From Mycolicibacterium tokaiense (lineage in GTDB: Bacteria; Actinomycetota; Actinomycetes; Mycobacteriales; Mycobacteriaceae): a DNA stretch of 64,000 bases. The DNA is taken from the NCBI RefSeq assembly GCF_010725885.1, contig NZ_AP022600.1, positions 4,960,001 through 5,024,000 on the forward strand, in the 5' to 3' direction. The translations under genes and the position numbers were made by a program. The stretch's first letter is position 1; each line of letters opens with the position of its first letter. Positions 1 to 64,000 of this stretch are shown in pieces. The notes beneath the pieces are model-generated. The model searched no databases and was not told the DNA's origin. It worked only from the letters and a program-made list of their open reading frames with translations.

Positions 1-455
1 GCGAGCGCCTGCGGGTAGTTCCACGGCGTGATGGCCCCCACCACGCCGACCGGTTCGCGGCGCACGATCGTGTGCCCGATCGCGCTGGGCCGGATCTCCT
101 CATCGGGGGTGTCGATGATCAGGCCCGCGTAGTAGTCGAGCAGCACCGCTGGAAACATCCCGTTGGCGCCCTTGGACAGCCGCGCCGGCATCCCGTTCTC
201 CCGGCTGACCAACTCGGCGGTGGCCGCACCCCGGGCCATCAGTGCGGCGCCGAACGCCCGCAGCAGTGCGGCCCGGTCCTGTGCCGGAGTGGCCGACCAT
301 GCCGGCAGCGCCGCCCCGGCGGCCGCCACGGCGGCGTCGATGTCGGCAACGGTGGCAGCAGCACCGTCACCGAGGTGCTCACCGGTGGCCGCTTCGATGA
401 CGGGGTGGGTGCCGGTGGTGCGGAACGTACCGTCGATGTACACCTGCGCGGTCAT
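1..455 (-). CDS. Aldehyde dehydrogenase, N-terminal part (runs off window)
   Basis: This is the N-terminal ~151 residues of an NAD(P)-dependent aldehyde dehydrogenase; the rest lies left of the window. The read starts MTAQVYIDGTFRTTGTHPV, contains the ATGEHLG strand typical of the family, and reaches GVVGAITPWNYPQAL, the conserved nucleotide-binding TPWNYP segment. The catalytic Cys and Glu are not in view, so activity cannot be judged. The ATG at 455 overlaps the TGA of the upstream CoA-transferase gene (ATGA, 452-455), which indicates translational coupling. An aldehyde dehydrogenase coupled to a CoA-transferase suggests catabolism of an alcohol, aldehyde or acid through a CoA ester; the substrate is unknown. 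Confidence 0.85.
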   Translation of the reverse strand, partial: MTAQVYIDGTFRTTGTHPVIEAATGEHLGDGAAATVADIDAAVAAAGAALPAWSATPAQDRAALLRAFGAALMARGAATAELVSRENGMPARLSKGANGMFPAVLLDYYAGLIIDTPDEEIRPSAIGHTIVRREPVGVVGAITPWNYPQAL

Positions 456-2839
456 CGGGCCTCCTGTCGAGGTGCTTCGGTGTGGAACAGCACGCCGTCG
501 TCGATCAGGCGCGTGATGGTGTCGTCGTCGAAACCCAGTGTCTTCTGGCAGATTTCGCGGGTGTCCTGGCCGGGCAGCGGTGCCGGCCGGGTGGGTGCGG
601 GCCCGATGCTGCGATACGGTGCCGGGCCGCGTTCGCTGGGCAGGGGCACGTCGAACAGTGGATGCCGCATCGGCTGGAAGAGCCCGCGGCTGAGCAGTTG
701 CGGATCCTCGAGCAGTTCCATCCGGCGCAACATCGGTGCCGCGGCGATCCCCACCGCCTGCAGCGCCTCGGCGGCGTCGGCGGGTGAGCGGGCGGCGGTC
801 CACTCGGCGAGCGCCGTGCCCCCGGTGAGCTCGGCGATCGCGGCGCGGTCCTCGTCGCGGACCGAGACGACACACCACTCGTCGTCGCCTGCACACGGGT
901 ACACGGCGTGCTCGACGGCCTCGGGCACCACGTCGGCGCCCGCGGCCTGTGCCACGAACACGGTGTCGAGCTGGCTCACGCAGGCCTCGGCCTGCGAGAC
1001 GTGCACCCGGGCACCGGTACCGGTGAGGTCGCGGTGGATCAGCGCGGCGAGCGCGCCGATGGCCGACACACGCCCCACCACGTGATCGGGGAACACCGTG
1101 GTGGCGTCGAAGAACCTGTGCCGGTGCGAGGTCTCTTCGCCGGGCCCGGGCGGTGCGGTCCACAGCCGGGTCACCCCGGTGCCCGCCCGCACCAGCGGTC
1201 CGTAGCCCATCCGGGTGCTCCATGGCCCGGTGTCGCCGTAGGCGCTGCTCTCGGCCAGCACGATGTCAGGATTGATCTCACGCAACCGGTCATAGGGGAA
1301 GCCAAGTGCGGCAAGGGTTCCGGGCTTGAAGTTGGCGAACACGGCGTCGGCGTCGGCGACCAGCCGGGTGAACACCTCGGCACCTGCCTCGCTGCGCAGT
1401 TCCAGCCCGAGGCCCAGCTTGTTGCGGTGTGTCCAGGCGAAAGACTCACTCATCAGATCCCCGGCCCGCGCCTGACGCAGCCCGTCGGGATAGGCCTTGC
1501 TCTCCACCTTGATCACCTCGGCACCGAGGTCGGCGAACAACCGGCTCAGCTCGCCGCCGGCGACGATGATGCCGAGGTCGACGATACGCAGCCCTTCGAA
1601 CGGCAGCGCGCCGAAGCCGACGTTTCGCCCATCACCACTCGACTTTTCGGGCCCGTGTGTCGGTGTGGGCGGGGTCAGCCAGCGGGGTTCGTCGGCGCCG
1701 GCGGCCGGGGCGGGGGTACGCAGACCGGCGCGGGCGCCGTCGACGGTGTAGTAGCCCAGCGGCACGGTGGCGCTGACCCCCGGCGCCAGTTCGGTCACCG
1801 CGGCGGCCCCGACCGTGCGGAAGTGCTCGGAGTCCAGCGCATCGGCGGGATCGAGCACCTCGGCGATCGGCACCCCGTGCGACTGTCCCTGGGCCACCAG
1901 GTCGGCCATCGACTGTCCGGCGAACTGCTGCGCCAGCACGGTCCCGATGCGGTCCCACACCGCGAACCGCTCGGCGATCACGTCGTACCTGGGGTCCTGG
2001 AACTCCTTGGGATCCCCCATCCAGGCCCGCAGCCCGCGCCACTGCCGCGGCGCCATCACCACCAGACGGACATAACCGTCGGCGCAGGCGATGATCGGAT
2101 ACGCGTCCTGGTTCTTGGGCCGCCCCCGCCAACGCTCCCCCCGGCGCATGCCCGCTGCGGCCTGACCATGCGAACCGAAGGGCGGGTCGAGCGTCATCAC
2201 CACCGCTTCCAGCCGGGAGAAGTCGATGAAATCACCTGCCCCGGTGCGTAACCGGTGATAGAAGGCCACCAGCACCGCCCAGGTGGCCTGCACCGCGGCG
2301 GTGGCGGTGGCGATCCCGTCGGGCGGCAGCACCGGGGTGCCCACTGCAGGCCCGGAACGCGACAGCGCCGACGACAGCGCGTAGAGCACCGCGTCGGTGG
2401 CCCGCCACGACGACCGCGGTCCGGTGGACCCGAAGTCGGACACCGCGATGCTGACCAGGTGTGGCAGCCGGTCGGCCAGCTCCGCCGCGCCCGTGCCGTA
2501 GTCGGTCAGCCGCCCGGAATCGACCACGATGTCGGCTTCCGCCGCCAGTTCCAGGAGCCGGCGGCGGTCACCGGCGGCGTGCGGGTCCAGGATCGCACTG
2601 CGTTTGTTGGCGTTGTGCAGCGCGAAGGCGATCCCGACGCCGCCGAGAGTGGGCGCCGCCGACCGCTGCGCCGTACCACCGGGTGGCTCCACCTTCAGCA
2701 CGTCGGCACCCAGATCGGCCAGCAGGCGCCCGATGATGTCGGCACCGGAGTCGGCGAGGTCCAGAACCCGGACCGACCGCAAAAGTTGACACGTGTCCAC
2801 AGTGGGCATCGTCACAGTATCCACTATGCCCACCGCCAC
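452..2839 (-). CDS. Double-domain family III (CaiB/BaiF) CoA-transferase
   Basis: A 795-residue protein made of two tandem CaiB/BaiF domains, about residues 14-375 and 410-780; ordinary members have one domain of ~400 residues. Each half opens with the family signature (RVLDLADSGAD, LLADLGADVLKVEPPGG; then RIVDLGIIVAGG, LFADLGAEVIKVE). Family III enzymes move CoA between carboxylic acids. The conserved Asp motif after the central helices reads GAGDFIDFSRLEA in domain 1 but GTGARVHVSQAEA in domain 2, so the Asp is replaced by His there and only one half may be fully active. The GTG start at 2839 has AGGA six bases upstream; an internal ATG at 2809 lacks a ribosome site. Its stop overlaps the aldehyde dehydrogenase start. 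Confidence 0.85.
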   Translation of the reverse strand: MAVGIVDTVTMPTVDTCQLLRSVRVLDLADSGADIIGRLLADLGADVLKVEPPGGTAQRSAAPTLGGVGIAFALHNANKRSAILDPHAAGDRRRLLELAAEADIVVDSGRLTDYGTGAAELADRLPHLVSIAVSDFGSTGPRSSWRATDAVLYALSSALSRSGPAVGTPVLPPDGIATATAAVQATWAVLVAFYHRLRTGAGDFIDFSRLEAVVMTLDPPFGSHGQAAAGMRRGERWRGRPKNQDAYPIIACADGYVRLVVMAPRQWRGLRAWMGDPKEFQDPRYDVIAERFAVWDRIGTVLAQQFAGQSMADLVAQGQSHGVPIAEVLDPADALDSEHFRTVGAAAVTELAPGVSATVPLGYYTVDGARAGLRTPAPAAGADEPRWLTPPTPTHGPEKSSGDGRNVGFGALPFEGLRIVDLGIIVAGGELSRLFADLGAEVIKVESKAYPDGLRQARAGDLMSESFAWTHRNKLGLGLELRSEAGAEVFTRLVADADAVFANFKPGTLAALGFPYDRLREINPDIVLAESSAYGDTGPWSTRMGYGPLVRAGTGVTRLWTAPPGPGEETSHRHRFFDATTVFPDHVVGRVSAIGALAALIHRDLTGTGARVHVSQAEACVSQLDTVFVAQAAGADVVPEAVEHAVYPCAGDDEWCVVSVRDEDRAAIAELTGGTALAEWTAARSPADAAEALQAVGIAAAPMLRRMELLEDPQLLSRGLFQPMRHPLFDVPLPSERGPAPYRSIGPAPTRPAPLPGQDTREICQKTLGFDDDTITRLIDDGVLFHTEAPRQEAR

Positions 2840-2847
2840 CCGGCGTC

Positions 2848-5304
2848 CTACTCGTTGTCACCGCCGGTGTCCGAGCCCACGCCGGCAGCAGTATCCAGAC
2901 CGCGGGCGTCGGGCCACACCCAGTCCTTGACCTCCGGGATGTCGTCGCCGAACTCCCGGGTGTACTCACGTGCGGCAATCCGCTTGTCCACCATGGCTTG
3001 TCGCAGGGTGGCGCACGTCGAGCCCAGGGACGGCACCCGGTCGATCACGTCCATCACCAGGTGGTAGCGGTCCAGGTCATTGAGCATCACCATGTCGAAA
3101 GGTGTGGTGGTGGTGCCCTCCTCCTTGTACCCCCGCACGTGGATGTTGACGTGCCCGGTCCGGCGGTAGGTCAGCCGGTGGATCAGCCACGGGTAGCCGT
3201 GATAGGCGAAGATCACCGGCTTGCTGGCGGTGAAGATCATGTCGAACTGCCGGCTCGACAGCCCGTGCGGATGTTCGGTGTCGTCCTGCAGGCGCATCAG
3301 GTCCACCACGTTGACGAACCGCACCTTGAGCTCGGGCAGATGCCGGCGCAGCAGGTCCACCGCGGCCAGACCCTCCAACGTCGGGACGTCGCCGGCGGTG
3401 GCGATCACCACGTCCGGGTCGGTGCCCACCTGCTCGGTGCCAGCCCAGTCCCAGATGCCGAGCCCGCGGGTGCAGTGCGCGATCGCCTGATCCATGGTCA
3501 GGAAGTTCGGATGCGGCTGCTTTCCCGCCACCACCACGTTGACGTACTGCCGGGAGCGCAGGCAGTGATCGTAGGTCGACAGCAGCGTGTTGGCATCCGG
3601 CGGCAGATACACCCGCACCACCGCCGCCTTCTTGTTGACGACGTGGTCGATGAAGCCCGGGTCCTGATGGCTGAAGCCGTTGTGGTCCTGACGCCAAACA
3701 TGGCTGGACAGAAGGTAGTTCAGGCTGGCGATGGGCCGGCGCCACGGGATGTGGTTGGTGACCTTCAGCCATTTCGCGTGCTGGTTCATCATCGAGTCGA
3801 TGATGTGGATGAACGCCTCGTAGCAGTTGAACAGCCCATGCCGGCCCGTGAGCAGGTAGCCCTCCAACCAGCCCTGGCACTGGTGCTCGGACAACATCTC
3901 CAGCACCCGTCCGGCCCGCGCCAGGTGTTCGTCGACCTCCGGGCCGGCGAACTCGGCGTTCCATTGTTTGTCGGTGGCGTCGTAGACCGCCTGAAGCCGA
4001 TTGGACGCCGTCTCGTCCGGTCCGAAGATGCGGAAGTTGTGGGGGTTGAGTCGCACCACATCGGTGAGCCACTCACCCAGCACCTTTGTCGCCTCGGCCA
4101 CCGTGCCGCCCGGCACGGGCACGTCGACCCCGTACTCGCGGAAGTCCGGCAGCCGCAGATCCTTGAGCAGCGCGCCGCCGTTGGCGTGCGGGTTGTCACT
4201 CATCCGCAGCTCCCCCGGCGGGGCCAGCTCTGCGATCGACGGCAGCAACCGGCCGTCGGCATCGAACAGCTCCTCGGCCCGATAGGACGCCAGCCAGTCG
4301 GCCAGTACCTGGAGGTGTTCCGGGGTGTCGCGGGCGCTGGCCAGCGGCACCTGATGCGCGCGCCAGGATCCGGTGGTCAACTTGCCGTCGATCACCTCCG
4401 GGCCGGTCCAGCCCTTGGGCGTGCGGAAAACGATCATCGGCCAGCTGGGACGCTCGTCGTCCCCCGCAGCCGCACGGGCCTTGATGTCGGCGATCTCGTT
4501 GAGCACCGTGTCGAGCAGTTCGGCGAACCGGCGGTGCGCACCGTCGTGGTCGCCGGCGGCGTCGTCGTCGACCTCGAAGAAGTACGGGTTGTGCCCGTAC
4601 CCCACCAGCAGCGAGCGCAACTCGTCCTGCGGGATCCGCGCCAGCACCGTCGGATTGGCGATCTTGTAGCCGTTGAGGTGCAGGATCGGCAGCACCACCC
4701 CGTCGTTGACCGGGTTGACGAACTTGTTGGAGTGCCAGCTGGTGGCCAATGCCCCGGTTTCGGCCTCCCCATCACCCACCACCGCGGCCACCAGCAGGTC
4801 AGGGTTGTCGAAGGCCGCTCCGTAGGCATGGGAGAGGGCGTAGCCCAGCTCGCCGCCCTCGTGGATGGACCCCGGCGTCTCGGGTGCCACGTGCGAGGGG
4901 ATGCCGCCGGGAAACGAGAACTGTCGGAACAGCCGGCGCAGTCCTTCGGTGTCGCCGGTGATGTCCGGATACACCTCGGAGTACGTGCCGTCGAGATAGG
5001 CGTTGGCCACCAGGCCGGGGCCGCCGTGCCCCGGGCCGGTGACGTAGATGGTGGACTGCTGGCGTTCTGAGATCACGCGATTGAGGTGGGCGTAGAGAAA
5101 GTTCAGACCGGGTGTGGTGCCCCAGTGCCCGAGCAGCCGCGGCTTGACGTCCTCGCGGGCCAGCGGTGTGCGTAGCAGCGGGTTGTCCAGCAAGTAGATC
5201 TGTCCCACCGACAGGTAGTTGGCAGCACGCCACCACCGATCCAGTTGTGTCACGGTGTCGTCGTTGATCGGCGTCACTTCAGCGTTGCGCCATGCGGTCG
5301 TCAT
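2848..5304 (-). CDS. xfp: Xylulose-5-phosphate/fructose-6-phosphate phosphoketolase
   Basis: An 818-residue thiamine-diphosphate enzyme of the phosphoketolase family, of normal length. It splits xylulose-5-P (or fructose-6-P) with phosphate to acetyl-P and glyceraldehyde-3-P (or erythrose-4-P). Visible features are the N-terminal [22 protein letters not shown] near residue 90, the ThDP/Mg motif GDGEAETG followed by NKF, the [12 protein letters not shown] segment, and C-terminal [15 protein letters not shown]. The ATG at 5304 is chosen because GGAGGAG lies eight bases upstream; an in-frame start at 5337 has none. The gene is divergent from the CPBP protease, and the CoA-transferase begins eight bases after its stop, so the three leftward genes may form one transcript. 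Confidence 0.95.
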
Positions 5305-5409
5305 GCCCGTTCTCCTCCCGACTGTCCTGCCGTTCATCCTTGCGCGTACCCGCCCGCCGCGCAGTTGTGCACCAGGTGTTCATCTGAGGTGACAAACAGC
5401 AGGCGCCGC

Positions 5410-5415
5410 TACACT
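5410..5415 (+). promoter_or_regulatory. -10 element of the CPBP protease gene
   Basis: TACACT fits TANNNT and ends nine bases before the ATG at 5425, so the transcript would have almost no leader. No good -35 is seen at the usual distance. Confidence 0.4.
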
Positions 5416-5424
5416 GCGAAAGTC

Positions 5425-6189
5425 ATGTCTGATGTCAGCGCGGTGGACGCGCGCCCGCACCCACTGCTGGCACAGCTGTCGGCCATCCACCACTTCCGGG
5501 TCTACGCGGACATTGCCGTGGTGGTCGTGGTGTTGGCCCTGTCGAACCTGATCGCGCACTTCACCACACCCTGGGCCAGCGTCGCGACCATCCCAGCCGC
5601 CGCCGTCGCGCTCCTGGCGCTGGTGCGGGCCCGCGGGCTGTGCTGGTCCGAACTCGGGCTGGGCCGCGAACACTGGCGCTCCGGTGCCGGATACGCCGCG
5701 GCTGCCGTCGGACTGGTACTGACCGTCATCGCCATCGGCGCGCTGCTGCCCTGGACGCGTCCGATGTTCATGAACAACAACTACGCGACCTTGTCCGGCG
5801 CGCTGCTGGCGTCGCTGATCATCATCCCGCTGCAAACGGTCATTCCCGAGGAACTGGCCTTCCGCGGGGTGCTGCACGGCGCCCTGAACCGGGCCTGGGG
5901 CTTCCGCGGTGTCGCAGCGGGCGGTTCGCTGTTGTTCGGCCTCTGGCACATCTCCACGTCGCTGGGTTTGACCAGCAGCAACGTCGGCTTCACGCGCATC
6001 TTCGGCGGCGGCGTGCTGGGCATGATCGCCGGCGTGGTGCTGGCTGTGGTGGCCACCGGGGTGGCGGGCTTCGTCTTCACCTGGCTGCGGCGCCGCAGCG
6101 GCAGCCTGATCGCGCCCATCGCGTTGCACTGGTCGCTGAACGGCCTGGGTGCGCTGGCGGCGGCGCTGGTCTGGCACGCCTCCACCTGA
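5425..6189 (+). CDS. CPBP-family intramembrane metalloprotease
   Basis: A 254-residue multi-pass membrane protein with about seven hydrophobic segments. All three CPBP (CAAX protease/Abi) motifs are present: EELAFRG at 142-148 (EExxxR), FGLWH at 171-175 (FxxxH) and HWSLN at 236-240 (HxxxN). These residues form the zinc or glutamate catalytic site in relatives such as Rce1. The physiological substrate of actinobacterial members is generally unknown; some act in regulated proteolysis or peptide immunity. No ribosome site precedes the ATG, and the -10 element close upstream suggests a near-leaderless message. The gene is divergent from xfp and convergent with the small membrane protein at 6352. 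Confidence 0.88.
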   Translation: MSDVSAVDARPHPLLAQLSAIHHFRVYADIAVVVVVLALSNLIAHFTTPWASVATIPAAAVALLALVRARGLCWSELGLGREHWRSGAGYAAAAVGLVLTVIAIGALLPWTRPMFMNNNYATLSGALLASLIIIPLQTVIPEELAFRGVLHGALNRAWGFRGVAAGGSLLFGLWHISTSLGLTSSNVGFTRIFGGGVLGMIAGVVLAVVATGVAGFVFTWLRRRSGSLIAPIALHWSLNGLGALAAALVWHAST

Positions 6190-6320
6190 GCTGCAGGACA
6201 AGGAGCGGTCGAGGCAAGCCTGGAGGAGCGGGTCCCTCCGCGACTAAAACGGCCGACGGTGGCTGCGGATGGGGAGAACTCCCCTGCCCGTAACCCACCG
6301 CCGGCCGGTTGACCAGGTGG

Positions 6321-6346
6321 CGCATCCCCCCGAATGCGGGGGGCGC
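6321..6346. terminator. Hairpin between convergent genes
   Basis: CGCATCCCCCCGAATGCG can pair CGCAT with ATGCG, or CCCCCC with GGGGGG just downstream. It lies between the ends of the CPBP gene and the small membrane protein gene. There is no T-tract, so termination is only probable. Confidence 0.4.
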
Positions 6347-6351
6347 GTCAG

Positions 6352-6663
6352 CTAGGCGCGGCTTCGCACCTTGCCGACGATCCAGAGCAGGATCACCGAG
6401 CCGAGCAGCGCGGTCAAGAAGGTGAAGATCCACCCGCCGCCTGCGGTGTCGAAGGCGAAGCTGAGCAGGAAGCCGCCGATCAAGGCGCCCACGATGCCGA
6501 TCACGATGTTCATCAGGATGCCGGATCCGGCGCCCTTCATGATCTTGCTGGCCACGAAGCCGGCCAGTCCGCCGATGATGATGTAGCCGATCAACCCCAC
6601 GCTGGTGGTGGTTGTCGAGCGGGCCAGGATGTCCACCGATTCCGCGACAAGAGCTGTATCCAT
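6352..6663 (-). CDS. GlsB/YeaQ/YmgE family stress-associated membrane protein
   Basis: A 103-residue protein with three hydrophobic segments and the family pattern GLIGYIIIGGLAGFVASKI, then GILMNIVIGIVGALIGG and a C-terminal helix ending in basic residues. Members are small inner-membrane proteins often induced by general stress; no biochemical activity is established. The ATG at 6663 gives the usual length with a short cytoplasmic N-terminus. The gene lies alone between the ends of apa and the CPBP gene. Confidence 0.85.
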   Translation of the reverse strand: MDTALVAESVDILARSTTTTSVGLIGYIIIGGLAGFVASKIMKGAGSGILMNIVIGIVGALIGGFLLSFAFDTAGGGWIFTFLTALLGSVILLWIVGKVRSRA

Positions 6664-6730
6664 GCGTACGGTATGCCCACTTCTGACGACTTCTTGCTCT
6701 CGATTCGGCAACGGTTTGCCACCATACGCC

Positions 6731-6761
6731 GACAGCCCCGACCACGTAGGTCAGGGCTGTC
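6731..6761. terminator. Hairpin downstream of apa
   Basis: GACAGCCCCGACC (6731-6743) pairs with GGTCAGGGCTGTC (6749-6761), one mismatch, five-base loop. It starts about 15 bases beyond the apa stop and has no U-tract, as is common for mycobacterial terminators. Confidence 0.55.
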
Positions 6762-6775
6762 AGGACATCAGGCAA

Positions 6776-7804
6776 TCAGGCCGGTGGCGGCGTCATCTCG
6801 GGCACCGGAGTGGTGACCGGGACGGGCACGCCCACCTGGGCCCGCGGCGGAGGCGGCGGCGCGTCGGGATCCGGCGGCGGCGCATTCGGGTCAGCCGGCG
6901 GCGGCGCGGCGTTCGGGTCCGCGGGCGGTGGAGGCGGCGGAGGCGGGGGCGGGCTCCACGGCCGGATCGAGTTGGCCAGCGCGATGGCGGCGCCGGTGTC
7001 GACCGGATCGTTGGCGGTGCCCAGCCACACCACGAACCAACGCTCGTTGCGCTGTCCACGCGGTGCGTTGACGGCCTGGTTGCCCACCACGCCGGCCCAG
7101 ATCTGGCCGTCGGGCTTGGACGTGTCGGTGAACTTCACCTCGTAGTAGGACGCCGAGCCCGGCAGGCCGTTGGCGTCCAGCGCGGCGGTCTGCTGGTTCA
7201 TGCGGGTGCCCGCGAAGGGCATGAAGAACTCACCCATGTCGGAGGCCAGTCGGGTGGCGGCCTTGGCGTTGTCGGGCTCGGCACCGGCGAACAGCTTCAG
7301 GTCCAACCGGCCCAGCAGGATGCTGGTGTCGGTGGCCACGGCCGCGGGCTGGCCGGGGGCGGCAGCCGGGTTCGATTTCACCAGCAGCGCTGATCCGTAG
7401 TTCAGCCGGGCGGCGTCACCCTGCTCCCACCCGGGCGGAAGCACAAAGCTGAAGCCGCCGGCGGGATTGTCGACACGACCGGGTTCGGGGGCCGGCGGAG
7501 GGGGCGGGGCATTGGGATCAGCCGGCGGCGCGTTCGGATCTGCGGGCGCAGGCGGCGGCGCATTCGGATCCGCGGGCGGCGGGGGCGGCGCATTCGGATC
7601 CGCGGGCGGCGGGGGCGGCGCATTCGGGTCCGCCGGCGGCGGCGCGACCGTGCTGGGCGCCGGCGGCGGAGCCGGCACAGGCTCGGCGTGACCGACGGCG
7701 GTGGGGAGAACCAGGGTGATGGCGCTGGCGCCGGCCGCGGCGGCAAGCCCCAGCGACCCCCACTTACCCTTGCGCCGTTTCAGATTCTGCTCCGGCTCAT
7801 CCAT
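6776..7804 (-). CDS. apa: Alanine-proline-rich secreted protein (fibronectin attachment protein)
   Basis: A 342-residue secreted antigen related to Apa/ModD (Rv1860). Residues 1-40 are a signal peptide with basic N-region RRKGKWG and an AVGHA cleavage site. Residues 41-110 and about 290-342 are Pro/Ala-rich with repeated ADPNAP units; the M. tuberculosis protein is O-mannosylated in such regions. The middle domain (about 112-285) carries the conserved [20 protein letters not shown] and [16 protein letters not shown] segments. Apa binds fibronectin and is exported by the Sec route. The ATG at 7804 is preceded by a consensus-like -10 seven bases upstream, so a leaderless message is likely. It is divergent from the SDR gene. 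Confidence 0.93.
7501..7644. repeat. Tandem repeats coding [10 protein letters not shown] in apa
   Basis: Two exactly identical 30-bp units occupy 7561-7590 and 7591-7620. Degenerate copies flank them on both sides. In the apa frame each unit encodes [10 protein letters not shown]. Perfect identity at the DNA level suggests recent slippage and possible length variation between strains. Confidence 0.85.
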
Positions 7805-7811
7805 GGCGAAG

Positions 7812-7839
7812 AACCTACCGTGTTACTCGGGTGACGCAA
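7812..7839 (-). promoter_or_regulatory. Probable apa promoter, leaderless
   Basis: On the minus strand TTGCGT (7834-7839) is followed after 16 bases by TAGGTT (7812-7817), which ends seven bases before the apa ATG. Confidence 0.5.
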
Positions 7840-8035
7840 GCGTGGCCTGGTCACTGGTGTTTCGTGTGTGCGCCCGGTTGAGCGCCACTGCCCCTTGTGT
7901 CGCATGGGACGGCGAAATCGTTTCCGTCTCGTTCCCGCGCCGGGTTTCCGGACATAGCTACTGTCCAGTAACATAAGCTCTCGTTCGACGCGGCTCCCCG
8001 CGTGGTTCAACGGTGAACGACTAGGAGGTAAGGCC

Positions 8036-8707
8036 ATGGAGGTGCTGGTCACCGGCGGCGATACCGAGCTCGGACGCACAGTTGCGGAGGGCTTCCGCAA
8101 CGAGGGTCACCGGGTGGTCATCTCTGGCGCCCGCCGCGAGGAACTCGAGGTCGCGGCCAAGGAACTCGACATCGACGCCGTCGTCTGCGACACCACGGAG
8201 CCGGCGAGTCTCGCCGAGGCCCGATCCGCCTTCCCGCAGCACCTGGACAGCATCGTGCACGTGCCTGCCCCGCGCTGGCAGGACGGTGATCCCCGCACCT
8301 ACAGCCTCTCGCAGCAGGCCACCGCGTGGCACAACGCCCTGGACACCACCGTGCTGTCCGCCGCGCTGACCCTGCAGACCATCGGCGATCACCTGCGCGC
8401 CGGCGGCTCCGTGGTCAATGTCGTTCCGGAGAGCCCGCGCGATGGCAGCGCCGAGGCCGCCGTCAAGGCCGCGCTGTCGGCGTGGACCGCCGACCAGGCT
8501 GCGGTGTACGGCACCCGCGGGATCACCATCAACGTCGTGGCCGCAGGTCGCGGCTCCCAGCCCGGATACGACGGGCTGTCGAGCACGGCGCCGTCCACCG
8601 CCGCCGAGATCACGCGGCTGGCGCTGTTCTTGTCGACCGCCGGCGCTCGCCACGTCACCGGCCAGACGCTGCACGTCAGCACCGGAGCGTTGGCTCACTT
8701 CGGCTGA
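8036..8707 (+). CDS. SDR-fold protein lacking the catalytic Tyr (Rv1856c-like)
   Basis: A 223-residue short-chain dehydrogenase/reductase-fold protein. The N-terminal Rossmann motif reads VTGGDTELGRTVAEGF, and the C-terminal part has GITINVVAAGRG and RHVTGQTLHVSTGA, as in true SDRs. At the catalytic YxxxK site the sequence is EAAVKAAL, so Lys is kept and Tyr is replaced by Glu; the usual catalytic Ser is also not evident. It may bind a nucleotide without classical SDR catalysis. AGGAGGT seven bases upstream fixes the ATG. The gene order with the LLM genes and ndh matches Rv1856c-Rv1855c-Rv1854c. Confidence 0.8.
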   Translation: MEVLVTGGDTELGRTVAEGFRNEGHRVVISGARREELEVAAKELDIDAVVCDTTEPASLAEARSAFPQHLDSIVHVPAPRWQDGDPRTYSLSQQATAWHNALDTTVLSAALTLQTIGDHLRAGGSVVNVVPESPRDGSAEAAVKAALSAWTADQAAVYGTRGITINVVAAGRGSQPGYDGLSSTAPSTAAEITRLALFLSTAGARHVTGQTLHVSTGALAHFG

Positions 8708-8803
8708 CCCTCGGCCGCGCAGCGGCGGCCACCGAATATTCCCGCGTTCGCGTCGAGCGAAACGGGGTTCCCGCCCCGCTTATGCGTGGTTACTGTCGGG
8801 TTC

Positions 8804-9742
8804 GTGACCATCAAACTCGGTTTGCAGATCCCCAACTTCTCCTACGGCACCGGCGTCGAACAGCTCTTCCCCACCGTGATCGCGCAGGCGCAGGAGGCCG
8901 ATGCGGCGGGCTTCGACTCCGTTTTCGTGATGGACCACTTCTACCAACTGCCCGGTCTCGGTGCGCCCGAAGAGCCCATGCTGGAGGCCTACACCACGCT
9001 CGGCGCACTGGCCACCGCCACCCAGAAGGTGCAGCTCGGCACGCTGGTCACCGGCAACACCTACCGCAACCCCACCCTGCTGGCCAAAGCCATCACCACC
9101 CTCGACGTGGTCAGCGCGGGCCGCGCCATCCTCGGCATCGGCACCGGCTGGTTCGAACTCGAACACGACTCCCTGGGTTACGAATTCGGCACCTTCACCG
9201 ACCGCTTCAACAAACTCGACGAGGCGCTGCAGATCATCCTGCCGATGCTCGAAGGCGAGCAGGTGACGTTCGAGGGCAGCTACTACCGGACCAAGGAGGC
9301 CTTCGCCAATCCGCGCTTCCGAGACCACATCCCGCTGATGATCGGCGGCAGCGGCGAGAAGAAGACCATTCCGCTGGCGGCCAGGCATTTCGACCACCTC
9401 AACATCATCGCCGGGTTCGACGAGCTGCCCCGCAAGGTCGCGGTGGTCAAGGAGAACTGCGAGAAGATCGACCGCGACCCCGCGACGTTGGAGACCAGCA
9501 TCCTGGCCGTGGCGATCATCGACGAGAACGTCACCGCGGACGTCATCCCCGAAGACTTCCGGCAGCAGGCCGTATTCGGCTCGCCAGAGCAGATCGTCGA
9601 CCAACTCAAGACCAAGGTGCTCGACGTCGGCGTCGACAGCGTGATCCTCTCGCCCGTCACCAACATCAACGGTTACCAGCCCGGCGGCATCACTGCCGTC
9701 GCCGAGAAGCTGCTGCCGCTGCTCAACGAGAGCCGGTCATGA
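8804..9742 (+). CDS. LLM-class (luciferase-like) F420-dependent oxidoreductase, copy 1
   Basis: A 312-residue TIM-barrel luciferase-like protein of the F420-dependent LLM type, related to Rv1855c. It starts with TIKLGLQIPNFSYG and has MDHFYQLPG, LGTLVTGNTYRNP, the SAGRAILGIGTGWFE segment and PLMIGGSGEKKT, all typical of the group. Such enzymes use F420 or FMN; the substrate here is unknown. The GTG at 8804 aligns with the ATG of the next gene; TACTGT upstream suggests a leaderless start. The stop overlaps the second copy (ATGA, 9739-9742). Across roughly the first 150 residues the two copies are almost identical, even at silent sites. Confidence 0.9.
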   Translation: MTIKLGLQIPNFSYGTGVEQLFPTVIAQAQEADAAGFDSVFVMDHFYQLPGLGAPEEPMLEAYTTLGALATATQKVQLGTLVTGNTYRNPTLLAKAITTLDVVSAGRAILGIGTGWFELEHDSLGYEFGTFTDRFNKLDEALQIILPMLEGEQVTFEGSYYRTKEAFANPRFRDHIPLMIGGSGEKKTIPLAARHFDHLNIIAGFDELPRKVAVVKENCEKIDRDPATLETSILAVAIIDENVTADVIPEDFRQQAVFGSPEQIVDQLKTKVLDVGVDSVILSPVTNINGYQPGGITAVAEKLLPLLNESRS

Positions 9743-10656
9743 CGATCAAACTCGGCTACCAGATCCCGAACTTCTCCTACGGCACCGGCGTCGAACAGCT
9801 CTTCCCCACCGTCATCGCGCAGGCGCAAGAGGCCGATGCGGCGGGCTTCGACTCCGTCTTCGTGATGGACCACTTCTACCAACTGCCCGGAATCGGTGCG
9901 CCCGAAGAGCCCATGCTGGAGGCCTACACCGCTTTGGGGGCGCTGGCCACCGCCACCCAGAAGGTCCAGCTCGGCACCCTGGTCACCGGCAACACCTACC
10001 GCAACCCCACCCTGCTGGCCAAAGCCATCACCACCCTCGATGTGGTCAGCGCGGGCCGCGCCATCCTCGGCATCGGTGCAGGCTGGTTCGAACTCGAACA
10101 CGACTCCCTGGGTTACGAATTCGGCACCTTCACCGACCGCTTCAACAAACTCGACGAGGCGCTGCAGATCATCCTGCCGATGCTCGAAGGCGAGCAGGTG
10201 ACCCACGACGGCACCTACTACCGGGCCAAAGGGGCCTTCGCCAATCCGCGCTTCCGAGACCACATCCCGCTGATGATCGGCGGCAGCGGCGAGAAGAAGA
10301 CCATTCCGCTGGCCGTCCGGCACTTCGACCACCTCAACGTCATCGCCGGGTTTGATGACCTCACCGCCAAGCTCGACGTGGTCAAGGCCCGGTGTGAGGA
10401 CATCGGGCGCGATCCCGCCACATTGGAAACCAGCATGCTGCTCACCGTCGTCCTCGATGACAACGCCAGCCTCGATGACGTGCCGGAGGCGCGGCGGGTG
10501 CGTGCTGCCATCGGCAGCCCGGACGCAGTGGCCGAGCAGATCAAGACCAAGGTGCTCGACAAGGGCATCGACGGTGTCATCGTCAACATGCCGTCCTACC
10601 GGCCGGGTGCGGTGGCGGCGGTGGCAGAGGCGCTGCGGCCCGTGCTGGCGGGCTGA
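9739..10656 (+). CDS. LLM-class F420-dependent oxidoreductase, copy 2
   Basis: A 305-residue paralogue immediately following and translationally coupled to copy 1. The N-terminal half differs at only a few residues (for example Leu to Tyr near the start, Leu to Ile before GAPEEPM, Thr to Ala in GAGWFE). From about residue 205 the two diverge strongly: FDELPRKVAVVKENCEKI in copy 1 against FDDLTAKLDVVKARCEDI here, and the C-terminal tails are unrelated in length. The diverged region lies in the C-terminal part of the barrel, so the pair may differ in substrate while sharing the cofactor site. M. tuberculosis has a single gene at this place. Confidence 0.9.
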   Translation: MTIKLGYQIPNFSYGTGVEQLFPTVIAQAQEADAAGFDSVFVMDHFYQLPGIGAPEEPMLEAYTALGALATATQKVQLGTLVTGNTYRNPTLLAKAITTLDVVSAGRAILGIGAGWFELEHDSLGYEFGTFTDRFNKLDEALQIILPMLEGEQVTHDGTYYRAKGAFANPRFRDHIPLMIGGSGEKKTIPLAVRHFDHLNVIAGFDDLTAKLDVVKARCEDIGRDPATLETSMLLTVVLDDNASLDDVPEARRVRAAIGSPDAVAEQIKTKVLDKGIDGVIVNMPSYRPGAVAAVAEALRPVLAG

Positions 10657-10758
10657 GCGGCCCGCGGCGAGGCATCTCACTTCGCTCTGCGGAAGACCGC
10701 CGACTAACCTAGTCGTTGTACCTGATGTAAGAAGCGGTCATCCGTCAAGGAGCGTCAC

Positions 10759-12153
10759 ATGAGCCACCCCGGAGCTACGGCATCGGACAGGCACAAGGTT
10801 GTCATCATCGGATCGGGCTTCGGCGCGCTCAATGCCGCCAAGGCCTTGAGGCACACCGACGTCGACATCAAGTTGATCGCGCGCACCACGCATCACTTGT
10901 TCCAACCGCTGCTGTACCAGGTGGCCACCGGCATCATCTCCGAAGGCGAGATCGCTCCCCCCACCCGGTTGATCCTGCGCAAGCAGCGCAACGCGCAGGT
11001 GCTGCTGGGTGACGTCACCCACGTCGACCTCGAGCACAAGATGGTCGACTCGGTGCTGCTCGGGCACACCTACCGCACGCCGTACGACACGCTGATCCTC
11101 GCCGCCGGCGCCGGGCAGTCCTACTTCGGCAACGATCACTTCGCCGAGTTCGCTCCGGGCATGAAGACCATCGACGACGCGCTCGAGCTGCGTGGCCGGA
11201 TCCTGGGCGCCTTCGAGCAGGCCGAACGCTCGAGTGACCCCGAGCGCCGCCGCAAGCTGCTGACGTTCGTGGTGGTGGGCGCGGGCCCCACCGGCGTGGA
11301 GATGGCCGGCCAGATCCAGGAACTCGCCGACCAGACCCTCAAGGGCAGCTTCCGGCACATCGACCCCACCGAGGCGCACGTCATCCTCCTCGACGCCGCC
11401 CCTGCGGTGCTCCCGCCGATGGGTGAGAAGCTCGGGCTCAAGGCCAAGGAACGCCTCGAGAAGATGGGTGTGGAGATCCAGCTCAACGCCATGGTCACCG
11501 ACGTCGACCGCAACGGCATCACGGTCAAGGAGAAGGACGGCTCCACCCGTCGCATCGAGGCCGCCACCAAGGTGTGGTCGGCCGGTGTGCAGGCCAGCCC
11601 GCTGGGCCGCGACCTGGCGCACCAGTCCGATACCGAGGTGGACCGTGCGGGCCGCGTGGTCGTCAACCCCGACCTGTCCATCCCCGGGCACCCGAACGTC
11701 TTCGTCGTCGGCGACATGGCGTTCGTGCCCGGTGTGCCGGGCATGGCCCAGGGTGCGATCCAGGGCGGCAAGTACGTCGCCAAGATCGTGCACAACGAGC
11801 AGAAGGCCCGCGAGCACGGCACCATCCCCAAGCCCCGCGAGCCGTTCAGCTACTTCGACAAGGGCTCGATGGCCACCGTGTCCAAGTACAACGCCGTGGC
11901 GCAGATCCCGATCGGCAAGGGCAAACTGGAATTCGGCGGGTTCATCGCCTGGCTGGCGTGGTTGGGCTTGCACCTGATCTACCTGGTGGGCTTCAAGACC
12001 AAGATCGCCACCCTGCTGTCGTGGGCGGTGACCTTCTTCGGCCGTCAGCGCGGCCAGATGACGATCACCGAGCAGCAGGCGTACGCGCGCACCCGGTTGG
12101 AGCAACTCGAGGAGATCGCCGCCAGTCTCGAGGACGAGAAACAGGCCAGTTAG
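10759..12153 (+). CDS. ndh: Type II NADH:quinone oxidoreductase
   Basis: A 464-residue non-proton-pumping NADH dehydrogenase that passes electrons from NADH to menaquinone at the inner face of the membrane. The FAD motif is VVIIGSGFGALNAAKAL near residue 14, the NADH motif is VVVGAGPTGVEMAGQ near 170, and NVFVVGDMAFVPGVPGMAQGAIQGG is the second FAD contact. The C-terminus has the amphipathic membrane-anchoring region LGLHLIYLVGFKTKI. It closely follows mycobacterial Ndh. AAGGAG eight bases before the ATG supports the start. Its stop shares four bases with the end of the convergent ureD gene, so no terminator separates them. Confidence 0.96.
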   Translation: MSHPGATASDRHKVVIIGSGFGALNAAKALRHTDVDIKLIARTTHHLFQPLLYQVATGIISEGEIAPPTRLILRKQRNAQVLLGDVTHVDLEHKMVDSVLLGHTYRTPYDTLILAAGAGQSYFGNDHFAEFAPGMKTIDDALELRGRILGAFEQAERSSDPERRRKLLTFVVVGAGPTGVEMAGQIQELADQTLKGSFRHIDPTEAHVILLDAAPAVLPPMGEKLGLKAKERLEKMGVEIQLNAMVTDVDRNGITVKEKDGSTRRIEAATKVWSAGVQASPLGRDLAHQSDTEVDRAGRVVVNPDLSIPGHPNVFVVGDMAFVPGVPGMAQGAIQGGKYVAKIVHNEQKAREHGTIPKPREPFSYFDKGSMATVSKYNAVAQIPIGKGKLEFGGFIAWLAWLGLHLIYLVGFKTKIATLLSWAVTFFGRQRGQMTITEQQAYARTRLEQLEEIAASLEDEKQAS

Positions 12154-12788
12154 AGCCGCTCACCCTGCCAGGTGGTCAGCACTCCCCCGCCGGCGAGTTC
12201 CAGGGACACACGTCCCCGGAGTTCGCCGGCGGTGCTGTCTGCGGCGGGGTAGATCAGCTCGCTGACACCGGCCCGCGGCGCCGACAACGCATCGTCGGCC
12301 ACCGCCCCGGTCCCCAGTTCCATCCGGTGGCGCAGCAGCGGCTGCCCTTTGACGTCCGCCCGTAGACCGCCGCTCCAAAAACCCTGCCGCTCACCGCTTC
12401 TGCCGATCTGAACCCGCTCCCGCAAGCGGAGCGTGCCGGCGGCGTCGATGTCCACGGCCACCGTGGCGAGGTGGCGGGCGTCGGCGGCCACCACCGTCGG
12501 CTCCATGTCCAGGTCGAGGTGGCCACCCACCTCCAGGTGCATCGCCGACCGCGACGTCGTGTCGTCGCGGCCAGGCAGTGCCACCATCGCAGCGACGCTG
12601 CGCACCGCCAGCCGGGCACCGGGCTCGACGACCACCCGGATCGAGATGGTGTCCCCGCCCAGCGGAGTGGCCACCGACGACACCAGATGCACGGTGTCGG
12701 CCATGGTCGACCGTGCGGCGATCCCGCCGCGGCATTCCAACCGTGGCAGCCGGCCTGCCCGCGCCACGATCACAACCTGCGAGTGCAT
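12150..12788 (-). CDS. ureD: Urease accessory protein UreD
   Basis: A 212-residue UreD/UreH protein, the scaffold that binds apo-urease and channels nickel from UreG with UreF. Recognisable parts are ARAGRLPRLECRGGIAARS, HLVSSVATPLGGD, and the LRLRERVQIGRSGE and GFWSGGLRADV segments. At 212 residues it is somewhat short, as in M. tuberculosis. The ATG at 12788 shares one base with the ureG stop (TGATG), and the TAA runs into the ndh stop. It is the last gene of the urease operon. Confidence 0.93.
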   Translation of the reverse strand: MHSQVVIVARAGRLPRLECRGGIAARSTMADTVHLVSSVATPLGGDTISIRVVVEPGARLAVRSVAAMVALPGRDDTTSRSAMHLEVGGHLDLDMEPTVVAADARHLATVAVDIDAAGTLRLRERVQIGRSGERQGFWSGGLRADVKGQPLLRHRMELGTGAVADDALSAPRAGVSELIYPAADSTAGELRGRVSLELAGGGVLTTWQGERL

Positions 12789-13468
12789 CAGACGGCGTGT
12801 GCCACCGCGAGCTGCTCGCGGACCCAGGCCAGCACGTCGGTGGCCGCCGGGTCGTCGGTGAGGCTGATCAGCACGAACGGCCGACCTTCCCGGACCGCCC
12901 CGGCATCCCGGCGCATCACGTCCAGGTCGGCGCCCACCATGGGCGCCAGGTCGGTCTTGTTGATCACCAGCAGATCCGAGAACGTCACGCCGGGTCCACC
13001 CTTGCGCGGCACCTTGTCTCCGCCGGCGACGTCGATGACGAAGATCTGGACGTCGATCAGGCCGGAGGAGAACGTCGCGGTGAGATTGTCCCCACCGGAC
13101 TCCACCAGGATCAGATCCAGGTGATCGTGCCCGGCGATGAGATCGTCGATGGCGTCGAGGTTGGCGGTGATGTCGTCGCGGATCGCGGTGTGCGGGCACC
13201 CCCCGGTCTGCACCGCGGCGATGCGGTCGTCGGGCAGCACGGCATGACGCCGCAGGAAGTCGGCGTCCTCGGTGGTGTAGATGTCGTTGGTCAGCACCGC
13301 CAGCGACAGTTCGTCGCGCAGTTGCCGGCACAGCGCAGCCACCAGGGCCGTCTTACCGGAGCCCACCGGTCCCCCGACGCCGATGCGCAGCGGTTCCCCG
13401 GGCCGGCGCACGCGCCTGGGCCGCTCACTGTGACCGTGCGGCTGACCGTCGATGAAATGTGGTGGCAT
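12788..13468 (-). CDS. ureG: Urease accessory GTPase UreG
   Basis: A 226-residue SIMIBI GTPase that supplies energy and nickel for urease activation. The P-loop GGPVGSGKT is at residues 32-40, the metal motif [11 protein letters not shown] follows, and GDNLTATFS and NKTDLAP complete the GTPase site. A short His-bearing leader (residues 1-20, four His) precedes the P-loop. The ATG at 13468 sits 16 bases after the ureF stop; longer in-frame reading lies inside ureF and is not used. Confidence 0.95.
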
Positions 13469-13484
13469 GGTTGACCTTTCAGTA

Positions 13485-14117
13485 CTAGCTGACGAACAGG
13501 GGACGCTCGCGGGCGGCGTGACGCTGGGCCAGCACGTCGAGCAGCGGATCGGACAGGTCGGCGAGCCCGGCCAGGGCCTCCATTGCAGTGTGGTCACACA
13601 GGTCCGAACAGGCGAAGGTCAGGGCGGCCACGTCGGCAGGGTCCAGCGCCAGCAGACGCTGCGCGGCCGTCGCGGACCCGGTCATGGTGGTGTAGACCAG
13701 GGACAGCGCGGTGTGTTCCGGGTCGAGTTCGCTGACCCGTCCCACCACACCGGCTACCACCCCCAGGTGCGGCGCCCGGCCCAGCGCCGACCAGTCGCCC
13801 GGCCACACCCGTTTGGCCAGTCGCAGCAACCCGCGCCCCTGGGCGCGCGACGCACGGCGGGCCGCCGGTGCCGGGGTGCGGGCGTCGGTCTCCAGATCCG
13901 CGAGTTCGGTGGTGAGCGTGCCGGATTGGACCGCCACCGCCACCGACGCGGTGATCAGTCCACTGGTCCGGATCCGGCGGCGCAGGAACGCCTCGAGGGT
14001 GGCCAGGTCGGTGACCAGACCGCTGACCACGGCCTCCTCCATGCCGCCGGAGTGCACGTGCCCGCCGGTCGGCAATCGCGAGTCGGCCAGATTGAGCAGG
14101 GTGGTCAGCGTGGGCAT
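13485..14117 (-). CDS. ureF: Urease accessory protein UreF
   Basis: A 210-residue all-helical UreF that works with UreD and UreG as a gatekeeper of nickel insertion. The N-terminal [21 protein letters not shown] matches the family's conserved dSalPtGgfshS-type start, and the C-terminus ends ERPLFVS, a typical UreF tail. It begins six bases after the ureC stop. Confidence 0.93.
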
Positions 14118-14123
14118 GGCGGC

Positions 14124-15845
14124 CTAGAAGAGGAAATAGCGTTGCGCCATCGGCAGTTCCGCTGCAGGCTGCTCTTCCCAGACCTGTCCGTCGATGCGCA
14201 CCGTGAACGAGTCGGGGTCCACCTCGATGGACGGCAGGGCGTCGTTGAGCGGCATGTCCGCCTTTCCGACCTTGCGGACGTTGCCCACCGGCACCAGCCT
14301 GCGCCTGATGTCCAGCCGGTCGGCCAGCCCGTCCTCGATGGCGGCCGGCGCCACGAAGTGCACCGACGTGGCGGCCGCAGACACCGGGGCGGCACCGAAC
14401 ATGGGCCGCGGCAGCACCGGCTGCGGCGTCGGGATGGAGGCGTTGGCATCCCCCATGGCCGCCCAGGCGATCATGCCGCCCTTGATGACGGCGTGCGGCC
14501 GGACCCCGAAAAACGCCGGCTCCCAGAGCACCAGGTCGGCGAGCTTGCCCACTTCGACCGATCCGATCTCGGAGTCCATCCCGTGGGCCACCGCGGGGCA
14601 GATGGTGTACTTCGCGACGTAGCGCTGCACGCGGTTGTTGTCGGCGTTGGTGTCGCCGTCGAGGAAGCCGCGGCGCTTCTTCATCACGTGGGCGGTCTGC
14701 CAGGTACGCATCACCACCTCGCCGATACGGCCCATGGCCTGGGCGTCGGAGCCGATCATCGAGATCGCGCCGATGTCGTGCAGCAGGTCCTCGGCGGCGA
14801 TCGTCGAAGGACGAATGCGGCTTTCGGCAAAAGCCAGGTCCTCGGGCACACTGGGATTGAGGTGATGGCAGACCATCAGCATGTCCAGGTGCTCGTCGAG
14901 GGTGTTGACGGTGTGCGGCCGGGTGGGGTTGGTGGAGCTGGGCAGCACATTGGGGTGCGACGCCACGGTGATGATGTCCGGCGCGTGTCCGCCGCCGGCA
15001 CCCTCGGTGTGATACGCGTGGATCGAGCGCCCCTTGATCGCCGCGAGGGTGTCCTCGACGAACGCCATCTCGTTGAGGGTGTCGGTGTGGATGTTGGCCT
15101 GCACACCGGCCGCGTCGGCGACCGTCAGGCAGGCGTCGATGGCGGCCGGGGTGGTGCCCCAGTCCTCGTGCAGCTTGAATCCCGCTGCGCCGCCGCGCAA
15201 CTGCTCCCACATGGCCTCGTGGCTGACGGTGTTGCCCTTGCCGAGCAGCGCGATGTTCAGCGGCCAGTGGTCGAGCGACTCCAGCATCCGGGCGAGATGC
15301 CAGGCGCCGGGGGTGACGGTGGTGGCCTTGCTGCCTTCCGCCGGCCCGGTGCCACCGGCGACGATCGTGGTGATGCCGCCGCCGAGCGCCTCTTCCATGA
15401 TCTGCGGGCAGATCAGGTGGACGTGGCAGTCGATGGCGCCGGCGGTGACGATGCGGCCGTTTCCGGCGATGATCTCCGTCGACGGGCCGACCACCAGGTC
15501 GGGGTGCACCCCGGACATGATGTCGGGGTTGCCGGCCTTGCCGATGGCCACGATGCGGCCGTCGCGGATCCCGATGTCGGCCTTGATGATTCCCCAGTGG
15601 TCGACGATGACCGCACCGGTGATGACGGTGTCGGGGGCGCCGTCGGCGCGGGTGGCCCGCGACTGCCCCATCGATTCACGCAGCACCTTGCCGCCACCGA
15701 ACACCGCTTCGTCGCCGGCCAGGTCCGGGCCTCCGCTGCGGTCCTCGGTGATCTCGATCAGCAGGTCGGTGTCGGCGAGCCGGATGCGGTCGCCGGTGGT
15801 GGGACCGAACAGCGCGGCGTGACGGGACCGGGACAACGCGGCCAT
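14124..15845 (-). CDS. ureC: Urease alpha subunit
   Basis: A 573-residue catalytic subunit of the nickel urease that hydrolyses urea to ammonia and carbamate. All active-site residues are present: nickel ligands His141 and His143 (CHVHL), the carbamylated Lys224 (GFKLHEDWG), His253 (IHTDTL), His279 (HTEGAGGGH) and Asp367 (GSDAQAMG), plus the flap CysHis pair at 326-327 (MVCHHLNP). The ATG shares one base with the ureB stop (TGATG). Confidence 0.98.
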
Positions 15846-16156
15846 CAGGAGTCCAGCTTTCCGGGAGGGGTCAGAGACAGGCCGGGCACTTCGCGGGCGC
15901 CGCGCAACGGGACCAGGCTGACGGTCTGCGCCACCCCGGGCTCGAAGCGCACCGCAGTGCCGGCCGGGATGTCGAAGCGGTAGCCGTGGGCGGCCGCACG
16001 GTCGAAGGACAGCGCCGAATTGGCTTGCGGCAGATGGACGTGGCTGCCCACCTGCACCGGACGGTCACCGGTGTTGACGATCTCCAGCTCGAGGCGCTGC
16101 GCGCCGGCATTGAGTTCGATGTCGCCGGCACCGAACAGGATCTCACCGGGGATCAT
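15845..16156 (-). CDS. ureB: Urease beta subunit
   Basis: A 103-residue urease beta chain starting [18 protein letters not shown], with [17 protein letters not shown] and [17 protein letters not shown], the standard family features. It is a separate gene, as in other mycobacteria. It overlaps ureA by four bases (ATGA) and ureC by one base. Confidence 0.97.
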
Positions 16157-16455
16157 GAGATCGGGTGGTGCACGGTCACGAGCTTCGTTCCGTCCGGGAA
16201 CGTCGCTTCGACCTGGACGTCATAGAGCATCTCGGGCACCCCCTCCATCACGTCCTCCCGGGTCAGCACCTCCCGGCCCGAACTCATCAGCTCGGCCACG
16301 GTGCGGCCGTCGCGCGCTCCTTCGAGCAGATGGTCGGTGATGAGTGCCACCGCCTCCGGGTGGTTGAGCTTCAAGCCCCGGGCCTGCCGACGCCGGGCGA
16401 GCTCGGCTGCGTACGACAACAGCAGCCGTTCCTGTTCATGCGGGGACAAACGCAT
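16153..16455 (-). CDS. ureA: Urease gamma subunit
   Basis: A 100-residue urease gamma chain, [19 protein letters not shown] through [20 protein letters not shown] and ending TVHHPIS; length and sequence are normal. First gene of ureABCFGD. No ureE is present, as in M. tuberculosis, so nickel delivery must rely on UreG or another chaperone. The ATG at 16455 is preceded by a perfect 12-bp palindrome that contains its only purine-rich ribosome-site candidate (AGGA). Confidence 0.97.
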
Positions 16456-16456
16456 G

Positions 16457-16468
16457 AGGATCGATCCT
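16457..16468. promoter_or_regulatory. Perfect palindrome over the ureA ribosome site
   Basis: AGGATCGATCCT is its own reverse complement and lies one base upstream of the ureA ATG. Its AGGA is the only ribosome-site candidate for ureA. It could be a protein-binding site or could dimerise; a 12-base self-palindrome cannot form a stable intramolecular hairpin with a proper loop. Confidence 0.4.
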
Positions 16469-16507
16469 GCCACCCTTTGTACTGCCGCGCCGGATGAGCG
16501 GTCCGGC

Positions 16508-16617
16508 TCAGTCCGTGGTCGCCTCGAGGTTCTGGAGCCGGACCTGGCCCCGCGCTCCACTGCCCCCGATCAGTCCGTGGTCGCCTCGAGGTTCTGGAGC
16601 CGGACCTGGCCCCGCGC
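16508..16617. repeat. 48-bp direct repeat duplicating a gene 3' end
   Basis: Positions 16508-16555 and 16570-16617 are identical, offset by 62 bases. The second copy is the genuine 3' end of the thioesterase gene including its TGA; the first is an extra non-coding copy between that gene and ureA. Confidence 0.95.
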
Positions 16618-16989
16618 GATGACACGATCCTTTTCGTCCTTGACCGTCACCAGCCACAGCTGCTGGCGGCGTCCGCGGTGCAGCGGCTCGGATTGTCCGT
16701 AGACCGTGCCGGAGGAGATAGCCCGCAGGAAGTCGGTGTTGTTGTTGACGCCCACCACGTTGCCGCCGCCGTGGGCGGCCAGCCAGGTGTAGGCCGAGAC
16801 GCTGGCCATGCTCTCGATGATGGTGGAGTAGACGCCGCCGTGGACGATGCCCATGGGCTGATGCAGGGCCGGCTTCACCTCGAGCTCGGCCTTGGCGCCG
16901 TCCGGGGTGACTTCGGTGTAGACCAGGCCTATCTCAGTGTCGAACGGCGCGGTGAAGTCGAGCGGGATGACCGGCGAGTTATCTGGCAC
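16570..16989 (-). CDS. PaaI-type hotdog thioesterase (Rv1847-like)
   Basis: A 139-residue single-hotdog acyl-CoA thioesterase. The active-site helix reads HQPMGIVHGGVYSTIIESMAS, with the HGG turn and catalytic Glu of the PaaI/4HBT group; VGVNNNTDFLRAI and GQVRLQNLE form the sheet. Substrate is unknown. The start is GTG at 16989 giving PDNSPVIPLDF. It sits just before ureA in the same orientation as in M. tuberculosis. Its last 48 bases are duplicated downstream. A stable hairpin 37 bases upstream probably ends the preceding gene, so it should have its own promoter. Confidence 0.88.
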   Translation of the reverse strand: MPDNSPVIPLDFTAPFDTEIGLVYTEVTPDGAKAELEVKPALHQPMGIVHGGVYSTIIESMASVSAYTWLAAHGGGNVVGVNNNTDFLRAISSGTVYGQSEPLHRGRRQQLWLVTVKDEKDRVIARGQVRLQNLEATTD

Positions 16990-17025
16990 GTGTCTTGTTT
17001 ACACCGCACCTGACCCGCAAATGAC

Positions 17026-17058
17026 GGCGAGCCCCGCGCAGGGTGCGCGGGGCTCGCC
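17026..17058 (-). terminator. Perfect 14-bp hairpin terminator
   Basis: GGCGAGCCCCGCGC (17026-17039) pairs fully with 17045-17058 around a five-base loop. It lies downstream of the iron-box gene and upstream of the thioesterase gene. No clear U-tract follows on either strand. Confidence 0.65.
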
Positions 17059-17124
17059 TCTTCGAGTGGACCGGGGGTCTCTGCAGCCCTCAGGACTCCG
17101 GCTCGGTCCGTTAGCTCGACCTGT

Positions 17125-17934
17125 TCAATATAGGCAAGGCTGCCCTAATTTGGCAAGACCTTCGTGACGACCGGGGCGAGCGAAGAGGCTGCCGGCTCGG
17201 CGCAGCCGCGACGGACCGCGCACCGGGAGGCCGAATCCGACCAGTGCATCCAGCACCGCCTGCCCGCGTCGCATGCCCACCACCTCGCTGTAGCCGGCGA
17301 GCATGGGCACCTGGGTGGCCGCCACCACGATCGCCGACCCGACCGTCTGCCACATCGATTCCACGCTCACCGCGCCATCGCTGATCTGGTGCAGCTTGGC
17401 GAACAACGGGGTGAGCGAACGATGGCACCGGTGGGCGATCCAGGTGGCCAGAGCGGCCTCACTCGGCAGCTCCACCACCCCTTCGGCAGGACGCCCACTG
17501 CGGACACAGGGGTCGTCCGGCAACACCCGCACGGTGGGATCCACCACGCCGAGCCAGTCGATGGCGCCCTCGGAATCGACGTGCACCCACAGGTTCTCCA
17601 GGCCGGTGTCCCACGCCCGGCCCTCCAGGACAACCAGTGCGACAACACGTCCGATCACCGCGTGCGCCAGCGTCGCAGCCAGTTGTTGGGCCGCCGCGGT
17701 CCGACTGTCCATCTCCTCGGCGGCGGCGGCGAACATCACCTCGAGGCGGTCGCCGGTCACAGCCGCCGTCAGAGGCCACCACCGGCGCCGGGATACGTCG
17801 CCCATGACCGCGACGCCGTAGACCCGGGGGCATTCCGGGTAGAGCACCCGCAATCGCCGACTCGACTCGTGCAGCGGCAACACCCGGCGAATCGTCATCC
17901 CAGCGATGAGTGGATCGTCCACCACAGCAGTCAT
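17125..17934 (-). CDS. Iron-box-controlled protein, FhuF/siderophore-reductase-like, no Fe-S cysteines
   Basis: A 269-residue soluble protein that I cannot name with certainty. Its second half (HRCHRSLTPLFAKLHQISDG, then SMWQTVGSAIVVAATQVPML and GQAVLDALVGFGLPVRG) resembles the helical region of FhuF-like ferric-siderophore reductases. Those proteins end in a CC...CxxC [2Fe-2S] motif. Here there are four Cys, none paired, and the chain stops at GQPCLY, so the cluster-binding tail is missing. A 16/19 match to the IdeR/DtxR box lies 17 bases before the ATG, and GGAGG gives a good ribosome site. Iron-repressed expression is therefore likely. The 3' end overlaps a second box-like sequence. M. tuberculosis lacks a gene here, so this is an insertion in the syntenic block. 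Confidence 0.6.
   Translation of the reverse strand: MTAVVDDPLIAGMTIRRVLPLHESSRRLRVLYPECPRVYGVAVMGDVSRRRWWPLTAAVTGDRLEVMFAAAAEEMDSRTAAAQQLAATLAHAVIGRVVALVVLEGRAWDTGLENLWVHVDSEGAIDWLGVVDPTVRVLPDDPCVRSGRPAEGVVELPSEAALATWIAHRCHRSLTPLFAKLHQISDGAVSVESMWQTVGSAIVVAATQVPMLAGYSEVVGMRRGQAVLDALVGFGLPVRGPSRLRRAGSLFARPGRHEGLAKLGQPCLY
17130..17148. promoter_or_regulatory. Second IdeR-like box at gene 3' end
   Basis: ATAGGCAAGGCTGCCCTAA matches the 19-bp IdeR consensus at 14 positions, including all outer GG/CC and CTAA bases. It overlaps the last codons of the gene at 17125-17934. Confidence 0.35.
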
Positions 17935-17951
17935 GGCACCTCCTCGTATGC

Positions 17952-17970
17952 TTAGGTAAGCCTAACCATA
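17952..17970. promoter_or_regulatory. IdeR (DtxR-family) iron box
   Basis: On the minus strand TATGGTTAGGCTTACCTAA matches the IdeR consensus TTAGGTTAGGCTAACCTAA at 16 of 19 positions. It lies 17 bases before the start of the 269-residue gene, within the expected promoter, so Fe-IdeR would repress it. Confidence 0.8.
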
Positions 17971-18069
17971 AAAACATGAGGGGCACGTACCGAACCAGGT
18001 GAGCACGCTCACAAACCCGGGCGGCCGCTGGGAAACATTCGGCGGGCGACGTTCGTTACAGCCCAGCAA

Positions 18070-18119
18070 GGTAGTTACGACGGTCGGTAGTAATCCCGGG
18101 TAGTCTGACCACATAGGTT
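18070..18119 (+). promoter_or_regulatory. blaI promoter with three GGTAGT repeats
   Basis: GGTAGT occurs at 18070, 18086 and 18099, just upstream of a -10 candidate TAGGTT (18114-18119). BlaI regulators usually bind sites rich in TAC/GTA near their own promoter, so these repeats are candidate autoregulatory sites. Confidence 0.4.
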
Positions 18120-18138
18120 TTTCGGAGATGAACGGAAC

Positions 18139-18555
18139 ATGGCCAAGGTGGCGCGTTTAGGAGAGTTGGAGCAGGCGGTCATGGACCGCCTGTGGTCCAC
18201 GGGGGAACCGCAGACCGTACGGCAGGTGCACGAGGCGCTGTCGGAACACCGTGACCTGGCGTACACCACGGTGATGACGGTGCTGCAGCGCTTGGCCAAG
18301 AAGCATCTCGTGGTGCAGCACCGCGACGACCGGGCTCATCGGTACGCGCCGATGCACGGGCGCGACGAACTGGTCGCCGGACTGATGGTGGACGCCCTGG
18401 ATCAGGCCTCCGATACCGGCAGCCGGCAGGCCGCGCTGGTGCACTTTGTGGAACGGGTGGGCGCCGACGAGGCGGAAGCCCTGCGTCGCGCACTGGCTGA
18501 ACTGGAAGCAAAACACGGCCTGACCAGCGCGGCTGGCGACTCCGCGAGCGCCTGA
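18139..18555 (+). CDS. blaI: BlaI-family penicillinase repressor
   Basis: A 138-residue winged-helix repressor of the BlaI/MecI family (Rv1846c-like). The DNA-binding domain spans residues 5-75 (LGELEQAVMDRLWSTGEPQT, then AYTTVMTVLQRLAKKHLV, DDRAHRYAP), followed by a dimerisation helix region. In M. tuberculosis BlaI represses its own operon and the beta-lactamase gene, and is cleared on beta-lactam exposure. The adjoining M56 peptidase, 14 bases downstream, is the probable partner. Expression seems self-controlled through repeats upstream. Confidence 0.95.
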   Translation: MAKVARLGELEQAVMDRLWSTGEPQTVRQVHEALSEHRDLAYTTVMTVLQRLAKKHLVVQHRDDRAHRYAPMHGRDELVAGLMVDALDQASDTGSRQAALVHFVERVGADEAEALRRALAELEAKHGLTSAAGDSASA

Positions 18556-18569
18556 CGGATACTGGCAGC

Positions 18570-19517
18570 GTGTCCGCGCTGGCCTTCTCCGCTCTCGCGC
18601 TGCTGTTGGTGGGCCCGGTGCCCGCTCTGCTGGCGCGATCGACGTGGCCGCTTCGCGCACCCCGCGCCGCCGTGGTGCTCTGGCAGTCCATCGCCGCGGC
18701 CGCCGTGCTCTCCGCATTCTCGGCCGGGATCGCCATCGCCAGCCAGCTCTTCGTCCCCGGGCCCGACGGCCGCCCCACCACCCTGCTCGGCGAGATCGAC
18801 CAGTTGGGTTGGCCGCTGTGGCTGATGTCGATCACCGTGTTCGGCCTGACCCTGCTGGTCGGCGCCCGCCTGATCGTCGCGGGCACCCAGGTTTTCGTCT
18901 CCACCCGCCGGCGCCGGGCTCACCACCGCACCCTGGTGGACATCCTCGGGGTCAGCAACGACCGCGCCGCCGCGCAGGCCTGCACGCGGGCCAGCGAACT
19001 GCGCATCCTCGACGTCGCGCAACCCCTGGCCTACTGCCTGCCGGGGGTCCGCGGCCGGGTCGTGGTCAGCGAGGGCGCCCTGAGCACCCTGGCCGACGAC
19101 GAGGTGACTGCCATCCTGACCCACGAGCGGGCGCATCTGCGCGCCCGCCACGACCTGGTGCTGGAGGCGTTCATCGCCGTCTACGTGGCTTTCCCCCGTT
19201 TCGTCCGCAGCCGCAGCGCGCTGGACGCGGTCCGCCTGCTGATCGAACTGCTTGCCGACGACGCCGCCGTGCGCGCCGCCGGACCCACTCCCCTGGCCCG
19301 GGCTCTGGTGGCCTGCGCCGCGGGCCGCGCCCCCAAAGGTGCGCTGGCTGCCGGCGGGCCCACCACCGTCATCCGGGTGCGTCGCCTCGCGGGCCGCCCC
19401 AACAGCACGCCGCTGGCCGTCGCCGCCTACCTGAGCGCGGTGGCCATCCTGGTGGTGCCCACCTTCGCCGTGGTGGTGCCGTGGCTGCACGAGCTGGAGC
19501 GGCTGTTCTCCGGTTAG
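18570..19517 (+). CDS. BlaR1/MecR1-like M56 zinc peptidase
   Basis: A 315-residue membrane peptidase of family M56, Rv1845c-like, with hydrophobic segments near residues 3-22, 33-60, 83-105 and 275-310. The zinc motif HERAH is at 185-189 in LADDEVTAILTHERAHLRARHD, with the downstream ELLADDAAVRAAG helix typical of the family. It lacks the extracellular penicillin-binding domain of staphylococcal BlaR1, so the signal it senses is uncertain. It presumably cleaves or inactivates BlaI. The GTG at 18570 lies 14 bases after blaI. Confidence 0.92.
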   Translation: MSALAFSALALLLVGPVPALLARSTWPLRAPRAAVVLWQSIAAAAVLSAFSAGIAIASQLFVPGPDGRPTTLLGEIDQLGWPLWLMSITVFGLTLLVGARLIVAGTQVFVSTRRRRAHHRTLVDILGVSNDRAAAQACTRASELRILDVAQPLAYCLPGVRGRVVVSEGALSTLADDEVTAILTHERAHLRARHDLVLEAFIAVYVAFPRFVRSRSALDAVRLLIELLADDAAVRAAGPTPLARALVACAAGRAPKGALAAGGPTTVIRVRRLAGRPNSTPLAVAAYLSAVAILVVPTFAVVVPWLHELERLFSG

Positions 19518-19557
19518 GCTCTTGGAGACTCAAGAACTGAACAACGGAGGCGCCTCA

Positions 19558-21012
19558 ATGTCCGACCCTTCCACCGATGGCACCGCTCAGATCGGCGTCA
19601 CCGGTCTGGCCGTGATGGGTTCCAACCTCGCGCGTAATTTCGCCCGGCACGGCTACACCGTCGCGCTGCACAACCGCACCGTCGCCAAGACCGACGCCCT
19701 GCTGGACGAGCACGGCTCTGACGGCAACTTCGTCCGCAGCGAGACCATCCCGGAATTCCTTGCCGCACTGGAGAAACCGCGCCGCGTGATCATCATGGTC
19801 AAGGCCGGCGACCCCACCGACGCCGTCATCAACGAACTGGCCGACGCCATGGAACCCGGCGACATCATCATCGACGGTGGCAACGCCCTCTACACCGACA
19901 CCATCCGCCGCGAGAAGGCCATCCGCGAGCGTGGGCTGCACTTCGTGGGCGCCGGCATCTCCGGCGGTGAAGAGGGTGCGCTGAACGGGCCCTCGATCAT
20001 GCCCGGCGGCCCCGCCGAGTCCTACAAGAGTCTCGGCCCGCTGCTGGAAGAGATCTCCGCCCACGTCGACGGTGTGCCCTGCTGCACCCACATCGGTCCC
20101 GACGGTGCCGGGCACTTCGTCAAGATGGTGCACAACGGCATCGAGTACTCCGACATGCAGCTCATCGGCGAGGCCTATCAGCTGCTGCGCGACGGCCTCG
20201 GCAAGAGCGCACCCGAGATCGCCGAGGTCTTCCAGGAGTGGAACTCCGGCGACCTGGACAGCTTCCTGGTCGAGATCACCGCCCAGGTACTGCGCCAGAC
20301 CGACGCCAAGACCGGGCAGCCGCTGGTCGACGTCATCCTCGACGAGGCCGAGCAGAAAGGCACCGGCCGCTGGACCGTCAAGTCCGCACTCGATCTGGGG
20401 GTGCCCGTCACCGGCATCGCCGAGGCGGTGTTCGCGCGCGCCCTGTCGGGATCGGTGGCCCAACGCAAGGCCACCACCGGACTGGCCTCCGGCGACCTGG
20501 GCGACAAGCCCACCGACGACGCACAGTTCACCGAAGACATCCGCCAGGCGCTGTACGCGTCGAAGATCATCGCCTACGCCCAGGGGTTCAACCAGATCCA
20601 GGCCGGCTCCGACGAGTACAACTGGGACATCAAACCCGGTGACATGGCCAGGATCTGGCGCGGTGGCTGCATCATCCGGGCCAAGTTCCTCAACCGGATC
20701 ACCGAAGCCTTCGACAACGATCCCCATCTGCCCACGCTGATCGTCGACCCGTACTTCCGCGACGCCATCGAGGCCGCGATCGACAGCTGGCGCCGGGTGG
20801 TGGTCACGGCCACCGAGCTGGGCATCCCGATCCCGGGCTTCTCCTCGGCACTGTCCTACTACGACGGGCTGCGCACCGAGCGGTTGCCCGCCGCGCTCAC
20901 CCAGGGGCTGCGTGACCTTTTCGGCGCGCACACCTACGGCCGCATCGACGCCGACCGCGACAAGCGGTTCCACACCCTGTGGAGCGGGGACCACACCGAA
21001 GTCGAGGTCTGA
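19558..21012 (+). CDS. gnd: 6-Phosphogluconate dehydrogenase, decarboxylating
   Basis: A 484-residue enzyme of the long, NADP-dependent 6PGDH type, which converts 6-phosphogluconate to ribulose-5-P in the pentose phosphate pathway. Motifs: GVTGLAVMGSNLARNFARHG and HNRT (NADP-binding), VGAGISGGEEGALNGPSIMPGG, the KMVHNGIEYSDMQLI active-site helix, and C-terminal YGRIDADRDKRFHTLWSGDHTE. The ATG at 19558 has GGAGG nine bases upstream; an earlier in-frame ATG at 19522 lies before this site. It corresponds to gnd1 (Rv1844c). A large palindrome follows the stop. Confidence 0.97.
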   Translation: MSDPSTDGTAQIGVTGLAVMGSNLARNFARHGYTVALHNRTVAKTDALLDEHGSDGNFVRSETIPEFLAALEKPRRVIIMVKAGDPTDAVINELADAMEPGDIIIDGGNALYTDTIRREKAIRERGLHFVGAGISGGEEGALNGPSIMPGGPAESYKSLGPLLEEISAHVDGVPCCTHIGPDGAGHFVKMVHNGIEYSDMQLIGEAYQLLRDGLGKSAPEIAEVFQEWNSGDLDSFLVEITAQVLRQTDAKTGQPLVDVILDEAEQKGTGRWTVKSALDLGVPVTGIAEAVFARALSGSVAQRKATTGLASGDLGDKPTDDAQFTEDIRQALYASKIIAYAQGFNQIQAGSDEYNWDIKPGDMARIWRGGCIIRAKFLNRITEAFDNDPHLPTLIVDPYFRDAIEAAIDSWRRVVVTATELGIPIPGFSSALSYYDGLRTERLPAALTQGLRDLFGAHTYGRIDADRDKRFHTLWSGDHTEVEV

Positions 21013-21038
21013 CGGCCCCGCAGGAAGGGTTTCGATCG

Positions 21039-22552
<1,514 letters not shown>

Positions 22553-22564
22553 CCCGCAGACAGT

Positions 22565-22570
22565 TAATAT
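22565..22570 (+). promoter_or_regulatory. -10 element of the CNNM leader
   Basis: TAATAT is a near-consensus -10. It ends eight bases before an ATG at 22579, giving a leaderless small ORF; the full leader to the first CNNM gene is about 180 bases. Confidence 0.5.
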
Positions 22571-22578
22571 GTCAACCC

Positions 22579-22635
22579 ATGCGGATTGATCCGCAACGTG
22601 AACGAAAGGGAGAGCGTGCCTCAGGCACCCAGTGA
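22579..22635 (+). CDS. Putative leaderless small ORF 1 upstream of CNNM genes
   Basis: An 18-residue peptide, [18 protein letters not shown], strongly basic with several Glu. Its ATG sits where transcription from the TAATAT element should start, so it may be read without a ribosome site. Its end overlaps the next small ORF in another frame. There is no homology evidence; it is proposed from position only. Confidence 0.35.
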   Translation: MRIDPQRERKGERASGTQ

Positions 22636-22762
22636 CACGGGCGCTGTTGTCCTGGCCCGGAATCCGGTGCAGGACCCCGCGGCCGAAGCCCAGGACGCCG
22701 AGCCTTCCTCTAGACAGCCGGGCTGCGTGCCCGGCGCCCACACGGTGGTGACCCGTCCATGA
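22616..22762 (+). CDS. Putative small ORF 2 coupled to the CNNM gene
   Basis: A 48-codon ORF starting GTG with AAAGGGA just upstream. Its TGA overlaps the ATG of the first CNNM gene (ATGA, 22759-22762), the arrangement used for translational coupling throughout this window. The predicted peptide has an acidic, proline-containing middle, [14 protein letters not shown] 7-bp hairpin, GCCGGGC with GCCCGGC, lies at 22717-22735 near its end. No family is recognised. It may be a leader that couples or regulates translation of the transport genes. Confidence 0.4.
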
Positions 22763-24132
22763 GTGTCTGGTTCACCGTCGTGTCCCTGCTCGCCATCGTG
22801 GTGCTGACCGCCGGCACGGCGCTCTTCGTCGCCGCGGAGTTCTCGCTGACCGCACTGGAACGCAGCACCGTCGAGTCCAACGCCCGCTCGGGCAACCGGC
22901 GCGACAAGTTCGTCCAGCGGGCCCACCGCACGCTGTCCTTCCAGCTCTCCGGGGCGCAGCTCGGCATCTCGATCACCACGCTGGCCACCGGCTATCTGGC
23001 CGAACCGGTGGTGGCCCGGTTGATCGCGCCCGGGCTGCGCGCCATCGGCCTGCCCGAGGGCAGCATCGGCGGACTGGCACTGGCACTGTCACTGCTGATC
23101 GCGACCTCCATCTCGATGGTGTTCGGCGAACTTGTGCCGAAGAACCTGGCGGTGGCTCGCCCGGTGCCCACCGCGCGCGCCGCCGCGGGCCCGCAATTGA
23201 TGTTCTCCGCGCTGCTCAAACCGGCCATCGTGGCCACCAACGGCACCGCGAACTGGGTGTTGCGCCGTCTCGGCATCGAACCTGCCGACGAGCTGGCTTC
23301 GGCCCGGTCACCGCAGGAACTGGTGGCGCTGGTGCGCAACTCGGCCCGCCGCGGCTCACTGGACGCCGTCACCGCCACCCTGGTGGACCGGTCGCTGCAG
23401 TTCGGTGAGCGCACCGCCGAGGAGCTGATGACACCGCGGCAGAAGATCGTCGCGTTGGACGCCGATGACACCGTGGCCGACCTGGTGGCCGCGGCCGCCG
23501 AGAGCGGCTACTCCCGTTTCCCGATCATCGACGGCGACCTCGACGAGACCGTCGGCATCGTGCACATCAAACAGGTTTTCGCGATCGCGCGCCCGCAGCG
23601 CGGGTCCACCAAGCTGTCCACGCTGGCCCAGCCGGTGGCGGTGGTGCCCTCGACGCTCGACGGTGACGCGGTGTTCGCCCAGATCCGCGGCAACGGCCTG
23701 CAGACCGCACTGGTGGTCGACGAATACGGCGGCACTGCAGGCATGGTCACCGTCGAGGACCTGATCGAAGAGATCGTCGGCGATGTCCGGGACGAGCACG
23801 ACGACGCGACGCCCGACGTGGTGCAATCCGGGGACGGCTGGCAGGTATCGGGGCTGCTGCGTATCGACGAGGTGGCCACCGCCACCGGCTACCGCGCCCC
23901 CGAGGGCGAATACGAGACCATCGGTGGCCTGGTGCTCGAGGAGCTCGGGCACATCCCGGAGGCGGGAGAGTCCGTGGAACTGGGGGCGCTGGATCCCGAC
24001 CGCCCACTCGACGAGCCGGTGCGCTGGCGGGCGACGGTGCTGGCGATGGACGGCAGGCGCATCGACCAACTCGAGCTGACACAACTGGAGCCGGACAGCC
24101 GCGACGACGAGAACGACGGAGGCGAGCGCTGA
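22759..24132 (+). CDS. CNNM/HlyC-CorC family membrane protein (Rv1842c-like)
   Basis: A 457-residue protein with the full CNNM layout. A DUF21 membrane domain spans residues 1-190 ([50 protein letters not shown]). A CBS pair lies at about 205-335 ([45 protein letters not shown]). A C-terminal CorC_HlyC domain follows at 350-440. Relatives take part in Mg2+ or Co2+ transport or efflux; older annotations call them hemolysins. It forms an operon with the next two genes, with start and stop codons overlapping. Confidence 0.92.
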
Positions 24133-25199
24133 TGGGCGGCGACATCTTCGGGGTCCTGCTCACCGTGTTCCTGCTGGCCGCCAACGCGTTTTTCGTCGGC
24201 TCGGAGTTTGCGCTGATCTCCGCGCGCCGCGACCGGCTGGAGGCGCTGGCCGAACAGGGTAAGAAAAGCGCCGTCACCGTCATCCGTGCCGGCGAGCAGC
24301 TCTCGCTCATGCTGGCCGGGGCTCAGCTGGGCATCACCATCTGCTCGATCCTGCTGGGCCGCGTGGGCGAGCCCGCGGTGGCGCACCTGCTCGAGGGTCC
24401 CTTCGGCCTGTTCGGCATTCCGGATGCGGTACTGCACACGGTTTCGTTCATCATCGCCCTGGCCATCGTGGTGACGCTGCACGTGCTGCTGGGTGAGATG
24501 GTGCCGAAGAACATCGCGATCGCCGGACCGGAATCCACCGCCATGCTGCTGATCCCGGTGTACCTGGTGTACGTGCGGGCGGCGCGGCCGCTGATCGCGT
24601 TCTACAACTGGTGCGCCAACATCACGCTGCGGGCGGTGCGGGTGGAGCCGAAGGACGAGCTGGACATCACGGTCTCGACGGTGGAACTGTCGGAGATGAT
24701 CGCCGAGTCGGTCTCCGAGGGGCTGCTCGATCCCGAGGAGCACACCCGGCTGACGCGGGCCCTGCAGATCCGCACCCGGGCGGTCTCCGACGTCGCCGTA
24801 CCGCTGCCCAGGATTCGCGCGATACCGGTGGCCGACGCCGGGTCGGGCCCCACCATCGGGGCGGTGGAGCAGGCCCTGGTCGAGACCGGGTACTCCCGCT
24901 TCCCGGTCACCGGCGTCGACGGCATCTACCTCGGCTACCTGCACATCAAGGACGTGCTGGCCCTCGGCGACGACCCCGACACCGTGGTGGACCTGTCGGT
25001 GATCCGGCCGTTGCCGCATGTGCCGGAACGGCTGCCGCTGCCCGATGCGCTGTCACGCCTGCGCCGCAGCAACGCCCACCTGGCCCTGGTCACCCAGGGC
25101 GACGGTGGACCGTCCGTGCCGGTGGTGGCCATGGTGGCCCTGGAAGACCTGGTGGAGGACCTGGTGGGCACCGTCCGCGACGGAACCCACCGTGTCTGA
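24132..25199 (+). CDS. CNNM-family membrane protein without CorC domain (Rv1841c-like)
   Basis: A 355-residue paralogue of the preceding gene with the DUF21 membrane domain (residues 1-190: ANAFFVGSEFALISARRDRL, LAGAQLGITICSILLGRVGE, LGEMVPKNIAIAGP) and a CBS pair to about residue 345. It stops there and lacks the C-terminal CorC_HlyC domain, as its M. tuberculosis counterpart does. The two proteins may form a heterodimeric transporter. The ATG overlaps the preceding TGA by one base. Confidence 0.9.
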   Translation: MGGDIFGVLLTVFLLAANAFFVGSEFALISARRDRLEALAEQGKKSAVTVIRAGEQLSLMLAGAQLGITICSILLGRVGEPAVAHLLEGPFGLFGIPDAVLHTVSFIIALAIVVTLHVLLGEMVPKNIAIAGPESTAMLLIPVYLVYVRAARPLIAFYNWCANITLRAVRVEPKDELDITVSTVELSEMIAESVSEGLLDPEEHTRLTRALQIRTRAVSDVAVPLPRIRAIPVADAGSGPTIGAVEQALVETGYSRFPVTGVDGIYLGYLHIKDVLALGDDPDTVVDLSVIRPLPHVPERLPLPDALSRLRRSNAHLALVTQGDGGPSVPVVAMVALEDLVEDLVGTVRDGTHRV

Positions 25200-26088
25200 C
25201 GTCGCCGTCGGCGCGCAGGTCCTGACCGCACCCCGGTGGCGGGCGCTGGCCGCCGCGCACCGCGACCGGGCCGAGGCGTTCCTGGCTCCGCACCGCAGCC
25301 GCGCCGCGGCGGGCCAACCTCATCCGGTCTGGGATTTCCTGTTCACGTACTACAGTCTCAAGCCCCGGCAGGTGGTGCGCTGGCATCCCGGGTTCGGGGT
25401 GGTGCTCGCCGACGCGCCGGAGTATCTGAGCCGCTCGGGCTACGCCGCACATCCGGCGGGCGTGACCGTGAGCGCCGACTACCTGGCCACCCGCCGCGAC
25501 ACCGTGGCCTTCATCGCCGGGTTGCTGGCCGCCACCGCGTCCCGGCCCGCGCAGCTCACCTGCTTCGGTCTGCACGAATGGGCGATGGTGTACCGCAGCA
25601 GCGACGTCCGCCACGCTGCGGTACCGCTGCGTCTGGGCCCCTCCGGCACCGACGCGGTGGTGGAGTCGATGCCGCTGCGCTGCACTCATTTCGACGCGTT
25701 CCGCTTCTTCACCGCCGACGCGGCGCCCCGCAACGCCGCAGCGCTGACCCGCGGCTCCCAAATCGATCAAGAACAACCCGGATGTATTCACGCTGCGATG
25801 GATCTGTACAAATGGTGCGCGAAGCTGGGTCCGCTGGTGAGCGGCGATCTACTGCTGGATTGCCTCGAGCTGGCGGCGGCCGCGCGGGAACTGGACATGC
25901 GCGCCAGCCCCTACGACCTGTCCGGGTACGGTTTTGCGCCGATCCGGATCGAGGAGCCCGAGGGGCGGGCTGCGTATGTACGTTGCCAGCGCGACTTGTC
26001 GCAACGCGCGGCCCTGCTTCGAGACGCTCTGCGGGAACGCTGTGACCTGCTCCAAGGTGACGACGATGGCGGAAACGCAGCTTACTGA
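25192..26088 (+). CDS. Conserved actinobacterial protein annotated as 3-methyladenine glycosylase-like
   Basis: A 298-residue protein with no motif I can tie to catalysis. It belongs to a group I remember being labelled 3-methyladenine DNA glycosylase in actinobacterial genomes; I do not see the helix-hairpin-helix or AAG-fold signatures, so that name is doubtful. Conserved-looking parts are [36 protein letters not shown] and [15 protein letters not shown]. The GTG at 25192 overlaps the preceding gene by eight bases, so it is co-translated with the CNNM pair. It ends 38 bases before malate synthase. Confidence 0.55.
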
Positions 26089-26092
26089 CGGG

Positions 26093-26098
26093 TAGTAT
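26093..26098 (+). promoter_or_regulatory. -10 element of glcB
   Basis: TAGTAT fits TANNNT and lies 28 bases before the glcB ATG, leaving room for the GAGGAGG ribosome site. No convincing -35 is seen. Confidence 0.4.
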
Positions 26099-26126
26099 GG
26101 GTGGATTGCCTGGCCGAGGAGGATCA

Positions 26127-28328
26127 ATGTCTGAGCGTGTGACCGTGGGCAATCTGCGGGTCGCCAAGGTGCTGCACGACTTCATCACCAATGAAGCGCT
26201 GCCGGGCACCGACCTGGACCCCGACAGCTTCTGGGCCGGCGTGGACAAGGTGATCACCGATCTGGCGCCGCAGAACGCCGAACTCTTGGCACGCCGCGAC
26301 GAGCTGCAGGCGCAGATCGACAAGTGGCATCGCCACCGGGTGATCGAGCCCCACGACGCGCAGGCCTATGAGGCGTTCCTGCGCGAAATCGGTTATCTGC
26401 TCCCCGAACCCGATGATTTCACCATCACCACCTCGGGCGTGGATCCGGAGATCACCTCCACCGCCGGACCGCAGCTGGTGGTGCCGGTGCTCAACGCGCG
26501 GTTCGCGCTCAATGCCTCCAACGCCCGCTGGGGTTCGCTGTACGACGCGCTCTACGGCACCGACGTCATCTCCGAGGACGACGGCGCGGAGAAGGGCACC
26601 AGCTACAACCGGGTGCGCGGGGACAAGGTCATCGCCTACGCGCGCGCGTTCCTCGACGAGGCCACCCCGCTGGAATCCGGCTCCTGGACCGAGGTGACCG
26701 CGCTGAGCGTCGCCGACGGCACCCTGGCGGTCGCCCTCGGCGACGACGACAGCACCGGCCTGGCCGACGCCGAGCAGTTCGCCGGCTATCTGGGCGAGCC
26801 CGACGCCCCGTCGGCGGTGTTGCTGGCCCACCACGGACTGCACATCGAGATCCTCGTCGATGCCGACTCCCCCATCGGCAGCACCGACGCCGCCGGCATC
26901 AAGGATGTGGTGCTCGAGTCGGCGATCACCACGATCATGGACTTCGAGGATTCCGTGGCCGCCGTGGACGCCGAGGACAAGGTGCTCGGCTACCGCAACT
27001 GGCTGGGGCTCAACCGCGGTGACCTCTCCGAAGAGGTCAGCAAAGGCGGCAAGACCTTCACCCGCGTGCTCAACGCCGACCGCACCTACACCGCCCCCGA
27101 CGGTGGCGAGGTGACCCTGCCCGGGCGCAGCCTGCTGTTCGTCCGCAACGTCGGGCACCTGATGACCAATGACGCCATCACCATGCGCGGCAGCGCCGAC
27201 GAAGAGGTCGAGGTGCCCGAGGGCATCCTCGACGCGCTGTTCACCAGCCTGATCGGCATCCACGGCCTCAAGGACACCGAAGAGAACGGGCCGCTGCTCA
27301 ACAGCCGTACCGGCTCGATCTACATCGTCAAGCCCAAGATGCACGGCCCCGATGAGGTGGCGTTCACCTGCGAACTGTTCAGCCGCGTCGAGGACGTCCT
27401 GGGCCTGCCGCAGGGCACCCTCAAGGTCGGCATCATGGACGAGGAGCGCCGCACCAGCGCCAACCTCAAAGCCTGCATCAAGGCCGCCGCCGACCGCGTC
27501 GTGTTCATCAACACCGGCTTCCTGGACCGCACCGGCGACGAGATCCACACCTCGATGGAAGCCGGCCCGATGGTCCGCAAGGGCACCATGAAGTCCCAGC
27601 CGTGGATCACCGCCTACGAGAACCAGAACGTCGACATCGGCCTGGCCGCCGGCTTGAGCGGCAAGGCCCAGATCGGCAAGGGCATGTGGGCCATGCCCGA
27701 TCTGATGGCCGACATGATCGAACAGAAGATCGGCCAGCCCAAAGCAGGAGCCACCACCGCATGGGTGCCCTCGCCCACCGCAGCCACCCTGCATGCACTG
27801 CACTACCACCAGGTGGACGTGTTCGCCGTCCAGCAGGAACTGGCCGGCCAGACCCGCAGCACCCTGGATGAGTTGCTCACCATCCCATTGGCCGATTCGT
27901 CGCTCACCTGGTCCCCCGACGAGATCCACCAGGAGGTCGACAACAACTGCCAGTCGATCCTCGGGTACGTGGTCCGCTGGATCGACCAGGGCGTGGGCTG
28001 CTCCAAGGTGCCCGATATCCACGACATCGCGTTGATGGAAGACCGCGCCACGCTGCGTATCTCCAGCCAGTTGCTGGCCAACTGGCTGCGCCACGGGGTG
28101 ATCACCGCCGCCGACGTGCGCAGCAGTCTCGAGCGGATGGCACCGGTGGTGGACCGGCAGAACGAAGGCGACAGCACCTACCGACCGATGGCACCCGACT
28201 TCGACTCCAGCATCGCCTTTGCCGCCGCCCAGGAACTCATCCTCGACGGCGGAGCCCAGCCCAACGGCTACACCGAGCCGATCCTGCACCGGCGCCGCCG
28301 CGAGTTCAAGGCCACCGCCGGTCAGTGA
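26127..28328 (+). CDS. glcB: Malate synthase G
   Basis: A 733-residue malate synthase of the monomeric G type, which joins glyoxylate and acetyl-CoA to malate in the glyoxylate shunt. Key segments are [18 protein letters not shown] (Mg site), [16 protein letters not shown], and [27 protein letters not shown], which contains the catalytic Asp and a conserved Cys near residue 610. GAGGAGG eight bases before the ATG at 26127 decides the start; an in-frame ATG 30 bases earlier lies before the ribosome site. Single-gene unit, as in M. tuberculosis (Rv1837c). Confidence 0.97.
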
Positions 28329-28400
28329 CTAGACTCAGCGCCGGGTTCATCACGGCCCGCGTCGGGACAGGTCTGAGGAGAGGTTCGGTGGAGTCAGGGC

Positions 28401-30305
28401 ATGGGTAGACACAGCAAACCCGGGCCCGACGACGACGATGACGTGTACCTGCCGCCGCAGGACTCGGGCTTCGACGACGCGCAGTTCGACGACGACGAAA
28501 TAGATCCCGACGAGCGCTATCGCGCCGAACCCACCTCGAGCACAACCGATGACCGCTCGGTCTCCGACCAGCCGGACAACGAGACCACGGCGGTCATCCG
28601 GACCTCGGGACAGCTCTCGGGCGGGCACCGCAACGCCGGCGAGTGGACCGGCAGCCACCGCACCGTCGCGCCGGGCAGGCGCGGAGTCAGTGTGGGCGTG
28701 ATCGCCGCGCTGGTCACCGTCGTCGTCGTGGTGGGCGCGGTCATTCTGTGGCGCTTCTTCGGTGCTGCTCTCGACAGCCGCCGTGACGCCGCCGCGGCCA
28801 ACTGCCTGGAAGGCGAGATGACGGTCTCGGTGGTGGCCGACCCGGCGATCGCCGACCCGCTGGGCCCGCTGGCCGAGCGGTTCAACGGTTCGGCCAGCCC
28901 GGTGGGCGATCACTGCGTCAAGATCGCCATCCAGTCCGCCGACTCCGATGCCGTGATCGACGGGATCTCCGGGCAGTGGCCCAGTGATCTCGGCGGCAAA
29001 CCCGCGCTGTGGATCCCCGGCAGTTCGGTCTCGCCGGCCCGGCTGTCGGCCGCCGTGAACCCCCAGACCATCAGCGCCAGCACGTCGTTGGTCACCTCAC
29101 CGGTGGTGCTGGCCATCCGTCCGGAGCTGAAGCCGGCCGTGGAGAACGAAGGCTGGGCCGCGCTACCCGGCCTGCAGTCGCGGCCCGACAGCATCGACCT
29201 GCCCGGCTGGGGTTCGCTGCGCCTGGCCCTGCCCACCGTCGACGACAGCGACGCCGCCTACCTGGCCGCCGAGGCCGTGGCCGCCGGCGCTCCCGCCGGC
29301 GACGGCGCGGCCGCGGTCCGCACGCTGCGATCCGGGCAGCCCGAGCTCCCCGACCCCGAGGCCGGCACCGCGATGTCGGCCCTGCTGGACGCGGACAACC
29401 CGGCCGACGCCCCGGTGCACGCCGTGGCGACCACCGAACAGCAGCTGTTCACCCGCAGTACGGACCTGCCCGACGCCGCCGCCACCGTGACGGCCTGGAT
29501 GCCGAACGGGCCGACCCCGGTGGCGGACTTTCCCGCCGTTCTCCTGGACGGCGACTGGTTGTCCGATGAACAGGTGAGCGCGGCAAGCCAATTCGAACGC
29601 TTCCTGCGGCAGCCCGAACAGCAGCAGGAGCTGCGCAACGCGGGCTTCCGCACCACGGAGGGCACCCCGCCCGGCAACGACGTGACGCCGTTCGGTGAGG
29701 TCTCGGCGGCACCGGCGGTGGATGACCAGCAGCGGGTTGATCTCGCCGATGCGCTGACCGCACCGGCGGCCTCGCCGGTGGTGACGATCATGCTGGACCG
29801 CTCGCTGGACCTCGAACCCGTGCGCGATGCTCTCAAGGCGCGGATCGCGGCCCTGGCCCCGACCGCGGTGGTCGGCTTGACGACCTTCGACGGCGCCAGC
29901 GGGAGCACCGCGGTGGCACCGGGACCGCTGAGCGAGGACGCTCCTGCCCTGACCGCGGCGCTCGACGGGCTGACCACGGGATCCTCGGGCGCGGTCTCGT
30001 TCACCACGCTGCGCAACGTCATCACCGACGCCCGCTCCGGCTACCGGCCCGACCAGCCGAACTCGGTGCTCGTCATCACCGCGGGCCCGCACACCGATCA
30101 GTCGCTGGGCGCCGAAGGCCTACAGGACCTGGTCCGGGCCGGTGACCCCGCGCGGGCGGTGGCCGTCAACGTCATCAACGTCGGCGACGACCCCGACCGG
30201 CCCACCTGGGAAGCGGTGGCCGAGATCAGCGGCGGCACCTACGAGAACGTGCCCAACACGTCGGCGCCGGAGTTCGCAGCAGCCGTCGACACCCTGCTCA
30301 ACTGA
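28401..30305 (+). CDS. Membrane-anchored SBP-like/VWA-domain protein (Rv1836c-like)
   Basis: A 634-residue protein. Residues 1-90 are cytoplasmic, acidic and disordered (runs of Asp). One membrane helix follows at about 96-117, then a long extracytoplasmic part. The region after CLEGEMTVSVVADPAIA resembles a solute-binding fold, and a von Willebrand A domain begins at about residue 440 (VVTIMLDRSLDLEP, DxS metal-site start). It corresponds to Rv1836c, whose role is not established. Upstream, TAGACT just after the glcB stop may be a -10 element. A palindrome separates it from the convergent gcvP. Confidence 0.82.
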   Translation: MGRHSKPGPDDDDDVYLPPQDSGFDDAQFDDDEIDPDERYRAEPTSSTTDDRSVSDQPDNETTAVIRTSGQLSGGHRNAGEWTGSHRTVAPGRRGVSVGVIAALVTVVVVVGAVILWRFFGAALDSRRDAAAANCLEGEMTVSVVADPAIADPLGPLAERFNGSASPVGDHCVKIAIQSADSDAVIDGISGQWPSDLGGKPALWIPGSSVSPARLSAAVNPQTISASTSLVTSPVVLAIRPELKPAVENEGWAALPGLQSRPDSIDLPGWGSLRLALPTVDDSDAAYLAAEAVAAGAPAGDGAAAVRTLRSGQPELPDPEAGTAMSALLDADNPADAPVHAVATTEQQLFTRSTDLPDAAATVTAWMPNGPTPVADFPAVLLDGDWLSDEQVSAASQFERFLRQPEQQQELRNAGFRTTEGTPPGNDVTPFGEVSAAPAVDDQQRVDLADALTAPAASPVVTIMLDRSLDLEPVRDALKARIAALAPTAVVGLTTFDGASGSTAVAPGPLSEDAPALTAALDGLTTGSSGAVSFTTLRNVITDARSGYRPDQPNSVLVITAGPHTDQSLGAEGLQDLVRAGDPARAVAVNVINVGDDPDRPTWEAVAEISGGTYENVPNTSAPEFAAAVDTLLN

Positions 30306-30310
30306 CCCGC

Positions 30311-30365
30311 GAGACCGCGCAGGGTGCGCAGATTCGGGCGGAATCCACGCACCCTGTGCAGTCTC
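30311..30365. repeat. Intergenic palindrome between convergent genes
   Basis: Arms 30311-30335 and 30341-30365 pair over 25 bases with four mismatches and a five-base loop (outer GAGAC/GTCTC, inner GATTC/GAATC, core CAGGGTGCG/CGCACCCTG). It lies between the VWA gene and gcvP, so a bidirectional terminator role is plausible. Confidence 0.8.
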
Positions 30366-30432
30366 GGCTCGACGAACTAGGCGGGGTTGCTCGCCTGAGC
30401 TCCTCCCCGCCTCGTATCTCGGCGCATCGTCG

Positions 30433-33270
<2,838 letters not shown>

Positions 33271-33299
33271 GGGTGAACTCCTAGGCAGGACGAGCCGGT

Positions 33300-33505
33300 G
33301 CGTCCTCCCCCTCTGTCGTCGACCCGGACGGGCTGCCTGAGAGATTCGGCCCGGTCACCGTGGACGGGCCTTTCCCCATGGGCGGGTGCGTGCACCGCTT
33401 TCCAGAGGCATCGTGGCCGGGCGCGGTCCTGGGGCCTGAGAGGTTGACGGAGAGGTGTTGCTCCTTCGGCGCCTGTGACTGGCGGCCACAGAGCTCTCCC
33501 GCGCG
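33300..33505 (-). promoter_or_regulatory. Tandem glycine riboswitch of gcvP
   Basis: Reading the minus strand, aptamer 1 (about 33400-33505) shows GGGAGAG, GCCGAAGGAGCAA (33458-33470), CCTCTCAGGCC (33433-33443), AGGACCG and the closing CTCTGGAAAG. Aptamer 2 (about 33300-33398) shows ATCTCTCAGGC (33335-33345) and GACAGAGGGGGAGG near its 3' end, but its first conserved loop is altered to CGCCCATGGGGAAA. These are the Rfam glycine riboswitch signatures; the tandem sits 30-240 bases before the gcvP ATG. Confidence 0.93.
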
Positions 33506-33522
33506 AGGGCGATGCGCCCATC

Positions 33523-33528
33523 AGTTTA
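33523..33528 (-). promoter_or_regulatory. -10 element of gcvP
   Basis: TAAACT on the minus strand lies about 20 bases before the riboswitch. Its -35 region is weak. Confidence 0.5.
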
Positions 33529-33579
33529 GCGCGCAGCGAGGTCCGTTGCCGTCCAGGCCGAATCCGACAGCACGGACAT

Positions 33580-33605
33580 AAAAAAGGGGCCGCCGAAGCA
33601 GCCCC
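33580..33605 (-). terminator. Intrinsic terminator after resR
   Basis: On the minus strand GGGGCTGC and GCGGCCCC form an eight-pair stem on a TTCG tetraloop, followed directly by TTTTTT. This is a textbook intrinsic terminator about 33 bases past the resR stop. Confidence 0.9.
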
Positions 33606-33638
33606 GTGGAGCACGCGGTGAGCGCCGCCCGGTCCCGG

Positions 33639-34286
33639 TCAGCCGATCTTGCGGTCGCGGTGCTTACGGCGGGAGGCCAGCTCGTCCTCGGGAGCAGCGA
33701 TGGACTCGCCACCGTCGGCCCGTTCGCCCGGGAAGTCGGCGATGGCGCCGGTGAGCTCACGCATGGCCCCGGAGACGGCGATACCGAACACGCCCTGACC
33801 GCCCTGGAGCAGATCCACCACCTCTTCGGCGGAGGTGCACTCGTAGACGGTGGTGCCGTCCGAGAACAGGGTGATGTTGGCCAGATCCTGCACGCCGCGC
33901 TGACGCAGGTGGTCCACCGCGACGCGGATGTTGTGCAGCGAGATGCCCGTATCGAGCAGACGCTTGACGATCTTGAGGACCAGGATGTCCTTGAAGGAGT
34001 ACAGCCGCTGGCTGCCGGAGCCGGCGGCGCCGCGGATCGACGGCACCACCAGCGAGGTCCTGGCCCAGTAATCGAGCTGGCGGTAGGTGATGCCGGCGAT
34101 CTGGCACGCACTGGGCCCGCGGTAGCCGATCAGGGCGTCCGGCACCGAGTCGTCCGGGAACAGGCCAGGCTGCACCGGTTCGGTGACCACAGGCTCCTGG
34201 CTTGTCGTCGAGTCGTCGGCGCCAAGATCCAACTGCCCCTGACGTGGCTGCTCGCCCACCTGTGATTCCTCTCGCCGATCGGTCAC
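33639..34286 (-). CDS. resR: MerR-family regulator ResR (Rv1830-like)
   Basis: A 215-residue MerR-type regulator. Residues 1-40 are variable and acidic; the winged helix begins at GYRGPSACQIAGITYRQLDY, followed by SLVVPS and the SQRLYSFKDILVLKIVKRLLD helices. The C-terminal part (ITLFSDGTTVYECTSAEEVV) replaces the metal-binding region of classical MerR. It closely follows Rv1830, named resR because clinical mutations affect antibiotic resilience and growth and division genes. The GTG at 34286 has AGGAAG eight bases upstream. The 210 bases before it are non-coding, with TATGCT as a -10 candidate. Confidence 0.92.
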   Translation of the reverse strand: MTDRREESQVGEQPRQGQLDLGADDSTTSQEPVVTEPVQPGLFPDDSVPDALIGYRGPSACQIAGITYRQLDYWARTSLVVPSIRGAAGSGSQRLYSFKDILVLKIVKRLLDTGISLHNIRVAVDHLRQRGVQDLANITLFSDGTTVYECTSAEEVVDLLQGGQGVFGIAVSGAMRELTGAIADFPGERADGGESIAAPEDELASRRKHRDRKIG

Positions 34287-34497
34287 GTCGTCAGCTTCCT
34301 GCCCCGAGCCCGAGTGCCCTGAGCATACGCTTCCGGACAGGTCCCCGATGCCTACTGGACCCGCCAACGTGACCCAGTATGGGCCCGTCTGCGGACCGGG
34401 ATGTGGTCATTGCGGGCGTGTCGAATCCGGACCACCAGTTGAGACGCATCCGTGATCGGTCCGCGTTCGGAATGATTCCTGGGCGGGCGACAACCGC

Positions 34498-34992
34498 TCA
34501 GGTCGCCTTGAAATCGTCCGGTGACACGCTGTCGAGGAACTCCTTGAACTTCTCCACCTCGTCCTCGCGGACCGCGCCGGTGGCTTCCTCGTCGTTCTCG
34601 TCCGGGATCAGCAGACCCGCCTCGGCGAGCACCGCTTCCTCCACGTAGATCGGCACCCCCACGCGCAGCGCGATGGCCACCGAATCCGACGGCCGCGCCG
34701 ACACTGTGATGTCGCGGTCGAAGATCAGGTCGGCGTAGAAGGTGCCTTCCTGCAGATCGACGATCCGTACCTCTTTTAGAGTGTGGCCCAGGGCTGCGAT
34801 CACGTCGCGGAAGAGGTCGTGGGTCATGGGTCGCTGCGTCTCGACACCCTGTTGCTCCAGCGCAATCGCGGCTGCCTCGGACTGCCCGATCCAGATGGGC
34901 AGATAGCGGTCACCGTTGGACTCTCGCAGCAGCAGAACCGGCTGGTTCTGAGGTTGCTCGACACGAATGCCGACGACCCGCACTTCACCCAT
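34498..34992 (-). CDS. Bifunctional nuclease family protein (DUF151, Rv1829-like)
   Basis: A 164-residue protein with the DUF151/BFN domain at residues 1-130 (MGEVRVVGIRVEQPQNQPVL, YLPIWIGQSEAAAIALEQQG, SVSARPSDSVAIALR-like core read as TVSARPSDSVAIALRVGVPI). Related plant proteins show nuclease activity; the bacterial function is unproven. The C-terminal ~30 residues are acidic. GGAGGG precedes the ATG, and TAGACT further upstream may be a -10. It lies between the two MerR genes, as in M. tuberculosis. Confidence 0.9.
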   Translation of the reverse strand: MGEVRVVGIRVEQPQNQPVLLLRESNGDRYLPIWIGQSEAAAIALEQQGVETQRPMTHDLFRDVIAALGHTLKEVRIVDLQEGTFYADLIFDRDITVSARPSDSVAIALRVGVPIYVEEAVLAEAGLLIPDENDEEATGAVREDEVEKFKEFLDSVSPDDFKAT

Positions 34993-35072
34993 TGTGTGTC
35001 TGCCCTCCGCACTTGTCAGTGCTCTTCGACGCCCCGGTCACGATCACCGGTACGCCCTCGCGAGTCTAGTCC

Positions 35073-35810
35073 TCACCGGTTGAGTACGTCGCGCACAGCG
35101 GATTTCACCAGCGCGGTGTGCAAGGTGATGGCCAGCGCCGCGACTTCGCGGGCCAGATCGTCGGCCCGATCGCGGGCGCCGGTCTTGTCCGCCTTGGTCA
35201 GTGGCCCGGCGATCTGCGCGATCAGATCCGACTGCCGATCGGCGGCGGACCGGAAGGCCCGCAGGTGCCGCGGCTCCACACCGTAGTCGGCCAGCGCGCC
35301 GGCGCACTGCAGGATCGGCACGGTGTGCTCGTCGAAGAACCCGGCGGCGCCGGTGGTGATGACGCCCGCTTTGAGCAAGGCCGACAGCAGGTCGTGTGCC
35401 ACCCCGGCCGGCAGCCCGGACTGCTCGATGACGTCCTCACGGCGCAACCGGACCTTGGCCGGCCCCACCGCGGGGGACTCGTCGACTCCCGCCTCGGACA
35501 CCAGTCGCGGCACGCCGTACGACGAACCCGCCGCGGGCAGTTCCCCGTCGGGCTGGGCGTCCAACTGCGCCTTGATGACCTTCAGCGGCAGGTACTGGTC
35601 TCGCTGCGCGGTGAGGATGAACCGCAGCCGAGCACAGTCGTAGGCCGTGAACCTCCGATACCCGGACGCCGTTCGCCCAGGCGTAACCAACCCCTCGGCC
35701 TCCAGGAAACGGATCTTGGAGATGGTGACGTCCGGAAAATCGGGCCGCAGCGCATCGAGCACCGCGCCGATCGACATCCCGGCGAACGCGGGAGTATCGG
35801 GTGCGGTCAC
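35073..35810 (-). CDS. ftsR: MerR-family regulator FtsR (Rv1828-like)
   Basis: A 245-residue MerR-type regulator with an N-terminal winged helix ([55 protein letters not shown]) and a C-terminal helical domain ending SAVRDVLNR. The corynebacterial relative FtsR activates ftsZ, and Rv1828 is its counterpart. The GTG start shares its G with the garA TAG stop (TAGTG), so the two are co-translated. Confidence 0.9.
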
Positions 35811-36289
35811 TAGCTGTCGGGACCCCCGTCGTCACCCTTGGGGCCGGTCAGGAACACGAGCCGGAACTTGCCGATCTGCACCTCGTCGCCATTGGCCAGC
35901 ACCGCCGAGTCGACCGGCTCGCGGTTGACGTAGGTGCCGTTGAGGCTGCCGACGTCGACCACCTGGAACTCGCCGTTCTCCAGCCGGAACTCCGCGTGGC
36001 GGCGGCTGACGGTCACGTCGTCGAGAAAGATGTCGCTGTCGGGGTGACGCCCGGCGGACGTGCTGGCCTGATCCAGCAGGAAGCGGGAACCCGCGTTGGG
36101 TCCGCGCTTGACGACCAGCAGCGCCGAGCCGACGGGCAGCCCTTCGACTCCTGAGACGGCACCTTCGCCGCCGGTGGCCGGCGGGGCGTCCAGTTCGTTC
36201 AGGAAGTCGGCGCGAAACACCGAAGTCGTCTCGACCGTCACCTCTTCAGACACCTGGTCAGCACCCGGGTTGCTGTCCTTGTCCGTCAC
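35810..36289 (-). CDS. garA: FHA-domain metabolic regulator GarA
   Basis: A 159-residue FHA protein. The N-terminal phosphorylation motif [10 protein letters not shown] places Thr21 and Thr22 at the PknG and PknB sites. The FHA domain (about 55-148) has [20 protein letters not shown] and [12 protein letters not shown]. Unphosphorylated GarA inhibits alpha-ketoglutarate decarboxylase and NAD-glutamate dehydrogenase and activates glutamate synthase; phosphorylation makes the FHA domain bind its own tail. AGGAG six bases before the GTG supports the start. First gene of a garA-ftsR unit. Confidence 0.97.
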
Positions 36290-36434
36290 ACGCTGCTCCT
36301 CACTGGACTGCTTGTGGCGATTGTCGCCGGTGAACTGTGCTGCCTACCGTCGTGATGTCGACGTTACCGCGCCGTCGGCACGATTGCCCCCAGCACGGTA
36401 GGAAACACGGCTGGCAGGCACCCTAACAACTACC

Positions 36435-36830
36435 TCACTCCGTCAGCGTGGCGCGGTACGCCTCGGCGTCCAGCAGGCCCCCGAATCCGGCGTCGAGTTC
36501 GCCCGGCTGAGCCTGCAGCTCCACCAGCCAGCCCGCACCGTAGGGATCGGAGTTGACCAGGTCGGGGCTGGCCTCCAGATCACCGTTGACGGCAACCACT
36601 TTCGCGGTCAGCGGGGCGTAGAGGTCGGAGACCGACTTGGTGGACTCCACCTCGCCGAACGCGTCGCCGGAGGTGAGTTCCGTGCCCGTGTCGGGCAGTT
36701 GCACGAACACCACGTCCCCCAGGGCGGACTGCGCGTAGTCGGTGATGCCGACTCGCACGGTGTCGTCGCCGGTGCGACGGACCCATTCGTGTTCAGGGGT
36801 GTACGACAGATCGGCTGGGATCTCGCTCAC
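36435..36830 (-). CDS. gcvH: Glycine cleavage system H protein
   Basis: A 131-residue lipoyl carrier that shuttles the aminomethyl group between P, T and L proteins. The lipoylated Lys65 lies in [24 protein letters not shown] and [12 protein letters not shown] are standard. GTG start at 36830. It lies between garA and the DUF881 genes, so it is transcribed separately from gcvP, and no second riboswitch is visible in its short leader. Confidence 0.97.
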
Positions 36831-36868
36831 GGTCGGTTCTCACTCCACTCGATGGTTTTCAGACCAGG

Positions 36869-37603
36869 TCATTTGACTGGCTGAGCGTATTGGCGCGGTT
36901 TCGGTTGCCGCAAGGCGGTCACGTCAACGCGGTCGGACTGCTGGATCGACATCGATCCACCGACCCGCTCGACGCTGTCCACCGCGCCACCGGGGATGTT
37001 CAGCGCGGCGGCCAGGGTGGGCGGATCCCCGATCGCCAGAACCGAATAGGGCGGGCTGAGCACCGTGTCGTCGATCTCGAGGGCACCCGGGTTGCCCACC
37101 ACCCAGGTGTCCACACCCACCCGCAGAGCCCGCTCACCCGAGCGGATCTCCATGGCTTCGGCGCCGGCGGCCCGCAGTTCGTTGATCACGTCGAGCATCG
37201 TCTCGGCCGACACACCCGCGGCGGGGTCGTCGATGACGACGGTGACACCGGGTCCGGTGGCCCCCACGGTCCCGATCAGGATGGACAGCGCCGCCAGTCG
37301 GGCCCTGGCGTTGTCGATCGCCGCCTGATCGGAACTGCCCGCGGCCTGCAGCGACGCCAGGGTGCGCTGCAGTTCGGCCACCTCGGTGCTCAGCGCCGCC
37401 TCGCGCTGCTGCAACGAGTCCAGCAGCACCAGCAGATCCGCGGGGCGGGCCGTCTCCAGTGAGTCCCCGGATTCGGTCTGGCGCACCTGGGTGGCGATCG
37501 CGACACCCAGCACCAGGCACAGCAGCACCGCGAGCACACCGAACACCATCTGCGAGCGGGTCCGGGTGGGCAGTTCGTGCTTGCCGTGGGGATGGTCGGT
37601 CAT
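36869..37603 (-). CDS. DUF881 membrane-anchored protein (Rv1825-like)
   Basis: A 244-residue protein with an N-terminal membrane helix (residues 19-38), a coiled-coil stretch rich in Leu, Gln and Glu (about 55-95), and a DUF881 domain to about residue 230 (GPGVTVVIDDPAAGVSAETM, INELRAAGAEAMEI, YSVLAIGDPPTLAAAL). The C-terminal domain faces outward. DUF881 proteins are linked to cell envelope or division loci in Gram-positives, but the molecular role is unknown. The ATG overlaps the preceding gene's stop (TGATG). Confidence 0.87.
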   Translation of the reverse strand: MTDHPHGKHELPTRTRSQMVFGVLAVLLCLVLGVAIATQVRQTESGDSLETARPADLLVLLDSLQQREAALSTEVAELQRTLASLQAAGSSDQAAIDNARARLAALSILIGTVGATGPGVTVVIDDPAAGVSAETMLDVINELRAAGAEAMEIRSGERALRVGVDTWVVGNPGALEIDDTVLSPPYSVLAIGDPPTLAAALNIPGGAVDSVERVGGSMSIQQSDRVDVTALRQPKPRQYAQPVK

Positions 37604-37935
37604 CAGGCCCCGAACAGCTTGCGGCGCAGGGCCGCGGCGTTGCCGAAGATGCGGATGCCCAGGACGACGATGATCGCCGTGGACAGCTGGGTGCCCACCC
37701 CCAGCTGGTCGCCGACGTAGACGATCAGGGCGGCCACCAGCACGTTGAACACGAAGGACACCACGAACACCTTCGCGTCGAAGATGTGCTCGAGGTAGGC
37801 CCGCAGTCCGCCGAACACTGCGTCCAGTGCCGCCACCACGGCGATCGGCAAGTACGGCGCGATGACCTCGGGGACATCGGGCTGGAACACCAGGCCCAGC
37901 ACGATGCCGACCACCAGCGCTGCGATCCCGATCAC
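37603..37935 (-). CDS. SBP/DUF1290 small membrane protein (Rv1824-like)
   Basis: A 110-residue protein with three hydrophobic segments, family DUF1290: GIAALVVGIVLGLVFQPDVP, YLPIAVVAALDAVFGGLRAY and VSFVFNVLVAALIVYVGDQL. Always found beside DUF881 genes and of unknown function. GTG at 37935 has GGGAGA seven bases upstream. It sits between two DUF881 genes, an arrangement kept across actinobacteria. Confidence 0.88.
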   Translation of the reverse strand: MIGIAALVVGIVLGLVFQPDVPEVIAPYLPIAVVAALDAVFGGLRAYLEHIFDAKVFVVSFVFNVLVAALIVYVGDQLGVGTQLSTAIIVVLGIRIFGNAAALRRKLFGA

Positions 37936-37960
37936 CGGTACATCTCCCGAATCTCCAAAC

Positions 37961-38875
37961 TCATGGGCCGATCTGCGTCGCGAACACGATGTCACGGGTG
38001 GCGCCGGTGGGCACGGTCAGACCATCGCCGGCGCTGACCGTCACCCCCACCCCGTAGGACGCCTCGAGCAGCCGCAGCCGCACCAGGGCCGGGCTGCGGT
38101 CGAAGCCGTCGCGCAGTGTGTTCTGCGGTCCCAGCGCGACGATCTCGTAGGGGCTGGCGATGGGGTGGTTGTCGACGAGGATCGCGCCGCCCGCCTGCCG
38201 GATGGTCACGTTCGGGCCCACTCGGATGCCGTCCACCGCAACGGCTTCCGCGCCCGCAGCCCACAGCGAGTTGACCACCAGCTGCAGGTCGCGGTCCAAG
38301 ATCACCTGGCGACTGCCCGGCACCCGCTCTTTGGACACGTCGGTCAGGTCCCGGGACACGCCGGGGTCGGTGACCGACACGGTGATCCCCGGCCCGATCA
38401 TCGGCGTGCTGCCGGCAGGAAGGTTGAGCTGGTCGAGCTCGGTGAGCAGCTGTTGGCCCTCGGCGTCGTCGGCGAGCTGGCGGCGCTGGATGTCGTCGAC
38501 CTCCGCGGCCAGCGTGTCGCGGCGGGAGACCAGCTCATCGGTGCCGGCTTCGGCGGAGCGCACGCTGCCGGCCAGCACGTGTTGGGCCTCGCTCACCCCG
38601 GGGGCGGTGGAACGGGCCTGCGCCACGGCGACGGCGAACACCGCGGCGATCAGCAGGGCCGCCAGCGCCTGCCACAGCCGGCGCGCAGCCCGTGACGGCG
38701 GTGCCGACGCCGACGCCCTGGCTTCGGCCGCCGCAGCGTAACCGGGGTCGAGGTGTTCGGACAGCAGCTGGCGCAGCAACGACGGCACGGGCAGCTTCTG
38801 CACCGCCTTGAGCCGGTCGGTGTCCAGTCCAGCGACGGGGTCGTAGCCGCCGAGCGCACGATCTCCCCCGGTCAT
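37961..38875 (-). CDS. DUF881 membrane-anchored protein (Rv1823-like)
   Basis: A 304-residue second DUF881 protein. It has a cytoplasmic N-terminus of about 65 residues with [19 protein letters not shown], a membrane helix near 70-90, a coiled coil ([20 protein letters not shown]), and the DUF881 domain ([45 protein letters not shown]). Its ATG overlaps the pgsA2 stop (ATGA), so the two are coupled. Confidence 0.88.
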
Positions 38876-39486
38876 CTGCGCCCCGCGGGCGCTCGGGGTA
38901 ACCGCCGGATCACCATCGTCAGCTGGATGACGTAGAGCACGAAGGACCACACGTACATGTAGATCCCCCAGATCAGAAAGCCCCACCCGCAGACACCGAG
39001 GACGTTCGCCCAGGATGCATCCCACTGACCCACCAGGATCAGCGGGAACCCGGACATCAGCGCGAACGTCGCCGCCTTGCCGATGTAGGTGACCGGCAGC
39101 GCGGTCAGGCCGCGGCTGCGCAGCAGCGGCAGCATGGCCGCCAGCAACCCGTCACGCACGATCAGGATGGCGATCACCCACCACGGCACGATGCCCGCCA
39201 AGCCCAGCGACAGCGGCACCGCGATCATGTAGAGCCGGTCGACCGCCGGATCCAGCAACTCCCCCAGCCGCGACGACTGGTCGGCGAAGCTGCGCGCGAT
39301 CTTGCCGTCCAGCCAGTCCGAGGCGCCGCTGAACATCAGGATGCCGACCGCCCACAGCGAGGCCACCTGGCTTTCGGTGCCCAGCAACAGGTACACGAAC
39401 ACCGGGATGAGGAGCAGGCGAATGGCCGACAGCACGTTCGGCACTGTCAGAACGCGGTCGCGCGTGCCCCCCGGCGCAGGCGTCAT
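38872..39486 (-). CDS. pgsA2: CDP-alcohol phosphatidyltransferase PgsA2
   Basis: A 204-residue membrane enzyme with the complete CDP-OH motif from residue 60: DG..AR........G...D...D (Asp60, Gly61, Ala64, Arg65, Gly75, Asp79, Asp83). Five or six membrane helices follow the usual plan. It is named after Rv1822, annotated as phosphatidylglycerophosphate synthase; the true head group is not certain. It is the second gene of the secA2-pgsA2-DUF881 run. Confidence 0.88.
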
Positions 39487-39495
39487 GGGGTGAAC

Positions 39496-41832
39496 CTATC
39501 TGAAGATCCCCGGCAGGCTCAGCGCGGACAGCGTGTCGTCGTTGAGCGGGTTGTCGTGCACCATGTACGTCCACGTCGAGGTCGGCCGGGCCAGCTTGGA
39601 CAGGTCCAGGCCGGGCTCGTCGGTCAGGATGTCGGCGGTCTCGAACGTCTGCTGGGCGGCCTCCACCGCGTCGGCGGCCAGCGAGGTGAACGCGTCGACG
39701 GCCATCCGGTGGAACTCGTCGAGCGGGTTCTGCCTGCCGAGTGCCCGCAGGTGGATGCTCTCCCGGATGTCGGCCAGGAACGCTTGGTGGTCGGCCCAGC
39801 CGCGGTCCAGGTGGTACAGCATGATGAGCCGGCAGATACGCACCAGTTCCTCGTCGGAGACCAGTTCGCTCAGTTCCTCGTAACGCTCCGGGGCCAGCTT
39901 TTTGAGCTCCTCGAACGCCGTCGGCGTGGACAGCAGCGTGTTGCGGCGCTCGACGATGATGGCGCGCTGCTGGGCGATCAGGTGGTTGTAGCGCCAGGTG
40001 TTGGCGTGCACGTCGAGCAGCCGGCCCTCGGCGATGCGCTGGGCGTGGTCGATCAGCGTCGCGGCCTTGGCGCTGGTGATGCGGCCGTCGTCGTCGGCCT
40101 CGGTGGGTAGTTTGTCGGCGTCGAGGTGGGAGAGCACCACGTCGTCCTCCCAGCTGGCGAAGAACACCGAGGAGCCCGGGTCGCCCTGGCGGCCGGCGCG
40201 GCCGCGCAGCTGATTGTCCAGCCGTTCGGTGCTGTGCCGCCCGGTGCCGACGACGTGCAACCCGCCCAGCTCCACCACCTGGTCATGGGTGGCCTCATCC
40301 GAGCCGCCGAGGCGGATGTCGGTGCCGCGGCCGGCCATCTGGGTGGACACCGTGACCGCATTCAGCGCGCCGGCTTCGGCGATGACGGCGGCTTCCTCGG
40401 CGTCGTTCTTGGCGTTGAGGACCACGGCGGGCACCTTGCGCTTGAGCAGCCGCTCGTGCAGCTCCTCGGACTCGGCGACGTCGTGGGTGCCGACGAGCAC
40501 CGGCCGGCCGGTGGCATGCACCTCCTGGATGTGGGCGATCACCGCGTCGATCTTGGCCGCGGCGGTGATGTAGACGCGGTCCTCGTCGTCTTCCCGGATG
40601 TTAGGGGTGTTGGGCGGAATCTGGGAAACACCGAGCTTGTAGAACTGCCGCAGCTGCTCACCGGCGGCCAGCGCGGTGCCGGTCATCCCGCACACCGTCG
40701 GATACCGGTTGATCAGCGCCTGGACGGTGATGTTGTCGAGCACCTCACCGGTCTCGGTGGTCTCGATGCCCTCCTTGGCCTCCACCGCGGCTTGCAGACC
40801 GTCGGGCCAGCGCTGCAGCTGCGCGATGCGGCCGCGGGAGGCGTTGATCAGGTGCACGGCTCCGTCGCGGACGATGTAGTGCACGTCGCGCTGCAGCAGC
40901 ACGTGGGCGTGCAGGGCCACGTTCACCTCGGTCAAGGTGGTCGCGACGTGCTCCTCGGAGTACAGGTCGATGCCGCCGAGCGCCTTCTCCACCTTCTGCG
41001 CGCCCGCCTCGGTGAGGTGGATGTTGCGCCGGTCGGCGTCGGCGGAGTAGTCGATGTTCGGGTTCAGGCTGCCGACCAGCTCGATGATCTCCAGCTTCGG
41101 CTTCTCGCGGTGGGTGGTGCCGGCCAGCACCAGCGGCACCAGCGCCTCGTCGACCAGCACCGAGTCGGCCTCGTCGATGACGGCGACGTCGGGGTTGGGT
41201 GACACCAGGTCGGCGACGTCGGTGACCAGCTGATCGCGCAGCACGTCGAAGCCGATCTCGTTGACCGAGGCGTAGGTGATGTCGCACTGGTAGGCCGCGC
41301 GGCGCTCCTGCGCGGTGGACTCACCGGTGATCCAACCGACCGTGAGGCCCAGGGCCTCCAGCAAGGGGCCCATCCACTCGGCGTCGCGGCGGGCCAGGTA
41401 GTCGTTGACGGAGATGACGTGCACCCGGCGCCCGGCCAGCGCGTACCCGGCGGCGGCGATGGCGCCGGTCAGCGTCTTGCCCTCACCGGTGGCCATCTCG
41501 ACGACGTCCCCGGCGAGCATGCGCAGGGCACCTTGCAGCTGCACGTCGAACGGGCGCAGGCCGGTGGCGCGCTCGGCGGCCTCCCGGGCGATCGCCAGGA
41601 ACTGCAGGATGTCCTTGGACTCGGCCAGCGCGTCGAGGTCCAGCAGTCCGGCGGCCTTGCGCAGCTGCTCGTCGTCCAGGCCGGCCGCCTTCTCGTCGAA
41701 GGCCGCCGAATCGCGCACCTCGGCCAGCGACTTCTCCTGGTTCTTGTCGGCGCTGGCACCCAGCAGCTTCCAGAACCGGCCGCTCAGCTTGCCGGGCTTG
41801 GGGTCTTTGGTTTTGGAGGAGGTCCGTGCCAC
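39496..41832 (-). CDS. secA2: Accessory Sec ATPase SecA2
   Basis: A 778-residue SecA homologue, shorter than SecA1 (~950 residues), as in other mycobacteria. It powers export of a subset of proteins through SecYEG. Walker A is [20 protein letters not shown], the DEAD box is [20 protein letters not shown], and the helicase region reads [17 protein letters not shown], then [20 protein letters not shown]. The usual SecA C-terminal zinc tail is absent. GTG 41832 gives [20 protein letters not shown], matching other SecA2 starts; longer in-frame reading upstream overlaps the divergent monooxygenase gene and is rejected. TACCGT just upstream suggests a leaderless message. Confidence 0.96.
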
Positions 41833-41904
41833 AGGACAACGGTACTTGGCTTTACGGTGCACCCGACACGCTGGAGCGTCGCCGTGCAGGGGACCCGCCG
41901 CTCT

Positions 41905-41910
41905 GCATAA
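41905..41910 (+). promoter_or_regulatory. -10 element of the monooxygenase gene, leaderless
   Basis: CATAAT ends seven bases before the GTG at 41918. The gene is divergent from secA2 across an 85-base gap. Confidence 0.5.
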
Positions 41911-41917
41911 TTGCGCG

Positions 41918-43471
41918 GTGAACGCCGCTTTCGACACCGACGTCCTGATCGCGGGCGCAGGCCCGGTCGGATTGACGGCCGCCCTCGAACTGAGCCGCCA
42001 CGGGGTGGCCTGCCGCGTGGTGGACCCCCTGACCGATCCTCCGCAGTACGCGAAGGCAGTGGGTGTGCAGCCGCGGACCCTGGAGGTGTTCGAGGGCATG
42101 GGCATCCTCGCGGACATCCTGGACCAGTCGATCCCGATGCGCGGTCAGGTGGTCTACCTCAACGGCGCCCGCGTGAACGAGCTGGAGTTGCGGCTGCCGC
42201 CGGATGTGCCGTTCGGCTACATCTGCATCCCGCAGTACGCCACCGAGACGGTGCTGCGCGAGCACCTGACCCGACGCGGGGTGCGCATCTCCCGTGGCTT
42301 GGCGGTCACCGGTTTCGACCAGGACGGCGACGGCGTGACGGCCGCGGTGGGGTCCGAGCGGGTACGGGCGCGGTATCTCATCGGTGCCGATGGCGCGCAC
42401 AGCGCGGTGCGCAAGGCTCTGGGGTGCGCCTTCGAGGGTGGGTCGTTCGAGGAGCATTACATGCTCGGCGATGTCGAGGTGGACTGGTCGCTGCCTCGCG
42501 GTTACGCGCTGCGCGCCGCCCACCAGGTCGACGGCACGACCGACGACCTGCTGGTGAGCATTCCGCTGCCGGGGCGCGGCCGCTACCGAATGACGATGCT
42601 GGTTCCGCCGCAGCTGACCGCCGGCGACACCCCGGCGCTGTCGGACATCCAGACGGTGCTCGACAGGTTGTCCCCGGAACCGGTGACGGCCCGCAACCTG
42701 AGGTGGGCGTCGGTGTTCCGGATCAGCCACCGCATCGTGGACAGCTACGGCACCGCCCGGGTGTTCCTGGCCGGCGATGCCGCCCACATCCACCCGCCGA
42801 CGGGCGCCCAGGGCATGAACACCGGTATCCAGGATGCCCACAACCTGGCCTGGAAGCTGGCGCTGGCCGTCCGCGGCCACGCCGCCGATGGGCTGTTGGG
42901 CACCTATGACGCCGAACGCAGGCCGGTCGGTGAGGAGGTGGTGGGCCGCACGGTCCGCAGCGCCCGCGCCGGCATCGGTGCCGACTCGGCCGATCCCGAC
43001 TACGTGATGCGCCGGGAGGCACAGCTGTTGATCTCGTACGCCGGCAGCCCGGTGGTGGCCGAGGGCGCCGGGGAGCGCGCCCCCGATGCGACGGGGCTGC
43101 ACCGGGATTCGGTGACCGGTCCACTGCGGTTGTTCACCCTGCTGAACCGGCGTGCCCACGCGGTGGTGCTGTACGCGGGCGCCGGGGTCGCCGATGTTGC
43201 CGCGCTGGAATCAGCGGCCGATGCCGCGCGGAACGGCACGTACGGCACCGCGCAGGTGTTCGTGATCGCGGCCCCGGACGCCGACGTCGCCGACACCGTG
43301 CTGCCGGTGATCCGGGACACCGCCGGGGACTTCGCCCGCGCCTACGGCGCCGGTGGTGTCTCGGTGTTCGTCATCCGGCCCGACGGCTACCTGGGTCTGG
43401 CGGCCCGTGACATCGCCCCCACAGCCGGCGCGGGTACCGTCGCCGCGCATCTGCGCACCACCTTTGCCTGA
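41918..43471 (+). CDS. Class A FAD monooxygenase (PheA/TfdB type)
   Basis: A 517-residue flavoprotein aromatic hydroxylase-type monooxygenase. FAD sites are [20 protein letters not shown] (residues 8-27), [17 protein letters not shown] (DG motif) and [20 protein letters not shown] with [18 protein letters not shown]. The C-terminal ~130 residues form a thioredoxin-like extension. Family members hydroxylate phenols or polyketide rings with NAD(P)H and oxygen; the substrate is unknown. It is inserted between secA2 and bacA relative to M. tuberculosis, and bacA starts 11 bases after it, so it is probably co-transcribed. Confidence 0.88.
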
Positions 43472-43482
43472 CGAGGAGCCCC

Positions 43483-45381
43483 ATGTTCCAGCAGTCCATC
43501 GACTGGAGTGACCAGATCAGCGCGTCGCTGTGGTGGATCACGTGGGTCTTCGGCGCCACCGCTGCAGTATCGCTGGCCCTGGTGGCCGCGCTGCTGCGGT
43601 TCACCACCTGGGGCCGGCAGTTCTGGCGGGTCAGCGGTGCTTACTTCACCGGTAGGGCCAGCCTGCCGGTCTGGGGGCTGCTGGCTTTGCTGCTGGTGTC
43701 GGTGGTGGCCTCGGTGCGCCTCGATGTGCTGCTGAGCTACTTCTACAACGACCAGAGCACGGCGCTGCAGGTGGCGTTCGGCGGCGTGGCCTCAGGAGAT
43801 GAGGCGGTCAAACAGTCCGGCGTGGACGGCTTCTGGACGGCGATGCGGCTGTTCGCCCTGCTGGCCACCGTGCACGTGGCCCGCACGATGCTCGACATCT
43901 ACCTGATGCAGCGGTTCATCATCGGCTGGCGGGTGTGGCTGACCCACCGCCTCACCAGGGACTGGCTGAACCACCGTTCGTACTACCGCGGCCGGTTCAT
44001 CGACGACACGATCGACAACCCGGATCAGCGCATCCAGCAGGACATCGACATCTTCACCACCGGCGTGGGCCCCACCCCGAACATCCCGCAGTACGGCACC
44101 GGATCGGTGCTGCTGTTCGGGGCCATCAGCTCGGTCCTCTCGGTGGCCTCCTTCGGGCCGATCCTCTGGACCCTGGCGGGGCCACTGACCCTGCTGGGGG
44201 TGACGATCCCGAAGGCGCTGTTCTGGATTGCGATCGCCTACGTGCTGCTGGCCACCGTGGTGGCGTTCTGGATCGGCCGTCCGCTGATCCGGCTGAGCTT
44301 CATCAACGAGGCCCGCAACGCCGCCTTCCGCTACTCACTGGTGCGGCTGCGCGACATGGCCGAGGCCGTGGGTTTCTACCGCGGTGAGCGCGCCGAGCGG
44401 GTGCAGCTGGAGGGCCGGTTTGCGCCGCTGATCGACAACTACCGCCACTACGTGCGCCGCACCATCGGGTTCACCGGCTGGAACCTGTCCGCCAGCCAGG
44501 CCGCGGTACCACTGGCCGACATCATCCAGGCACCGCGAATGTTCAACGGCGAGATCACGTTCGGCGAGATGACCCAGTCCGGCAACGCCACCAGCCAGGT
44601 GCTGGCCGGGTTGTCGTTCTTCCGCAACGCCTACGACTCGTTCGCCAGCTTCCAGGCCGCCATCATCCGTCTCGACGGGTTGGTGCAGGCCAACGAGAAG
44701 GCCCGTGAACTCCCCGAACTCGACACCGCCGACAGCACCGACGGCTCTGTCTCCCTGGAACGCGTCGAGGTGCGCACCCCGGCCGGCGATGTCCTGATCC
44801 GTCCGGTGGACCTGCGCCTCGAGCAGGGGCAGGGCCTGGTGATCACCGGGGTCTCCGGCTCGGGCAAGACCACCCTGCTGCGCAGCCTGGGCCAGCTGTG
44901 GCCGTTCACGTCGGGCACCCTGCGCCGCCCCGGCGGACCCAACGAGACGATGTTCCTGTCGCAGGTGCCCTACGTCCCGCTCGGGGATCTGCGGGCCGTG
45001 GTCTCCTACCCTGCCTCCCCCGGTGACATCCCCGACGCCGACCTGCAGCGTGCATTGACCCAGGTCCAGCTCTCGCACCTGGCGCACCGGTTGAACGAGG
45101 AGCGCGACTGGGTGAAGGTGCTCTCGCCGGGCGAGCAGCAGCGCGTCGCGTTCGCCCGGGTGTTGCTCACCAAACCGAAAGCGGTGTTCGTCGACGAGGC
45201 GACCGCCGCGCTGGACGAAGGCTTGGAATTCGCCATGTATTCCACGGTCCGCCGGGAGCTGCCGAACCTCATCCTGGTGAGCGTGAGCCATCGGCCCAGC
45301 GTCGAACAGCATCACGAGCAGGAGTTGCACCTGCTCGGCGACGGGCAGTGGCGCCTGGACCCGCTCGCTGCGTCCACGTAG
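43483..45381 (+). CDS. bacA: BacA/SbmA-type ABC transporter, copy 1 (Rv1819c-like)
   Basis: A 632-residue fused membrane/ATPase protein. Six hydrophobic segments lie in residues 1-400 with the SbmA/BacA signature ([44 protein letters not shown]). The ATPase domain (about 425-620) has Walker [16 protein letters not shown], signature [16 protein letters not shown] and Walker [14 protein letters not shown]. Rv1819c imports cobalamin and other hydrophilic compounds, including some peptides and bleomycin. GAGGAG precedes the ATG. A second complete copy follows after 42 bases. Confidence 0.95.
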
Positions 45382-45423
45382 CGGCTCCCGACGCACCTCG
45401 GGCCGACGCGGTACCTTGCCCGG

Positions 45424-47343
45424 GTGGAAATGGATACGTTCACACCGACGCTGGACTGGAGCAACGAGCTCTGGACCTCACTGTGGTGGATCGCCCAGGC
45501 CTGGGCTATCAGCGCGGTGGCGACGATGCTGGCCCTGGTCGGCATCGTCCGGTTCACGGTCTGGGGCCGGCAGTTCTGGCGGGTCACCCGCGGATACTTC
45601 GTCGGCCGCGACAGCGTCATCGTCTGGGTGTGGCTGGCCGGCCTGCTGCTCTCGGTGATCACCGGCGTCCGCCTCGCGGTGCTGTTCAGCTACCAGGGCA
45701 ACGACATGTCCACCAGCTTCCAGGTGATCGCGTCGGGCCTGGGCAGCGGCGACGAGGCGGTGCGCCAGTCCGGCGGCAGCGGTTTCTGGCTGTCGATGAT
45801 CGTCTTCACGGTGCTGGCGGTGGTGAACATCGCGCTGATGATGCTCGATCTCTGGTTCGCGCAGCGGTTCATGCTGCGCTGGCGGGCCTGGCTGACCGAG
45901 CAGCTGACCACCAACTGGCTGGACGGAAAGGCCTATTACCGGGCCCGTTTCATCGACGACACCATCGACAACCCCGACCAGCGCATCCAGACCGACATCG
46001 ACATCTTCACCGCGGGGGTGAACTCGCAACCGAACCGACCGGCATACGGTTCGGAGAACACGCTGCTGTTCGGGGCGGTGTCGTCCATCGCGTCGATGAT
46101 CTCGTTCACCGCCATCCTGTGGAACCTCTCCGGCCCGGTGACGCTGCCGCTGATCGGCGTCGAACTGCCGAAAGCGATGTTCGTGATCGGCGTCGTCTAC
46201 ATCATCTTCGCGACCGTCGTCGCGTTCCGGATCGGCCGGCCGATCATCGGGCTGTCGTTCAACAACGAGAGGTACAACGCGGCGTTCCGGTATGCGCTGG
46301 TGCGGCTGCGTGACGCGTCGGAGGCGGTCGCTTTCTACCGCGGCGAGCTCGCCGAACGCTCGGGCCTGCGGCGCCGCTTCGCCCCGGTGGTGGGCAACTA
46401 CAAGAAGTATGTGAACCGGATGACGGGGTTCTTCGGCTGGAACACCTCCATCTCTCAGGCCCAGGAACTCATCCCCTATGTCGTACAGTTCCAGCGGTTC
46501 TACAACGGCGAGATCACCCTGGGCGCCCTGAGCCAGACTGCGGGCGCGTTCCGGTCGATCCTGGGCGGGTTGTCGTTCTTCCGGAACGCCTACGACGATT
46601 TCGCCGGCTACCGCGCCGCCATCATCCGTCTGCACGGCCTGGTGGTGGCCAACGACGAAGGCCGGGCACTGCCCACCCTCGATGTCGCCGCCAGCACCGG
46701 CGGGGCCGTCGCGTTGAGCAATGTCGAGGTCCGCAAACCGGACGGCACGCAGCTAATCCACCCGATCGACCTGGAGTTGAGCCCAGGTGACACGCTGGCC
46801 ATCACCGGGGTGTCGGGCACCGGCAAGACCACCCTGCTGCGCAGCCTCGCGCAGCTGTGGCCGTTCACCAGCGGCACCCTGCGCTGCCCGGACGGTCCCA
46901 ACGAGACGATGTTTCTCTCGCAGATGCCCTACGTCCCGCTGGGTGATCTGCGCGAGGTGCTGTCTTATCCGCGACACGAAGGTGAGATCCCCGACTCCGA
47001 GGTGATCTCGGTGCTCAACCGGGTGGCGCTGCCACACCTGGTCGAGCGGCTCGATGAGGAGGCGGACTGGGCCAAGGTGCTCTCCCCCGGTGAGCAGCAG
47101 CGTGTCGCGTTCGCCCGGATCCTGCTGACCAAGCCGAAGGCCGCGTTCCTCGACGAGGCCACCTCGGCGCTGGACGTCGGCCTGGAGACCATGCTCTATC
47201 AGCTGGTGCGCGAGGAGCTGCCCGAGACCATCCTGATCAGCGTGGCCCACCGCGGCACGGTGATCCGCCAGTGCGAGCAGGAGTTGGTGTTGTTGGGCGG
47301 CGGCGAATGGCGGCTGGGTCAGCGGGGCCCGGACCAGGACTGA
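45424..47343 (+). CDS. BacA/SbmA-type ABC transporter, copy 2
   Basis: A 639-residue paralogue of the preceding gene with the same layout: membrane domain with [20 protein letters not shown], Walker [16 protein letters not shown], signature [16 protein letters not shown], Walker B AAFLDEATSALDV. Both halves look intact. GTG at 45424 lies seven bases after TACCTT, giving a leaderless promoter; ATG at 45430 is an alternative start. The second copy therefore may be expressed apart from the first. Its last 25 bases overlap the convergent flavoprotein gene. Confidence 0.95.
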   Translation: MEMDTFTPTLDWSNELWTSLWWIAQAWAISAVATMLALVGIVRFTVWGRQFWRVTRGYFVGRDSVIVWVWLAGLLLSVITGVRLAVLFSYQGNDMSTSFQVIASGLGSGDEAVRQSGGSGFWLSMIVFTVLAVVNIALMMLDLWFAQRFMLRWRAWLTEQLTTNWLDGKAYYRARFIDDTIDNPDQRIQTDIDIFTAGVNSQPNRPAYGSENTLLFGAVSSIASMISFTAILWNLSGPVTLPLIGVELPKAMFVIGVVYIIFATVVAFRIGRPIIGLSFNNERYNAAFRYALVRLRDASEAVAFYRGELAERSGLRRRFAPVVGNYKKYVNRMTGFFGWNTSISQAQELIPYVVQFQRFYNGEITLGALSQTAGAFRSILGGLSFFRNAYDDFAGYRAAIIRLHGLVVANDEGRALPTLDVAASTGGAVALSNVEVRKPDGTQLIHPIDLELSPGDTLAITGVSGTGKTTLLRSLAQLWPFTSGTLRCPDGPNETMFLSQMPYVPLGDLREVLSYPRHEGEIPDSEVISVLNRVALPHLVERLDEEADWAKVLSPGEQQRVAFARILLTKPKAAFLDEATSALDVGLETMLYQLVREELPETILISVAHRGTVIRQCEQELVLLGGGEWRLGQRGPDQD

Positions 47344-48842
47344 GCAGTGGCGGCGTGCGCCCCCGCCCGCCGGGCTGCGTGATCACCGGCGCGCCTGCCG
47401 AAGAACGAACCCTCGCCCAGCTGGGTCCCGCTGGCGTAGCCCAGGCCGTCCTGGGCGATGTTGGAGGCGCAGGCCCCGGCGGCATACAGCCCGGGCACCA
47501 CGCTGCCGTCCTCCCGCAGCACTTCCCCGTCCACCGACACTTTCAGCCCGCCCATGGTGAATCCCGAGTACATCGCGACGCCCAGGGACAGGTCAAAGGC
47601 GGCCCACGGTCCGGTGTCCTGGGCGGCGAGATAGGCGGGGTGCTTGTGGAAGTCGGGGTCCTGTCCCCGCTCGGCGTTTGTGTTGTACCGGTCCAGGGTG
47701 GCCGCCAGGTTGCCCGCCGGAATACCCAGCGCCGCTTCCATGTCCCCGACCGTCTCCCAGCCGTCCATGAACTTGATCAGCGGCATCTCGGGCATCTGCA
47801 TGTGCGCCTCGTCGACGATCAGGTAGGCACGCTGGTCGCGCTGTTGCAGCACGAACGCCGAGGTGCGGGAGTGGTAGGAGTCCTCGGCCACGAACCGCTG
47901 TCCATCGGCGTTGACGATCACGCCAGTCAGCAGGATTTCCGGCGGGTAAGCCGCCGCGGTGATGAACAGCTGGTCCAGGTTCAGGGCCACGCCGCCCGCT
48001 GAGAGGCCCAGCGCGATGCCCAGGCCGTCGTCGTGGGGATTGCCCAGGATGTAGGGCGCCACCAGGCCGTGGTGTTTGGTCTTGCGCGGCTGGCCCAGGG
48101 CCGGGGTGTACTCGGCCACCATCTCCGCATTCATGGCAAAGCCGCCGGCGGCGATCACCACCGAGGTGGCCGTGATCTCCCCGGTGTCGCCGAAGTGCTT
48201 CCACCGCACGCCGGTGACCGCGCCGTCGCTGTCGGTGACCAAGGCGGTGGCCCCGGTTTCGTAGCGGATCTGCACACCCAGCTCGGCGGCCCGCTTCAGC
48301 AGGAGTTCGATCACCATGGCCGCGCCGCCCAGTTCGCCGGGCACCGGGACGGAGTGTCCGCGCGGCGCGGGGACGGCCTGCTCGCAGAACGGCCACACCT
48401 TTTCGTTGCCCGTGTAGGACAGGCCTTCGGTGCCCGGCGGGACCACCACCTTGCCTGGGTAGTAGCTGCGCTCGAACTGGAAGCCCAGCGCCTCGAGCCA
48501 GTCGAAGTGTTCGACGCTGCCCTCGCAGTAGGCCCGGATCTTGTCCGGTTCCGGGTCGCGGGACTGCGAGACCAGGTACTTGTACATCTCCTCGGCGGAA
48601 TCCTCGTGCCCGGTGGCCTGTTGTACCGCGGTGCCGCCACCCAGATAGAAGTGCCCGCCCGCCATCGACGTGGTTCCGCCTGCGGCCGCGGCCTTTTCGA
48701 GCACCAGCACACGGGCCCCCCGGGCGGCGGCGCTGACCGCCGCGCAGCCGCCGGCGATCCCGAAGCCGATCACCAGCACGTCGACGTCCTCGGTGGAGGT
48801 GACGTCGGCGGCGTCGACGGTGGCGGGGATCTGGATGCTCAT
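47319..48842 (-). CDS. FAD-dependent dehydrogenase of the KstD/fumarate-reductase group
   Basis: A 507-residue flavoprotein. The FAD motif is VDVLVIGFGIAGGCAAVSAA near residue 20, followed by VLEKAAAAGGTTSMAGGH; the C-terminus has VVPGLYAAGACASNIAQDG and GYASGTQLGEGSFFGRRAG, as in 3-ketosteroid delta-1-dehydrogenases and related fumarate reductase-like enzymes. The operon carries a KstR-type box, which supports steroid or steroid-like breakdown. The exact substrate is unproven. Its ATG overlaps the upstream VOC gene's stop (ATGA). Its 3' end overlaps the bacA copy 2 gene by 25 bases. Confidence 0.8.
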   Translation of the reverse strand: MSIQIPATVDAADVTSTEDVDVLVIGFGIAGGCAAVSAAARGARVLVLEKAAAAGGTTSMAGGHFYLGGGTAVQQATGHEDSAEEMYKYLVSQSRDPEPDKIRAYCEGSVEHFDWLEALGFQFERSYYPGKVVVPPGTEGLSYTGNEKVWPFCEQAVPAPRGHSVPVPGELGGAAMVIELLLKRAAELGVQIRYETGATALVTDSDGAVTGVRWKHFGDTGEITATSVVIAAGGFAMNAEMVAEYTPALGQPRKTKHHGLVAPYILGNPHDDGLGIALGLSAGGVALNLDQLFITAAAYPPEILLTGVIVNADGQRFVAEDSYHSRTSAFVLQQRDQRAYLIVDEAHMQMPEMPLIKFMDGWETVGDMEAALGIPAGNLAATLDRYNTNAERGQDPDFHKHPAYLAAQDTGPWAAFDLSLGVAMYSGFTMGGLKVSVDGEVLREDGSVVPGLYAAGACASNIAQDGLGYASGTQLGEGSFFGRRAGDHAARRAGAHAATAQSWSGPR

Positions 48843-49342
48843 CGCTGCTCCTGCTTGATGTGGTCGAAGAAGGCCTTGATCTCGCCGGGGATCTGCGCGA
48901 TCTCCAGGTAGGGCACCCCGGCTGCCGGGTCGGAGACATAGGCGAACCGCATTCCGCCCGGCATGGCACCCTGGGCCACCACCTCGGCCCCCTGGGCGTC
49001 GGCGTCGGCCAGGGCGGCCGCGAACGCGTCGGCATCAGCAGCCTCCACGCAGATGTGGTGCAGGCCAGGGCCGTGCTCACGCAGGAAGTCGCTGTAGATG
49101 TTGGCGCCGCCGCGGATCGGCTCGATCAGTTCGAGCTGCATGTCGTGGACGTAGCTCAGTGAGATCGCGGCGAAGAAGTCGGCCGGCTTGCCCCGGTAGG
49201 TGTTGCTCTCGGGTCCGAAATGCACCTGCGCCAGCCGGACCCATTTGCGTACCCCGAGCATTGCGCTCAGGGCGGCTTCGGTGGCGTCGAGGTCCGACGT
49301 CACCCAGGCGATCTGGACGGGAGTCCGGACAGGTGCGCTCAT
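48839..49342 (-). CDS. VOC (glyoxalase/dioxygenase fold) protein
   Basis: A 167-residue vicinal-oxygen-chelate protein. VQIAWVTSDLDATEAALSAM starts the first beta-alpha-beta unit; LELIEPIRGG, GLHHICVEAADADAFAAAL and PYLEIAQIPGEIKAFFD give the second, with the metal-ligand-like His and Glu. The fold covers epimerases, extradiol dioxygenases and glyoxalases, and the reaction is not clear. First gene of the KstR-box operon, coupled to the flavoprotein. TATTCT ends seven bases before the ATG at 49342, a leaderless promoter. Confidence 0.82.
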   Translation of the reverse strand: MSAPVRTPVQIAWVTSDLDATEAALSAMLGVRKWVRLAQVHFGPESNTYRGKPADFFAAISLSYVHDMQLELIEPIRGGANIYSDFLREHGPGLHHICVEAADADAFAAALADADAQGAEVVAQGAMPGGMRFAYVSDPAAGVPYLEIAQIPGEIKAFFDHIKQEQR

Positions 49343-49349
49343 CGCTGGC

Positions 49350-49355
49350 AGAATA
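49350..49355 (-). promoter_or_regulatory. -10 element of the VOC/flavoprotein operon
   Basis: TATTCT on the minus strand ends seven bases before the ATG at 49342, so the transcript should be leaderless. Confidence 0.55.
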
Positions 49356-49374
49356 GCCCAGCACGCCGCGAAAT

Positions 49375-49388
49375 TGAAACACGTTCTA
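49375..49388. promoter_or_regulatory. KstR operator
   Basis: On the minus strand TAGAACGTGTTTCA fits the KstR consensus TNNAACNNGTTNNA at every fixed position. It overlaps the -35 region of the VOC gene promoter, as expected for a cholesterol-responsive repressor. Confidence 0.75.
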
Positions 49389-49389
49389 G

Positions 49390-50031
49390 TTACGTCGGCG
49401 GCGGGTCCCCGCGGTAGAAGGCGATGGTGAGGTCCGCAGCGCGACGGGCCGAGGTCGCGCCCCCGCCGGCCGCCACCTGGGCGGCGTACCAGCCCTCCCC
49501 CGCATCCCGGATGTAGTCGCGCCCGGCGCCGGTGGTGGCCCACTGGTCCTCCCGGAACGACGGCGGCACGGCCGCGCCCGTCTCGAGGTGGATGGCCAAC
49601 CCGAGCAACGCCAAATCCCAGCCCAGACCCACCGCGCCAGGCCCGTACTGCGGCCACATGGCGTCGTCGACCACCAGTGCGATGTGGTCCAACTGTAGAC
49701 GGGTACCGTCACCGTCCTCAGCGAGTGACAGTTCGATCCAGCTGACCGCGCCGCCGAATTCCCAGGTGGCAGTGAAGGATCGGGGCGGATCACACGTCAG
49801 TACCGTGCCCGAGGCGTTGCCCTCCACCTGGTACGTGCCGCCGAGCGCCAGGTCGCCGGACACCGGAGCGAACCAGCGGGGCAGCCGCTGCGGATCGGTG
49901 CACGCCTCCCACAGATCCTCGACATCGGTGCCGTAGCGGCGCGACAGCGTCACCACCCGGGCCTCACCGGCCTCCAGGGTTCGGGTGCCGACCGCGCGGC
50001 GCACCGCGTTGACGTGGTGGTGGACCTCCAT
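49390..50031 (-). CDS. SRPBCC (AHSA1-type) protein
   Basis: A 213-residue START/Bet v1-like protein: VVTLSRRYGTDVEDLWEACT, PQRLPRWFAPVSGDLALGG, SWIELSLAEDGDGTRLQLDH. Members of this type usually follow an ArsR gene and bind a hydrophobic ligand, function unknown. The ATG at 50031 overlaps the arsR stop (TGATG) with AAAGGAG upstream; a GTG three bases earlier is possible. Confidence 0.85.
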   Translation of the reverse strand: MEVHHHVNAVRRAVGTRTLEAGEARVVTLSRRYGTDVEDLWEACTDPQRLPRWFAPVSGDLALGGTYQVEGNASGTVLTCDPPRSFTATWEFGGAVSWIELSLAEDGDGTRLQLDHIALVVDDAMWPQYGPGAVGLGWDLALLGLAIHLETGAAVPPSFREDQWATTGAGRDYIRDAGEGWYAAQVAAGGGATSARRAADLTIAFYRGDPPPT

Positions 50032-50366
50032 CACTGCTCCTTTCTCCGGCGGCGTCTGCCGCGGGCGATCTCGGTGTCCAGCGCGTCCAGCCGCGGCGCC
50101 CAGAATTGCCGGAACGCGTCCAGCCAGTCATCGACGTCACGCAACGCCTCCGGTTCCACCGCGTAGAGCCGCCGCTGCCCGTCCGGGCGCATGGTGGCAA
50201 AACCGTTGTCCCGCAGCACCTTCAGGTGTTGGGACACTGCCGGTTGACTGATCGGGAACTCTCGCTGGACCTGCGCGGCGATCACGCCGGCAGCCTGCTC
50301 ACCCTCGGCCAGGATCTCGAGGATCCGGCGTCGCACCGGATCGCCCAGGACGTCGAAGGCGTGCAC
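50031..50366 (-). CDS. ArsR-family repressor
   Basis: A 111-residue winged-helix ArsR regulator: FDVLGDPVRRRILEILAEGE, then the recognition helix FPISQPAVSQHLKVLRDNGF and RRLYAVEPEALRDVDDWL. It has no Cys metal site, so it is not a metal sensor of the usual kind. It begins GTG at the predicted transcription start and is coupled to the SRPBCC gene, an arrangement typical of ArsR/AHSA1 pairs. Confidence 0.92.
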   Translation of the reverse strand: MHAFDVLGDPVRRRILEILAEGEQAAGVIAAQVQREFPISQPAVSQHLKVLRDNGFATMRPDGQRRLYAVEPEALRDVDDWLDAFRQFWAPRLDALDTEIARGRRRRRKEQ

Positions 50367-50372
50367 CCTATG

Positions 50373-50401
50373 AAGCTAAAGCTACTGCTTATATAAGTCA
50401 A
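50373..50401 (-). promoter_or_regulatory. arsR promoter, leaderless
   Basis: TTGACT (50396-50401), a 17-base spacer and TAGCTT (50373-50378) end six bases before the GTG at 50366. This is the best -35/-10 pair in the window. AAGCAGTAGCTT within it is a candidate operator. Confidence 0.7.
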
Positions 50402-50404
50402 GGT

Positions 50405-51085
50405 TTAATCAGCAGCCACCAGGTCGGTGAGCAGGCGTACCTGCTGATCGAACAACGCCTCGGCATCGGTCAGGGTGTCCGCCCCGTACTGCCCGAAGAC
50501 CTCCAGGCTGATCGCGCCGATCACGCCGGCCCACAGCGTCACGCACCGCGCCACCACCGCGTCATCGCCGGTGAAGCCGAACTCTTCCCGGATACCGTCG
50601 AAGTCACGCGAAAGGGGTTGCGGCAGGCTCGCGTGACCGTTGGCCACGGCACCGGCGGCGATTCCGTCGGACACCGCCGCGAACAGCGCCGCCACCACCC
50701 GGGTGCCGGGGCCGACGGTCCGCTCGGCCGGGGCGCGATAGCCCGGTACCGGGCTGCCGTAGAGCAGCGCCCACCCCGCGGGCGCGGCCACCGCCCAGGC
50801 GCGGGCGGCGTGGGCCATCGCGCGCACCTGCTCGCGCCAATCGCTGCAGCCCCGCCGGGCCGCGTCCACCGCGTCGGCCAGCTCGGTGTAGGCATCGATC
50901 AGCAGCAGGGTCAGTAGGTCGTCACGGCTGGCGACGTAGCGGTAGACGGCCGAGGAGACCATGCCGAGTTCGCGGGCGATGGCCCGCAGCGACAGCCCGG
51001 CCGCACCCTCGGTCACCAGATGCCTGCGCCCCAGTTCGACGATCTGGGCCTCGATGCGTTCCCGGGATTCCTGCCGTTTACCCAC
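50405..51085 (-). CDS. TetR-family repressor
   Basis: A 226-residue TetR regulator: the DNA-binding domain is ESRERIEAQIVELGRRHLVT with GAAGLSLRAIARELGMVSSA and VYRYVASRDDLL (residues 5-55), and a ligand domain of TetR_C_33-like type follows (WALLYGSPVPGY). Its ligand is unknown. The GTG at 51085 is preferred because GACACT ends seven bases upstream; GTG 51091 and ATG 51115 are alternatives, but the latter lies inside the operator. It is divergent from the deazaflavin reductase gene across two matching palindromes. Confidence 0.87.
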   Translation of the reverse strand: MGKRQESRERIEAQIVELGRRHLVTEGAAGLSLRAIARELGMVSSAVYRYVASRDDLLTLLLIDAYTELADAVDAARRGCSDWREQVRAMAHAARAWAVAAPAGWALLYGSPVPGYRAPAERTVGPGTRVVAALFAAVSDGIAAGAVANGHASLPQPLSRDFDGIREEFGFTGDDAVVARCVTLWAGVIGAISLEVFGQYGADTLTDAEALFDQQVRLLTDLVAAD

Positions 51086-51107
51086 GTCCACCAGTGTCAC
51101 ACAGAAC

Positions 51108-51122
51108 GAGAGCATTGCTCTT
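51108..51122. promoter_or_regulatory. TetR operator 1
   Basis: GAGAGCATTGCTCTT is an inverted repeat with one mismatch, placed over the -35 regions of both divergent promoters. Confidence 0.75.
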
Positions 51123-51154
51123 GAAATTCGATTCCGGGCGTGCCATCCTCGATG

Positions 51155-51169
51155 GAGAGCACCGCTCTC
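51155..51169. promoter_or_regulatory. TetR operator 2
   Basis: GAGAGCACCGCTCTC is a perfect inverted repeat matching operator 1 in both half-sites, 47 bases away and near the predicted start of the rightward transcript. Confidence 0.75.
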
Positions 51170-51189
51170 ATATCAAGGAGGCAAACGCC

Positions 51190-51630
51190 ATGACCACCCG
51201 CTACGACCGACCCAATGCCACCGCCCGTGCCACCAACGCCGTGATCCGGTGGTTGGCAGAAGCCGGGATCAGCCTGGCCGGCAGCCAGGTACTGCGGGTG
51301 CGCGGCCGCACCACCGGCATCACCCGGGCGGTGGTGATCAATCTGATGACGGTCGACGGGGTCGACTACGTGGTGTCACCGCGCGGCAACACCCAGTGGG
51401 CGCGCAACGCGCGCGCCGCCGGCCAGGTCAGCCTGGGACCGCGCTGGCGACCCCGCACGGTGTCGGTGCGCGAAGTCCCCGACGATGCCAAACCGCCTCT
51501 GCTGCAGCACTATCTGCATCGCTGGTTCTGGGAGGTCAAGGGTCACGTCGGCGGACTCACACCGGACTCCGGGCCGGAGCAGGTGCGCCGGGTGGCACCG
51601 TCCATCCCGGTGTTCGAGATCCTGGGCTAG
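51190..51630 (+). CDS. Deazaflavin (F420)-dependent nitroreductase-family protein
   Basis: A 146-residue split-barrel protein of the Ddn/DUF385 family: NAVIRWLAEAGISLAGSQVL, RVRGRTTGITRAVVINLMTV and SPRGNTQWARNARAAGQVSL, the RGN.QW motif being characteristic. Relatives reduce quinones or nitroaromatics with F420H2. AAGGAGG eight bases before the ATG gives a strong start. It is divergent from the TetR gene and very likely its target. It overlaps the end of the serine protease gene by four bases. Confidence 0.9.
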   Translation: MTTRYDRPNATARATNAVIRWLAEAGISLAGSQVLRVRGRTTGITRAVVINLMTVDGVDYVVSPRGNTQWARNARAAGQVSLGPRWRPRTVSVREVPDDAKPPLLQHYLHRWFWEVKGHVGGLTPDSGPEQVRRVAPSIPVFEILG

Positions 51631-52334
51631 GGAGCGGGAACGGTCTCTGCCGACGCCGCGGTCACCACGCCGCCGAGACCCGCACGGATCAAGTCTCCGG
51701 TGGCCTGCCAGGACACTGCCGCGGGCAGCGCCCCCCAGGTGCTGTTGAACAGCCCGACGATGACGGCGCGATCACCGTCGTAGACATACACCGGGCCGCC
51801 CGAGTCGCCCTTCTGGCTCACCACACCGTTGGTCATGGTGAACCAGCCGTTGTTGACGCGTTCGACGGTGCCGCAGCTCTCCCCGGTGACGATGCCGAAG
51901 TGGCAGATCGGCTCACCGAGGGCGGCGACGCGGCCGGGAACCGACGCCAGCGGCTTACCGCTGGGCAGGACATTGTTCACCACCACGTTGTCGGTCAGGA
52001 CGATCACCTGATAGTCGGTGATCACCTGGTCGGTGGTGACCACGGCGCCATTGGGCGTGTTGTCCTCCCACCGGGCGACGTTGCCGATCACCTGCCCGCT
52101 GCGGTCGGTCACGGCAGCGTTGGCGTAGCAGTGCCCCGCCGAGAACGCGATGCGCACCGCCGGATCGATGTAGCCCAAGGTGCAGCGGTTGACCCCCTGC
52201 AGGATTTCCATTCCCGGGAACACGGTGGGTCCGGGCTGCGCGGTGGCGGTGGGCGCCACCGAGGCGGACACGACCACCGCGGCCATGAGCATCAACAGCC
52301 AGCTGGCGAGATTCGCGGGGAAGCTGCGACGCAT
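51627..52334 (-). CDS. Secreted trypsin-like serine protease
   Basis: A 235-residue S1-family protein. Residues 1-32 are a signal peptide ending ATAQP. The catalytic His is in IAFSAGHCYANAAV and the Ser in SQKGDSGGPVYVYDG; the Asp is probably the one in VITDYQVIVL. Two Cys pairs (RCTL/GHC and ICHF/ESCG) suggest disulfides. The length suits a chymotrypsin-fold domain alone with no membrane anchor. The 185 bases upstream hold its promoter and nothing else recognised. Confidence 0.88.
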   Translation of the reverse strand: MRRSFPANLASWLLMLMAAVVVSASVAPTATAQPGPTVFPGMEILQGVNRCTLGYIDPAVRIAFSAGHCYANAAVTDRSGQVIGNVARWEDNTPNGAVVTTDQVITDYQVIVLTDNVVVNNVLPSGKPLASVPGRVAALGEPICHFGIVTGESCGTVERVNNGWFTMTNGVVSQKGDSGGPVYVYDGDRAVIVGLFNSTWGALPAAVSWQATGDLIRAGLGGVVTAASAETVPAP

Positions 52335-52519
52335 CGAGGGCTCCGATCGGTCCGGGGTCGACTTTCACTCGGGTATCGGCAGCACCACCACAAACCGTTA
52401 CCGAATCTCTACAAAGTCAAGTACCCGATCGGCGTGTCGCATATTCCGGATTGATATCGACGCACTTCAGGCCGCACGGGGCCCGGAACCGGGGTCACGG
52501 CGCGTCGGTCACGCCAGAG

Positions 52520-53923
52520 TCACGAGTCGAAGCCCAGTCCCACCGCGTCCAACGTCTTCAGCAGGACGTTGCGCCGCCCGGCGTTGTGATCCGCGCGGTC
52601 CAGTGACCACCGGGTGGCCTGGATACCGACGCTGGCCAGCGGCTCAGGCGGGAACGGCAACGGCTTCTTGCGCACCATTTCCAGTTGGGTCCGGCGGGTG
52701 CGGGCACCGTCGAGCAGATCCAGGCAGACGTCGGCGGCGAACCTGGTGGCCCCCACACCCAGGCCGGTGAAGCCGTTGACGTAGGCCACCCGGCCACCGT
52801 GCGCTGTCCCCCAGTGCGCGCAGAACCGGGTATTGGTGTCGATGGCGCCGGCCCAGCGGTGGCTGAAGCGCACGTCTTCCAGGGCCGGGAAGGTCAGGAA
52901 GAAGTGCGACGCCAACCGGCGGTAGGACGCGGTGCGGTCCTCGTAGGCCGGGTCGACCCGGCGGCCGAAGTGGTAGATCGCGTCGTACCCGCCGAACACG
53001 ATCCGGTTGTCCGCGGAAAGGCGGTAGTAGTGGAACTGGTTGGCCGAGTCGCCGATGCCCTGTCGGTTGCGCCACCCGATGCGGTCCAGCTGCTCACCGG
53101 ACAGCGGTTCGGTGGAGAGCACATAGTCGTACACGGGCACGGTGTACAGCCGGTTGCGCTTGACCAGGCTCGGGAAAACGTTGGTGGCCAACATCACTCG
53201 CGCTGCGCTGATCACGCCGCCGGGGGTGGTGACCGAACAGCCGCCCGCATCCGACGACAGCGCGCGCGCCGGAGTGTGCTCGAAGATCGACACACCGGCC
53301 TCGGTGCACGCGCGGGCCAGTTCCAGCGCCAGCTTGGCCGGGTGCACGATGGCGCAGGTGTGTTCTTCGAACAACCCGGCCAGATAGGTCGGCGAGTTCA
53401 CCTGCGCACGGATGGCGTCGCGATCGAGGAAGGTGCCGTGCGACTCGGCGGCGTCGCGCAGCCAATCCACCTGATGCGCCTCGGTGGCCACCGCCAGCAT
53501 GCCGGTGCGTTCCCAGTCGACGTCGAGCCCCAGCTCGGAGATGTCGGCCTGCATGCCGTCGAGGTTGGCCAGGCCCAGCTCGTCCAGCTCGGCCAACTCG
53601 TCAGGCCAGCGGTTGCGTCCGTTCTCGGCGCCGTGGGTCAGGCTGGCCTCGACGAATCCGCCGTTGCGTCCGGATGCGGCCCAGCCCACCCGCTGCGCGT
53701 CGATCAGCGCGATCCGGGCCCCCGGGTTGCGCTGCGCGGCGTGCAGGGCCGTCCACAGCCCCGTGTAGCCGGCGCCCACCACCAGCAGATCGCAGCGCAA
53801 CGGCGCATCCAGGCGCGGGTAGTGCTGCCGCGGCAGGTCCAGCCACATCGACCCCAACTCGCTGTTCGCCAGCGAGCGATCGATCAGCGCGGGGTCGACG
53901 TGACGGTCGAAGACGGTTTCCAC
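52520..53923 (-). CDS. FAD-dependent amine/amino-acid oxidase family protein (DAO)
   Basis: A 467-residue DAO-fold oxidoreductase resembling gamma-glutamylputrescine oxidase. The FAD motif is CDLLVVGAGYTGLWTALHAA near residue 45, then GWAASGRNGGFVEASLTHG (the Arg-Asn-Gly-Gly motif of the group) and GGRVAYVNGFTGLGVGATRF at the C-terminus. It should oxidise an amine or amino acid using oxygen. GTG at 53923, nine bases after the sterol-desaturase gene stop, so it ends a three-gene operon. Confidence 0.87.
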   Translation of the reverse strand: METVFDRHVDPALIDRSLANSELGSMWLDLPRQHYPRLDAPLRCDLLVVGAGYTGLWTALHAAQRNPGARIALIDAQRVGWAASGRNGGFVEASLTHGAENGRNRWPDELAELDELGLANLDGMQADISELGLDVDWERTGMLAVATEAHQVDWLRDAAESHGTFLDRDAIRAQVNSPTYLAGLFEEHTCAIVHPAKLALELARACTEAGVSIFEHTPARALSSDAGGCSVTTPGGVISAARVMLATNVFPSLVKRNRLYTVPVYDYVLSTEPLSGEQLDRIGWRNRQGIGDSANQFHYYRLSADNRIVFGGYDAIYHFGRRVDPAYEDRTASYRRLASHFFLTFPALEDVRFSHRWAGAIDTNTRFCAHWGTAHGGRVAYVNGFTGLGVGATRFAADVCLDLLDGARTRRTQLEMVRKKPLPFPPEPLASVGIQATRWSLDRADHNAGRRNVLLKTLDAVGLGFDS

Positions 53924-53932
53924 AAGCGCAGG

Positions 53933-54856
53933 TTACGCGGGGGGCACAGGTGCAGCAGCCTGCCGGGGCGCCCAGCCGGGCGGACCGAACACGAACCCCA
54001 GCCGGTCCCGCCATCGACGCGCCCGGGCCACGTCGCGACCGATGGCCACGTACTCGCGGGTCTGCAGCGTCCAGATGTTGAAGGTGTTCACCGGTGTGGT
54101 CAGCCCGTAGTGCGGCCGGAACAGTTCGTCCTGATAGCTGCCGAAGAGTCGGTCCCAGATGATCAGGATGCCGCCGTAGTTCTTGTCCAGGTACTCCGGG
54201 TCCATCCCGTGGTGTACGCGGTGGTGCGACGGGGTGTTGAACACGAATTCGACCGGCGCCCAGAGCTTGTCGATACGTTCGGTGTGCACCCAGAACTGGT
54301 AGACCAGGTTCACCGAGAAACTGGCGAACACCATCCACGGCGGTACGCCCAGCAGCGGCAGCGGGACCCACATGAGGATCTCGCCGCTGTTGTTCCACTT
54401 CTGCCGCAGTGCGGTCGCGAAGTTGAAGTACTCACTCGAGTGGTGGGCCTGGTGGGTGGCCCAGATGATGCGCACCCGGTGGGCGATCCGGTGGTAGGCG
54501 TAGAACAGCAGGTCCACCCCCACCAGCGCGATCACCCAGGTGTACCAGGCTGTCGCGGGCAGCTGCCACGGCGCCACGTAGGCGTACAGCGCGGCATACC
54601 CCAGCAGCGCGACGAACTTCCAGCCTGCGGTGGTGGCCACCGACACCAGTCCCATGGAGATGCTGGCCCAGGCGTCGCGGCGGGCGTAGGAGCCCGCGGC
54701 GGGCCGGTCCTGTTCCAGGTGCTCGAGTTTGCGCGCCGCGGTCCACTCCAGGATCAGCAGCAGCAGGAAGAACGGCACCGCGAACAGCACCGGATCCCGC
54801 ATCGGCGGTGGGAGCACCGCCAGCGCCTCGCCAACACCGGCGACGATGCCGTTCAT
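53933..54856 (-). CDS. Sterol desaturase/fatty-acid hydroxylase family protein
   Basis: A 307-residue integral membrane di-iron oxygenase. The His boxes HRIAH, HQAHH and HRVHH are all present (YHRIAHRVR, THQAHHSSEYFNF, PSHHRVHHGMDPEYLDKNYG), with four or five membrane helices in between. The family hydroxylates or desaturates lipids or sterols. It starts 21 bases after the esterase gene stop and precedes the DAO oxidase gene. Confidence 0.92.
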   Translation of the reverse strand: MNGIVAGVGEALAVLPPPMRDPVLFAVPFFLLLLILEWTAARKLEHLEQDRPAAGSYARRDAWASISMGLVSVATTAGWKFVALLGYAALYAYVAPWQLPATAWYTWVIALVGVDLLFYAYHRIAHRVRIIWATHQAHHSSEYFNFATALRQKWNNSGEILMWVPLPLLGVPPWMVFASFSVNLVYQFWVHTERIDKLWAPVEFVFNTPSHHRVHHGMDPEYLDKNYGGILIIWDRLFGSYQDELFRPHYGLTTPVNTFNIWTLQTREYVAIGRDVARARRWRDRLGFVFGPPGWAPRQAAAPVPPA

Positions 54857-54877
54857 GGCGCGAGCTTAGAGCACCTG

Positions 54878-56401
54878 TCACCGGAAGCTGAGGATCTCAT
54901 CACCCCAGGCCGCCCGGATCCCGGCGTCCAGGTCGTCGACCACCGTGTCCTCGCGGTCGATCACCAGCGTGCGGCGCGCCTCGGCGTCGTAACCGGCCCA
55001 GTCCTCGCCCGGCGGTCGGCCGTGCGCGAACTCGGTCCAGCGCGTCCGCATCCGCTCCGACACCGCGGTTCCGGCCTTCAGACCGCCCAGCTTGAAGGTG
55101 ATGTCCCGCGGTCCCATCACCAGATTGCCCCACACGTAGGGCAATTCGGTGGCGTGCGCCGCGCCCAGGCGCAGCACCCGCAGCATCGGGGTGGTCCAGT
55201 CGAAGCGGTACAGATACACCGGGGCCACCGTGGCGTGCCCTTCGGCGAACCACACTGTCGGCATCCGGAAGCCGACATCGCGGGCCACGTGCAGACCCAG
55301 GGTCCGGGTGCGGATACCGGAGTAGGCGGAGCCGATCTCGGCTTCGGAGGGCAGTTGCAGGCCGGGCTGCTCGGCGGCGATCTCGTCGAACATCGCCCTG
55401 ATGGTGGCCGGCGCGATGGGCATCAGCGGCGACCGCATCCAGCGGAACAGTGCGGCCTCGTCGCGATTGGTGCCGATCAGCAACGGGACCGCCGAGGTGC
55501 GGCCTTCCCGGCCCAGCTTCACCGGGTAATCCGGGACCAAGTCGCCGTCCATGGTCGGGGCGAAGGCCAGGGTGCCGGGCGTGGTGCTGGGAACGTGGTC
55601 GAAGACGTACATCGAGGCGTCGACGAGTGCTTCGAAAGGCACCGTCCTGGCCTCGTCGGCCGTGACGCCGGCGTGGTCCAGCACCAGCTGGGCCACCGTG
55701 TGCGCCCGGCTGCTGCTGTAGATCGAGGTGGCCGGCGAGCTCTGGGCGATGGCGCGGTGGAACAGTCCCGCGGCGGCCGGCGCGGCCAGCAGCGTGGTGA
55801 TGATGCCGGCCCCGGCCGACTCCCCGAACAGGGTCACGTTGCTCGGGTCGCCGCCGAATGCGGCGATGTTGTCGCGCACCCATTCCAAGGCGCGCAGCAC
55901 ATCCCGCAGCCCGAGGTTGGTGTCGAACTCCGGCCCGAATCCGGACAGGTCCAGGAACCCGAACGCCCCCATCCGGTAGTTCAGCGTCACCACCACCACG
56001 TCACCGCCGGAGGCCAGCACGCGGCCGTCATACAGCGGCTGGCTCGCCGCGCCGAAGATGTAGGCGCCGCCGTGCACCCAGACCATCACCGGAGTGCTGC
56101 CCGGCTCAGCGCCCGAGGGGGCCCAGACGTTGAGGAAGAGGCAGTCCTCGGCGGCCCGCGTTCCGGTGCCCAGGGGGATCGGACTCTTGGGCTGCGGGCT
56201 GATGGCGCCGAATTCGACCGCATCGACCACCTCGGTCCACCGCTCGGGAGGTTGCGGGGCGCGCCAGCGCAGATCACCTTCGGGAGCGGCCGCGTAGCGC
56301 AGGCCTTTCCATGTCTTGACCTGGCCGTCGTCCATCCCGCGGACCGGCCCGTACACCGTCTCGACCGTCGGTCTGGTGACGGTGGAGTTCACAACTGTCA
56401 C
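54878..56401 (-). CDS. Type B carboxylesterase
   Basis: A 507-residue alpha/beta hydrolase. The nucleophile elbow is VTLFGESAGAGIITTLLAAP, the acid region is LLIGTNRDEAALF, and the His lies near AAHATELPYVWGN. VMVWVHGGAYIFGAASQPLY is the oxyanion hole. It hydrolyses carboxylic esters. The GTG at 56401 has AAGGAGGT a few bases upstream; a longer in-frame start at 56551 would overlap the divergent SMR gene. First gene of the esterase-desaturase-oxidase operon. Confidence 0.92.
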   Translation of the reverse strand: MTVVNSTVTRPTVETVYGPVRGMDDGQVKTWKGLRYAAAPEGDLRWRAPQPPERWTEVVDAVEFGAISPQPKSPIPLGTGTRAAEDCLFLNVWAPSGAEPGSTPVMVWVHGGAYIFGAASQPLYDGRVLASGGDVVVVTLNYRMGAFGFLDLSGFGPEFDTNLGLRDVLRALEWVRDNIAAFGGDPSNVTLFGESAGAGIITTLLAAPAAAGLFHRAIAQSSPATSIYSSSRAHTVAQLVLDHAGVTADEARTVPFEALVDASMYVFDHVPSTTPGTLAFAPTMDGDLVPDYPVKLGREGRTSAVPLLIGTNRDEAALFRWMRSPLMPIAPATIRAMFDEIAAEQPGLQLPSEAEIGSAYSGIRTRTLGLHVARDVGFRMPTVWFAEGHATVAPVYLYRFDWTTPMLRVLRLGAAHATELPYVWGNLVMGPRDITFKLGGLKAGTAVSERMRTRWTEFAHGRPPGEDWAGYDAEARRTLVIDREDTVVDDLDAGIRAAWGDEILSFR

Positions 56402-56498
56402 AGCTACCTCCTTGTAAGCCTCGACATATCCAACGTACTGGTCGGTAACATAGATCCCGCTCCGTAACAGATCACAGTCGCGGATACCCTTGGCGCCC

Positions 56499-56831
56499 GT
56501 GCGGAAATGGGCCCTGCTCGGCGGGGCGATCTCGACCGAGGTGGTGGCCACCCTGTCGTTACGGGCCTTTCAGGACCACTCGGCCTGGCTGGCCGTCGTC
56601 ATTCCCGGCTACGCCCTGTCCTTCGTGTTCCTCACGTTCGTGTTGCGGGCCGGGATGCCGATCGGCGTGGCCTACGGCATCTGGGCTGCCGCCGGTACCG
56701 CGTTGACCGCGGGACTGGCCGCGGTGATCTTCGCCGATCCGTTCACCTGGCCGGTGATCGCCGGCATCGGCCTCATCATCGTCGGTGTGCTGCTGGTCGA
56801 ATTCGGCTCCCACGCCGGGGTGCGGCCGTGA
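56499..56831 (+). CDS. SMR multidrug exporter subunit 1
   Basis: A 110-residue four-helix small multidrug resistance protein: MRKWALLGGAISTEVVATLS has the essential Glu14, followed by GYALSFVFLTFVLRAGMPIG and VAYGIWAAAGTALTAGLAAV. The GTG at 56499 lies eight bases after TACCCT, so it is probably leaderless. It overlaps the next SMR gene by one base (TGATG), giving a paired, probably heterodimeric, exporter. It is divergent from the esterase operon. Confidence 0.92.
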   Translation: MRKWALLGGAISTEVVATLSLRAFQDHSAWLAVVIPGYALSFVFLTFVLRAGMPIGVAYGIWAAAGTALTAGLAAVIFADPFTWPVIAGIGLIIVGVLLVEFGSHAGVRP

Positions 56832-57154
56832 TGTGGCTGGCGCTGGCCGGCGCCATCGTGATCGAGGTCGCGGCCACGCTGGGGTTGCGGGCGTCCAATG
56901 GGTTCCGGAACAGGGCCTGGCTGATCCCGGTGGTGACCGGCTACGTCGTGTCGTTCAGCATGCTGTCGTGGTCGCTGTCACTGGGCATGCCGGTAGGCAT
57001 CGCCTACGGGGTGTGGTCGGCGTGCGGCGTGGCGTTGGTGGCGATCATCGCCCGCTACCTGTTCGCCGAACCGCTCACCCGGATGATGGCTCTGGGCATC
57101 GTGTTCATCGTGGCCGGAGTCCTCACCATCGAGATCATCGGCGGAACCCACTAG
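56831..57154 (+). CDS. SMR multidrug exporter subunit 2
   Basis: A 107-residue SMR protein, MWLALAGAIVIEVAATLGLR with Glu12 in the conserved position, then GYVVSFSMLSWSLSLGMPVG and a last helix MALGIVFIVAGVLTIEIIGG. Paired SMR genes usually act as heterodimers for cationic compounds. Its 3' end overlaps the convergent MFS gene by 20 bases. Confidence 0.92.
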   Translation: MWLALAGAIVIEVAATLGLRASNGFRNRAWLIPVVTGYVVSFSMLSWSLSLGMPVGIAYGVWSACGVALVAIIARYLFAEPLTRMMALGIVFIVAGVLTIEIIGGTH

Positions 57155-58325
57155 CCTTCGGCCTCAACACCCCGGCCGCCAGCAGGATCAGCACACCGGC
57201 CACCGGCACGATCAACAGACCGATCCGCAAGCTGGTGGCGTCGGCGACCGCGCCGACCAGTGGCGGCGCCCCCAGGAATCCCACCCTCATCAACCACGTG
57301 ACCACGGTCAGGCCGGTGTTGGGCGGCACGCCGCGCACGTTGTCGGCCGCATGGAAGGCGGCGGGCACCACCGTCGCCACCCCCAGACCTGCGGCGGCGA
57401 ACCCGGCGATGGTGCCCGGCACGGTGGGCCAGGCCAGCGCCAACCCCATGCCGGCACCCGCGAGCACGGCACCGCTTCGGGCCACCGTCCGTTCCCCGAA
57501 GCGGTCCACCACCCGGTCGCCGAGCAGTCGGCCGACGAACTGTGCGCCCATCAGGGCGATGAAGCCGAAGCCGGCGATGGCCGCGGGCGCGCCCAGATCC
57601 TCCCGCAGGTACAGCGTGGCCCAGGACTGGCCTGCGTCCTCGACAGCCGCACCGGCGATGGCCAGCACCGCCAGCACCACCAGCACCAGATACGCCATCG
57701 TGCGCCGCTGCTCACCGGGGTCGGCCGAGGCGACCGGGCCGGCTGCGGGCACGTCGTGGTCCGGGCCGTGCAGCAGGAAGCGGTAGCTGGCCAGGCTCAT
57801 CAACCCGAAGACGCCACCCGAGATCGCCAGCTGGACGGCGATGTCGAGCCCCAGCGCGATCGCCGCTGATCCCATGGCGCCGCCGAGCACGGCCCCCACC
57901 GACCAGACGGCGTGCATCGAATTGATGATCGAGCGGCCGTAGCCGCGCTGCACCCGCAGCGCGTGGGCGTTCTGCGCCACGTCGGTCACCGCGTCGGCGG
58001 TCCCGGCCATGAACATCGCCAGTGCGAACGCCCATGCCGCGGGCGCCAACCCGGCCACGAAGGTGAAGGTCGCGATCATCACGCTGCTGCACACCGCCAC
58101 CCGTGACGAGGTGAACCGTCGGATCAACGCGCCGGCTGCCAACCCCGAGAGCATGGCGCCCGCCGGGAACGCCGCCACCGCCAGTCCGAAGACGGTGTTC
58201 GACATCTCCAGGGACGCTTTGATCTCCGGATAGCGCGGCACCAGGTTGGTGAACATCGCACCGTTGGTGAGGAACAGCACGCCCACGGCGATGCGGGCAT
58301 GCCGGTCGGCGGGTGCAGGAGACAC
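57135..58325 (-). CDS. MFS transporter
   Basis: A 396-residue major facilitator with twelve hydrophobic segments: GVLFLTNGAMFTNLVPRYPE, the loop 2-3 region GALIRRFTSSRVAVC and the second-half repeat GDRVVDRFGERTVARSG. It resembles YbjJ/FucP-type carriers. Substrate unknown. GTG start at 58325. It is divergent from malQ across about 90 bases. Confidence 0.88.
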   Translation of the reverse strand: MSPAPADRHARIAVGVLFLTNGAMFTNLVPRYPEIKASLEMSNTVFGLAVAAFPAGAMLSGLAAGALIRRFTSSRVAVCSSVMIATFTFVAGLAPAAWAFALAMFMAGTADAVTDVAQNAHALRVQRGYGRSIINSMHAVWSVGAVLGGAMGSAAIALGLDIAVQLAISGGVFGLMSLASYRFLLHGPDHDVPAAGPVASADPGEQRRTMAYLVLVVLAVLAIAGAAVEDAGQSWATLYLREDLGAPAAIAGFGFIALMGAQFVGRLLGDRVVDRFGERTVARSGAVLAGAGMGLALAWPTVPGTIAGFAAAGLGVATVVPAAFHAADNVRGVPPNTGLTVVTWLMRVGFLGAPPLVGAVADATSLRIGLLIVPVAGVLILLAAGVLRPKASGFRR

Positions 58326-58415
58326 GTGGAACCATTGTGCTGCACCGGTGCGCGGGCGATCACGGTGAGTCCCGCGCTGCGGTCGTGGCCGAGTTCACCG
58401 ACCAGGATGGGGAAT

Positions 58416-60569
58416 GTGACCGCTGTGGATGCCGGACTCGTCGACCTCGCGAACCGTTTCGGGGTCGCCACTGCCTACACCGACTGGACCGGCCGCACGG
58501 TCGACGTCCCCGAGTCCACGCTGGTGTCGGTACTTGCCGCCCTGGGCGTCGACGTCGGCTCGCCCGAATTGCGGGCGGCGGCGGTCACCGACCAGGAACG
58601 CGCGTACTGGGCCAGGCCACTGCCGCCCGCCGTCGTCGGGCGGGCCGGGACCGACACCACCTTCTGGGTGCACGTCACCCACGGCGCCGACGCCCACGTG
58701 TGGGTGCGGCTCGAAGACGGCACCGTGCGCACCGGCACGCGGCAGCTGGACAACTTCACCCCGCCCTTCGACCTCGACGGCCGCCTGGTCGGGGAAGCCA
58801 CGTTCGCGCTCCCCGGCGATCTGCCGCTGGGCTATCACCGGCTGCATCTGCGCTCCGGCGACACCGAGACCAGCACTGCCCTGATCGTGACGCCGCGCTG
58901 GCTCGGGGTGCCCGCCCGGCTGGGCAACCGCCGCACCTGGGGTTTGGCCACCCAGCTCTACAGCGTGCGGTCTGCCCGGTCGTGGGGGGTCGGTGATCTG
59001 ACCGACCTCACCGATCTGGCAGTGTGGTCGGGCGCGCGGCACGGCGCCGGCTACGTCCTGGTCAATCCCCTGCACGCCGCCGAGCCCACCACGCCGATGG
59101 AACCCTCGCCGTATCTGCCCACATCCCGGCGGTTCGTGAACCCGATCTACCTGCGGGTGGAGGCCATCCCGGAGTACGCGGACCTGACCAAGCGCAGCAA
59201 GGTGCGGGAACTGCGTGACGAGGTGCGCAAGCGCGCCCGCAAGCACGACAGTATCGACCGGGACGCCTCGTGGTCGGCGAAGCGCAAGGCGCTCAAGCTC
59301 ATTCACCGCGTCGAGCGCACCGCCGGGCGCGAGCTGGCCTATCAGGCGTTCCGCACCCGGGAGGGCAAGGCCCTCGACGATTTCGCGGCGTGGTGTGCTC
59401 TCGCCGACAGGCACGGCGCGGACTGGCACCAGTGGCCGGAGGCGCTGCGGCACCCCGACTCCCCCGCGGTCGCCCGGTTCGCCGACAAGTACGCCGAAGC
59501 GGTGGATTTCCACCGCTGGTTGCAGTGGCAGCTCGACGACCAGCTGGCCGGCGCGCAGTCCGCCGCCGTGCGTGCAGGGATGGCGCTGGGCATCATGGCC
59601 GACCTCGCCGTGGGGGTGCATCCCAACGGCGCCGACGCCTGGGCGCTGCAGGACATCCTGGCCCTCGGTGTCACCGCGGGCGCACCGCCGGACGAGTACA
59701 ACCAGCTGGGCCAGGACTGGTCCCAGCCGCCCTGGCGACCCGACCAGCTGGCCGAGGCGGAGTACCAACCGTTCCGCGCGCTCATCCAGGCGGTGCTGCG
59801 CCATGCCGGCGGGGTGCGCATCGACCACATCATCGGCCTGTTCCGGTTGTGGTGGATTCCCCAGGGCGCGTTGCCCACCGAGGGCACCTACGTTCGCTAC
59901 GACCACGAGGCGATGATCGGGATCGTCGCACTGGAGGCGCACCGGGCCGGTGCGGTGGTGGTGGGTGAGGACCTGGGCACCGTCGAACCCTGGGTGCGGG
60001 ACTACCTCGCCGAGCGCGGACTGCTCGGCACCTCGATCCTCTGGTTCGAGACCGATCACCAGGGCGCCGGCGGTCCGCTGCCCGCCGAGCGGTGGCGCGA
60101 GTACTGCCTGTCCTCGGTCACCACGCACGACCTGCCGCCCACCGCGGGCTATCTGGCCGGCGACCATGTGCAGCTGCGGGAGTCGCTGGGGTTGTTGACC
60201 CGCCCGGTCGAGGAGGAACTGGCATCCGACAACGCCGCCAAGGCGGCGTGGATCGCCGAGCTGCAGCGGGTCGGCCTGCTGCCGGGTGGGCCCGGCATCG
60301 AGGAGCCGACGCCGGAGCAGACCATCCTGGCGCTGTACCGCTACCTGGGCCGGACGCCGTCGCGGCTGCTGTCGGTGGCCCTGACCGATGCGGTGGGCGA
60401 TCGCCGGGCGCAGAATCAGCCCGGCACGATCGACGAGTATCCCAATTGGCGTGTGCCCCTGACCGATTCCCGTGGCAAGCCGGTGCTCTTGGAGAAGATC
60501 TTCGACGACCCGAACGCCGCGGTGCTGTGCGAGGCCATGCACTCCATCGTCACGCCCCGCACCACCTAG
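58416..60569 (+). CDS. malQ: 4-Alpha-glucanotransferase
   Basis: A 717-residue amylomaltase of glycoside hydrolase family 77, which moves alpha-1,4-glucan segments in maltodextrin and glycogen metabolism. The three catalytic residues are visible in HAGGVRIDHIIGLFRLWWIP (nucleophile Asp), AVVVGEDLGTVEPWV (acid Glu) and SSVTTHDLPPTAGYLAGDHV (Asp). The N-terminal ~150 residues form the extra domain seen in mycobacterial MalQ. The GTG at 58416 gives TAVDAGLVDLANRFG, matching the homologue; ATG at 58407 is an alternative. Confidence 0.95.
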   Translation: MTAVDAGLVDLANRFGVATAYTDWTGRTVDVPESTLVSVLAALGVDVGSPELRAAAVTDQERAYWARPLPPAVVGRAGTDTTFWVHVTHGADAHVWVRLEDGTVRTGTRQLDNFTPPFDLDGRLVGEATFALPGDLPLGYHRLHLRSGDTETSTALIVTPRWLGVPARLGNRRTWGLATQLYSVRSARSWGVGDLTDLTDLAVWSGARHGAGYVLVNPLHAAEPTTPMEPSPYLPTSRRFVNPIYLRVEAIPEYADLTKRSKVRELRDEVRKRARKHDSIDRDASWSAKRKALKLIHRVERTAGRELAYQAFRTREGKALDDFAAWCALADRHGADWHQWPEALRHPDSPAVARFADKYAEAVDFHRWLQWQLDDQLAGAQSAAVRAGMALGIMADLAVGVHPNGADAWALQDILALGVTAGAPPDEYNQLGQDWSQPPWRPDQLAEAEYQPFRALIQAVLRHAGGVRIDHIIGLFRLWWIPQGALPTEGTYVRYDHEAMIGIVALEAHRAGAVVVGEDLGTVEPWVRDYLAERGLLGTSILWFETDHQGAGGPLPAERWREYCLSSVTTHDLPPTAGYLAGDHVQLRESLGLLTRPVEEELASDNAAKAAWIAELQRVGLLPGGPGIEEPTPEQTILALYRYLGRTPSRLLSVALTDAVGDRRAQNQPGTIDEYPNWRVPLTDSRGKPVLLEKIFDDPNAAVLCEAMHSIVTPRTT

Positions 60570-60574
60570 ACGTC

Positions 60575-60629
60575 CACACTGCATTCAGCGCGAAGAAGTG
60601 CGAGTGACGGGCGCGCTGAGTGCAGTGTG
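60575..60629. repeat. Intergenic palindrome after malQ
   Basis: CACACTGCATTCAGCGCG (60575-60592) and CGCGCTGAGTGCAGTGTG (60612-60629) pair over 18 bases with one mismatch; the loop is 19 bases. It lies between convergent gene ends and may terminate both. Confidence 0.85.
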
Positions 60630-60647
60630 AACGGGATCGACGACGCG

Positions 60648-61673
60648 CTACGCCTGCAACGCCTGTTGCCCGAAGGAGTTCACCGCCAATGACCCCTCGG
60701 GCAGCACGACCTCGCCGGCCTCGACGCGTGCCCGCAGATAGGCGAAGGTCTGCGCCGTCTGCGCGAACAGGTGCTCGCCTGCGCGCAGCGGTGTGCGCAC
60801 CGGAGCTCCTGCGGTGACGAACTGCGGCAACGGTTTGACCTCGGTGTCGTAGTCGACGTTGAAGAACAGCGGGAACGAGTACCGTTCCTCGCGCACCTTG
60901 CGCACCCGGTGGCTGGTGGCGACGAACGCTCCGTTGGTCCACAGCTCGAGCATGTCGCCGATGTTGACGACGTAGGTGCCCTCGATGGGTGGGACGTCGA
61001 TCCACTCGCCGTTGCCGTTGAGCACCTCCAGCCCGGGGGCGGTGGGCTTGAGCAGCGTGAAGCACTCGTAGTCACTGTGTGCACCGATGCCCAGGGCGTC
61101 TTCGGCGTCGGGGTTGAACGGATAGTGCACCAACCGCAGCTGACTCGGGGTCTTGGTGGCGTGGCGGGTGAAGGTGTCGGGGTCCTCCCCCAACGCGACG
61201 GCGAACGCCCACAGCAGCTTGTGCCCCACCTCGAGTACAGAGGTGTAGTAGGCGGTCACCGCCTCGGCGAAGCCGGGCAGCTCCGGCCACGTGTTCGGCC
61301 CCAGCATGGGATTGCCGGCCAGGTAGTCGGGGTCATCGGCGGGAAGGTCCAGCGCGGTGTCGAAAGCCTCTTTGAGATCGGGCTTCTCGCCGTTGAGTCC
61401 CTCTTCGCCGACGGGAACGTAACCGCGATGACACTGCGACAACCCGATGTAGGAGCGCATCTTCTCATCGAGCGGCAGCGCGAAGAACTCCTTGGTGGCG
61501 GCCAACAGGGCGTCGAAGCACGCCGGCTCGATGTCCGCACCGCTGATGTAGAAGAACCCGACATCGCGTGCAGCGCGGCCCAATTCGGCTGCCACCGCTT
61601 CCCGGTCGCTGAGCTGCTCTGAATACAGTCCACTGATGTCGATGACGGGCACCGAGGTGAATGCTGCAGTCAT
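60648..61673 (-). CDS. 2-Oxoglutarate/Fe(II) oxygenase, isopenicillin-N-synthase family
   Basis: A 341-residue jelly-roll oxygenase with the DIOX_N region (VPVIDISGLYSEQ, ARDVGFFYISG) and iron triad His199, Asp201 (GAHSDYECFTLL) and His255 (ATSHRVRKV). Arg264 in RYSFPLFFN is the expected 2-oxoglutarate contact. YVPVGEEGLNGEKPDLKEAF resembles ethylene-forming enzyme and thymine-hydroxylase-like relatives. Its ATG overlaps the preceding gene's stop (ATGA), the last link in a coupled operon with allantoinase and a racemase. That context suggests oxidation of a purine or pyrimidine breakdown product, but this is inference. Confidence 0.85.
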   Translation of the reverse strand: MTAAFTSVPVIDISGLYSEQLSDREAVAAELGRAARDVGFFYISGADIEPACFDALLAATKEFFALPLDEKMRSYIGLSQCHRGYVPVGEEGLNGEKPDLKEAFDTALDLPADDPDYLAGNPMLGPNTWPELPGFAEAVTAYYTSVLEVGHKLLWAFAVALGEDPDTFTRHATKTPSQLRLVHYPFNPDAEDALGIGAHSDYECFTLLKPTAPGLEVLNGNGEWIDVPPIEGTYVVNIGDMLELWTNGAFVATSHRVRKVREERYSFPLFFNVDYDTEVKPLPQFVTAGAPVRTPLRAGEHLFAQTAQTFAYLRARVEAGEVVLPEGSLAVNSFGQQALQA

Positions 61674-62269
61674 GGTGTCACTTCTCCTTCGCTGTCGAGC
61701 ACAGTCCATGTCTGGGAGGCGCGCACCGTGAGCGTGCGGTCGTGCACCCGCGGCGCCAGATCGGTGCCGCAGTGGCCGGAACCCGAGGAGTCGGTGATCT
61801 CCCACCGCTGTCCGGTCACCGCCCCCAGGGAGATCTCGGTCCCGGCGCCGGTGTGTGCGGCCCATCCGAACAGGTCGCCGACCCGCAGCAGCAACGCACG
61901 GGCACCGCCGGGACCTGCCAGCGTCAACGCCCAGCGGGGCCCGGCGACGGGATGCAGCACCCAGTGCTCGACGTAGTCGGCGTGCACCCCGGTCTCCACC
62001 AGAACCCCGTCGTCCCAGTGCATCCGGCCCTCGTCCGGGAATTCACCGACAGGCTGCAGGCCGGTGAAGCGGTCCCAGGTGAACACCTCCCCGCTCTGAC
62101 GTAGCCACCCGGCGAAGCCGTCCTGCGCCGCCGGGTTCGCGGGCACCGGTGTGCGCAGGTCGACGAACGCGGTGAGGCCCTGTAACCAGCGCACATCGCT
62201 ACTGGTGTCCCGGGATCCGTCGGCGTCGATGAGCAGCGTGCGCCGCCACAGCCCGGTGCACTCCGACAT
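61670..62269 (-). CDS. Unrecognised conserved-looking protein, possibly Hri1-like
   Basis: A 199-residue protein without signal or membrane segments. It starts MSECTGLWRRTLLIDADGSR and continues VRWLQGLTAFVDLRTPVP, GFAGWLRQSGEVFTWDRFTG and VETGVHADYVEHWVLHPVAG. This pattern of strands resembles the lipocalin-like halves of the Hri1 family, which I mention with low confidence. The ATG at 62269 is chosen; GTG at 62275 is possible. It lies 11 bases after the racemase gene and overlaps the oxygenase gene, so it belongs to the same unit, and may bind a ligand or act as a partner. Confidence 0.6.
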   Translation of the reverse strand: MSECTGLWRRTLLIDADGSRDTSSDVRWLQGLTAFVDLRTPVPANPAAQDGFAGWLRQSGEVFTWDRFTGLQPVGEFPDEGRMHWDDGVLVETGVHADYVEHWVLHPVAGPRWALTLAGPGGARALLLRVGDLFGWAAHTGAGTEISLGAVTGQRWEITDSSGSGHCGTDLAPRVHDRTLTVRASQTWTVLDSEGEVTP

Positions 62270-62280
62270 CCGCACCCCGG

Positions 62281-63027
62281 TCACAGCCCCAGCCCCAGCG
62301 CCGTCGACAGCGGCCACTGGCTGCGCGGGTTCGGCGGTGTTCCGCCGCCCACCTTCCTGGCCTGCAATCCCAGTCCCACCAGCGACTGCGCCAGCACCAC
62401 TGCGGCAGCCACCCCGTCGATCGCGGGGACACCCAGTCGCGCCGTGATCGCTTCGGTCACCCCGGCCATGCCCGCGCACCCCAGGCAGATGACGTCGGCG
62501 CCGTCCTCGTCCATCGCCCGTTGCGCCTCGGCCACGATGGCGTCCACCGCGCCGGACGGATCGGCGTCCACCGCGGCGGTGCCGAGGCCGCACGCGCGCA
62601 CCGAGGCGCAGTGGGCGGACAGGCCCGCCAGCAGCAGACGGTCCTCGATGGCCGGGATGGACGCGGCCAGGGTGGTGATCACCGAGAACCTGCGGCCCAC
62701 CAGATGCGCCAGATGCACGGCAGCTTCGGCGATGTCGAGCACCGGCACGGTCAGCAGTTCCTGCAGGGCGTCTTTGCCGTGTTCACCGAACCCGGCCAGG
62801 ATCACCGCATCGAAGTCGAAGCTGCCGGCGTCCAGCAGCCGCGCGGTCAGATCCAGGACCCCGACCGCGCAGAGGTAGCTCTCGGCGGCCGAGTCCACCG
62901 CCTCGGCACCGAACAGCGGTGACCTCGTGACGATCTGAGTGCCGGGGGCCGCCGCCGCACGGGCCGCCCCATCGATCTCGGCCGTCATGCTGGCCGAGGT
63001 GTTGACATTGCACACCAAGATCCTCAT
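62281..63027 (-). CDS. Asp/Glu/hydantoin racemase family protein
   Basis: A 248-residue racemase-fold protein: MRILVCNVNTSASMTAEIDG is the normal family start, and ADVICLGCAGMAGVTEAITA carries the second catalytic Cys (Cys184). The first catalytic Cys of hydantoin or allantoin racemases should fall in LAGFGEHG, where Gly79 stands. It may therefore be a decarboxylase-like or isomerase-like member rather than a two-base racemase. The ATG overlaps the allantoinase stop (ATGA). Confidence 0.8.
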   Translation of the reverse strand: MRILVCNVNTSASMTAEIDGAARAAAAPGTQIVTRSPLFGAEAVDSAAESYLCAVGVLDLTARLLDAGSFDFDAVILAGFGEHGKDALQELLTVPVLDIAEAAVHLAHLVGRRFSVITTLAASIPAIEDRLLLAGLSAHCASVRACGLGTAAVDADPSGAVDAIVAEAQRAMDEDGADVICLGCAGMAGVTEAITARLGVPAIDGVAAAVVLAQSLVGLGLQARKVGGGTPPNPRSQWPLSTALGLGL

Positions 63028-64000
63028 GCCGCGACCACCGCATCCACTTGCCGTCCGGCCACCCACGTCTGCAGCACGGCGCCGTCGAGATGCCTGCCGT
63101 GATAGGGCGTCACCGGATGCCGGTGGTGCAGGCGGGTCGCGTCCACCGGCTCCGATGCCGCGGGGTCGAAGACGGTCAGGTCGGCGCGGGTGCCCACCGC
63201 GATGCGGCCGCGGTCGGTCAGTCCGGCCAGCGCCGCGGGTTGTGCGGCCATCCACCGGCACACCTGCGGCAGTGTCACCCCGCGCCGGCGCGCCTGGGTC
63301 CACACCGCCCGCAACCCCAGCTGCAGGGAGCTGATGCCGCCGAAGGCAGCTCTGAAATCACCGGCCGGCTTGAGGTGCGGGGCGCACGGCGAATGATCCG
63401 ACACCACCATGTCCAGCACCCCGCCACCCAGCGCGGCCCAGAGTCGTTCGCGGTTGTCGGCCTGGCGGATGGGCGGACAGACCGCGTATTCAGTTGCTTC
63501 GCAAGGGATCTGCGCGGCGTCGAAGCTGAGGTAGTGCGGGCAGGTTTCCGCGGTGACCGGCAGTCCGTCGGCCTTGGCCGCAGCCAGCAGCGGCAGCACC
63601 TCGGCGCTCGAGACATGCACGATGTGGGTACGCGCACCGGTGCGGCGGACCTGCTCGAGCACCAGTGACACCGCACCCACCTCCGCGGCATCCGGGCGGC
63701 TGTGCAGGAAGTCGACATAGGCAGGGCCGCCGATCACCGCTCCGGCGGGCAGCAGCTCGGCGTGCACCAGCAGGACCGAGTCCAGCGTCGCCACCGCCTC
63801 CATGGCGCGGCCCAGCTGATCGGCGTCCAGCGGCGGGAAAGCCGCGTTGCCGGAGTCGGCCAGGAAGCACTTGAAGCCCAAGCAGCCCGCTGCACGCAGC
63901 TCGGCCAACACCTGCGGGGTGTCCACGTTCTCCGGTACCACCCCGCCCCAGAAACCCACGCTCACCCGGCAATGGCCCTCTGCGGCAGCCCTCTTGGCAG
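63024..64000 (-). CDS. allB: Allantoinase/hydantoinase-type amidohydrolase (N-terminus beyond window)
   Basis: The C-terminal ~325 residues of a cyclic amidohydrolase that matches allantoinase most closely: AAAEGHCRVSVGFWGGVVPE, GFKCFL with the carboxylated Lys, LLVHAE, THIVHVSSAEVLPLL and VVSDHSPCAPHLKPAGDF with the final metal Asp. It ends with the family's amidohydrolase C-domain (ADLTVFDPAASEPVDATRLH, VTPYHGR). Coding continues past 64000 with no stop, so the internal GTG at 63965 is not the start. Allantoinase opens allantoin to allantoate; a related hydantoin substrate is possible. Confidence 0.85.
   Translation of the reverse strand, partial: AKRAAAEGHCRVSVGFWGGVVPENVDTPQVLAELRAAGCLGFKCFLADSGNAAFPPLDADQLGRAMEAVATLDSVLLVHAELLPAGAVIGGPAYVDFLHSRPDAAEVGAVSLVLEQVRRTGARTHIVHVSSAEVLPLLAAAKADGLPVTAETCPHYLSFDAAQIPCEATEYAVCPPIRQADNRERLWAALGGGVLDMVVSDHSPCAPHLKPAGDFRAAFGGISSLQLGLRAVWTQARRRGVTLPQVCRWMAAQPAALAGLTDRGRIAVGTRADLTVFDPAASEPVDATRLHHRHPVTPYHGRHLDGAVLQTWVAGRQVDAVVAA

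What the first reader, a model, noticed from the sequence alone, without database searches (positions are those of the whole stretch)
60648..64000. Coupled operon: allantoinase, atypical racemase, unknown protein, 2OG/Fe(II) oxygenase
Four leftward genes are joined by ATGA overlaps or an 11-base gap, so their products should act together. Allantoinase and a racemase are familiar in ureide use, but an isopenicillin-N-synthase-type oxygenase and a small unrecognised protein are not standard parts. One possibility is a route where the oxygenase hydroxylates a purine- or pyrimidine-derived ring (thymine hydroxylases belong to the same family) before ring opening. This is the best candidate in the window for an undescribed pathway.
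Basis: partly seen in the sequence, partly recalled or inferred. Interest (0 to 1): 0.7.

Follow-up and report, generated by a model that had tools for sequence, protein, structure and literature searches.

The report
Mycobacterial methylguanidine demethylase operon
In a mycobacterium-type bacterium, an oxygenase and an unrecognised protein encoded next to allantoin-breakdown genes match a recently described enzyme pair, and are predicted to strip the methyl group from methylguanidine so that the cell would be able to use its nitrogen.

Summary
In detail: four coupled leftward genes encode allantoinase (running on to 64325), allantoin racemase, an unrecognised protein and a 2OG/Fe(II) oxygenase. 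They end a ten-gene operon (ABC importer, cysteine hydrolase, binding protein, lactonase-like hydrolase upstream), divergent from a TetR gene. The unknown protein and oxygenase are adjacent in 75 of 81 loci, whereas allantoinase is seen in 48 of 77 actinobacterial loci. The oxygenase is 59% identical to, and in one clade with, an oxygenase in an operon laid out like the published methylguanidine (mgdH-mgdL) operon of Vreelandella. The unknown protein aligns with the MgdL-position protein there, whose D and R stand at 49 and 51, the published catalytic residues; ours are D42 and R44. One palindrome (CTGTC-N4-GACAG) precedes this operon and the host's own cgd-type guanidine genes. So the pair most likely demethylates methylguanidine to guanidine and formaldehyde; ring hydroxylation has no support. 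The known pair was described in halophiles under riboswitches; a form linked to ureide genes, beside a TetR gene, in mycobacteria is a new variant. Substrate, TetR binding and the roles of the lactonase-like enzyme, cysteine hydrolase and allantoin genes are untested.

The parts
60648..61673 (-). 2OG/Fe(II) oxygenase, MgdH-type (predicted methylguanidine hydroxylase)
   Evidence: Pfam DIOX_N + 2OG-FeII_Oxy; H199-x-D201, H255, R264-x-S266; 59% identity over 337 aa to the oxygenase between gca and the MgdL homologue of L126; clade of 12 rows, support 99/98
61670..62269 (-). unrecognised protein, MgdL-type (predicted N-(hydroxymethyl)guanidine lyase)
62281..63027 (-). allantoin racemase (5lfd type)
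   Evidence: Pfam PF01177; PDB 5lfd allantoin racemase E 3.7e-71, shared AG[FY]GEHG and CLGC[AG]GM
63024..64000 (-). allantoinase AllB, C-terminal part (gene runs to 64325; upstream operon genes G000:C1 5024322-5031233, palindromes 5031293-5031306 and 5031389-5031402, and TetR 5031430-5032107 lie outside the window)
   Evidence: TIGR03178 allantoinase 471.4 bits, cut-off 357.85 (gene read from L003); flank fetched; palindromes

Best explanation
The oxygenase and the unrecognised protein are likely a mycobacterial counterpart of the MgdH-MgdL pair and would demethylate methylguanidine in two predicted steps: 2OG-dependent hydroxylation of the methyl group to N-(hydroxymethyl)guanidine, then cleavage to guanidine and formaldehyde by the unrecognised protein. 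Shown here by sequence: close similarity of the oxygenase to those of guanidine-carboxylase operons, the conserved Asp/Arg dyad of the partner, operon coupling, and one palindrome in front of both this operon and the host's cgd-type guanidine genes. Inferred: the substrate, the catalysis, and that the TetR proteins bind the palindrome. Guanidine would then go to the CgdA/CgdB-type proteins, the gca-type carboxyltransferase and the allophanate hydrolase encoded elsewhere in the genome. The ABC importer would bring in methylguanidine or a precursor; allantoinase and racemase are an optional nitrogen module for allantoin in the same operon; the cysteine hydrolase and the lactonase-like enzyme may release the guanidino compound from a larger import (speculative).
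For: L126 (unnamed gammaproteobacterial genome): Gd-I riboswitch, NitT ABC, two DUF1989 genes, Gd-II riboswitch, gca-type carboxylase, our oxygenase's relative (59%), an MgdL homologue, then a Dpp-type importer, a GntR gene and allophanate hydrolase, i.e. the published V. boliviensis order with mgdH/mgdL between gca and atzF plus extra genes; its MgdL-position protein has D49 and R51. Oxygenase clade 99/98. A profile of our family finds that protein (E 1.1e-23). Full cgdA-cgdB-gca-atzF sets stand beside the same operon in L132/L036 and L138/L030. Palindrome: two copies in 27 of 27 TetR-ABC intergenic rows (26 distinct loci) and before the host's cgdA; in 20 of 20 fetched short-gca clusters; before cgdA in L132 and L138. 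Of 10 exact matches in the 6.33-Mb genome, 3 lie in these two promoters.
Against: No activity was measured. The published MgdH/MgdL sequences could not be fetched; L126 is a stand-in. The unknown protein is only 32% identical to the L126 protein, over 123 columns. No guanidine riboswitch at gathering score in the 19 kb around the operon. 6 of 49 genomes with the adjacent pair have no gca-type carboxyltransferase at E<=1e-100. In the host the gca-type gene lacks biotin-carboxylase and biotinyl domains, and the allophanate hydrolase gene stands alone with no palindrome (<=1 mismatch) in its 18-kb stretch. Some MgdL homologues stand without an adjacent 2OG oxygenase (L034, L080, L083, L084). MBL, cysteine hydrolase and allantoin genes are not explained by methylguanidine alone.
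Confidence: 0.7

Rival explanations
1. Same two-step chemistry (N-alkyl hydroxylation, then lyase cleavage of the hemiaminal) but on another methylated or alkylated guanidino or ureido compound, such as creatine, creatinine, an N-methyl ureide or a guanylurea-like precursor, with cysteine hydrolase and MBL as further steps.
For: MBL is seen in 75 of 77 and the cysteine hydrolase in 65 of 77 actinobacterial loci. Relatives of both stand with an MgdL homologue downstream of a guanidine-I riboswitch in L124, with a creatininase-family gene (PF02633); L121 has MBL and the MgdL homologue, no cysteine hydrolase on its 8-kb contig. In Acidocella L084 the MgdL homologue overlaps a Rieske oxygenase gene instead. 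Guanylurea hydrolases are of the isochorismatase-like family (PMC9800807, passages).
Against: The oxygenase is close (59-61%) to oxygenases of two operons with cgdAB, a Gd-II riboswitch and gca; the published MgdL was specific for N-(hydroxymethyl)guanidine.
Confidence: 0.22
2. One reading: the oxygenase hydroxylates a purine- or pyrimidine-derived ring before ring opening by allantoinase.
For: Shared operon with allantoinase and racemase and, in relatives, allantoicase (49 of 77); thymine dioxygenase 5c3p is a distant relative (95.6 bits).
Against: The adjacent pair stands without allantoinase in 27 of 77 loci; the oxygenase sits in the clade of guanidine-operon oxygenases; the partner protein is related to a hemiaminal lyase, which ring hydroxylation would not need.
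Confidence: 0.05
3. The oxygenase is an arginine- or homoarginine-type hydroxylase (ethylene-forming-enzyme-like) that frees guanidine from an amino acid.
For: Best PDB match is an entry named ethylene/succinate-forming enzyme (9ovh, 234.9 bits).
Against: The L126 oxygenase has the same best match (199 bits), so it does not discriminate; other entries of that name score lower (9eir 95.8, 5v2t 66.2 bits over part of the chain).
Confidence: 0.03

Closest known systems
Methylguanidine demethylase MgdH-MgdL of Vreelandella boliviensis (PMC12508155)
   Same: 2OG oxygenase plus small partner protein in one operon; D-x-R dyad; oxygenase 59-61% identical to those of two operons of that kind (L126, L127); guanidine genes adjacent or behind the same palindrome.
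   Different: Actinobacterial; palindrome beside a TetR gene and no riboswitch found; extra MBL, cysteine hydrolase and, in 48 of 77 loci, allantoinase; unknown protein shorter than the L126 one (200-204 against 225 aa); in the window's genome the cgd-type genes lie about 730 kb away.
Guanidine carboxylase pathway (Gca, CgdAB, AtzF)
   Same: UAAP1, UAAP2, urea-type carboxylase and allophanate hydrolase genes beside the operon in several mycobacteria; UAAP1, UAAP2, a carboxyltransferase-only gene and an allophanate hydrolase gene in the window's genome (that UAAP1/2 are CgdA/B is recalled).
   Different: In 31 of 50 genomes examined the matching open frame is short (671-1073 aa); the host's has carboxyltransferase domains only. 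Guanidine- versus urea-type active site was not tested.
Bacterial allantoin degradation (AllB, allantoin racemase, allantoicase)
   Same: Allantoinase over its curated cut-off, racemase with 5lfd motifs, allantoicase present in 47 of 48 loci with allantoinase.
   Different: Allantoicase is missing from this copy of the operon; two allantoicase genes lie elsewhere in the genome.
Yeast HRI1/YLR301w fold (3rby)
   Different: 13% identity; a shared fold shows no shared function.

Membership tests
MgdH (methylguanidine hydroxylase) | 2OG/Fe(II) dioxygenase domains with H-x-D...H and R-x-S | tested here: met
MgdH (methylguanidine hydroxylase) | Same clade as the oxygenase of guanidine-carboxylase operons of the published layout | tested here: met
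   (L126, L127 as stand-ins; A0A265DXP8 itself not available)
MgdH (methylguanidine hydroxylase) | Hydroxylates methylguanidine | not testable with these tools
   needs assay
MgdL (N-(hydroxymethyl)guanidine lyase) | Catalytic Asp and Arg two residues apart (D49, R51) | tested here: met
   D42/R44 invariant in 26 of 26 chosen homologues, aligned to D49/R51
MgdL (N-(hydroxymethyl)guanidine lyase) | Beta-barrel fold (as modelled in the paper) | tested here: met
   model of the 99%-identical P0001: strands only in the element list, lipocalin-like matches to residues 1-114; position of D42/R44 inside the barrel not checked
MgdL (N-(hydroxymethyl)guanidine lyase) | Significant sequence similarity to the MgdL-position protein of L126 | tested here: met
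   (A0A265DXW6 itself not available)
MgdL (N-(hydroxymethyl)guanidine lyase) | Accelerates cleavage of N-(hydroxymethyl)guanidine | not testable with these tools
   needs assay
Riboswitch-controlled guanidine operon | Guanidine riboswitch upstream | tested here: not met
   no Rfam match at gathering score in L003; palindromes beside a TetR gene instead
Allantoinase AllB | Score above the curated cut-off of TIGR03178 | tested here: met
   471.4 against 357.85 bits
Allantoin racemase | Active-site motifs of the solved enzyme 5lfd | tested here: met
   AGFGE-x-G and CLGCAGM in 43 of 43 racemase loci, window included
Thymine hydroxylase | Thymine dioxygenase as closest solved relative | tested here: not met
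   95.6 bits against 234.9 for 9ovh
HRI1/YLR301w family | Sequence family membership | tested here: inconclusive
   fold match only; no Pfam match

The most novel reading that the evidence does not exclude
Environmental mycobacteria run a one-operon salvage line for animal nitrogen waste: one importer brings in a methylguanidine-bearing compound (creatinine-like or guanylurea-like), the lactonase-like enzyme and the cysteine hydrolase release methylguanidine from it, the MgdH/MgdL pair frees guanidine, and allantoinase, racemase and allantoicase handle allantoin beside it, all switched on together with the guanidine genes by one TetR-type operator.
Probability: 0.25. Interest if true: 0.72.

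Novelty: new variant of a known kind. Interest (0 to 1): 0.55.

Why it matters
It gives a testable function to a protein with no Pfam or NCBIfam match and to its oxygenase partner at 74 of 77 actinobacterial loci, extends methylguanidine demethylation from the halophiles named in the 2025 paper to mycobacteria and Nocardia, and suggests protein instead of riboswitch control. It points to methylguanidine-type compounds as a wider bacterial nitrogen source, whose natural origin the 2025 paper leaves open.

Tried and rejected
Ring hydroxylation of a nucleobase or hydantoin: rejected as above. An early thought that loss of the first cysteine makes the racemase a decarboxylase was dropped after the 5lfd alignment. 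'Allantoin genes and adjacent gca exclude each other': suggested, refuted (L052 and L055 have allantoinase and a full-length gca within about 3 kb of the locus). A whole-operon allantoin reading: rejected because 23 of 77 loci have the complete importer, MBL and adjacent pair but no allantoinase. [quoted passage not shown] Guanidine- versus urea-specific Asp/Asn of the carboxylase: not tested. Literature: searches (listings seen; of the 269 papers only 12 listed) showed no paper on mgdH/mgdL in mycobacteria in the held CC-licensed library; 'mycobacteri' occurs 0 times in the main text of PMC12508155; its supplements, which hold an alignment of MgdL homologues, could not be opened. Other papers seen: PMC12186494, PMC9800807, PMC12661438, passages only. 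In the Foldseek/VIA lists only the 3rby and lipocalin-like rows were used; absence there excludes nothing.
Full report
WHAT IS THERE. The four leftward genes are real and coupled: allantoinase 63024-64325, allantoin racemase 62281-63027, unknown protein 61670-62269, 2OG oxygenase 60648-61673, with two ATGA overlaps and one 11-base gap (none if the unknown protein starts at the GTG at 62284). The window lies in a 6.33-Mb single-contig genome. The flank shows six more genes upstream in the same direction: fused Dpp-type ATPase, two permeases, an isochorismatase-like cysteine hydrolase, a family-5 solute-binding protein and an AHL-lactonase-like MBL protein; a TetR gene is divergent (the second permease by eye and position). 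The closest named homologues of the unknown protein are from Mycobacterium, Mycolicibacterium and Nocardia, so the host is taken for a mycobacterium-type actinobacterium; its species is not known.

CONSERVATION. A scan of genome contigs with an alignment of the unknown protein found 84 encoding places, of which 80 were kept. Over these plus the window (81 loci; 77 actinobacterial, the others being L080, L082, L083, L084) the unknown protein and oxygenase are adjacent (<200 nt) in 75 of 81; the exceptions are L005 (only a fragment of the oxygenase matched), L034, L080, L083, L084 and L081 (445 nt; the unknown-protein match is split in two). In the 77: adjacent pair 74, MBL 75, binding protein 73, cysteine hydrolase 65, allantoinase 48, racemase 43, allantoicase 49 (47 of the 48 with allantoinase); allantoinase, racemase and adjacent pair together 42. 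Of the 29 without allantoinase, 23 have the complete importer, MBL and adjacent pair. Some contigs are short, so some absences are contig ends. The window's copy lacks the allantoicase that follows the racemase elsewhere; the genome has two allantoicase genes at other places. In five of the six Nocardia loci (L008, L010, L012, L014, L021) importer, MBL, unknown protein and oxygenase are found without the other enzymes; the sixth, L034, has the unknown protein alone. In evenly drawn samples the unknown protein occurs in 9 of 394 genomes of the host's class and 7 of 369 of the class of L080, so it is patchy.

IDENTITY OF THE PAIR. The literature search led to PMC12508155 (Introduction, Results, Discussion read): in V. 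boliviensis MgdH hydroxylates methylguanidine and MgdL, with catalytic D49 and R51, cleaves N-(hydroxymethyl)guanidine; the genes lie between gca and atzF in an operon with guanidine-I and -II riboswitches. In an unnamed gammaproteobacterial genome (L126) that layout is present: Gd-I (83.1 bits), NitT ABC, UAAP1 and UAAP2 (DUF1989), Gd-II (37.9 bits), urea-type carboxylase, an oxygenase 59% identical to ours over 337 aa, an MgdL homologue, then a Dpp-type importer of the same make-up as the window's (26-43% identity), a GntR gene and an allophanate hydrolase. The MgdL homologue has its D-x-R at 49 and 51. Our protein (P0001, 99% identical to the window's) aligns with it: blastp 32% over 123 columns, 7e-10; profile hhalign probability 98.1; D42 and R44 fall on D49 and R51. 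A profile search also finds it at E 1.1e-23 (the reported open stretch contains two stops, while the 225-aa gene itself is open). D42 and R44 are invariant in the 26 homologues aligned, chosen from 120 listed of 359. Across the 81 loci a motif expression finds the dyad in 69, and by eye in 11 of the other 12; in L081 the matched piece does not cover it. A tree of 24 oxygenases puts the window's in a 12-row clade (99/98) with L126, L127, Hyphomicrobium L082, L128 and the other actinobacterial operon copies; the host's four paralogues fall outside (seven forks open, two long branches).

LINK TO GUANIDINE IN MYCOBACTERIA. In 9 of the 77 loci allophanate hydrolase and the end of a carboxylase gene are visible beyond the TetR gene. 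L132 (same genome as L036) shows UAAP1-UAAP2-carboxylase-allophanate hydrolase; L138 with L030 shows the same set. A search of 50 of these genomes (30 with, 20 without allantoinase) for the carboxyltransferase part finds it in 43: full-length frames in 12 (10 without, 2 with allantoinase), short frames (671-1073 aa) in 31, none at E<=1e-100 in 7, one of which (L034) has no oxygenase in its locus. In the 20 short clusters fetched, no gene of the window's operon other than TetR-type genes was matched within the 8-10.5 kb read. The host has the short form: UAAP1, UAAP2 and a 670-aa protein with only CT_A_B and CT_C_D domains beside a TetR gene 55% identical to the operon's, and a separate allophanate hydrolase 62% identical to that of L132. 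That UAAP1/UAAP2 are CgdA/CgdB is recalled.

SHARED PALINDROME. The TetR-ABC intergenic region holds two copies of CTGTC-N4-GACAG 94-106 bases apart in all 27 rows examined (26 distinct loci; L138 repeats L030), with at most two mismatches to the consensus used. The host's cgdA promoter holds one exact and one one-mismatch copy, 71 bases apart. G000 has 10 exact matches in all (1 for the reversed control), 3 of them in these two promoters; the other 7 were not followed. In 20 of 20 short-carboxylase clusters fetched (of 31) a copy with at most one mismatch lies upstream of cgdA or of the amino-acid-permease gene before it (in L184 the gene between was not identified, and the permease starts are not settled); one further match in L188 lies elsewhere. 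Copies also precede cgdA in L132 and L138 and the DUF1989-carboxylase set of L129. Background: the 64-kb window has one one-mismatch match, L129 three others, L132 and L138 one each; the host's allophanate hydrolase stretch has none. That TetR binds it is inference.

MECHANISM. Most likely: import by the ABC system, hydroxylation of methylguanidine by the oxygenase, cleavage by the unknown protein, then guanidine use by the CgdAB-type proteins, the gca-type enzyme and allophanate hydrolase. Allantoinase, racemase and (in relatives) allantoicase are an optional ureide module. The cysteine hydrolase and MBL are unassigned; relatives of one or both recur with MgdL homologues in L121 (MBL, after a guanidine-I riboswitch), L124 (both, after a guanidine-I riboswitch, with a creatininase-family gene) and L084 (both, with a Rieske oxygenase overlapping the MgdL homologue), so they may work on a guanidino precursor. 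Guanylurea hydrolases belong to the isochorismatase-like family (PMC9800807, passages): a lead only.

NOVELTY. The reaction pair is published; its form here (actinobacterial, beside a TetR gene with a palindrome shared with guanidine genes, joined to ureide genes, MBL and cysteine hydrolase) was not seen in the searches listed under Tried and rejected. Verdict: new variant of a known kind.

Noticed in passing
L152:8392-11776 (G000:C1:5760391-5763775): A 'short' gca-type gene: carboxyltransferase domains only, no biotin carboxylase or biotinyl domain, after UAAP1/UAAP2 genes; short frames in 31 of 50 related genomes, followed by allophanate hydrolase in 7 of 20 clusters read. How it works without biotin domains is unexplained.
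   Followed up: partly
L121:4354-6945, L124:9796-17493: Behind guanidine-I riboswitches, an MgdL homologue stands with MBL and a fatty-acid-desaturase-family protein (PF00487 in L121) and, in L124, an isochorismatase-like and a creatininase-family protein, with no 2OG oxygenase matched: perhaps another oxygenase feeds the same kind of lyase.
   Followed up: partly
L084:8769-10702: In Acidocella a Rieske ring-hydroxylase gene (PF00848/PF00355) overlaps an MgdL homologue by 4 bases, suggesting the lyase partners different oxygenase families.
   Followed up: partly
L178:2713-4251, and L180, L181, L182, L187, L193: An amino-acid-permease-family gene (PF13520 in L178) stands between the palindrome and cgdA: candidate guanidine importer.
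   Followed up: partly
L028, L030, L037, L038, L053 downstream of the oxygenase: A second copy of the binding-protein and MBL genes follows the oxygenase in five mycobacterial loci.
   Followed up: no
protein P0270: A 391-aa MgdL-family protein from Steroidobacteraceae carries a cupin domain (PF05899), a possible fusion that hints at the pathway.
   Followed up: partly
15468-15839: Urease alpha-subunit match in the same window, a possible sink for urea from allantoin breakdown.
   Followed up: no
model m03489a87b68a against 3rby: Yeast HRI1/YLR301w shares the two-barrel fold; whether it keeps the Asp/Arg dyad was not checked.
   Followed up: no
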